NCBI GenBank assembly: GCA_012728335.1
Contig: JAAYFG010000140.1
Span: forward strand, 1 to 33,362
Direction of reading: 5' to 3'
DNA: 33,362 nt
DNA from: Tissierellia bacterium
GTDB taxonomy: Bacteria > Bacillota > Clostridia > Tissierellales > Peptoniphilaceae
Positions 1 to 33,362 of this stretch are shown one piece after another (the stretch's first letter is position 1; each line of letters begins with the position of its first letter). The translations under genes and the position numbers were made by a program. The notes beneath the pieces are model-generated. The model was not told where the DNA came from. It was given only the letters and a program-made list of their open reading frames with translations, and ran no database searches.

Positions 1-1
1 A

Positions 2-301
2 GTCATGCTTCAATACTTCCCGTCTCCGATAACTCCGACTGATACCGAAGCCTATGAAAATCTGATAAAAGCCATAAGAGAAGTTCATAGTGATATAATC
101 ATATCTCCATTCTTGTTAACAGGTGGAACAGACGCGAGAAAATACTATGAGTTATGTGAGAATATATTTAGATTTATCCCAATTAGAATCAATAAAGAAT
201 TAATGGGAACTATCCATTCTGATAATGAGAGAATAAAAGTTGAAGATTTTACTAATATGATTGATTTCTATATTAGTTTCATTGAAAATTACTTAGAATA
301 G
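2..301 (+). CDS. M20-family peptidase / carboxypeptidase, C-terminal fragment
   Basis: This is the last ~99 codons of a zinc-dependent M20 amidohydrolase; the window edge cuts off the 5' end. The reading frame is open through base 2, so the ATG at 5 is probably internal. The visible part is the end of the catalytic domain. A GGTDAR segment (about residues 40-45 of the fragment) matches the family's substrate-carboxylate-binding Arg loop, and GTIHSDNE carries the last metal-ligand His. Spacing and sequence look closest to the carboxypeptidase S/PM20D1-like branch, which hydrolyses N-acyl amino acids or dipeptides, but substrate cannot be set from the fragment. It ends in TAG and converges on the pirin gene across a shared terminator. 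Confidence 0.8.
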   Translation, partial: VMLQYFPSPITPTDTEAYENLIKAIREVHSDIIISPFLLTGGTDARKYYELCENIFRFIPIRINKELMGTIHSDNERIKVEDFTNMIDFYISFIENYLE

Positions 302-338
302 AAAAAACGAATTATGAATTAAATAGTTGAAATAAAAA

Positions 339-366
339 AGAGTCCATTGAGTTTTCAGTGGACTCT
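339..366. terminator. Bidirectional intrinsic terminator between M20 peptidase and pirin
   Basis: There is a 12-bp stem (339-350 with 355-366, one G-T wobble) around a GTTT loop. It is preceded on the + strand by an A-run, which becomes the U-tract for the minus-strand pirin transcript. The + strand tail (TATTTACAAAAATTT) is weaker. Confidence 0.8.
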
Positions 367-382
367 CTCTATTTACAAAAAT

Positions 383-1096
383 TTAATGAAGTCTTTCTAA
401 GTCTTTTTTCATTTCAATTACTAGGAAATGGCTATTTTCTACAGCTTCTATATCAAGTGATTCTTCGACAGCTTCTAGACCGTCTCTAGTATTCATCTCA
501 ACACCATTTATAACTGAATTACCTTCAATTTGCACTAAATAAGCTTGTCTATCTTCACCTATTGTGAATTCAATTTCTTTCCCAGCATCAATTTCAGTCA
601 CATATATATTGACATCTTGGTTTACCCTAATAGGTGCATCGCCAAGTATTCCTGAAACCATATGAAGCCATTTATTATGACGATCTTCAGGTTCAAATTC
701 CATATCTCCATATTGAGGGATAAGATTTACTTGATCTGGGAATATCCATATTTGTAAGAAACGAAGAAGTTCTTCTCCATTGTTATACTCACTATGTTGT
801 ATTCCAGTTCCAGCACTCATATATTGAACACTTCCACGAGAAAGTTTTCTTTCGTGGCCCATGCTATCTTTATGTGAAAGTTGCCCGTTTACTACATATG
901 AAACTATTTCCATATCTCTGTGTGGATGAGTTCCAAAACCTGTACCAGCTTCAACTAAATCGTCATTAATAACTCTTAATTGTCCAAAATTTATATTATC
1001 AGGATTTCTATATTCAGCAAATGAAAAGTGGAATAAGCTTCTAAGCCAACCTAAATTACTGCGTCCCATGTTGTTATTATCTAATCTTCTTAACAT
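383..1096 (-). CDS. Pirin family protein (YhhW-type bicupin)
   Basis: A 237-aa protein, the usual length for pirins of the YhhW/quercetin 2,3-dioxygenase-like group: cytosolic double-cupin proteins binding one metal in the N-terminal cupin. The metal ligands are visible as H57 and H59 (GTHPHRDME) and H101 and E103 (GIQHSE), the same four positions known from YhhW. The C-terminal cupin (about 140-237) is divergent and lacks such ligands, as is normal. The start is supported by AAGGAGG about 7 nt upstream. It is monocistronic. The physiological substrate is unknown for most bacterial pirins; quercetinase activity is known in vitro for some, and a redox-sensing role is equally possible. Confidence 0.92.
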   Translation of the reverse strand: MLRRLDNNNMGRSNLGWLRSLFHFSFAEYRNPDNINFGQLRVINDDLVEAGTGFGTHPHRDMEIVSYVVNGQLSHKDSMGHERKLSRGSVQYMSAGTGIQHSEYNNGEELLRFLQIWIFPDQVNLIPQYGDMEFEPEDRHNKWLHMVSGILGDAPIRVNQDVNIYVTEIDAGKEIEFTIGEDRQAYLVQIEGNSVINGVEMNTRDGLEAVEESLDIEAVENSHFLVIEMKKDLERLH

Positions 1097-1210
1097 ATTA
1101 TGCCTCCTTGTGTATTTTGAATTTACCGACCTTTATATTTTCTCTCTCATATAATACCCATAAATTTTGTGTTCAATCTCTAGTAAATATCTGGGAATTA
1201 AAATAGTTAA

Positions 1211-1234
1211 AAACTGGATAACAATATCCAGTTT
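1211..1234 (-). terminator. Hairpin terminator downstream of pcp
   Basis: A perfect 10-bp inverted repeat (1211-1220 / 1225-1234, arms AAACTGGATA/TATCCAGTTT) with a 4-nt loop lies about 90 bases past the pcp stop. On the minus strand it is followed by TTAACTATTTT, a mediocre U-tract. It would end the pcp transcript before the pirin promoter region. Confidence 0.6.
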
Positions 1235-1323
1235 CAAAAAAACAGTATTCAGAACTATCGAATGATTTATATGCATCGATATTAGAAAAACAATAGAATA
1301 TGCGTCTTTTTAATCTCTATATT

Positions 1324-1965
1324 TTAGTGTTCAGAGCCACCAATGACATTAATGTCAGAATCATTTTCAACTATTGCTTTTATACTAGCTTCAATGCCTC
1401 TTTTTATATCTTGAATATTCATTGCTGGAGAGTTAGGTCTATTAACTACTTGTTCAGGTATAAATGGAACGTGCATGAATCCTCCTTTGGTATTTGGAAA
1501 TTCTTTGGAAATATGATAAAGAACGCCATACATTAAGTGATTACATACAAAAGTACCAGCAGTATTAGAAACTAATGCTGGAAGTCCGATAGATTTCATT
1601 TCTTCAACCATAGCTTTAATAGGAAGATTTGTAAAATAAGCATTTTCGCCATCTTCGTAAATTGGTTTATCTATAGGTTGATTTCCTTCATTATCTTGAA
1701 TCCTAGCATCATCTTCATTAATCGCAACTCTCTCTGGTGTAAGTGCAAATCTGCCACCAGCTTGTCCTATACAAAGAACAACATCAGGGTTGATTTCTTT
1801 CATTTTATCATGAACTCTCTCTATTGATTTATAGAAAACAGTAGGCACTTCAAGTTTGATAATTTCAGCACCTTCAATTGTATCTGCAACTAATTTAACT
1901 GCTTCGAGAGCTGGATTTATTATATCTTCTCCAAAAGGATCAAAAGCTGTTAATAGTATTTTCAT
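1324..1965 (-). CDS. pcp: Pyrrolidone-carboxylate peptidase (pyroglutamyl peptidase I)
   Basis: This cytosolic cysteine peptidase (family C15) removes N-terminal pyroglutamate from peptides. At 213 aa it matches the family length. The catalytic triad is visible: E78 in [10 protein letters not shown]141 in [15 protein letters not shown], and H165 in [12 protein letters not shown]. The N-terminal TAFDPFG and the [15 protein letters not shown] block are further signatures. The ATG is preceded by AAAGGCGG. It is monocistronic and divergent from the nucleoside phosphorylase gene. The role is presumably peptide salvage in an amino-acid-fermenting organism (inference). Confidence 0.97.
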
Positions 1966-2001
1966 TTATTTACCGCCTTTCAATTGATATCTAAATATAT
2001 A

Positions 2002-2029
2002 ATAGTATTTTATCACAATAGTATTTCAA
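2002..2029 (-). promoter_or_regulatory. Candidate promoter for pcp
   Basis: On the minus strand TTGAAA (2029-2024) is followed after 16 nt by TACTAT (2007-2002), 36 nt upstream of the pcp start. The match to consensus is moderate; no better pair was seen in the gap. Confidence 0.35.
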
Positions 2030-2069
2030 ATATGAACAAATAGTTAATTTAGGTAGTTATAGTGATGAT

Positions 2070-2098
2070 GTGAAAAGATATTTGGGTAATGGTATAAT
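2070..2098 (+). promoter_or_regulatory. Promoter of punA-aldolase
   Basis: GTGAAA (2070-2075), a 17-nt spacer, then a consensus TATAAT (2093-2098), 28 nt before the ATG and ahead of a GGAGG ribosome binding site. The -35 matches 4 of 6. Confidence 0.6.
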
Positions 2099-2126
2099 GG
2101 ATATAATATAAACGGAGGTATGGAAT

Positions 2127-2954
2127 ATGAAAGCAAGATATGATTATGATTTTTTCAAAGAAAGTGCAGATTACATTCTTAATAAAATTGACTACAAACC
2201 AGAATTGGCAATAGTTTTAGGTTCTGCACTGGGAAGTTTAGCTGATGATATTGAGAATAAAATAGAGATAGACTATAAAGATATACCAAATTATCTAGAA
2301 AGTACTATTGAAGGTCATGCAGGAAAACTGATATTAGGTGACTACTGTGGTAAAAAAGTTGTATGTATGTCAGGAAGATTCCACTATTATGAAGGTTATG
2401 ATTTTGAAGAATTAGTAATACCTATAAGAGTATTTAAACTTTTAGGAGTAGAGACAGTAATCTTAACTAATGCAGCAGGTGGAGTAAATCTAGATTTTCA
2501 AATTGGAGATTTAATGCTGATAACTGACCATATTAAGCTTATGGGAGCAAGTCCTATGAGAGGTCCTAATATGCCAGAATTTGGTGATAGATTTTTTGAT
2601 GTAACTAATATGTATACTAAATCACTTCAAGAAATAGCTAGAAACTCAGCAAAGGAGTTAGGAATTAAACTTCAAGAGGGAGTTTATTATTTCTATCAAG
2701 GACCTAATTACGAAACTCCTTCAGAGATTAAAGCAGTTAGAACTTTGGGTGGAGATGCTGTAGGAATGTCAACAGTAACAGAAGCTTTAACGGCTGCTCA
2801 CTGTAATATGAAAGTTTTAGGAATATCCTTAATTACGAATATGGCTGCAGGAATCATGAAAGAAAAGATATCTCATGAAGAAGTTGGTAAAATTGGAGCT
2901 GAAGCATCAGAGAAATTCAAAGCTTTGATTGGAGATATAGTGTCTAAGATGTAA
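2127..2954 (+). CDS. punA: Purine nucleoside phosphorylase (trimeric, 6-oxopurine type)
   Basis: Cytosolic PNP of the low-molecular-mass trimeric class, splitting (deoxy)inosine and (deoxy)guanosine with phosphate. At 275 aa it is full length. Motifs in order: GHAGKL (63-68), phosphate-binding GRFHYYEGY (83-91), TNAAGG (114-119), QGPNYETP with purine-contacting E196, GMS (213-215), and SLITNMAAG with N238. Asn at this position marks 6-oxopurine specificity in the family, whereas MTA phosphorylases carry Asp. H250 fits the conserved ribose-5'-contacting His. It lies 11 nt upstream of a class II aldolase and is probably co-transcribed, suggesting nucleoside salvage into sugar phosphates. Confidence 0.95.
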   Translation: MKARYDYDFFKESADYILNKIDYKPELAIVLGSALGSLADDIENKIEIDYKDIPNYLESTIEGHAGKLILGDYCGKKVVCMSGRFHYYEGYDFEELVIPIRVFKLLGVETVILTNAAGGVNLDFQIGDLMLITDHIKLMGASPMRGPNMPEFGDRFFDVTNMYTKSLQEIARNSAKELGIKLQEGVYYFYQGPNYETPSEIKAVRTLGGDAVGMSTVTEALTAAHCNMKVLGISLITNMAAGIMKEKISHEEVGKIGAEASEKFKALIGDIVSKM

Positions 2955-2965
2955 GAGGTGATAAA

Positions 2966-3610
2966 GTGCTACTATTAGACGAAAGAGAGTCTGTTGTAGA
3001 TTATTGCAAGAAGTTGATAAGCAGCGAACTTACAACTGGAACTGGTGGAAATATAAGCATATACAATCGAGAAGAAAGATTGATAGCAATAAGTCCTAGT
3101 GGGATAGAATATGATGAGATGGAATTAGAAGATGTGGTAGTTGTAGATATTGAAGGGAATGTAGTCGAAGGTGCAAAGAAGCCGTCTAGTGAATTAGGCT
3201 TGCATTTGGCATTGTATAAGAGCAATGAAACCGTAAATGCGGCAGTTCACACCCATTCAAAATACGCAACTGCAATATCAACACTGAGGATTTCTCTTCC
3301 TGTGGTCCACTATTTAGCGTGTCTAGGAGGAAGAGAAGTAAGATGTGCACCTTATGCTAGCTTTGGTACAGAAGAGTTAGCACAACATACTGTGAAGACA
3401 ATAGGGCAGGATAGAGCAGTATTTATGGCTAATCATGGTTTAATTGCGCTAGGAGAAAATATTAAGCAGGCATTTGGAGTTGCGGAGCAGATTGAATTTG
3501 TGTCAGAAGTGTATTCAATCGCTTGTACGATGGGAAAGCCTGTGGAATTAACAGAGTACGAAATAGACGAATCCTTAGAGAAATTTAAACTTTATGGACA
3601 AAATAGATAG
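2966..3610 (+). CDS. Class II aldolase/adducin family protein (L-fuculose-1-phosphate aldolase-like)
   Basis: A 214-aa zinc-dependent aldolase of the FucA/AraD/MtnB fold. GTG start at 2966 after AGAGGTG. Metal and catalytic residues are visible: E76 (PSSE), H95 and H97 (AVHTHSKYA), and H157 (ANHGLI); the GTGGNIS phosphate loop is at 25-31. Family members cleave a ketose-1-phosphate (fuculose-, rhamnulose-, 5-deoxyribulose- or methylthioribulose-type) to DHAP plus an aldehyde, or epimerise ribulose-5-P; the substrate cannot be read from sequence. Operon position behind PNP suggests it handles a sugar phosphate derived from nucleosides, such as 5-deoxyribose phosphate, but the required isomerase and kinase are not in this window. 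Confidence 0.9.
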   Translation: MLLLDERESVVDYCKKLISSELTTGTGGNISIYNREERLIAISPSGIEYDEMELEDVVVVDIEGNVVEGAKKPSSELGLHLALYKSNETVNAAVHTHSKYATAISTLRISLPVVHYLACLGGREVRCAPYASFGTEELAQHTVKTIGQDRAVFMANHGLIALGENIKQAFGVAEQIEFVSEVYSIACTMGKPVELTEYEIDESLEKFKLYGQNR

Positions 3611-3612
3611 AT

Positions 3613-3643
3613 TAAGTCCTAATAGTATATCTATTGGGACTTA
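3613..3643 (+). terminator. Hairpin after the aldolase gene
   Basis: A 13-bp stem (3613-3625 / 3631-3643, one G-T wobble) with loop TATAT, immediately after the stop codon. No proper U-tract follows (AAATTAG), so it may be a weak terminator or an mRNA-stabilising 3' hairpin. Confidence 0.55.
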
Positions 3644-3672
3644 AAATTAGTTGGAAAAACTATAAAATGTAT

Positions 3673-3701
3673 TTGACAATATGATGTATTTAATATAATA
3701 T
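3673..3701 (+). promoter_or_regulatory. pyr operon promoter
   Basis: Perfect -35 TTGACA (3673-3678). The -10 is either TATAAT at 3694-3699 (15-nt spacer) or TAATAT at 3696-3701 (17-nt spacer). Transcription would start near 3707, giving a ~125-nt leader before pyrB. Confidence 0.8.
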
Positions 3702-3730
3702 GTTTAGGAAGAAATATAGATATCTTTAAA

Positions 3731-3816
3731 TTAGTGCGGGACGCTAAAAAGGTGCTATACAAAATAATAATATATTTTTATGCCTTAAACGTCCCTGGTT
3801 AATGATTTTTTATTAA
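3731..3816 (+). promoter_or_regulatory. Structured 5' leader of the pyr operon (candidate riboregulator)
   Basis: The leader can form a 6-bp hairpin (3731-3736 / 3742-3747) whose loop CGGGA is complementary to UCCC at 3792-3795, i.e. a possible pseudoknot. A competing pairing uses GGGACG 3738-3743 with CGTCCC 3790-3795. Between them AAGG (3749-3752) can pair with CCTT (3783-3786), extended by further A/U pairs with bulges. A 6-nt U-run (3806-3811) and the RBS (AAGGAG, 3820-3825) follow. I see no PyrR-type recognition sequence. Ligand or protein partner is unknown; pyrimidine control is inferred from position. Confidence 0.5.
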
Positions 3817-3832
3817 AGAAAGGAGTGTCATA

Positions 3833-4756
3833 ATGAACAACATTAGACATTTTATTGAACCAGGTGATTTTACAATTGAAGAGTATGATGAGATTTTTAG
3901 ACTCGCTGATGATATTATACAAACACCAGAAAAGTATTTAGATGTTTGTAAAGGAAAATTATTGGCTAGTCTTTTTTTTGAACCGTCGACTAGAACAAGG
4001 TTTTCATTTGAATCTGCAATGCTAAGACTTGGAGGTCAAGTAGTAGGTTTTTCAGACCCAAGTGGAAGTTCGGCAGCAAAGGGAGAAACTCTAGTAGATA
4101 CTGTGAGAACAGTTGAAAACTATGCAGACATAGCAGTAATGAGACATCCAAAAGAAGGAGCTCCAAAACTTGCAAGTAAAAGTATGACGACTATGCCAAT
4201 CATAAATGCAGGAGACGGTGGTCATTTACATCCAACTCAAACCCTAACCGACTTACTTACAATAAGACACTATAAAAACAGATTCGATGATTTAGTAATA
4301 GGAGTTTGTGGAGACTTAAAATTTGGTAGAACTATACATTCATTAGTCAGAGCAATGAGTAGATACGAAAATGTAAAATTCTTGTTTATCTCACCTCAAG
4401 AATTGAAGATGCCAGATTATATAAAAGATCAATTAGATAAATCTCAATATACAGAAACTTCAGACTTACAAAGCGTTATCGGAGAATTGGACATACTTTA
4501 TATGTCAAGAGTTCAAAGAGAAAGATTTGTCAGTGAAGAAGAGTACTTAAAATTAAAAGACTTCTTCATCTTAGACAACTATAAGATGAAAAGTGCAAAG
4601 CAAGATATGATAGTAATGCATCCACTACCACGTATTAACGAAATAGCAACAGAGGTTGATAAGGACGAGAGAGCAGTTTATTTCCAACAGACGAAATTTG
4701 GTATGTATGTTAGAATGGCACTGATTATGACTCTTTTAGAAGTGGAGGTACAATAA
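3833..4756 (+). CDS. pyrB: Aspartate carbamoyltransferase, catalytic subunit
   Basis: Joins carbamoyl phosphate and aspartate to N-carbamoyl-aspartate, the committed step of pyrimidine synthesis. At 307 aa it is full length. Carbamoyl-phosphate-binding motif STRTR at 52-56 ([13 protein letters not shown]), K83 in the 80s loop (AAKGE), H131/H133-PTQ in the hinge, and HPLPR at 263-267. It is the first gene of the operon, behind the structured leader. Its TAA overlaps the pyrI ATG by one base, so the two subunits are translationally coupled, fitting assembly of a PyrB6-PyrI6-type holoenzyme as in enterobacteria. Confidence 0.97.
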
Positions 4757-5184
4757 TGATAAATGTTTCTAAGATAAAAAAAGGTATAGTACTTGATCAC
4801 ATAGAACAAGGAAATGGATATAGAGTATTTAAGGACTTACGTTTAGACGAACTAGATGCAGTAGTGGTTTTACTACAAAACATAAACTCAACATCACTAG
4901 GTAGAAAAGACTTAATCAAGATAGAAACAGACTATAGAGTAGACTTTACAGCGTTAGGATTAATTGCACCACATACTACAGTCAATATCATTGAAAATGG
5001 AGAAAGAATAAAGAAAGTTAGACTTGAATTGCCAGAAAAAGTCATGGGAATCATGCAATGTGGAAATCCTAGATGTGTTTCAAATCAAGAGAAAGTGGAA
5101 AATATAGAGTTCACTCTTCATAATGCAGAAACTAAAGAATATAGATGTGAATACTGTGACGGATTAACAAAATTTAGAGATTAG
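4756..5184 (+). CDS. pyrI: Aspartate carbamoyltransferase, regulatory subunit
   Basis: A 142-aa nucleotide-binding allosteric subunit. The N-terminal half (about 1-98) is the effector-binding domain. The C-terminal zinc domain shows the four Cys ligands C102, C107, C131 and C134 (CGNPRC and CEYC). In known enzymes CTP/UTP inhibit and ATP activates through this subunit. Its presence indicates feedback control at protein level in addition to any leader control. It overlaps pyrB by one base and ends in TAG 9 nt before pyrK. Confidence 0.97.
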   Translation: MINVSKIKKGIVLDHIEQGNGYRVFKDLRLDELDAVVVLLQNINSTSLGRKDLIKIETDYRVDFTALGLIAPHTTVNIIENGERIKKVRLELPEKVMGIMQCGNPRCVSNQEKVENIEFTLHNAETKEYRCEYCDGLTKFRD

Positions 5185-5193
5185 GAGAATGGA

Positions 5194-5904
5194 ATGTCGA
5201 AAGTAATCAGTAATATAAAATTAGGCGATGGTTTTTATTTAATGGATACCGATGCAAAAGAAAATGTAGAAGTAGGTCAATTTTATATGGTTAGAGGATG
5301 GGGTGAATATCCTCTTCTTTCAAGACCTATAAGCGTATTTGATATAAATGAAAATGGAGTTAGATTTCTTTATAAAGTAGTAGGTAAAGGAACCGAAATA
5401 CTTGCATCACTTAAGGGTGGCGATGATGTAACACTTCAAGGACCTTATGGAAAATCTTTTCCAATGCCAGAAGGAAATGAGCTGACATTTGTAGGCGGAG
5501 GAGTGGGAATTGCACCACTATACTATGCGGCAAAAGTCTTCAAAAAACAGAATCCTGATTTGAAAATCAAGATATACTTAGGATTTACAGAAGAGGGAAA
5601 ACACGAAGAATTATTCAAAGACTTAGATGCAGAAATAATCATAAAAATTGGTGGATTTATTACTGATATAGTCGACTACGAAAATGATAAGCTAATTTAC
5701 ACTTGTGGACCTAAGATAATGATGGAAAAAGTTTATAGAAACGCCAGTGCAGCAGGCGGGGAAGTCTATGTTTCAATGGAGGAAAGAATGGGCTGTGGTG
5801 TAGGAGCCTGCCTATCCTGTACTTGTAAGACAACAGAAGGAAATAAAAGAGTATGTAAAGATGGACCAGTATTTAAAGCAGAGGAGGTATTTTTTGATGA
5901 ATAG
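5194..5904 (+). CDS. pyrK: Dihydroorotate dehydrogenase B, electron transfer subunit
   Basis: A 236-aa FAD/[2Fe-2S] subunit that passes electrons from PyrD to NAD+. FAD-binding RPIS at 44-47, NAD-binding GGGVGIAPL at 101-109, and the iron-sulfur ligands C201, C206, C209 and C221 (CX4CX2CX11C) near the C-terminus. Start ATG follows AGGAG. It overlaps pyrD by 8 nt, which fits the stoichiometric PyrD2-PyrK2 heterotetramer. Presence of PyrK shows the dehydrogenase is the NAD-linked class 1B form, usable without respiration. Confidence 0.96.
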   Translation: MSKVISNIKLGDGFYLMDTDAKENVEVGQFYMVRGWGEYPLLSRPISVFDINENGVRFLYKVVGKGTEILASLKGGDDVTLQGPYGKSFPMPEGNELTFVGGGVGIAPLYYAAKVFKKQNPDLKIKIYLGFTEEGKHEELFKDLDAEIIIKIGGFITDIVDYENDKLIYTCGPKIMMEKVYRNASAAGGEVYVSMEERMGCGVGACLSCTCKTTEGNKRVCKDGPVFKAEEVFFDE

Positions 5905-6799
5905 ACTAAAAACTGAACTATGTGGAGTTGAATTCAAAAATCCTGTATTTGCAGCATCTGGTACATTTGGATACGGCGAAGAATATTCTCAATACTATGA
6001 TCCAAGTATAGTAGGAGGACTTTGTTCAAAAGGTTTAACACTACATCCTAAAAGTGGAAATGAAGGGATAAGAATTTGGGAGACACCAGCTGGAATAATG
6101 AATAGTATAGGACTTGAAAATCCAGGAGTAAAGCATTTTGTTGAGCATGAGCTAGAGAGAATGAAGAGCTTAGGAACAAAGGTTATAGTAAATATAGGTG
6201 GAAATTCCATAGAAGAGTATATTGAGGGCGTAGAAATACTTAATGAATATGATTTTGACATATTGGAGCTTAATATATCTTGCCCTAATGTAAAGTCAGG
6301 TGGAATGGCATTTGGAATAAAATGTGATACAGCAGAAATGGTAGTGAGCAAAATAAAGCCACTTACAAAACATCCGCTTATGGTTAAATTATCACCTAAT
6401 GCAGAAAACATTGTAGAAATGGCAAAAGCATGCGAAAGTGCTGGAGCAGATGCACTATCTCTTGTGAATACATTTCAAGGAATGGCAATAGATGTGGATA
6501 CTAGAAAAATAGTTTTTGAAAATGTCTATGCAGGACTTTCAGGACCGGCAATAAAACCAATAGCACTTAGAATGGTACATCAAGTCTGCAAGGCAGTTGA
6601 CATTCCAGTAGTTGGACTTGGAGGAATTATGAACTATAAAGATGCTCTAGAATTCATAATGGCAGGTGCAACAGCAGTACAAATTGGGACGGCAAATTTT
6701 GTAAATCCCAATGCAATAGAAGAAATAATTAGAGACTTGGATAAATATCTATTAGATAATAATATACAATCCATAGCTGAAATAAGAGGAATACTGTAA
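5897..6799 (+). CDS. pyrD: Dihydroorotate dehydrogenase, class 1B catalytic subunit
   Basis: A 300-aa FMN enzyme oxidising dihydroorotate to orotate with PyrK. The ATG at 5897 was chosen because GAGGAGGT lies 8 nt upstream; the frame is open to an earlier ATG at 5861 inside pyrK, but that lacks an RBS. Features: SGTFGYGEEY near 21-30, K45 in CSKGLTLHP, catalytic C129 in ELNISCPNVKSGG (Cys marks class 1; Ser would be class 2), and the FMN-phosphate-binding GGI...AGATAVQIGTA near the C-terminus. The operon ends here: pyrC, pyrE, pyrF and carAB are not in this window. Confidence 0.96.
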   Translation: MNRLKTELCGVEFKNPVFAASGTFGYGEEYSQYYDPSIVGGLCSKGLTLHPKSGNEGIRIWETPAGIMNSIGLENPGVKHFVEHELERMKSLGTKVIVNIGGNSIEEYIEGVEILNEYDFDILELNISCPNVKSGGMAFGIKCDTAEMVVSKIKPLTKHPLMVKLSPNAENIVEMAKACESAGADALSLVNTFQGMAIDVDTRKIVFENVYAGLSGPAIKPIALRMVHQVCKAVDIPVVGLGGIMNYKDALEFIMAGATAVQIGTANFVNPNAIEEIIRDLDKYLLDNNIQSIAEIRGIL

Positions 6800-6809
6800 A
6801 AAACTAAGG

Positions 6810-6850
6810 AAATAGGTAAAGTTAAAATGTAACTTTACCTATTTTTATTT
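6810..6850 (+). terminator. Terminator of the pyr operon
   Basis: A 15-bp perfect stem (6810-6824 / 6830-6844) with a 5-nt loop runs into TTTATTTT. It is a strong intrinsic terminator 10 nt past the pyrD stop. Confidence 0.92.
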
Positions 6851-6887
6851 TCCTCATTAAAATAGTATAAAATTTAACAAAAAGCGA

Positions 6888-6893
6888 TATAAT
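6888..6893 (+). promoter_or_regulatory. Candidate -10 element for the SLH/beta-helix protein
   Basis: A consensus TATAAT at 6888-6893 lies 65 nt before the GTG start. No good -35 is visible at 16-18 nt upstream, so either the promoter is activator-dependent or this is chance in AT-rich DNA. Confidence 0.35.
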
Positions 6894-6958
6894 TGATTTG
6901 TAATGGGTATATTGCGAATATACATAAAAATAGTTCAAAAAAATATAGGAGGGATAGT

Positions 6959-9793
6959 GTGAAAATAAGAGTAAAAAAAGCTGCTGTTATAGTACTATCT
7001 ATATTATTAATATCTATTGGTTCAATTAGTACTTTAGCAGCAAATAACAATGATGAACTTCACTTGGAATCAACAATAACACTATATAGCGACGAAGTAG
7101 AATCATTAAAAGACGGGGAGAAGAACGTGGAGCCTATGTCAAATGGCGATACATATAATGATGTCTGGTTGCAGGAAAAAATTGATGCTGGAGGGAATAT
7201 TGTATTAGACAAAGATGTGGTATTGGGTAAGACAATCAACTTACCATCAAAAAGCGTAATTATAGATGGAGGAGATAATAAACATAGCATAAAGTTAGCA
7301 GAAAGTTTTAAAGGCAGACATTTTGGTGGTTATCCTAGTGGAAGTAATACGTATACTTTTAAAAATCTAAAAATTGAAGGACATAATAAATCGGCACCTG
7401 GAAATTCTAACAACAATAGAATTATAGGTGGTGGAATTGATATGATGCAGGGAACAGATAAGATGAAGTTTATCTTTGAAGACTTCTTAATTACCGGATG
7501 CCATACTACTTCGCAAGGTGGCGCTATTAATCTTAATAATCCAACGGTTATACTAAAAAATACTATTTTTGAAAATAACTCTGCAACTACAAGTGGTGGA
7601 GCTATTGCAAAAAATGGTGGTGGTAGTATTACTATTAATGGAGGAGAGTTCAGAAATAATAGTGCATATAATGGGCAGGGAGGTGTAATAGCTGGACCGA
7701 AAGCCAAAATATACATTGATGAGTCAACTTTTGAGAAGAATTATGCAAAAGAAAATGGAGGAGCAATCGCACCTAGTGGTAACCATTTTGAAGCACTAGA
7801 AATCAATAATTCGGTTTTTGAGCAAAATAAGTCAGATGCAAATGGTGGAGCTATATATACAAATACACAAATTCCTACTTATGTGTATATAACAAACTGT
7901 GAATTTATAGAAAATAAGGCAGTAGAAGGTGGAGCTGTAAGCCAATTCGATAATGAATCTTCTGGAGTTTATTATAAGGATTGCAGTTTTATTGGCAATA
8001 TTGCATCTAAGATAGGTGGAGCAATTCATGTTTATAACAAAAAATCTCATCAAATATATTTGAATAATATTGATTTTTCTGAAAATAAAGCTGCAAAAGA
8101 TGGTATTTACTGGGAAGTTGAAAATCCAAGAGCTGGTCCAAGTAGTTTGGGACTAGCTGGACAATATAATTTAGTAAAAGGATCTGAAGATACTCAGATA
8201 TTGCCATATGACAAGAGAATTTTAAATATGAAAGGGAAAACATATTCCAAAGCAATTCAAGAAGGCGTTATCTATTCAAATCCATTTAATAATCATGATA
8301 TTGCATATGACACAGAATACACAGTGTATTTTTATAATTCAAACACTGGGGACAATAAATTTGTAAGGTTTGGAAACAATGAAAAAGTGGTTGCACCAGA
8401 TGGATTTGAAAAATTTCCGGGGTTCATATTTAGAGGCTGGAAAGTAGCGTATTATAGTGATCCAAAATTTGCTAACTTAGGATGGATTCCAGAAGATTGG
8501 AATGAAAACATACCTTATATGTTCAAACAAGAAGAACTTACAGGACATGTGTACTTATTACCTACTTGGGAAAAAGCTGCAAGTATAGTTTATTATTTAA
8601 ACGATGGAAGTGATAAGAAGGAATATATTAATTTTGAAAAGAATACTGAGGCAGAAATTGTGTCTTATGAAAATGTGAATAGTACATGGATAGCCCCTGA
8701 TGGAAAGGAATTCGATTGTTGGAATACGAAAGCCGATGGTTCTGGAGAAACATATGAAATAGGCAAAAAGTTCACTGCAACGGAAGATTATTTGGATCTA
8801 TATGCTATTTGGAAAGATGAAATTGAACCTGTAAACGAATATGAAATTAAATACTTTGGAAATGGTAATACTGATGGTAGTGTACCTATAGACAATCATA
8901 AATATGATTTGAATGAAGATGCAACAGTCTTACCAAAGGGAGATTTAATTAAAAGAGACTCTACGTTTACAGGCTGGAATACGAAAGCCGATGGTAGTGG
9001 TAAATCATATAAACCTGGAGATGTATTCAAAATTGAAAATAGCGTGAATCTTTACGCACAATGGAAATACGATGGAGATACTGATTTAGATAAAGACAAA
9101 GACAAAGACAAAGACTATAATATGGATTTTTTAATGTGGAATTGGCATACTGAAAAACCAATTGAAACAGTTATTCACAGAGCATATGTAAATGGATACC
9201 CAGATGGAAGTATTAGACCACAAGGAGAAATAACAAGAGGAGAAGTTGCAGCAATCATAGCAAGACTTCACGCAGATGTTGAAGAAATTGTATATGGAGT
9301 AGAAAATAACTATTCAGATGTAAACTCAACAGATTGGTATTCAAAACATATTTTATATGTAAGGGATAAAGGTTTAATGGAAGGCTATGAAGATGGAACA
9401 TTTAAACCAGAAAATAAAATCACTAGAGCAGAGTACGTAACGGTAGTAGCACGATTTAAAGGTTTAGTAGAGATAGATACAAAATTTGAAGATTCAAAAG
9501 GTCATTGGGCAGAAGGTTATATAGGAGCAGTAAATGAAAAAGGTTGGATAAGTGGATATCCAGATGGAACATTTAAACCAACAGCTAATATAACTAGAGA
9601 AGAAGTAGTAAAGATGACCAATGGAATGCTTGGACGAAGTGTGAAAGCAGAAGGGATTGAAGACTTAAACATAAATAAATTCACAGACTTAGAGTATGGC
9701 ACATGGTCATATTATGAAATGATTGAAGCTAGTACTAGTCATAAGTGCTTAGATAATGATGAACCATTTGAAACGTGGATAGAAATTTTATAA
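6959..9793 (+). CDS. SLH-anchored surface protein with PMP-like beta-helix and InlB-type repeats
   Basis: A secreted 944-aa wall-associated protein. GTG at 6959 was chosen over an upstream in-frame TTG (6893) because GGAGGG sits 5 nt before it and a clean signal peptide follows directly (KIRVKKAA..., cleavage near residue 29, STLAA). Residues ~60-400 form a predicted right-handed beta-helix with at least five GGAI-type turns each preceded by F.NN/N.A motifs, the chlamydial polymorphic-membrane-protein repeat pattern. Residues ~450-705 hold InlB/Listeria-Bacteroides-type repeats (GWNTKADGSG twice). A Lys/Asp linker leads to three SLH repeats (~720-895; GYPDGSIRP..ITRGE, GYEDGTFKP..ITRAE, GYPDGTFKP..ITREE). 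A ~45-residue tail ends the protein. SLH domains usually bind pyruvylated wall polysaccharide. Likely adhesin; ligand unknown. Confidence 0.9.
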   Translation: MKIRVKKAAVIVLSILLISIGSISTLAANNNDELHLESTITLYSDEVESLKDGEKNVEPMSNGDTYNDVWLQEKIDAGGNIVLDKDVVLGKTINLPSKSVIIDGGDNKHSIKLAESFKGRHFGGYPSGSNTYTFKNLKIEGHNKSAPGNSNNNRIIGGGIDMMQGTDKMKFIFEDFLITGCHTTSQGGAINLNNPTVILKNTIFENNSATTSGGAIAKNGGGSITINGGEFRNNSAYNGQGGVIAGPKAKIYIDESTFEKNYAKENGGAIAPSGNHFEALEINNSVFEQNKSDANGGAIYTNTQIPTYVYITNCEFIENKAVEGGAVSQFDNESSGVYYKDCSFIGNIASKIGGAIHVYNKKSHQIYLNNIDFSENKAAKDGIYWEVENPRAGPSSLGLAGQYNLVKGSEDTQILPYDKRILNMKGKTYSKAIQEGVIYSNPFNNHDIAYDTEYTVYFYNSNTGDNKFVRFGNNEKVVAPDGFEKFPGFIFRGWKVAYYSDPKFANLGWIPEDWNENIPYMFKQEELTGHVYLLPTWEKAASIVYYLNDGSDKKEYINFEKNTEAEIVSYENVNSTWIAPDGKEFDCWNTKADGSGETYEIGKKFTATEDYLDLYAIWKDEIEPVNEYEIKYFGNGNTDGSVPIDNHKYDLNEDATVLPKGDLIKRDSTFTGWNTKADGSGKSYKPGDVFKIENSVNLYAQWKYDGDTDLDKDKDKDKDYNMDFLMWNWHTEKPIETVIHRAYVNGYPDGSIRPQGEITRGEVAAIIARLHADVEEIVYGVENNYSDVNSTDWYSKHILYVRDKGLMEGYEDGTFKPENKITRAEYVTVVARFKGLVEIDTKFEDSKGHWAEGYIGAVNEKGWISGYPDGTFKPTANITREEVVKMTNGMLGRSVKAEGIEDLNINKFTDLEYGTWSYYEMIEASTSHKCLDNDEPFETWIEIL
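9089..9115 (+). repeat. Hexanucleotide tandem repeat GAYAAA x4 in the SLH linker
   Basis: Four GATAAA/GACAAA units plus a GAC encode the alternating Asp-Lys linker before the SLH domains. Unit-length slippage would keep the frame and change only linker length. Confidence 0.8.
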
Positions 9794-9803
9794 AGCTATG
9801 GTA

Positions 9804-9840
9804 AAATAAGAACTGATTTTATCAGTTCTTATTTTTATTT
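9804..9840 (+). terminator. Terminator of the SLH/beta-helix gene
   Basis: A 13-bp perfect stem (9804-9816 / 9822-9834) with a 5-nt loop continues into TTATTT. It lies 11 nt past the stop codon. Confidence 0.9.
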
Positions 9841-9851
9841 ATAGAAATGGG

Positions 9852-9880
9852 TTGACACATTTCCGTAGAAGTGATATATT
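9852..9880 (+). promoter_or_regulatory. Promoter of the DUF3796-like/XRE pair
   Basis: Perfect TTGACA (9852-9857), exact 17-nt spacer, TATATT (9875-9880). The -10 lies within the left arm of a long inverted repeat, so a protein bound there would block RNA polymerase. Confidence 0.85.
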
Positions 9881-9906
9881 TATCTCATAAGATACAAATA
9901 TATCAC
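9871..9906. promoter_or_regulatory. Inverted-repeat operator over the promoter
   Basis: Perfect 11-bp arms GTGATATATTT (9871-9881) and AAATATATCAC (9896-9906) are separated by 14 nt. The repeat covers the -10 and predicted start site of a two-gene unit whose second gene is a small XRE regulator, so autoregulation is the simplest reading. XRE proteins of this size normally bind as dimers to such palindromes. Confidence 0.7.
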
Positions 9907-9922
9907 ATAGGAGGTAGTGATA

Positions 9923-10330
9923 ATGGATAAAAGCACATTTAAAGAAAAGATATTAAGTAAAGTTTGGGTAGGCGGCTTTTTGGGTTTCTTTGGATTTACT
10001 AAGTTATTTATTCCAGAGATAGAATCATACTTTATGTTTATGTTCTTCATATTTTTTGCATGGTACTGGAATATTAAGATTGATGGGGAGATAGTTGATG
10101 AAAGACTACTAGAGAATAAACTGAAAGCGAGTAGTTATGGTTTTGGAGTTTCATTTTTAGTAATTTATATAATCATAATCCTATTAAATTCGTATACTAT
10201 AAACTTTTTTCCATTCTTAGAATCCATAGAGGCAAGATATGATTTTTTAACGGCTATAGTAGTATTAAGCCTTGCACTAGGAGTAAATTTAACTTCATAT
10301 CTAACCTATAAATATGAAGTGCAGGATTAA
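9923..10330 (+). CDS. DUF3796-like small integral membrane protein
   Basis: A 135-aa hydrophobic protein with about four predicted membrane segments (near 15-30, 35-50, 70-92 and 108-128). The N-terminal GGFLGFFGFTKLF resembles the FLGFxGF signature of the DUF3796 family, whose genes commonly sit beside an XRE regulator; function is unknown. ATG at 9923 was chosen because AGGAGGT ends 7 nt upstream; a GTG six bases earlier is too close to the RBS. It is followed after 3 nt by the regulator gene. The regulator-membrane protein pairing suggests a membrane stress or resistance module, but that is inference. Confidence 0.65.
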   Translation: MDKSTFKEKILSKVWVGGFLGFFGFTKLFIPEIESYFMFMFFIFFAWYWNIKIDGEIVDERLLENKLKASSYGFGVSFLVIYIIIILLNSYTINFFPFLESIEARYDFLTAIVVLSLALGVNLTSYLTYKYEVQD

Positions 10331-10333
10331 ATT

Positions 10334-10537
10334 ATGGCTGAATACATAAGTAATATAAGAGAGTATAGGATAAAAGCAAATCTCACACAAGAAGAACTTG
10401 CTGAAAAAGTTGGAGTTCGAAGGGAAACTATCGGAAGACTTGAGAATGGAAAGTATAATCCATCACTAAAATTAGCACATGATATTGCTAAAACACTTAA
10501 TGCAAAAATCGAAGATTTATTTATATTTGAAGATTAG
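10334..10537 (+). CDS. XRE-family HTH transcriptional regulator
   Basis: A 67-aa single-domain Cro/CI-type DNA-binding protein: helix-turn-helix at about 15-35 ([28 protein letters not shown]), no ligand-binding domain. It belongs to the YozG/SinR-like short XRE class often paired with small membrane proteins. Likely binds the 9871-9906 palindrome and represses its own two-gene operon. Confidence 0.9.
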
Positions 10538-10542
10538 AATAT

Positions 10543-10568
10543 AAAAAGAGCACTGGAGTGCTCTTTTT
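10543..10568. terminator. Bidirectional terminator between XRE and LytTR genes
   Basis: An 11-bp perfect stem (AAAAAGAGCAC / GTGCTCTTTTT) with a TGGA loop gives a U-run on both strands. It serves both the XRE gene and the converging response-regulator operon. Confidence 0.9.
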
Positions 10569-10580
10569 ATTTAAGATAAA

Positions 10581-11291
10581 CTAAATGTCAAAGAAAAATT
10601 TTCTAAATTCATCTTGAGCATGTTTTTTAAGACCTTTGCTGATGGGAACCCTTTGTTTATTAGATAGTATGAAGTCATTATTATCTAAGTCTACTACATG
10701 CAATAGATTTACAATATAACTTCTATGACATGAAATAAATGGATAACCACCTAGTTGATCCTTAAGGTTTCCAATAGTCATATTAGGGGAGAAATCTCCA
10801 TGAGAGGTATAAATTATTGTGTTGTGACTCATGGCTTCTAGACAATAGATATCTTTTAGACATATCTTTATTAATTCTCTATTTACCATGATTTCAATAG
10901 TAGTTCCATAAAGGTTGATTTTCTCCTTACATTTATTCATAGCTTTATTGAATTCGCTTTTTGTAACTGGTTTGACTATATAGTAATTGGCATCAACCTG
11001 ATAACTGGAAACTGCATGTTCTAAGCTTATTGTATTGAATATAATGGCAACATCTGTATCAGTTTTTCTAATTTTTTTGGCTACATCCATCCCAGTTATA
11101 CCTGATTTATCCATGTATATGTCTAAAAAAACGATTTGATATAGATTAGGCTTAAAGTTCTTTAGAAAATCTTCTCCATTGAAATATACATCTATATCCA
11201 CATTGAGCCTATTTACCTTTGCGTATTCCTCAATGAGTTTATATATATGCTCACTGTCTGTTTTCAAATCTTCACAAATTGCTATTTTCAT
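10581..11291 (-). CDS. LytTR-family response regulator
   Basis: A 236-aa two-component regulator: receiver domain (1-120) and LytTR DNA-binding domain (~132-232). Receiver residues are intact: E7/D8 acidic pair, phosphoacceptor D57 (VFLDIYM), T87, K107 (VKPVT). The LytTR domain has the typical FISCHRSYIVNL block. ATG at 11291 is used because AAAGGA stands about 10 nt before it; a TTG nine bases earlier touches the RBS. It follows the kinase gene after one base. LytTR regulators typically control adhesins, bacteriocins, competence or quorum systems and bind direct repeats; the surface proteins nearby are likely targets (inference). Confidence 0.93.
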   Translation of the reverse strand: MKIAICEDLKTDSEHIYKLIEEYAKVNRLNVDIDVYFNGEDFLKNFKPNLYQIVFLDIYMDKSGITGMDVAKKIRKTDTDVAIIFNTISLEHAVSSYQVDANYYIVKPVTKSEFNKAMNKCKEKINLYGTTIEIMVNRELIKICLKDIYCLEAMSHNTIIYTSHGDFSPNMTIGNLKDQLGGYPFISCHRSYIVNLLHVVDLDNNDFILSNKQRVPISKGLKKHAQDEFRKFFFDI

Positions 11292-11292
11292 C

Positions 11293-13239
11293 TTACTCAA
11301 TCCTTTCTTTCAAAGGAAGTAATACTTCGCTGTGAAATAAATTGCCATCTGACGAATAAAAAACTGCTTGGCCATTATAGAATTTGCTTATTGAAATGAC
11401 TGAAGATAGTCCTATACCAGCTCGTCCATATTCTTTTCGTGACAAAAAGGCGCCGTTTTGATAATTTGATATTCCATCAAATACATTTACAACAGATACT
11501 CCAAAATGATTAATTTTACTGAAAATATTCACCTCTATACTACGATTTTTCTTAGGGATTACCATAGATGCTTCTATGGCATTTTCCAGTATATTATTAA
11601 TAATGATACTTAAATCCACATCCTTTATGGGCAGTTCTCTAGGAATTGAGACTTTAACAATGAAAGGTATATCTTCTTGTTGTGCTCGAGTGGCATATAA
11701 GCGTAATATCATATCGATTATGAAATGGTCGCAATAGGATACTTGTGAGCTAGAGCTAACAGTATCAGATATTGATACGATATAATCTCTTAGTTTTTCT
11801 GTATTTTCCAATTGTGATAGTTCATTTATTATGGATAAATGATGTCTAAAATCATGTCTATTGACCCTTAACTCCTCTTCTTTTTCTAAAAGCATAGGAT
11901 AATACGTTTTTTGCACATCTAAAATATTTGAAACATTTTTTATGCCCTCTTCAAGTTTGATTCTATATCTCAGTTCATTACCAATCTCTATTATAAATAT
12001 ACTATTTAATAGGACTATGTATATTAATCCTGATATCTCCAAAAACCAACCATATCTAATTGGTTCGAATATCGGAAGAAATCTGTCCATAAATAATGAC
12101 ATCGATAAAATGATTGCTCCTATGAGCATAGTTTTTGAGTGAACGTGCTCATAAGAAGATGCTAACAAACTAGATGCAAATAAGAAGATTGCAGAAATCA
12201 ATATAAAAAGTTCAAGTAAAAAAGAGTAAAATAACATGATGTCTAGATTATTCTTCATTAAAAAGTGTAAAGAAGCACCACAAATACATATAAATACTCC
12301 AAATGACTTAATCATTTTTGTAAGTATATTGTCTAGATTTAGTAATTGAGATTGTATCATTATTATAATCAATAGAAATGCTGGGAAGGAAACTAGTTCC
12401 AAAGCATATCCACTAATTGGTATAGACCAAATAGAATGTAGTACTGGAAATGCTATAAATATTGTGAAAAACATACATAATATAAACAGATACATTAACA
12501 AAATACTATCGTTTCGATAGTTTCTTCTGAAAACACCATATATTATGAGATTAATAAATCCTATTCCAAGTGACAGTATTATTGCTGCAAACCTTATGCC
12601 AAAGGTAGTGTTAATATTCTTATCGACAATTTCTGATAAACCAAAAGTAGGTGGATAAACCATCCCACTATAAAAATGATCATAGTCAGAAACGGCTATA
12701 AGAATTTCAACTTTATCCAATCCATTAACAGTGTATTTAAAAGTTCTGGTGTCCGATTCATAATGATCTTTATTAGGATTTCCCATTTGTTTTACTAATT
12801 CTCCATTAATGTATAGTTTATATGCACTGTATATTTCAGGAAGTTCCAAAGTAAAATTGTCTTTGTTTTCAGGAAGAATTATATTCATCCTATATGTTGC
12901 AGAACCATGTGGATTTCTATTGGGAGAATTTTTTTCAAAACCCAAATACTGTCCAATAAACACATATTCATCAGGGATTAGGATATTGTCGTCGAAATCC
13001 TTTGGCTCCAATAATCTATTTCTATATATTTCCCAATCGTCTATTAGATAAGTGTATCCGTATTCATTGATGGCATATTTAGGAAATACTAATAAGCCAT
13101 TATTTCCTTGTGGTCCACCATGAGTATATTTATTGTCATGTTTGTACATCATAAAAAACAATATAGAAGAACAAACGGCGATTAGAAGTATTAATAAGCT
13201 TAGGGTAATATTAATTGAGCTTTTCATGAGCTTTTTCAT
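11293..13239 (-). CDS. GHKL sensor histidine kinase with extracellular domain and 7TM region
   Basis: A 648-aa membrane kinase. Order: one N-terminal membrane helix (~8-30), an extracytoplasmic domain (~38-212) resembling the jelly-roll 7TMR-DISM sensing module, a block of about seven membrane helices (~214-420), a short coiled region, then a LytS/AgrC-type kinase core with phospho-acceptor H462 (RHDFRHHLSI) and GHKL ATP-binding motifs NILENAIEAS and GRAGIGLSSV. ATG at 13239 has AAGGTG at proper distance; a GTG at 13248 would overlap the upstream stop as GTGA but lacks an RBS. It is partner of the LytTR regulator immediately downstream. The outer domain suggests a carbohydrate or peptide ligand; unknown. 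Confidence 0.9.
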   Translation of the reverse strand: MKKLMKSSINITLSLLILLIAVCSSILFFMMYKHDNKYTHGGPQGNNGLLVFPKYAINEYGYTYLIDDWEIYRNRLLEPKDFDDNILIPDEYVFIGQYLGFEKNSPNRNPHGSATYRMNIILPENKDNFTLELPEIYSAYKLYINGELVKQMGNPNKDHYESDTRTFKYTVNGLDKVEILIAVSDYDHFYSGMVYPPTFGLSEIVDKNINTTFGIRFAAIILSLGIGFINLIIYGVFRRNYRNDSILLMYLFILCMFFTIFIAFPVLHSIWSIPISGYALELVSFPAFLLIIIMIQSQLLNLDNILTKMIKSFGVFICICGASLHFLMKNNLDIMLFYSFLLELFILISAIFLFASSLLASSYEHVHSKTMLIGAIILSMSLFMDRFLPIFEPIRYGWFLEISGLIYIVLLNSIFIIEIGNELRYRIKLEEGIKNVSNILDVQKTYYPMLLEKEEELRVNRHDFRHHLSIINELSQLENTEKLRDYIVSISDTVSSSSQVSYCDHFIIDMILRLYATRAQQEDIPFIVKVSIPRELPIKDVDLSIIINNILENAIEASMVIPKKNRSIEVNIFSKINHFGVSVVNVFDGISNYQNGAFLSRKEYGRAGIGLSSVISISKFYNGQAVFYSSDGNLFHSEVLLPLKERIE

Positions 13240-13244
13240 TTCAA

Positions 13245-15257
13245 TCACCTTTTACGTGAAAATACTAAATAAATGGATACTCCAATAACTCCAAGTGCAC
13301 ACATGAATACTATTGTTAAAACAGAGTTACGTTGTGAGTTATTCTCATCATTATCATTTTCCACATCTGTTGTTTCCATTTCCTTATTATCCAAACTGTC
13401 TTTATTAACGCTATATTTATAAACTTCATTGTTATTAATTGCATTCAAATTTTGATCTGCTATAGCTTCGTTATTGTCAGATTCATAAAATTGATTTTCA
13501 ATAATTAAGCTATCACCATTTTTTATCAAAAGCTCAGGTTCAGATTCGTTCACTTTTTCTTTATCATTGATTTTAATAACAGATTGAATGGTTTTGTCAG
13601 TTTTCTTAATGATAACAGATAATTTGTCTTTTGCGCCCAATGATAAGGAACGTAAATAATCAGTAGGTATACTAATTGACAAGTTATTTTTGATATAAGT
13701 TATGTATTGATCAGATGCTAGAAGTCTATTTGACAAATTATCACCAAAATCATTGAATATTATTTCTTCATCTCTATTTTCAGAATAATCATCGTCATCT
13801 CTTTCATTAGGACCTTTTGGATGTTCAGGATCATTTTTGTCATCAGGATTTGGATCTGGTTTGGTCTGTTCCTCCCTGTCTATTCCAGGAGGTATTCCTT
13901 CTTGAAAGTCGAATTCTAATTCACCATCAGATTTATATATAACTATATAGTTGGAATATTTATTTCCGTCATATTTAATTGCTAGGGAAGTTATGCTTTC
14001 TTCTTCCAAATTTGAAGTATTAATCAATATGGAATTCCCTTCCATAGAGAATATATTTAAATGAGAAACCTCTTCATAATTGATCCAGTCCTCTACTAAT
14101 CCATTTAAAGTACACATTATTTGAGGGTTATTTGCATCGTATAGCCAAGTGATTTTATAGATTTCATCATTGACACGACTAAGTACATCTAAATATATCG
14201 CATCACCAGGTATTATATGAAGACTAGGAAGAAATAAACCGGGCTTCATTATAAAATCAGATGGCAAATCTAAATGAATTAGAGTGTAAGAAGACACATG
14301 ATTAAGATAAAAATAATCAAATAATATTTCATAATTCCAAATAATCTTATCTCCATATTCAGTATAAAGATAGATTTCATTACCATAATTTAAGTCGTTC
14401 ATCAAATAGTTTTCTAGAGATTCTCTAGTTATTCCAACTGGAACGATTGGATTGTAATTAGTTACATGTGGGATTTCATAATCAACAATAACAATTTGAC
14501 TCGTTTCAGTATCATCATATACATATACGTATCGTTCTACAGTTATCGGCTCATCTAAAAATTTATAGCCTTCAGGTAATAATACTTCACCAATTATTTT
14601 ATGGCGACCTGCTCCATACTCATTAGCATTAAAGTCCTCGTATTTCCACTCCACATTACAGACTAATTCATTATTATCATATGAAGCAGTAGCTTTATCG
14701 TCTAAATTAAGAGATTCAGAGTTTAAGCCAGTTTTTAATAAAACCGAATCACTGAAATGTAGCTCAACAGATTCTATAATAATATCTTCATTTGGATTGG
14801 TTTGTTCTTCTTTCGTTATGACTACAGGTATCTTAATAATTGGGATTTCTCCTAGGAATATATATTTATCATCGAGCGTGATATCTCCCAAAATATAAGT
14901 AGTTCCAATATTTGAATTATCAAAATCCTCATATCTCCATGTAATTTCAAATTCTACAGTATCAGAAATAGTGTGTCCTAAAATTATTTTAGGCAGTTTT
15001 AAGTTTGAAACACTTTCCCCAATATGTAGTAAAAGCTTGTCATGTTCAGTAGGAAGTTCAAACTCATATATTTCTATGGTTTCAGATTCCTCTATGTCAT
15101 CAAAACTTTCTGCATCTTCTAATTTTTCTAGTTCAGTATCTACTTGAACACTATTAAGATCATTTATTAAGTTTAAATCTTCGGCATATGTGTTTGACAA
15201 TGTGGTCATTATAAATATTAGGAGAACATATGCGAATGGAAAAAATCTTTTTTTCAT
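13245..15257 (-). CDS. Membrane-anchored Ig-like surface protein, first gene of the TCS operon
   Basis: A 670-aa exported protein I cannot assign to a named family. Signal peptide at 1-26 (MKKRFFPFAYVLLIF...NTYA); at least two related Ig-like modules of ~60-70 aa with a W(K/R)YEDF...G...GE(V/I) core (near ~120 and ~205 aa); a Pro/Asp/Lys-rich low-complexity stretch (~460-490); then a single C-terminal membrane helix with an FSRKR tail. There is no LPxTG, so it stays in the membrane rather than being sortase-linked. ATG at 15257 has GGAG 9 nt upstream; a closer ATG at 15266 abuts the RBS. It ends 5 nt before the kinase, so it may present a signal to, or be a co-sensor with, the kinase. Confidence 0.8.
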   Translation of the reverse strand: MKKRFFPFAYVLLIFIMTTLSNTYAEDLNLINDLNSVQVDTELEKLEDAESFDDIEESETIEIYEFELPTEHDKLLLHIGESVSNLKLPKIILGHTISDTVEFEITWRYEDFDNSNIGTTYILGDITLDDKYIFLGEIPIIKIPVVITKEEQTNPNEDIIIESVELHFSDSVLLKTGLNSESLNLDDKATASYDNNELVCNVEWKYEDFNANEYGAGRHKIIGEVLLPEGYKFLDEPITVERYVYVYDDTETSQIVIVDYEIPHVTNYNPIVPVGITRESLENYLMNDLNYGNEIYLYTEYGDKIIWNYEILFDYFYLNHVSSYTLIHLDLPSDFIMKPGLFLPSLHIIPGDAIYLDVLSRVNDEIYKITWLYDANNPQIMCTLNGLVEDWINYEEVSHLNIFSMEGNSILINTSNLEEESITSLAIKYDGNKYSNYIVIYKSDGELEFDFQEGIPPGIDREEQTKPDPNPDDKNDPEHPKGPNERDDDDYSENRDEEIIFNDFGDNLSNRLLASDQYITYIKNNLSISIPTDYLRSLSLGAKDKLSVIIKKTDKTIQSVIKINDKEKVNESEPELLIKNGDSLIIENQFYESDNNEAIADQNLNAINNNEVYKYSVNKDSLDNKEMETTDVENDNDENNSQRNSVLTIVFMCALGVIGVSIYLVFSRKR

Positions 15258-15375
15258 AGTAATCATCTCCAGTTAATCTGATTTTATCATAGCATTATTA
15301 TCTTTACAAAGTTTAAGTGGAAAATAATTAACTAATAATGTAAAAAACTATATACTTTCACTATTATAAAATAAA

Positions 15376-15454
15376 ATTTCTATAAAATACAGCGAAAAAG
15401 ATAGCCGTTCGTGAAGTTTCAAGGCATTTCATTCGCTTTCTATAGAAATGAAAT
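15376..15454. promoter_or_regulatory. Long inverted-repeat structure in the divergent surface-operon intergenic region
   Basis: Nested arms: ATTTCTATA (15376-15384) with TATAGAAAT (15441-15449), AGCGAA (15391-15396) with TTCGCT (15432-15437), GCC (15404-15406) with GGC (15423-15425). A competing hairpin pairs ATTTCATT (15426-15433) with AATGAAAT (15447-15454). It could be a structured leader RNA for either operon or an operator; the transcript it belongs to is not resolved. The rest of 15258-15531 is AT-rich with no gene. Confidence 0.5.
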
Positions 15455-15470
15455 AATTGAGTTGATAAAC

Positions 15471-15499
15471 TTGGGTTAAATAAACTAGATACTATGATA
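15471..15499 (+). promoter_or_regulatory. Candidate promoter for the receiver-like pair and adhesin
   Basis: TTGGGT (15471-15476), 17-nt spacer, TATGAT (15494-15499), 33 nt before the ATG at 15532. The -35 is only half consensus. If this is the start, the upstream hairpin would lie outside the + transcript. Confidence 0.4.
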
Positions 15500-15531
15500 A
15501 AGCATTAATTTAAAGTTCAGGAGGTGAAAAA

Positions 15532-15891
15532 ATGAACATAGCAATTATTGGCGGCTCCGAAGCCAAACGTGCCGAACTGGAGCAAATGATTTTGTCAAAC
15601 TCTAATAGAAGTAAAGCCTACAGCATAGTTTGCTATGAATTTATAGAAGATGAACAAATATATGTTAATAGTAAAGTTTCCGTAGCATTCATTTTTGTTG
15701 AGAATAGTAAGATTCTATACAGAATAAAAGAATTTATTGATGGAAATGACAAGGTATCTATTGTAGTGGTAAGTAATCGTCCTGAATATGCATTAGAAAG
15801 TATAAGACTAAATATTAAATACTATCTGCTGTATCCCTTAGAGCAATATGAAGTTTTAGAAGCACTAAAAAGAAGCGAGGTGGTTCTATGA
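15532..15891 (+). CDS. Stand-alone degenerate receiver-like protein A
   Basis: A 119-aa cytosolic protein, AGGAGGTG RBS. The pattern of alternating hydrophobic strands and helices, and the block VVVSNRPEYALESIRLNIKYYLLYPLEQYEVLEAL (given here as landmarks ~82-116), match the second half of a LytTR-type receiver domain. However the acidic pair is replaced (IIGGSEA), the phosphoacceptor position reads FIFVEN instead of FLDIEM, and the conserved Lys before Pro is Tyr (LLYPL). There is no output domain. It probably cannot be phosphorylated in the usual way. It overlaps the next gene by 4 nt (ATGA). Likely a regulatory adaptor or pseudo-receiver; function unknown. Confidence 0.7.
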   Translation: MNIAIIGGSEAKRAELEQMILSNSNRSKAYSIVCYEFIEDEQIYVNSKVSVAFIFVENSKILYRIKEFIDGNDKVSIVVVSNRPEYALESIRLNIKYYLLYPLEQYEVLEALKRSEVVL

Positions 15892-16277
15892 GCTTTTCAA
15901 TATTGGTTTTTGACGAATCAAAAGTGGCAGCAATGCGTTTAATCGATGAAATAGAAGACATTGTGAAGAATATAAATTACGATATTACTTTCTACATATA
16001 TAAACCAAATGATGTTTTCACAAAAGAGACTATTGAGAAAGGTAAATTAATTTTTTTTACTATTGAGAATATGTATGATTTAGAAGCTGCCAGAAAATTT
16101 GCAATATTTCATAATGACTCTACTTTGATCATAGTGAGTAATACGGAAGAGTTTGGAACTTGGTCATGGGAATTAGGTGCAGATTATTACTTAGTCAAAC
16201 CCATAGAGCGAAAAGAATTACTTAAAGCAATCGTGAAAAGTAGTTCTATTGAAAGAAAAAGATTAGCAGGTATGTAG
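15888..16277 (+). CDS. Stand-alone degenerate receiver-like protein B
   Basis: A 129-aa homologue-type partner of the preceding gene, translationally coupled by an ATGA overlap. It keeps D8/E9 (LVFDESK) and the Lys of LVKPIERKELLKAI, so the receiver fold is clearer than in protein A, but the phosphoacceptor site reads LIFFTIENM, i.e. Thr where Asp is expected. No output domain. The C-terminus is basic (SIERKRLAGM). With protein A it may form a phosphorylation-independent pair, perhaps antagonising or titrating the LytTR regulator encoded divergently (inference). It lies 129 nt before the giant adhesin gene. Confidence 0.72.
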   Translation: MSFSILVFDESKVAAMRLIDEIEDIVKNINYDITFYIYKPNDVFTKETIEKGKLIFFTIENMYDLEAARKFAIFHNDSTLIIVSNTEEFGTWSWELGADYYLVKPIERKELLKAIVKSSSIERKRLAGM

Positions 16278-16406
16278 TTTAGAGGCAATTAACTATTATA
16301 AATTCGGCAAGATTCATATATTTATAGAGTTATTATTCATTATATTGATACTGGGAAGTATTTAGATTGTGAATTGTAATAAATGATTATTTAAAAGGAG
16401 GAAATC

Positions 16407-19400
16407 ATGAAATCTAATAGGAGAATCATATCTTTGCTATTGGCAGTAATAGTATTTATGATTACTTTCCCAAGTGGAATTTTTGCTCAAGACAATTTGC
16501 CAAATAGTAATATAAATGAGGACACTACAATCATCGAAAATTTAGAACCAGTTGGAGAAAATCCTGATGAAGAAGAACCTGAAACAGATAAAACTGGTGA
16601 AATTGATGAAAATGGTGAAGGCTCAGAAATAACTGGAGAAGGTGAAGACAAAAGTAATGATGAGGAGCCAATAATAAATGAAGATGATTTGCAAAGAGTG
16701 TTTGAAGAACGAAAAAATCAAATTTTTGCAGAGATAAACGCTCTTTATGATGAGATTAAAGAGTTCGTAAAAGGAAATGATGAAAAATTTGAGATTATAC
16801 AAAATGCACAAAATGAATTTAATGATAGCTTTATTAATATAAGTTCAATCGAAGAACTAGATCAATTATATGAAATACAATTATTAAAGATTGGCGAGCT
16901 AAAGGATAGTTTATCAAATATAAACGACGAATTAGCTGAGTATAAAAAGAATATTATAGAAGAGATTACTATCAAATATGAAGATATGCTAAAATTGAAT
17001 GTTGACAATGAAGAAATTAAGATAATACAGGATTATATTGAAATTTTTACAGTAAGTATTGAAATGGCAGCTAGCATGGAAGAAATAGATGATCTGTATA
17101 CTTCTGAATTAAATATGTTTAAAATGATAGAAGGTATAGATACTGAACTAGGAGAAAACCCTGACAATCTGCCTGGACCTATTGAGATTGAGGCACCATT
17201 TATAGAGAGTGGTTTTATAGATGAAAATTTAAAAAGCATGAGTAGAATGTCTAAGTATTCAGGGGAATTAGAACCTGGTGAAGTTAAGATGACTAAGACA
17301 GCGACTCCGGTTGAAGGAATGGTAAATACTTGGGATATCGAAATTAGGGTAGAAGGACAAAATATTAGTTCTTCATCAGATATAGTTCTTCTAATTGACA
17401 TATCTCAAAGTATGGAAGGGTCAAAGTTAAAAGCAGCTACTAAAGCTGCAGTGGAATTTGCTAATCAACTATTAAATGAAGAAAACATTGATACGAGAAT
17501 CGCAGTAGTATCGTTTTCTGATAAAATCAAAATAGAGCAAGGATTAACAAAGGATAAACAAAAAGTTTTAAATGCTATTAAAGGACTTAGTGTAAATGGA
17601 GGGACTTTTACTCAGGCTGGTATAAATCAAGCAGTTTCAATCTTAAAAGATTCAAATGCTAAGCTGAAAAATATTGTACTTCTTTCAGATGGGGTACCAA
17701 CTTATAGCTATGGCATAAAAAATCCGAATAATTATACATATAAATATGATTCTTCACTTTTTGCAGATTATTATGAAACAACAGAAAATATTCCTAAAGA
17801 AGAATATATATATAATAGGACTGTTGGGGATGGTACAGGTCTTAGGACACGTTATGAAGGGATATTTAATCGAAAATATTATAATCATGGAAATAGTGCT
17901 ATAGCAGAAGCTAACTTTGCAAAAAACGATGGTAATACTATATATACAATTTCATTGGAATCAGACAATGATGGGAAAAGAATACTAAATAAAATTGCAT
18001 CTCAAAACAAATCATTTACTGGTAGCTCATCTGATTTATCCAGAATATTTAATGAAATAGGTGGAGATATAATTTTAGCAGCAAAAGAAGCAAAAGTTTC
18101 AGATCCGATGGGACAAGGCTTCACTGTTTTTGGGAAAGCATCAGATATAAGTGTAAGCACTGGGAAATATAGTTATGACTCTGATAAAAAACATATTGAT
18201 TGGATTATAGGAACACTATCAGAACCTATATTGCCTGGTTCAGATATAAAATTTGCGACAATGAAATACAGAGTTGAAATTGATGATGATATTTTAAATG
18301 CTACACCATCTGATGGTAAAAATTACTTAACCAATGGTGAAACAGTTTTAGAATATACTGATAATAATAATAATAGAAAGAGAATATACGCAGATGTTCC
18401 AAGCGCTGATCCAATAATTTTAGCTCTTGAGAAAAAGCTTATAAACAGTTTAGGTTTTGAAATAAAAGCTAAAGATATGGGAAGTGATGAGAGATTTTTT
18501 GATATCCATGTAACAAGTGATCAAGGATATGATCATACTTATAAATTAAATGCAGGACAAAAGAGTGTAATGACCAATTTGAGATTAGAAGATACTTATA
18601 CGGTTATAGAAGATAAATTTAGTGGTAACACCACTCACTCTGCAAGTGATTATGAAATTTCCTATAATATCTATGGAAAAGACACTGATAAATTTATAAT
18701 AAATCAAGGTGATTCTGATACTCCAGTAATAGTAACAAATAGAGAATTACCATTAGGTGAACTTACTGTAACGAAGTTATTTAATCCAGGGGTTACTAAG
18801 ACAAAAAGAAGTTTAAGTGCACCAGAATTTAAATTTGAATTAATAGGTCCAAAAAAAGCTGATGGCACTAGTTCATTAGATGGAATTAAAGGGCTGGCTT
18901 TAGAAAATGGGAAATATGTATTTATATTAAAAGCTGGAGAATCAAAGACATTTAAAAATTTACCATATGCAGAATATCAAGTAGTTGAAATTGAAACAAA
19001 TGGCTTTATACCAAGCTATTCAACTTCAGAAGGAAAAATCACTTTAAAGATTGATCAAAAAGTTGGAGAGGTTATGGTAACTAATACTCCTAAAGATGAT
19101 GATAAAACTATAGAAGTAAAAGTAGAAAAAGTATGGGATGGTGGTTTAGAGACAAATCCAAGTGCAATAATAGAGCTATGGAGAAAAGGTTTAGAAAAAG
19201 ACGGTAAAACTCCAATAGATGAAAGTGTTGAAAACTTTACAGCAACCAAAGTTAAGACACTAGAAACATTTAAAAATCTAGCTAAGTTTGATCCAAGTGG
19301 TAGAGAATTTGAATACTATGTAAAAGAGACAAAGGTTCCAACAAACTATACAGTAGATTACAGTGGAGACCAAGCTACTGGCTTTAAAGTATACAACACA

Positions 19401-21638
19401 TACAAATCATCACATACAGAATTAGAAGTAACAAAAATTTGGACTGGTGACGAAAAAGTTACTAGACCAGTTATGAATGTAGAGTTGTGGAGAAAAGTTG
19501 GAGATAAAGAGGAAAAAGTTGAAGGGGCAGAGGTAAAAGAATTTACTGAAACCAACACAGTAGCAAAGTGGACAGGATTAGAGAAGACCGATGCAGCTGG
19601 AAAAGAGTACGAATACTTTGCCAAAGAAGACTTTAAAGACAAAACAGATATAAACAATGAAAACTGGATACTAGGTAAATATGATAAAGACAACAAATCA
19701 TTTACCAATAGTGTAAAAGCACCAACAGGAAAATTGACAATAACGAAAATTTTAGAAAATGAGCCGAGTTCAATAGCTAGACGTTCACTATTAAATAGTG
19801 AACCACTGTTGTTCAAAGTAAAAGTTACTGGACATAACTTTGAAGGTACAGTAGAACTAAAAGCAGGTCAGAGCTTTACAATTGAAGGACTGTACAGCGG
19901 AGAATATAAAGTAGAAGAAGTAGAAGCATATGGATACGCTCCAGTTTATACTCCTGAGGGTGGAAAAATAGAAGTAAGAGCAGATAAAACTTCACAAGTG
20001 ACAATAACCAATACAAATACAGGTGGAGGAGAAACCAATATAGAAGTAACGGTAGAAAAAGTATGGGAAGGTGGCTTAGAGACAAATCCAAGTACAACAA
20101 TAGAGCTATGGAGAAAAGGTGTAGACTTAGCAGATAAAGAGATAGATGAAAGTGTTGGCGAATTCATAGCAACAAAAGATAAGACATCAGAAATATTTAA
20201 AAATCTAGCTAAGAATGACCCAAGCGGTAGAGCATTTGAATATTATGTAAAAGAACCAACAGTACCAGATAATTACAAAGCAAGTATAGAAGGCTTTACA
20301 GTAACCAACACCTACCTATGTCGTGAAGATTTAATAGGTACTAAGACTTGGGAACATGGAGATAATCCTGAAGAAAATCATCCAGAAGAAATAACAGTGA
20401 TTTTAAAAGCTAATGGAACAAAGGTAGATAGTAAGAAAGTAAGAAGAGAAAATGATTGGATGTATGAATTTGAAGGACAACCTATATCTAATGAATATGG
20501 GAAAATCGTCTACACGATAGATGAGGAAGACATTCCAAATTATGAAAAGGAAATACTAGGATTGGATATAAAGAATATATTTAAAAATCCTGAGGTTAAA
20601 CTTACAAATAAGAAAACAGACAATTTAAATGGATCAAAAGTTAGAATAGGAGACAGCTTCAAGTATTATATCACTATTAAAAATGAAGGTGAAAATACTG
20701 TTAAAGATATTAAAGTTACTGATAGAGTTCCAAGACAATTAGATATATTAAGTGTTGAACAAAAAGATTCTATTATAAGTGGTCAAACTATTGAATACAC
20801 AGTTCCAACGATTAAAGCTGGAGAGACTTTCACTCTTACAATAGAAGTCGAAGTAAACTCAAAAGCAAGAGATAAGGACATAATAAAGAATGTGGCTGTA
20901 GTAAACGATAAAGACATTCCAAGTAGAGAACTAGAAGTAGACGATTGGCATATAATATGGTGGGATTATTTGGACAGAGCTAATCACTATTCATATTTGG
21001 TAGGCTATCCAGATGGAACTGTAAGACCAGAAGCCGAAATAACTAGGGGAGAAGTTGCTACTATATTTTATAGAATGATGACTGAAGACGCAAGAGATAG
21101 GTATAGAAGTAGAGAAAATAACTACTCAGATGTTAATAGAACTGACTGGTATAATATAGCGATATCCACATTGAGCAATGCAGGAGCGCTTGAGGGTTAT
21201 CCAGATGGATCATTCAGACCAGAAAGAAGTATTACCAGAGGAGAATTTGCTGCAATGGCATCAAGATTTTTATCTGAAAAAGGCTCTTTAACTGATAATA
21301 AATTTACAGATATAAGAGGCAACCGGGCTGAAAAAGCAATAGAAGAATTAGCATCACATGGATTAATAAATGGTTATCCAGATGGATCATTTAGACCGAA
21401 TAAGGAAATTACCAGAGCAGAAGCAGTTACTCTTGTGAATTCAATTTTGGATAGGACGCCACATAAGGATAAATTAATCGATGGTATGGAAACTTGGCCA
21501 GACAATAATAGAGGTGCTTGGTACTATGCTCAAATCCAAGAAGCAACAAATTCACATGAGTATGAAAGAGCAAACACCACTACTAGAGAAACATGGACTA
21601 AGTTATTACCAAATAAGGATTGGACATTATTAGAATGA
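16407..21638 (+). CDS. Giant SLH-anchored vWFA/Cna-B adhesin (pilus-tip-like)
   Basis: A 1743-aa exported protein. Order: signal peptide (1-28); acidic Glu-rich stretch (~30-95); helical, coiled-coil-like region (~95-250); vWFA domain (~325-550) with MIDAS motif DISQS at 331-335; a beta-rich stalk domain (~555-665); then about six Cna-B-type modules (~665-1305), several opening with the LTVTK or VEKVWDG signature; a further Cna-B-like module (~1306-1395); a DUF11-like module (~1400-1510); three SLH repeats (~1515-1690, each with GYPDG..RP..ITR); and a 50-aa tail. The vWFA plus Cna-B layout is that of pilus tip adhesins such as SpaC/RrgA, where intramolecular isopeptide bonds stiffen the stalk, but LPxTG is absent and SLH replaces it. 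RBS AAGGAGG. Probably a host or matrix-binding adhesin. Confidence 0.92.
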   Translation: MKSNRRIISLLLAVIVFMITFPSGIFAQDNLPNSNINEDTTIIENLEPVGENPDEEEPETDKTGEIDENGEGSEITGEGEDKSNDEEPIINEDDLQRVFEERKNQIFAEINALYDEIKEFVKGNDEKFEIIQNAQNEFNDSFINISSIEELDQLYEIQLLKIGELKDSLSNINDELAEYKKNIIEEITIKYEDMLKLNVDNEEIKIIQDYIEIFTVSIEMAASMEEIDDLYTSELNMFKMIEGIDTELGENPDNLPGPIEIEAPFIESGFIDENLKSMSRMSKYSGELEPGEVKMTKTATPVEGMVNTWDIEIRVEGQNISSSSDIVLLIDISQSMEGSKLKAATKAAVEFANQLLNEENIDTRIAVVSFSDKIKIEQGLTKDKQKVLNAIKGLSVNGGTFTQAGINQAVSILKDSNAKLKNIVLLSDGVPTYSYGIKNPNNYTYKYDSSLFADYYETTENIPKEEYIYNRTVGDGTGLRTRYEGIFNRKYYNHGNSAIAEANFAKNDGNTIYTISLESDNDGKRILNKIASQNKSFTGSSSDLSRIFNEIGGDIILAAKEAKVSDPMGQGFTVFGKASDISVSTGKYSYDSDKKHIDWIIGTLSEPILPGSDIKFATMKYRVEIDDDILNATPSDGKNYLTNGETVLEYTDNNNNRKRIYADVPSADPIILALEKKLINSLGFEIKAKDMGSDERFFDIHVTSDQGYDHTYKLNAGQKSVMTNLRLEDTYTVIEDKFSGNTTHSASDYEISYNIYGKDTDKFIINQGDSDTPVIVTNRELPLGELTVTKLFNPGVTKTKRSLSAPEFKFELIGPKKADGTSSLDGIKGLALENGKYVFILKAGESKTFKNLPYAEYQVVEIETNGFIPSYSTSEGKITLKIDQKVGEVMVTNTPKDDDKTIEVKVEKVWDGGLETNPSAIIELWRKGLEKDGKTPIDESVENFTATKVKTLETFKNLAKFDPSGREFEYYVKETKVPTNYTVDYSGDQATGFKVYNTYKSSHTELEVTKIWTGDEKVTRPVMNVELWRKVGDKEEKVEGAEVKEFTETNTVAKWTGLEKTDAAGKEYEYFAKEDFKDKTDINNENWILGKYDKDNKSFTNSVKAPTGKLTITKILENEPSSIARRSLLNSEPLLFKVKVTGHNFEGTVELKAGQSFTIEGLYSGEYKVEEVEAYGYAPVYTPEGGKIEVRADKTSQVTITNTNTGGGETNIEVTVEKVWEGGLETNPSTTIELWRKGVDLADKEIDESVGEFIATKDKTSEIFKNLAKNDPSGRAFEYYVKEPTVPDNYKASIEGFTVTNTYLCREDLIGTKTWEHGDNPEENHPEEITVILKANGTKVDSKKVRRENDWMYEFEGQPISNEYGKIVYTIDEEDIPNYEKEILGLDIKNIFKNPEVKLTNKKTDNLNGSKVRIGDSFKYYITIKNEGENTVKDIKVTDRVPRQLDILSVEQKDSIISGQTIEYTVPTIKAGETFTLTIEVEVNSKARDKDIIKNVAVVNDKDIPSRELEVDDWHIIWWDYLDRANHYSYLVGYPDGTVRPEAEITRGEVATIFYRMMTEDARDRYRSRENNYSDVNRTDWYNIAISTLSNAGALEGYPDGSFRPERSITRGEFAAMASRFLSEKGSLTDNKFTDIRGNRAEKAIEELASHGLINGYPDGSFRPNKEITRAEAVTLVNSILDRTPHKDKLIDGMETWPDNNRGAWYYAQIQEATNSHEYERANTTTRETWTKLLPNKDWTLLE
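19111..19190 (+). repeat. Duplicated Cna-B module DNA, copy 1
   Basis: An 80-bp segment in the adhesin gene that matches 20041-20120 at 74 of 80 positions; shorter matches continue downstream. It encodes the start of a Cna-B module (VEKVWDGGLETNPS...IELWRKG). Confidence 0.85.
20041..20120 (+). repeat. Duplicated Cna-B module DNA, copy 2
   Basis: Second copy of the repeat at 19111-19190, offset by exactly 930 bp (310 codons), so recombination between the copies would delete or duplicate modules in frame. Confidence 0.85.
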
Positions 21639-21676
21639 TAGTTTAGTGATTAATGCTTGAAATAGCATAAGTATTT

Positions 21677-21715
21677 AAATAGTAAGAGCTCGCATTTAGC
21701 GAGCTCTTACTATTT
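21677..21715. terminator. Bidirectional terminator between adhesin and thioesterase
   Basis: A 17-bp perfect stem (21677-21693 / 21699-21715) with loop ATTTA, GC-rich core GAGCTCGC, and A/T ends on both sides. The thioesterase TAG stop lies inside the right arm. Confidence 0.92.
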
Positions 21716-22138
21716 CACAACATACATTGTTGCAAGCATTTTTGCAATGATTACATCCTCTTCATCCATTACAGAAACTTCCACTACAACTAGTGTTTTA
21801 CCGCTTTTTATTACATCACCGATGGCAAACAATTTATTAGCACTGGCAGGTCTAAGAAAGTTAATCTTAAATTCTGATGATAGCACGTCTGCATCTTCTG
21901 GCATAACTGTTAGTGCTGCGTATCCTCCTGCGACATCTGCTAAAGATGCAATAAAGCCACCATGCATAAACCCATTTTGTTGGTGTAGAGATTCTTTATT
22001 TTCACAGGATATTACTACTCTACCTTTTTCTACATATTCGAGTTCAGCACCTAATAGCTTTAAAAAACTTTGGCTGTAAAAGCTTTCATGAATTCTTTCG
22101 TATATTCGGTCAGTTTCATTTCTATCTACTATGTCCAT
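21710..22138 (-). CDS. PaaI-family hotdog thioesterase
   Basis: A 142-aa single hotdog-fold protein, probably cytosolic acyl-CoA hydrolase. The signature NGFMHGGFIASLADVAGGYAA (~56-76) carries the HGG motif and the conserved Asp in the hotdog helix, as in PaaI/YbdB-type enzymes. RBS AAAGGA 6-7 nt before the ATG. Encoded 26 nt downstream of a small membrane protein. Substrate unknown. Confidence 0.88.
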   Translation of the reverse strand: MDIVDRNETDRIYERIHESFYSQSFLKLLGAELEYVEKGRVVISCENKESLHQQNGFMHGGFIASLADVAGGYAALTVMPEDADVLSSEFKINFLRPASANKLFAIGDVIKSGKTLVVVEVSVMDEEDVIIAKMLATMYVVK

Positions 22139-22164
22139 ATTATGTTCCTTTCAAAATCAAGTAA

Positions 22165-22353
22165 TTATTCTTTATCATCTTCTTTAGCGTTTTTCTTATC
22201 CTTATACTGTTTACTAAATAGCATAATTGCTATAAAAATCATCAATCCACCGATTGAATAGTCTTTTATATAGATTAAATATATTCCTGTTATTATGCAT
22301 ATGAATGCAATAACATTGAAGTTCGTCATATTCCCAAAACCCATAAAATTCAT
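22165..22353 (-). CDS. Small two-helix membrane protein
   Basis: A 62-aa protein with two predicted membrane helices (~13-29 and ~33-47) and a highly charged Lys/Asp/Glu tail. RBS is weak (AAAGGCG). It sits just upstream of the thioesterase in the same orientation and is probably co-transcribed. I recognise no family; the hydrophobic-then-charged pattern and intact spacing favour a real gene. Confidence 0.55.
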   Translation of the reverse strand: MNFMGFGNMTNFNVIAFICIITGIYLIYIKDYSIGGLMIFIAIMLFSKQYKDKKNAKEDDKE

Positions 22354-22469
22354 TTTAACGCCTTTTTTCTATGGTATTATTATAGATTATTTTAGAGAAA
22401 AATGAAAGGGAATCAGATTATTATTGAAAATTAGATATAATGGGTATAATACACGAATGGAGGAATGCT

Positions 22470-23762
22470 ATGAAAGACAATGATAAAAGGAATTTACTAA
22501 TAGATTATTTCAAAGACAATGAAAAAACAAGTTCAAATGTGAAATTAGGACCGGAATTTGAACATATTATAGTAGATAGAGAAACTTATGATTCAGTATC
22601 ATATTATGGAGAAAACGGAGTTAATGCCATATTTAAAAAATTGGTTAAAAATGGATGGAAACCCGAATATGAAGGAGATAATATCCTTGCGCTTAGCAAA
22701 GATGGAATGTTTGTGACCACAGAACCTGGTGGTCAATTTGAATTTAGCTGTACTCAACAAACGAATGTATCGGAAATAGATTGTATTTACAATAAGTTCT
22801 TCGAAGAATTATTACCTATTTTAGACGAGTACAATTATGACATTCTTGGAATTGGATACCATCCTAAGACGAAAATAAATGAAATAAGACTATTACCAAA
22901 ATTTAGATATGATTCAATGTTTGACTATTTTAAAAATCATGGAACTATGGGACATAATATGATGAAGGGAACGGCTGCTCTTCAGATTTCAATAGATTTT
23001 ATCAATGAAGAAGACTATATTAAAAAGTCACTAGTTACCAGTGTTCTTTCAAATGCATTTTATTCTCTAATGGAGAATGTTTTTGTATTTGAGGGAGAGA
23101 TTACTGATGCCCATAATATGCGCGCTAAAATTTGGGAAAATACAGATTCTGATCGTTCAGGGCTTATTAAAGCTGTCTTTAAAGATGATTTTTCCTATAG
23201 GGCATATGCAGACTATTTATTGAACACTAAGTCTGTTTTTGGATATGTGGATGGGAAATTTGAGTATACTGGTGAAAAACTGATTAAAGATTTGATTAAC
23301 GAAAATTCTACAGTAGAAGAAATAGAGCATTTAATGACAATGGTGTTTCCGGATATTAGAACTAAGAAGTTTTTAGAAATAAGAGTTGCTGATGCTGTTC
23401 CTTATCCTCTAAATATGGCCTATTTTGCTTTGATAAAGGGACTTTTATATAGCGAGGATAATTTAAACGCTCTTTATGAAAAATTTAAACACATTAGCTA
23501 TGATTATATGATAAAATCAAGAAATGAAATGTTTGAAAAGGGACAAGATACCGAATTTGCTGGTCAGACCCTATATGAATTACAAATGGATTTACTTGAA
23601 ATGGCTAAGAATGGATTAGATGAAAATGAAGCTAGTTATTTAAAATCCTTGGAAGAAATGTTAAATAGAAAGACTAATCCATATGGAATAAGTAAGGCAA
23701 ATTACAATGGAAATATAAAAGATGCTGTATCTTGGACAAAAATTGATTTGGGGAGGAAATAA
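22470..23762 (+). CDS. Glutamate-cysteine ligase, GCS2 (plant/EgtA-like) family
   Basis: A 430-aa enzyme predicted to form gamma-glutamylcysteine from Glu, Cys and ATP. Motifs typical of the GCS2 family: LGPEFEHIIVD near 27, TEPGGQFEFSC near 85-95, MMKGTAALQISIDF (~165-180) and FLEIRVADAVPYPLNMAYF near 305-325. ATG at 22470 has TGGAGGA 5 nt upstream; an upstream in-frame ATG (22440) lies among TATAAT-like promoter sequences (22436-22450) and is less likely. It is followed immediately by an ATP-grasp ligase gene, so the pair likely makes a gamma-glutamyl thiol such as glutathione. It is unlike the GshF bifunctional enzyme common in Gram-positives. Confidence 0.85.
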   Translation: MKDNDKRNLLIDYFKDNEKTSSNVKLGPEFEHIIVDRETYDSVSYYGENGVNAIFKKLVKNGWKPEYEGDNILALSKDGMFVTTEPGGQFEFSCTQQTNVSEIDCIYNKFFEELLPILDEYNYDILGIGYHPKTKINEIRLLPKFRYDSMFDYFKNHGTMGHNMMKGTAALQISIDFINEEDYIKKSLVTSVLSNAFYSLMENVFVFEGEITDAHNMRAKIWENTDSDRSGLIKAVFKDDFSYRAYADYLLNTKSVFGYVDGKFEYTGEKLIKDLINENSTVEEIEHLMTMVFPDIRTKKFLEIRVADAVPYPLNMAYFALIKGLLYSEDNLNALYEKFKHISYDYMIKSRNEMFEKGQDTEFAGQTLYELQMDLLEMAKNGLDENEASYLKSLEEMLNRKTNPYGISKANYNGNIKDAVSWTKIDLGRK

Positions 23763-25322
23763 ATGCATAGCTAGAATATCATAAATGAGTATATAGAATT
23801 AATTAAGTCTAATCCTGAAGAATACTATCAGGATTACTTAATTGCAAAAGATAAAATTAAGAATTCCACTGCTTATTATGCTGGGAAGCCTGTACCTTTT
23901 GAATATCAACCTTTTTTTGTTGATAATATAGACTTAGAGAATTTCAAGTATATCACTGATACTATGATGAGTATTGGTAAGAAAGCGGTAGCAGAATATA
24001 AGAAGAATCCAGAATACAGAAAACTGTTTGATTTTCCAGACTTTATTGAAGAAATGATTCTTGTAGATAACGGATATGGTGTAGAAATCCCAATGGCTCG
24101 TTTCGATATATTCTATAACGGAGCTGATGATTTTCAATTCTGTGAAATAAATACTGACGGTTCATCTGCGATGAATGAAGACAATGTTATTGCTGAGATG
24201 ATGTTACAGATGAAGTCAATTAAAGATATGAAAAAAGACTATCAGTTTAGTTATTTTGAACTATTTGATTCTTGGGTTGCTGAGTCTTTGGAAATTTATA
24301 AGAAATACGATCCGACCAACAGGACTCCTAATGTTGCTATTTTAGACTTTAATGAAAGCATTACGGAAAATGAGTTTGTAAAGTTTAAGGAAGCTTATGA
24401 AAGAGTTGGATTGAATTGTGAAATAGTAGATCCTAGAGAATTGAAATACACTGATGGGAAACTTTATTTTGGTGATTTCAAGATAGACATGATTTACAGA
24501 AGACTTGTAACTTATGAATTAATAGAGAAAAAAGACCAAGCAGAAGAATTTATCAAAGCTTATTTGGATGGTGCTGTTTGTACGATTGGTTCAATAGAAA
24601 GCCAGATAATTCATAATAAGATATTCTTTAAGATAATGCATGATGAGGAAACTAAAGTCTTATTATCGCCTGAAGAAGTGGAATTCATTGAAAAACACGT
24701 TCCTTTTACGGGACTTTTCGGTGGAGATGAATCTGTATTTGAAGAAGTGAAACAAAATAGAGAAAAGTACATTCTAAAACCTACTGATAAAAATGCTGGT
24801 CAAGGCGTATTTGAAGGTCAATCTTTAAGCCAAGAGGAATGGGAGCATAGACTTGAAGAAAGTTTCAATAACGATTATTTATACCAAGAGTTTATCCCTC
24901 ATAAAGTAGTTTCTACAGTTCATTTCGATGAAAATGGTGAAGTGTCTGTTAGAGAACTCGGAAATATGGCAGGTCTTTTTATGTACAATGAAAAACTTGC
25001 AGGGCTATATGTAAGATTAGGTAGTAAACCTATTATTGCAGGAATTGTTGAGTCTTTTACTTCTCCAGGAATTTTAGCTGTTAGAAGAAATATGGACGAT
25101 ATACTTCCAAGGATTAACGAATTGGCAAATAAGAAGAAAACTGCTGATTTAGATGAAGCTGAAACAGAGGAACTAGATAAACTAAGAAAAGAGTATATTT
25201 TACGATTTAGAGCTGGAATGAAGAACACATTATTAAATGTGAAAGTTGTAGATGAAGAAGGAAATGATGTAACGGCATTAAAACTTAAAAAGTTGCATCA
25301 CGAAAAATTGAAGGATATTTAA
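23763..25322 (+). CDS. Glutathionylspermidine-synthase-like ATP-grasp ligase, with in-frame TAG at codon 4
   Basis: A ~519-codon frame for a GSP-synthase-type (circularly permuted ATP-grasp) C-N ligase. Landmarks: PVPFEYQPFFVDN in the N-terminal part, FQFCEINTDGSSAMNED, YRRLVTYEL, nucleotide-binding YILKPTDKNAGQGVFEG and YLYQEFIPHKVVSTV. ATG 23763 has a perfect RBS (GGGAGG, 6-nt spacing), but codon 4 (23772-23774) is TAG; the 63 codons between it and the next in-frame ATG (23964) read as conserved family sequence, and 23964 has no RBS. TAG is an ordinary stop elsewhere in the window, so recoding is unlikely; nonsense mutation (e.g. CAG to TAG), base error, or rare start usage remain. It probably acts on gamma-glutamylcysteine made by the preceding enzyme. 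It overlaps the CDF gene by one base. Confidence 0.78.
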
Positions 25323-26497
25323 TGACTAATTATATTATAGAAAAAGTATTTGGAAAGAATATAGATTATGATGACACAAATACTAGACTGAAAATTGGAT
25401 ATTTTACAAGTGTGTTGGGAATTATCCTGAATGCACTTTTAACACTGACAAAGATGACCATCGGACTGTTTACTGGATCGATTTCCATAGTGGCAGATGC
25501 TTTCAACAATCTGAGTGACACTTCTTCCGCTATTATTACGATAATAGGATTGAAGCTGTCCAGTAAACCGTCAGATGAAGAACATCCTTATGGGCATGGT
25601 AGAATTGAATACTTAGCTGCTTTGATAGTATCAATCTTCGTAATCGTAGTAGGGATTCAATTAATAATATCGTCAGTTAAAAGTATTATCTCCCCTAAAG
25701 AAATACTGTTTAATAACAGTACTGTTGTTATTTTAATACTGTCTATTTTCATTAAAGTGTTTCTGGCTAATTTTAACAATGTATTAGGAGAGAGAACTAA
25801 TTCTATTCCATTAAAGGCAACTGGTGCAGATGCTATGGGAGATGTTCTAGTTACTTCTGTGGTACTAGTTTCATTTATAGTAAATAATTTCATCAGTTTT
25901 TCTATTGATGGATATATGGGAGTTATAGTTTCACTTATAATTCTACAATCTGGTTATTCACTAGTAAAAGAAACTTTGAGTTCACTTATTGGAGAAGCTC
26001 CGCCAGAGGAAATTGTAGATGAAATGCTGGAGAGAATTACAAATCATGAGCATATTTTAGGTGTTCACGACCTTATGATTCATAGCTATGGTCATGGAAA
26101 CACTATGGCTACACTGGATGTAGAAATTCCATATGACATGGATATAGTTAAAATACATGAGATAATTGATATTATCGAAAGGGAAATTCAAGAGGAAATG
26201 AATATAAAGCTGGTAATCCACATGGATCCAGTGGGATATCATACCGAATATGAAAAAGAAGTACTTAGAAAAATTAAAGAAGTGGCTTCTAAATACGAAA
26301 GTATTAAAGAAATTCATGACTTTAATATAGTTGAAGATGATGGAGTGGAGACAATCGTTTTTGATGTGGACATCGATGGTAAGATGATGACTGATGATGA
26401 AGAAATCGAAAAAATTCATAACGAATTGGTCAAAGAGATAAGTTCTATATATACTGAGTATTCTTATAGTGTTATCTGTAGCAAAGTATATGATTAA
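25322..26497 (+). CDS. Cation diffusion facilitator (CDF) metal exporter, Mn/Fe-like site
   Basis: A 391-aa membrane antiporter: six membrane helices in ~25-215, then the cytosolic ferredoxin-like dimerisation domain, followed by an additional C-terminal segment (~290-391) resembling a second such domain. TM2 reads DAFNNLSD and TM5 reads ADAMGD; aligned to YiiP the transport site is N/D and D/D, without the His of Zn/Cd exporters, a pattern reported for Mn-type CDFs such as MntE. HPYGHGRIEYL is the usual TM2-TM3 loop. Its ATG overlaps the stop of the ATP-grasp gene (TAATG), so expression is coupled to thiol synthesis. Metal specificity is inference. Confidence 0.9.
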   Translation: MTNYIIEKVFGKNIDYDDTNTRLKIGYFTSVLGIILNALLTLTKMTIGLFTGSISIVADAFNNLSDTSSAIITIIGLKLSSKPSDEEHPYGHGRIEYLAALIVSIFVIVVGIQLIISSVKSIISPKEILFNNSTVVILILSIFIKVFLANFNNVLGERTNSIPLKATGADAMGDVLVTSVVLVSFIVNNFISFSIDGYMGVIVSLIILQSGYSLVKETLSSLIGEAPPEEIVDEMLERITNHEHILGVHDLMIHSYGHGNTMATLDVEIPYDMDIVKIHEIIDIIEREIQEEMNIKLVIHMDPVGYHTEYEKEVLRKIKEVASKYESIKEIHDFNIVEDDGVETIVFDVDIDGKMMTDDEEIEKIHNELVKEISSIYTEYSYSVICSKVYD

Positions 26498-26504
26498 ATA
26501 TTAG

Positions 26505-26541
26505 GCCTTTATAGCATTAATTGATGTTATAAGGGCTTTTT
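26505..26541 (+). terminator. Terminator of the GCS2-ligase-CDF operon
   Basis: A 13-bp stem (26505-26517 / 26524-26536, two G-U wobbles) with a 6-nt loop, followed by TTTTT. Confidence 0.88.
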
Positions 26542-26635
26542 CTATAAGATATTGTGGAATTAATTGAAATATTGGGTCTAAATTAATATAATGAAACAAT
26601 AGACACAAGGAAACTTTGTAGAAAAGGGGTGCACT

Positions 26636-28024
26636 ATGAAAATAATACTAGCAGGTGCTGGAAAATTAGGATTTAAATTAGCAGAGGAATTAGTTGCTGA
26701 GAACATAGATGTAACAATAGTTGATAAAGATGTAGATGTAATTAAAACGGTCAATAATGCAATAGATGTATTGACGGTTAAAGCAAATGTATTGGACTTT
26801 GAAACACTAAAAGAACTGGATATAGATACTTTTGACATATTGATAGCCACTACTGAGAATGATGAGACGAATATTCTTACTTGTGCAATAGCTAAACGAT
26901 TAGGGTGTAAATCTACCATTGCTAGAGTTAGAGACCCGGAATTAGATATACAAAGAGATCTCTTAAAGCAAACTATGGGAATAGATTTGATTATTAACCC
27001 TGAAAAAGAAACAGCGACATCAATATTTAAGTATTTGATGAAAAGATATGGTTCATTGACTGATAGTCTTGCTCATGGATTAGTTAAATTGGTAGACTTT
27101 AAAATAACTGGTGAAAATGATTTAATCGGTAAGACACTTGCTGAAATAGATACATTTAAAAATTTATTGGTGACAGCTATTTCAAGAAATGGACTTATGA
27201 TAGTACCTGATGGAAGTACCTCATTGGAAATTGACGATGTGATCTACTTAATAGGTAAAAGTGCTGATATAGATAGTTTTTATAAACATAATACCGACTT
27301 TAAATCTCATGGTTTGGTCAATAGAGTTATGATAATGGGCGGCGGTAATGTAGGTTTATATTTAGCTGATATGTTATGTGAAAGTGGACTAGACGTTACT
27401 ATTGTGGAAATTGATGAGAAGAAATGTAGAGAGCTTAAACAATTACTACCTCATTGTTTAATAATAAATGGTGATGCTACTGATCCAAAATTACTAGAAG
27501 ACGAAGATATTTCAGAGATGGATGCTTTCGTTGGTCTTACAGGCTTTGATGAGCAAAACTTGCTAATGGCTCTGACTGCAAAGCACTATGGAGTAGGCAA
27601 AGTAGTAGCGAAGATAAGTAGACCTAATTATACGCGAGTAGTTGATAAATTATATATAGATGCAGCTTTTAATCCTGCCTATATAACAGCTTCTAATATT
27701 CTTAAACGAGTTAGAGGTGGCCGTGCAGTTTCTGTATATTTAATGCTTGGTGGAGAAGCCGAAGTGCTGGAAATAAAATTAGATAAAGAATTAGATGTAC
27801 TGAATAAATCACTTAAAGAGCTAAATCTACCAAAAGGAATAATAATCGGTTCGGTAGTTGAACATGGAAAAGCGATAATCCCTAATGGTGACACAGTTCT
27901 TAGAAAACATCAAAAGATAATAATCTTCTGTTTGAAAGACAATGTTTCAACAGTTAAGAGAATATTTATGCCTAAACCTGAAGAAAAAGGAGGAATACTG
28001 CGTGAATTTTGGCGTTCTATCTAA
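26636..28024 (+). CDS. trkA: Trk potassium uptake system regulatory protein TrkA
   Basis: A 462-aa peripheral membrane protein with two tandem RCK units, each a Rossmann nucleotide-binding domain plus RCK-C. The glycine motifs are GAGKLG (6-11) and GGGNVG (~234-239), each followed by the acidic strand end (VDKD, VEID) that binds NAD(H). It gates the TrkH channel; in homologues ATP/ADP or NAD(H) binding sets activity. RBS AAGGGGTG. Its last 23 nt overlap trkH, whose RBS lies inside it, so the two are translationally coupled. Confidence 0.95.
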   Translation: MKIILAGAGKLGFKLAEELVAENIDVTIVDKDVDVIKTVNNAIDVLTVKANVLDFETLKELDIDTFDILIATTENDETNILTCAIAKRLGCKSTIARVRDPELDIQRDLLKQTMGIDLIINPEKETATSIFKYLMKRYGSLTDSLAHGLVKLVDFKITGENDLIGKTLAEIDTFKNLLVTAISRNGLMIVPDGSTSLEIDDVIYLIGKSADIDSFYKHNTDFKSHGLVNRVMIMGGGNVGLYLADMLCESGLDVTIVEIDEKKCRELKQLLPHCLIINGDATDPKLLEDEDISEMDAFVGLTGFDEQNLLMALTAKHYGVGKVVAKISRPNYTRVVDKLYIDAAFNPAYITASNILKRVRGGRAVSVYLMLGGEAEVLEIKLDKELDVLNKSLKELNLPKGIIIGSVVEHGKAIIPNGDTVLRKHQKIIIFCLKDNVSTVKRIFMPKPEEKGGILREFWRSI

Positions 28025-29456
28025 TGTAATAGGTAATATATTAATGATATTATCCGTATTGATAGTTCCGTCAATTGGGGTCTCGATTTACCACAGGGGA
28101 CTTGATCTTATACCCCTTGTATTTACGGCTATATTGACTCTTGGAGTAGGGATAGTATTAAAAGGTATCAAACCTAAAGAAAAGAACATAAAGACGAAAG
28201 ACGCCCTTCTGATCGTAGTATTAGGGTGGATAACGGTATCTATTTTTGGAGCTATTCCATTTTTATTAAGTGGAGTTATAGCTTCTCCTATAGATGCAAT
28301 ATTTGAGGTAGTATCAGGATTTACGACGACAGGTTCTACAATTTTAACAGATATTGAGTCACTTCCAAATGGATTGCTTTTTTGGAGAAGCTCTACTCAC
28401 TGGATAGGTGGTATGGGGATACTAGTGTTTACATTGGCTCTTTTGCCGTCTTTAGGAATAGGAGGATTCCAAATCTTTAAGGCGGAGTCTCCTGGACCGG
28501 TTGCGTCCAAAATAACACCAAAAATGGTTGATACTGCAAAGAGTTTATACAAGATATACATATTGATAACAGTAGTATTATTTGTGCTTTTATTTGTTGG
28601 TGGAATGAATTTTGAAGATGCGGCAATTCATACATTCGGAGTAGTTGGAACAGGAGGTTTTTCCAATAAAAATGCCAGTGTTGCTCATTTTGATAGCACA
28701 TATATTCATATAGTCATAAGTGTTTTCATGGTAATTTGTGGGACTAACTTCGGACTATTTTATAATTTATTCAATGGGAAAAAAGGCTATTTCAAATATG
28801 ATGATGAGTTTAAAGCCTATATAAAAATTATTGGCTTTGCAATAGTTTTAATAAGTATAAATCTATTTTTTACCGTATATGATAAATCCTTATTAGCAGT
28901 TAGAGATGCAACTTTTCAGGCTACATCGATAATTTCTACTTCTGGATTCGTAACCGCAGATTATGATCTATGGCCTACGTTTTCAAAATTCATACTGTTT
29001 ATATTAATGATAATTGGATCATCTGCCGGTTCAACTGCTGGTGGACTTAAGATAATTAGGATAGTAGTTATATTTAGAATAATAAAGAAAGAAATCATCA
29101 AAGTAGTCCATAAGAGAGCTGTAGTTCCTGTGAAGATAAATGGGAAAAACTTAGATGAAGAAACCGTAAGCGGAATAACCGCATATTTAGGTATGTATTT
29201 TATATGTATGTTAATTGGAACGGCTATAATAAGCTTAGAGCAGATAGATTTAATGAGCGCAATAAGTACTTCAATCACTGCACTAAGTAATGTTGGTCCT
29301 GGATTTGGGATGGTTGGAGCTACGGCAAATTTTGCTTGGCTGAGCAATCTTTCTAAAATAACTATGACATTGCTAATGCTACTTGGCAGATTGGAATTCT
29401 TTACTATAGTGGTGCTTCTAGCGCCGAGAAGTTGGAGAAGGGGAGAAGATAATTGA
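28002..29456 (+). CDS. trkH: Trk potassium uptake protein TrkH
   Basis: A 484-aa K+ channel subunit built of four M1-P-M2 repeats. The four selectivity-filter loops are visible in order: TTTGST, GTGGF, STSGF and LSNVGPG, each with the conserved Gly. GTG at 28002 was chosen because AAGGAGG lies 9 nt upstream; the longer in-frame ATG (27942) is inside trkA and would add a charged non-membrane extension. It works with TrkA from the overlapping upstream gene. Its stop overlaps the ung TTG start by 3 nt. Confidence 0.95.
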   Translation: MNFGVLSNVIGNILMILSVLIVPSIGVSIYHRGLDLIPLVFTAILTLGVGIVLKGIKPKEKNIKTKDALLIVVLGWITVSIFGAIPFLLSGVIASPIDAIFEVVSGFTTTGSTILTDIESLPNGLLFWRSSTHWIGGMGILVFTLALLPSLGIGGFQIFKAESPGPVASKITPKMVDTAKSLYKIYILITVVLFVLLFVGGMNFEDAAIHTFGVVGTGGFSNKNASVAHFDSTYIHIVISVFMVICGTNFGLFYNLFNGKKGYFKYDDEFKAYIKIIGFAIVLISINLFFTVYDKSLLAVRDATFQATSIISTSGFVTADYDLWPTFSKFILFILMIIGSSAGSTAGGLKIIRIVVIFRIIKKEIIKVVHKRAVVPVKINGKNLDEETVSGITAYLGMYFICMLIGTAIISLEQIDLMSAISTSITALSNVGPGFGMVGATANFAWLSNLSKITMTLLMLLGRLEFFTIVVLLAPRSWRRGEDN

Positions 29457-30124
29457 AAGTGATTTTTAATAATGATTGGCAAGAAGTTCTATCTGAATTT
29501 TTAAATTCTGAGTCTTATTCTGAAATTAGGAAGAAACTTATCGAAGAATATAGGACTCAAATAATTTATCCTCCAATGGACAAGATTTATAGCGCATTTT
29601 ACAATACGAGTTATGAAAACACTAAAGTAGTCATAATAGGTCAAGATCCTTATCATGGAGAAAATCAAGCTAATGGACTCAGTTTTTCTGTGGAAAAAGG
29701 GATTAGGATACCACCTTCATTGCTAAATATTTACAAGGAATTAATGACTGATTTAAACTGCACTATGCCTAAGCATGGAGATTTAACTAAATGGTCCAAG
29801 CAAGGAGTGTTGCTTTTTAATGCTGGACTGACTGTAAGGGCAGGAGAACCGGCTTCTCATAGTAAATTGGGATGGGGAGAGTTTACTGATTTTGTCATAA
29901 AGAAATTGAACGAAAAAGAAACCCCAGTAGTATTCATACTATGGGGAAATTTTGCAAAGAGCAAAGCTAGTTTCATAACAAATCCTATTCATAAGATAAT
30001 AAGTGGAGTTCATCCAAGCCCACTATCTGCCAGTAGAGGATTTTTTGGATCTAAGCCATTTTCTCAATGTAATGATTTTCTAAAGGAAAATAATCTTGCT
30101 GAAATTGATTGGCAAATAGACTAA
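29453..30124 (+). CDS. ung: Uracil-DNA glycosylase, family 1
   Basis: A 223-aa base-excision repair enzyme removing uracil from DNA. Motifs: GQDPYHGENQANGLSFSV (water-activating Asp and uracil pocket, ~63-80) and HPSPLSASRGFFGSKPFSQ (DNA-intercalating loop, ~187-205). TTG at 29453 has GGGAG 7 nt upstream inside trkH; a GTG two codons later is less well placed. It is co-transcribed with trkAH, which has no obvious functional link. The stop abuts the stop of the convergent DUF1294 gene with no terminator between. Confidence 0.97.
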   Translation: MKVIFNNDWQEVLSEFLNSESYSEIRKKLIEEYRTQIIYPPMDKIYSAFYNTSYENTKVVIIGQDPYHGENQANGLSFSVEKGIRIPPSLLNIYKELMTDLNCTMPKHGDLTKWSKQGVLLFNAGLTVRAGEPASHSKLGWGEFTDFVIKKLNEKETPVVFILWGNFAKSKASFITNPIHKIISGVHPSPLSASRGFFGSKPFSQCNDFLKENNLAEIDWQID

Positions 30125-30376
30125 TTACATGAATTTATAAAGAATGAATATGTTTATTACAGTCAATAATGGAACTAAAATAGTAAATTTCAGCTTTTGA
30201 GTCTTATGTCTAAAAAGGCTCATTCCGATTATTGAACCAGCTCCGCCGCCAATTAAGGCAAGAAATAGCAAGGAGTTTTCACTAATTCGATATTTATTCT
30301 TCTTTGCTTTAGACTTATCTATGAAATAGGCAAAGAAAGCGATAATGTTTATGATTATAAAGTAATTAAGTAACAT
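30125..30376 (-). CDS. DUF1294 small membrane protein
   Basis: An 83-aa protein with membrane segments near 3-20, 36-55 and 63-80, and the family pattern YFIDKSKAKKNKYRISE...LALIGGGAGSIIGMSLFRHKTQKLKF. DUF1294 function is unknown. ATG at 30376 is preceded by AGAGGTG; a GTG at 30388 falls within that RBS. It is divergent from the 55-aa gene, sharing a ~60-nt intergenic region with a TATAAT on this strand (30403-30398). Confidence 0.88.
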   Translation of the reverse strand: MLLNYFIIINIIAFFAYFIDKSKAKKNKYRISENSLLFLALIGGGAGSIIGMSLFRHKTQKLKFTILVPLLTVINIFILYKFM

Positions 30377-30439
30377 AATGTAATTCACCTCTGTGAGATT
30401 ATATCATAAATCTATTTAATTATATATTAGGAGGTTAAG

Positions 30440-30607
30440 ATGAACAGTAAATTATCAAGTTTATTATCTGTAATAATAGTTGCTGCCATAGTGCTCTTTG
30501 TAGTCGGAACAGTAATTCCTGCTCTTTTTAAAATTGCAGCTGTGGTTTTAGTAGTTATGATAGTATATGTAGGTGTAAAATCAATAGATGAAAATAGAAA
30601 TCAGTAG
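30440..30607 (+). CDS. 55-aa hydrophobic membrane protein
   Basis: A short gene with an excellent RBS (AGGAGGT, 30429-30435). The protein begins MNSKLSSLLSVII, has one or two tightly packed membrane helices (~9-28 and ~30-46) and ends in a polar VKSIDENRNQ tail. The stop codon is TAG. No family recognised. Strong RBS, own terminator and uninterrupted hydrophobic code make it credible despite its size; a membrane-stress microprotein is one guess. Confidence 0.65.
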   Translation: MNSKLSSLLSVIIVAAIVLFVVGTVIPALFKIAAVVLVVMIVYVGVKSIDENRNQ

Positions 30608-30625
30608 TCCTTTGACTACTGATTT
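30598..30625. terminator. Bidirectional terminator between the 55-aa gene and yitT-like gene
   Basis: A 12-bp perfect stem (30598-30609 / 30614-30625) with loop CTTT contains the TAG stop of the small gene; it is followed by TAGTTT on the + strand. Confidence 0.82.
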
Positions 30626-31482
30626 TAGTTTATATTATTAAATCCATGACCTAGAACTTCTGCTGTGTTAGTAACGGTTACAAATGCACTAGGATCTATA
30701 TCTTGAATAAATAGTTTTAGTTTTACTAAGTCCCTTGAATCGATTACAGTTTTAAGAATCAGTTTTTCGTGTTTAGTGAATCCACCAATACCTTTATATA
30801 AGGTAACACCACGATCCAAATCATCAAATATGAATTCTTGTATTTCGTCAATCCGAGAACTAATTACGGTGACTTCTTTGTTGTGATTGAGTCCACTTAT
30901 TATATAGTCTACGATTATTCCATTTATGATGACACCAAATAAACCGTACATTCCAAGTTCAGGACCATAGTGGAAAACTGCGCCCATAGTTATTATAAAG
31001 TCGCATAGAAGCAATGCCTTTCCAAAATCTAGTCCAGTGTACTTATTTAATATCATCCCTAGAATATCTGTCCCACCTGAAGAAGCGTTTTGATTTACAA
31101 TTAAGCCTATCCCTATGGCAGATAGGGTAACTCCAAAGAATACTTCTAATATTAAATCATTTGTAAATGGCATTCTATTAGGATATATTTTTTCTAATAC
31201 CATTATAGTGAAAGATATACCTAGACTGGCATAAATCGTTTTACCACCGAAACCACTGCCTAAAAATATAAATGCTACAACAAATAGAATTACGTTTACT
31301 ATTAACATAATTGAACCTACAGAGAGAGGTATAAAGTTTCTCAAAACTATTGATAGTCCATTTATTCCACCTGCAGCTATGTTTGATGGCATTAAGAAAA
31401 AAAATAGACCACACGAAACGAGTAATAGTCCAATAGTTATAATTGCGAATTCTTTTAAAGCTTTTTTAGATGATCTTTTAAT
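30625..31482 (-). CDS. YitT-family membrane protein (DUF161/DUF2179), probable ATT start
   Basis: A predicted 285-aa protein: five or six membrane helices followed by a cytosolic DUF2179 domain (~195-285, ending DPSAFVTVTNTAEVLGHGF). Function unsettled; YitT proteins are widespread and have been discussed as transporters. The first in-frame ATG (31392) lies in the middle of conserved sequence (FFFLMPSNIAAGGINGLS), cutting helix 1. Upstream the frame is open for 33 codons to a TGA, encodes the expected K/R-rich start and helix 1 (KEFAIITIGLLLVSCGLFFFL), and contains no ATG, GTG or TTG. GAGGAGG (31496-31490) lies 7 nt before an ATT at 31482, which I take as the start, possibly a mutated ATG. 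Confidence 0.85.
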   Translation of the reverse strand: MKRSSKKALKEFAIITIGLLLVSCGLFFFLMPSNIAAGGINGLSIVLRNFIPLSVGSIMLIVNVILFVVAFIFLGSGFGGKTIYASLGISFTIMVLEKIYPNRMPFTNDLILEVFFGVTLSAIGIGLIVNQNASSGGTDILGMILNKYTGLDFGKALLLCDFIITMGAVFHYGPELGMYGLFGVIINGIIVDYIISGLNHNKEVTVISSRIDEIQEFIFDDLDRGVTLYKGIGGFTKHEKLILKTVIDSRDLVKLKLFIQDIDPSAFVTVTNTAEVLGHGFNNIN

Positions 31483-31595
31483 TCGTAAACCTCCTCTTCA
31501 TAATCAATTCAATTATATTAAGTATGAAATGAAATGTCAATTTAAATACAAAGATGAAGTTATATCGCAAAAAAGAGATAAAGTGTAGATATAAG

Positions 31596-31608
31596 GTAAA
31601 ACGTTTAC
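31596..31608. promoter_or_regulatory. cre/LacI-like palindrome upstream of veg promoters
   Basis: GTAAAACGTTTAC has a central CG and T/A-rich arms resembling LacI/CcpA-family operators, though the TG of the CcpA consensus is replaced by GT. It lies 38 nt upstream of the first veg -35. Low confidence. Confidence 0.25.
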
Positions 31609-31645
31609 AAATTGGTAAAAATACATATAATTTAATAAAAAAGCC

Positions 31646-31674
31646 TTGACAACTAATGGAATGAATAGTATAAT
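31646..31674 (+). promoter_or_regulatory. veg promoter P1
   Basis: Perfect consensus: TTGACA (31646-31651), 17-nt spacer, TATAAT (31669-31674). Confidence 0.92.
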
Positions 31675-31685
31675 ATTAAATTTCC

Positions 31686-31714
31686 TTGACAAATCAATAG
31701 AATTGTGAGATAAT
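31686..31714 (+). promoter_or_regulatory. veg promoter P2
   Basis: TTGACA (31686-31691), 17-nt spacer, GATAAT (31709-31714), exactly 40 nt after P1. Tandem near-consensus promoters agree with the known very strong transcription of veg in Bacillus. Confidence 0.9.
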
Positions 31715-31762
31715 CAAAAGGTAAAAACTTGCGGATGTCTTATTTAGGAAGGGTGTATTCTA

Positions 31763-32032
31763 TTGAATAGTATGGATAGCATTAGAGACGAACTTAGAAG
31801 TCACATAGGTAAAACGGCAATATTGAAAGCTAATAAGGGAAGAAAGAAAATTGTTACTAAAAAAGGTGTAATAGACGCAGTTTATCCGAGTATTTTCGTA
31901 GTTGAGTTACTTGGTCATGAACAAGCAGGTAGAAAAATTTCCTTTACCTATTCTGACGTATTGACAGAAACAGTTCAAATAACGGTTATTGATGACGAGA
32001 CAATCAAAGAGCAAGATGCGATTATTTCATAG
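31763..32032 (+). CDS. veg: Veg family protein (DUF1021)
   Basis: An 89-aa small basic/beta-barrel-like cytosolic protein of the Veg family; in B. subtilis Veg stimulates biofilm genes, otherwise its role is unclear. Family pattern: IRDELRSHIGKTAILKANKGRKKIVTKKGVI near the start, then YPSIFVVEL and RKISFTYSDVLTETV. TTG start at 31763 with AGGAAGGGTG 7 nt upstream; an ATG three codons later is an alternative. Monocistronic, with tandem promoters and its own terminator. Confidence 0.95.
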   Translation: MNSMDSIRDELRSHIGKTAILKANKGRKKIVTKKGVIDAVYPSIFVVELLGHEQAGRKISFTYSDVLTETVQITVIDDETIKEQDAIIS

Positions 32033-32047
32033 AGGCTACTAGGAGAG

Positions 32048-32074
32048 AAGACAAGTTGATACTTGTCTTTTTTT
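32048..32074 (+). terminator. veg terminator
   Basis: A 9-bp perfect stem (32048-32056 / 32061-32069), TGAT loop, and a run of seven or more Ts. Confidence 0.92.
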
Positions 32075-32123
32075 GAAATCTTTTTTAGTATTAAAGATCT
32101 AAAATAGGTACTTATGTATATTA

Positions 32124-32152
32124 TTGATTTTCATAAAGTGATAATGTATTAT
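32124..32152 (+). promoter_or_regulatory. Promoter of tuf
   Basis: TTGATT (32124-32129), 17-nt spacer, TATTAT (32147-32152), 32 nt before the ATG. Shows that tuf has its own transcript here. Confidence 0.65.
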
Positions 32153-32184
32153 AAAGTCAAAGAGTATTTAAAGGAGGAGAGTAT

Positions 32185-33362
32185 ATGTCAAAAGCAAAAT
32201 TTGAAAGAACGAAACCGCATGTTAATATAGGAACTATTGGTCACGTTGACCATGGTAAAACTACGACGACAGCAGCTATTACATTGGTGTTGAATAAGCG
32301 ATACGGTGGTGGAGAATTTGTTGATTATGCAAATATAGACAAAGCTCCCGAAGAGAGGGAAAGAGGAATTACTATTTCTACTTCTCACGTTGAATACGAA
32401 ACACCGAAAAGACACTACGCACACGTAGACTGTCCAGGTCACGCTGACTACGTTAAAAACATGATTACAGGTGCTGCTCAAATGGACGGCGCTATCTTAG
32501 TAGTAAGTGCTGCAGACGGTCCAATGCCACAAACTAGAGAACATATCGTTCTTGCTAGACAAGTTGGCGTACCAAAAATCGTAGTATTCTTAAACAAAGA
32601 AGACCAAGTTGACGACCCAGAACTAATTGAATTAGTTGAAATGGAAATCAGAGACCTTCTTAACGAATACGAATTTGATGGAGATAATACTCCAATCGTT
32701 GTTGGCTCGGCTCTTAAAGCATTAGAAGAACCTGATGGACCTTGGGGGGATAAAATTGTTGAACTTATGAAAGCGGTAGATGATTATATTCCAGAACCAG
32801 TAAGAGACGTTGACCATCCATTCCTAATGCCAGTGGAAGACGTATTTACTATTACAGGTAGAGGTACAGTTGCAACTGGTAAAGTTGAAAGAGGTAAAGT
32901 TAAAGTTCAAGATGAAGTTGAAATCGTAGGTTTACAAGAAAAAGCTAAAAAAGTAGTAGTAACAGGAGTAGAAATGTTCAGAAAATTATTAGATCAAGCA
33001 GAAGCTGGAGATAATATCGGAGCATTGCTAAGAGGTGTTACTAGAGATGACATAGAAAGAGGTCAAGTATTGGCTGCGCCAGGAACGATTAAACCTCACA
33101 CAAAATTTGAAGGTGAAGTTTATGTTCTAGGTAAAGATGAAGGTGGACGTCATACTCCATTCTTCAACGGATATAGACCACAATTCTATTTCAGAACTAC
33201 TGACGTAACTGGAGATATCCAATTACCAGCAGGAATTGAAATGGTAATGCCAGGAGACAACGCTACATTTACTGTAGAATTAATTACACCAATCGCTATG
33301 GAAGAAGGCGGAAGATTCGCTATTAGAGAAGGTGGAAGAACTGTAGGAGCAGGTGTTGTAAC
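32185..33362 (+). CDS. tuf: Elongation factor Tu (3' end beyond window)
   Basis: The GTPase that delivers aminoacyl-tRNA to the ribosome. 392 codons are present; only about the last five of ~397 are missing. G1 GHVDHGKT (19-26), switch I RGITI (60-64), G3 DCPGH (82-86), G4 NKED (137-140) and G5 GSAL. The RBS AAGGAGGAG is strong. NKED rather than NKCD occurs in some Clostridia/Tissierellia. Base use is more C-rich at third positions than in neighbours (e.g. GAC, AAC, TAC), as expected of a very highly expressed gene. It stands alone after veg, not behind fusA as in the usual str operon, so it may be one of two tuf copies. Confidence 0.98.

Follow-up and report, generated by a model that had tools for sequence, protein, structure and literature searches.

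Bacterial LytTR/GHKL systems such as AgrC-AgrA, LytS-LytR, and BtsS-BtsR encode a many-transmembrane kinase of the GHKL or LytS type together with a LytTR response regulator in one operon. The locus described here has the same pairing, but it adds a large extracytoplasmic domain on the kinase, a dedicated Ig-like transmembrane partner, and pseudo-receivers encoded on the divergent strand. The 7TMR-DISM receptors consist of an extracytoplasmic domain, a multi-transmembrane core, and a signaling domain. The likeness of our kinase to these receptors is architectural only, and a search of its sensor region for Pfam 7TMR-DISM domains returned none at E≤0.01. A second point of comparison is provided by the binding-protein co-receptor systems (PMC11113362). 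In XylFII-LytS and other solute-binding-protein/kinase pairs, the gene next to that of the kinase encodes a surface-exposed partner whose role is to present or gate the signal. The locus resembles these pairs in its layout, but an Ig-like protein that spans the membrane once takes the place of the solute-binding protein, and no solute-binding-type match was found for it or for the relatives tested. CmrRST of Clostridioides difficile also has an atypical receiver genetically tied to a normal kinase/regulator pair, and CmrT is proposed to form a heterodimer with CmrR that stabilizes the active regulator (PMC12548384). CmrT is an OmpR-type regulator encoded in the same operon, whereas the receivers described here stand alone, have no output domain, and lie on the divergent strand. 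We found no description of the combined Ig-like protein, kinase, LytTR regulator, and pseudo-receiver set in the open-access literature, in agreement with the first-pass annotation, although absence there is weak evidence. None of the parts is new in kind; what is apparently new is the combination, a dedicated Ig-like co-receptor together with output-linked pseudo-receivers.

The window is a 33,362-nucleotide stretch of DNA from a Tissierellia bacterium of the Peptoniphilaceae. ORF mapping and Pfam searches identified six genes at the locus, all intact, in the arrangement described earlier (Table 1). The gene set, strands, and order given by the first-pass annotation were reproduced. The minus-strand operon runs from the Ig-like protein through the kinase to the LytTR regulator, and consecutive genes overlap by 4 and 8 bases. 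On the plus strand, the two pseudo-receiver ORFs (PR1 and PR2) overlap by 4 bases, and the giant secreted-protein gene follows. The length of the divergent region depends on the start codon of the Ig-like protein: it is 265 nt from the first Met, and the 274 nt reported at first pass applies if translation starts at the fourth residue, which is also Met. The giant protein has a helical N-terminal region, and Pfam assigns to it a VWA domain, a GBS104-like Ig domain, four Cna_B domains, a DUF11 domain, and three SLH domains. Related SLH proteins occur elsewhere in the same genome and in the family. Contamination is an unlikely cause of the arrangement, because the giant shares 61–68% identity in its SLH region with other proteins encoded in this assembly. 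Elsewhere in the window, a gene for a glutamate-cysteine ligase family 2 protein (22440–23762) is closely followed by one for a glutathionylspermidine-synthase-like ATP-grasp protein (23964–25322) that carries a DUF896 domain at its C terminus. The two may be paired thiol or peptide ligases, with an unusual fusion.

Table 1 Features of the locus, with positions in the window
Feature	Position	Strand	Size and evidence
LytTR response regulator, phospho-Asp present	10581-11300	-	239 aa; Pfam Response_reg + LytTR
GHKL sensor kinase, extracytoplasmic N-terminal domain + multi-TM region	11293-13248	-	651 aa; SPOB_a + HATPase_c_5
Ig-like surface protein, proposed co-receptor	13245-15266	-	673 aa; 16-homologue profile, alignment A8, internal repeat
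Divergent intergenic control region	15267-15531	.	265 nt; ORF boundaries
Pseudo-receiver 1 (PR1)	15532-15891	+	119 aa; alignment, AF2, Foldseek
Pseudo-receiver 2 (PR2)	15888-16277	+	129 aa; Response_reg E=0.0014 (below cut-off), RR-only profile 41 bits
Gap, PR2 to adhesin gene	16278-16406	.	ORF boundaries
Giant secreted adhesin-like protein	16407-21638	+	1743 aa; Pfam

The kinase, called a 7TM kinase in the first-pass annotation, contains a SPOB_a domain and a GHKL ATPase domain (HATPase_c_5; PF14501, above cut-off), and its H, N, and G boxes are intact. Its N-terminal region matched no Pfam family and no solved structure. The kinases were also compared to curated NCBI models, and the matches were generic and all below cut-off. 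The regulator retains the acid pair, Asp60, Thr, and Lys110. A regulator with receiver and LytTR domains (PF00072 and PF04397, both above cut-off) beside a GHKL kinase with intact boxes places the locus among the LytTR two-component systems. This regulator would control the divergent operon. The control regions were scanned for LytTR direct-repeat pairs, and none scored above the shuffled background; the sequence is AT-rich and the consensus is weak.

The full set occurs only in the window among 130 Peptoniphilaceae genomes. Single-protein searches with the Ig-like protein found no match elsewhere in the family genomes or in the genome contigs, and the Ig-like family profile detected, beyond the window copy, weak partial matches only (best E=3e-9) in the 130 genomes. 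The other Peptoniphilaceae genomes of this sample yielded no stand-alone pseudo-receivers. Anaerosphaera multitolerans encodes a related kinase (37% identical) and response regulator (48% identical) in an operon divergent from a secreted protein, without the Ig-like protein or the pseudo-receivers. The similarity of that secreted protein to the N-terminal region of the window adhesin was too weak to claim (E=0.18). The window also encodes, at 6893–9793, an SLH protein of 966 aa whose repeats are of the Chlamydia-PMP-like and Listeria-Bacteroides types, and a relative of this protein (43% over 362 aa) adjoins the A. multitolerans kinase/regulator operon.

A kinase scan of the genome contigs identified L132, a Lachnospiraceae MAG. 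There, an operon of overlapping genes encodes the regulator, a membrane-anchored protein laid out like the Ig-like one, and the kinase, and it stands head to head with the gene for a secreted protein of 1523 aa. The full-length kinases of L132 and G200 are 31% and 28% identical to the window kinase. The search query was an alignment (A6) that covers the first 430 residues of the kinases and so avoids the common ATPase domain. At the thresholds used, it matched 26 of 397 genomes of the L132 family and 12 of 398 genomes drawn from the phylum, window included. The neighborhoods of the matching kinases were fetched by kinase similarity alone, with context disregarded, and the Ig-like relatives were reached through the kinase search only. 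The resulting clade has 23 members: the window, A. multitolerans, 19 Lachnospiraceae loci, and two loci from other families. In the tree, the 23 kinases form one supported clade. More distant kinases (L182–L188, L190, and L207–L213) are outside this tally, as is L180, which ends at a contig edge. Beyond the Peptoniphilaceae, Lachnospiraceae genomes carry the set again, and one further family has the trio. L206 comes from a third family. The synteny in relatives on which the first-pass annotation had staked its proposal fails in the 130 family genomes but holds in Lachnospiraceae and, for the trio, in the further family. Because the parts recur together in other bacterial families, the cassette is very likely a real sensing system rather than a chance grouping of genes.

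The Ig-like protein has a signal peptide, Ig-like repeats, an acidic/Pro linker, a membrane-proximal domain, and a C-terminal transmembrane segment with an RKR sequence. As to its label, which dates from the first-pass annotation, the window copy has no Pfam match above cut-off, but it carries a significant internal repeat, and two members of its family match Big_4 above the cut-off of that model. The members tested against curated NCBI models had no match, and a structure prediction with a pLDDT of 31 was set aside as evidence. A profile of 16 Lachnospiraceae homologs that excluded the window recovered the window protein at E=3.2e-21, compared to ≤3.7 bits for 200 shuffles and 0.1 bits for the window adhesin. 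The L206 and L189 proteins, likewise held out, were recovered at E=1e-21 and 7e-37, and the Ig-like proteins of the clade are linked by all-against-all BLASTP with E-values down to 0. These sequence comparisons indicate that the homology among the Ig-like proteins of the kinase-clade loci is real. In the family, a nearly invariant GDRDGGD...Q..P motif (DxDGxxD, calcium-loop-like; alignment A8) separates the Ig-like part from the disordered linker, and the motif is degenerate in the window copy (residues 456–470).

A homolog of the Ig-like protein adjoins the kinase in 20 of the 23 loci, and the Ig-like genes end no more than about 80 bases from the kinase start, save one fused and one split copy. 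The fused copy, in L164, joins the Ig-like protein and the kinase in frame in a 1328-aa ORF. At the junction, a short basic linker (NKRK) connects the C-terminal transmembrane segment of the Ig-like part to the first one of the kinase, a topology that fits a membrane complex. Thus, a dedicated extracytoplasmic partner is co-encoded with the kinase across species, as expected of a three-component system. The SURF-HK-RR gene order is common to the window and its tree neighbor L169. The Ig-like protein is absent from A. multitolerans, G200, and L181, and these absences read best as loss because the three members are scattered in the tree. The linkage and the fusion lend strong support to the earlier suggestion that the Ig-like protein is a co-receptor. 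At the level of sequence, the pairing of the Ig-like protein with the kinase as a receptor is well supported, and the L164 fusion is the strongest evidence that the two would constitute one receptor.

The two small plus-strand ORFs were scored against a profile of 19 other response regulators. Both are receivers beyond chance (41 and 39 bits compared to ≤8.9 bits for 1000 shuffles). The AF2 model of PR1 has a pLDDT of 86, and its best solved Foldseek matches include the receivers of the LytTR-type regulators MrkE, ComE, and LytR. In the alignment, PR1 lacks the acid pair, the phospho-Asp, and the Lys and keeps only the Ser among the active-site residues; PR2 keeps the acid pair, Ser, and Lys and has its phospho-Asp replaced. 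The fold search and the alignment identify both as pseudo-receivers, that is, receiver folds without phosphotransfer residues. Because the phospho-Asp is absent in both, the alignment indicates that the usual route of phosphorylation is closed to PR1 and PR2 alike.

Stand-alone pseudo-receivers hold the first divergent position in six of the 23 loci, two each in the window and L166 and one each in L170, L171, L172, and L175. The arrangement of pseudo-receivers facing a regulator, first noted in the window, therefore recurs. The phospho-Asp is missing from all eight stand-alone pseudo-receivers and kept in 20 of 20 aligned response regulators. The L166 pair mirrors that of the window, with a first pseudo-receiver that lacks the Lys and a second that has it. 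A 125-aa ORF that faces the operon in G200 (L108) was rejected as a pseudo-receiver, having no receiver match. Five Lachnospiraceae pseudo-receivers form a supported group in the pseudo-receiver tree (98/96), and all eight may or may not share a single origin (AU p=0.37, long branches). A second full-length regulator, its Asp intact, occupies the place of the pseudo-receivers at L178:4662-5357 and L179:3815-4555, possibly the ancestral state.

L166 repeats the whole set. Its regulator, Ig-like protein, and kinase are divergent from two pseudo-receivers and a giant SLH protein (2254 aa, three SLH domains), and the genes for the latter three abut or overlap, as if co-translated. Across the clade, the divergent partners vary and include SLH or choline-binding giants, a CotH/VTC cluster, a GGDEF protein, a propeller-HD receptor (L169), or nothing. 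Large secreted or wall-bound proteins are divergent in eight loci: the window, L108, L132, L165, L166, L171, L176, and L206. The L170 pseudo-receiver precedes a gene cluster that includes VTC and CotH proteins, and clusters of this type have been reported as accessory to the Pel polysaccharide loci of Gram-positive bacteria (PMC7112168). At L172:2838-4948, the pseudo-receiver is followed by a dCache-HAMP-GGDEF diguanylate cyclase that faces the same receptor operon, a possible link to c-di-GMP. No gene follows the L175 pseudo-receiver on its strand. An adhesin is not the constant output, since a diguanylate cyclase follows the pseudo-receiver in L172 and nothing does in L175. These data define a constant core, the three-gene receptor and regulator unit, and a variable divergent side with mostly surface or biofilm-type output.

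The model that we consider the most probable, with moderate confidence, is a co-receptor-assisted LytTR two-component system that controls the divergent surface operon and receives feedback from the pseudo-receivers that lead it. The single-pass Ig-like protein, linked and in one case fused to the kinase, would form one surface receptor with the extracytoplasmic domain of the kinase, bind a surface ligand, and gate the kinase. The kinase probably phosphorylates the LytTR regulator, because the residues required are intact and the operon is shared. The regulator would then act on the divergent control region and switch the facing surface-protein operon, here that of the VWA/Cna_B/SLH giant. As the first genes of the output operon, the pseudo-receivers would rise with the output, and they could bind the kinase or the receiver of the regulator without need of phosphorylation. 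Their action would most simply be a damping or insulating feedback by competition, and its sign could be either way. Four observations weigh against the model: the LytTR site scan was at chance level, only 6 of the 23 loci have pseudo-receivers, three loci lack the Ig-like protein, and the divergent output is not always an adhesin.

The opposite sign is the strongest of the alternatives, and we consider it somewhat unlikely. The pseudo-receivers would be positive, phosphorylation-independent partners that stabilize the active regulator as a heterodimer and give positive feedback. There is precedent for an atypical receiver working with a normal two-component system (PMC12548384, PMC12632262), and PR2 with its acid pair, Ser, and Lys speaks for such a role; PR1, which retains the Ser alone, speaks against it, and so does the fact that the pseudo-receivers, unlike CmrT, have no DNA-binding domain. 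A less probable alternative is that the kinase trio does serve as a receptor module but has its regulon elsewhere, and that the divergent surface genes and pseudo-receivers are neighbors that come and go rather than the main targets. The variation of the divergent partner and the chance-level LytTR site scan are consistent with this idea; large secreted proteins placed head to head in eight loci across families and the repeated occupation of the first divergent position by receiver-type genes speak against it. That the pseudo-receivers are functionless, decaying remnants of a second response regulator, as the full-length regulators at the same place in L178 and L179 might suggest, is very unlikely given their maintained open frames and receiver fold, the tandem pair in L166, and the supported Lachnospiraceae group, which argues that they have lasted as pseudo-receivers.

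Under the feedback model, a membrane-anchored Ig-like co-receptor would gate a LytTR two-component system, and feedback would be built into the output operon in the form of its own phospho-dead receivers. We advance tentatively, at a little short of an even chance, that this is an undescribed class of surface sensing that crosses bacterial families. The switching and role of pseudo-receivers is an open question in the field (PMC12632262). Here they recur in a compact gene neighborhood that also encodes a kinase and a regulator, along with the likely co-receptor and output, which makes the question directly testable, and the tandem pair occurs in two distant families. The analysis also joins into one system a group of uncharacterized Lachnospiraceae surface proteins and kinases that, where tested, have no specific curated family names. 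This system may control what gut bacteria display at their surface.
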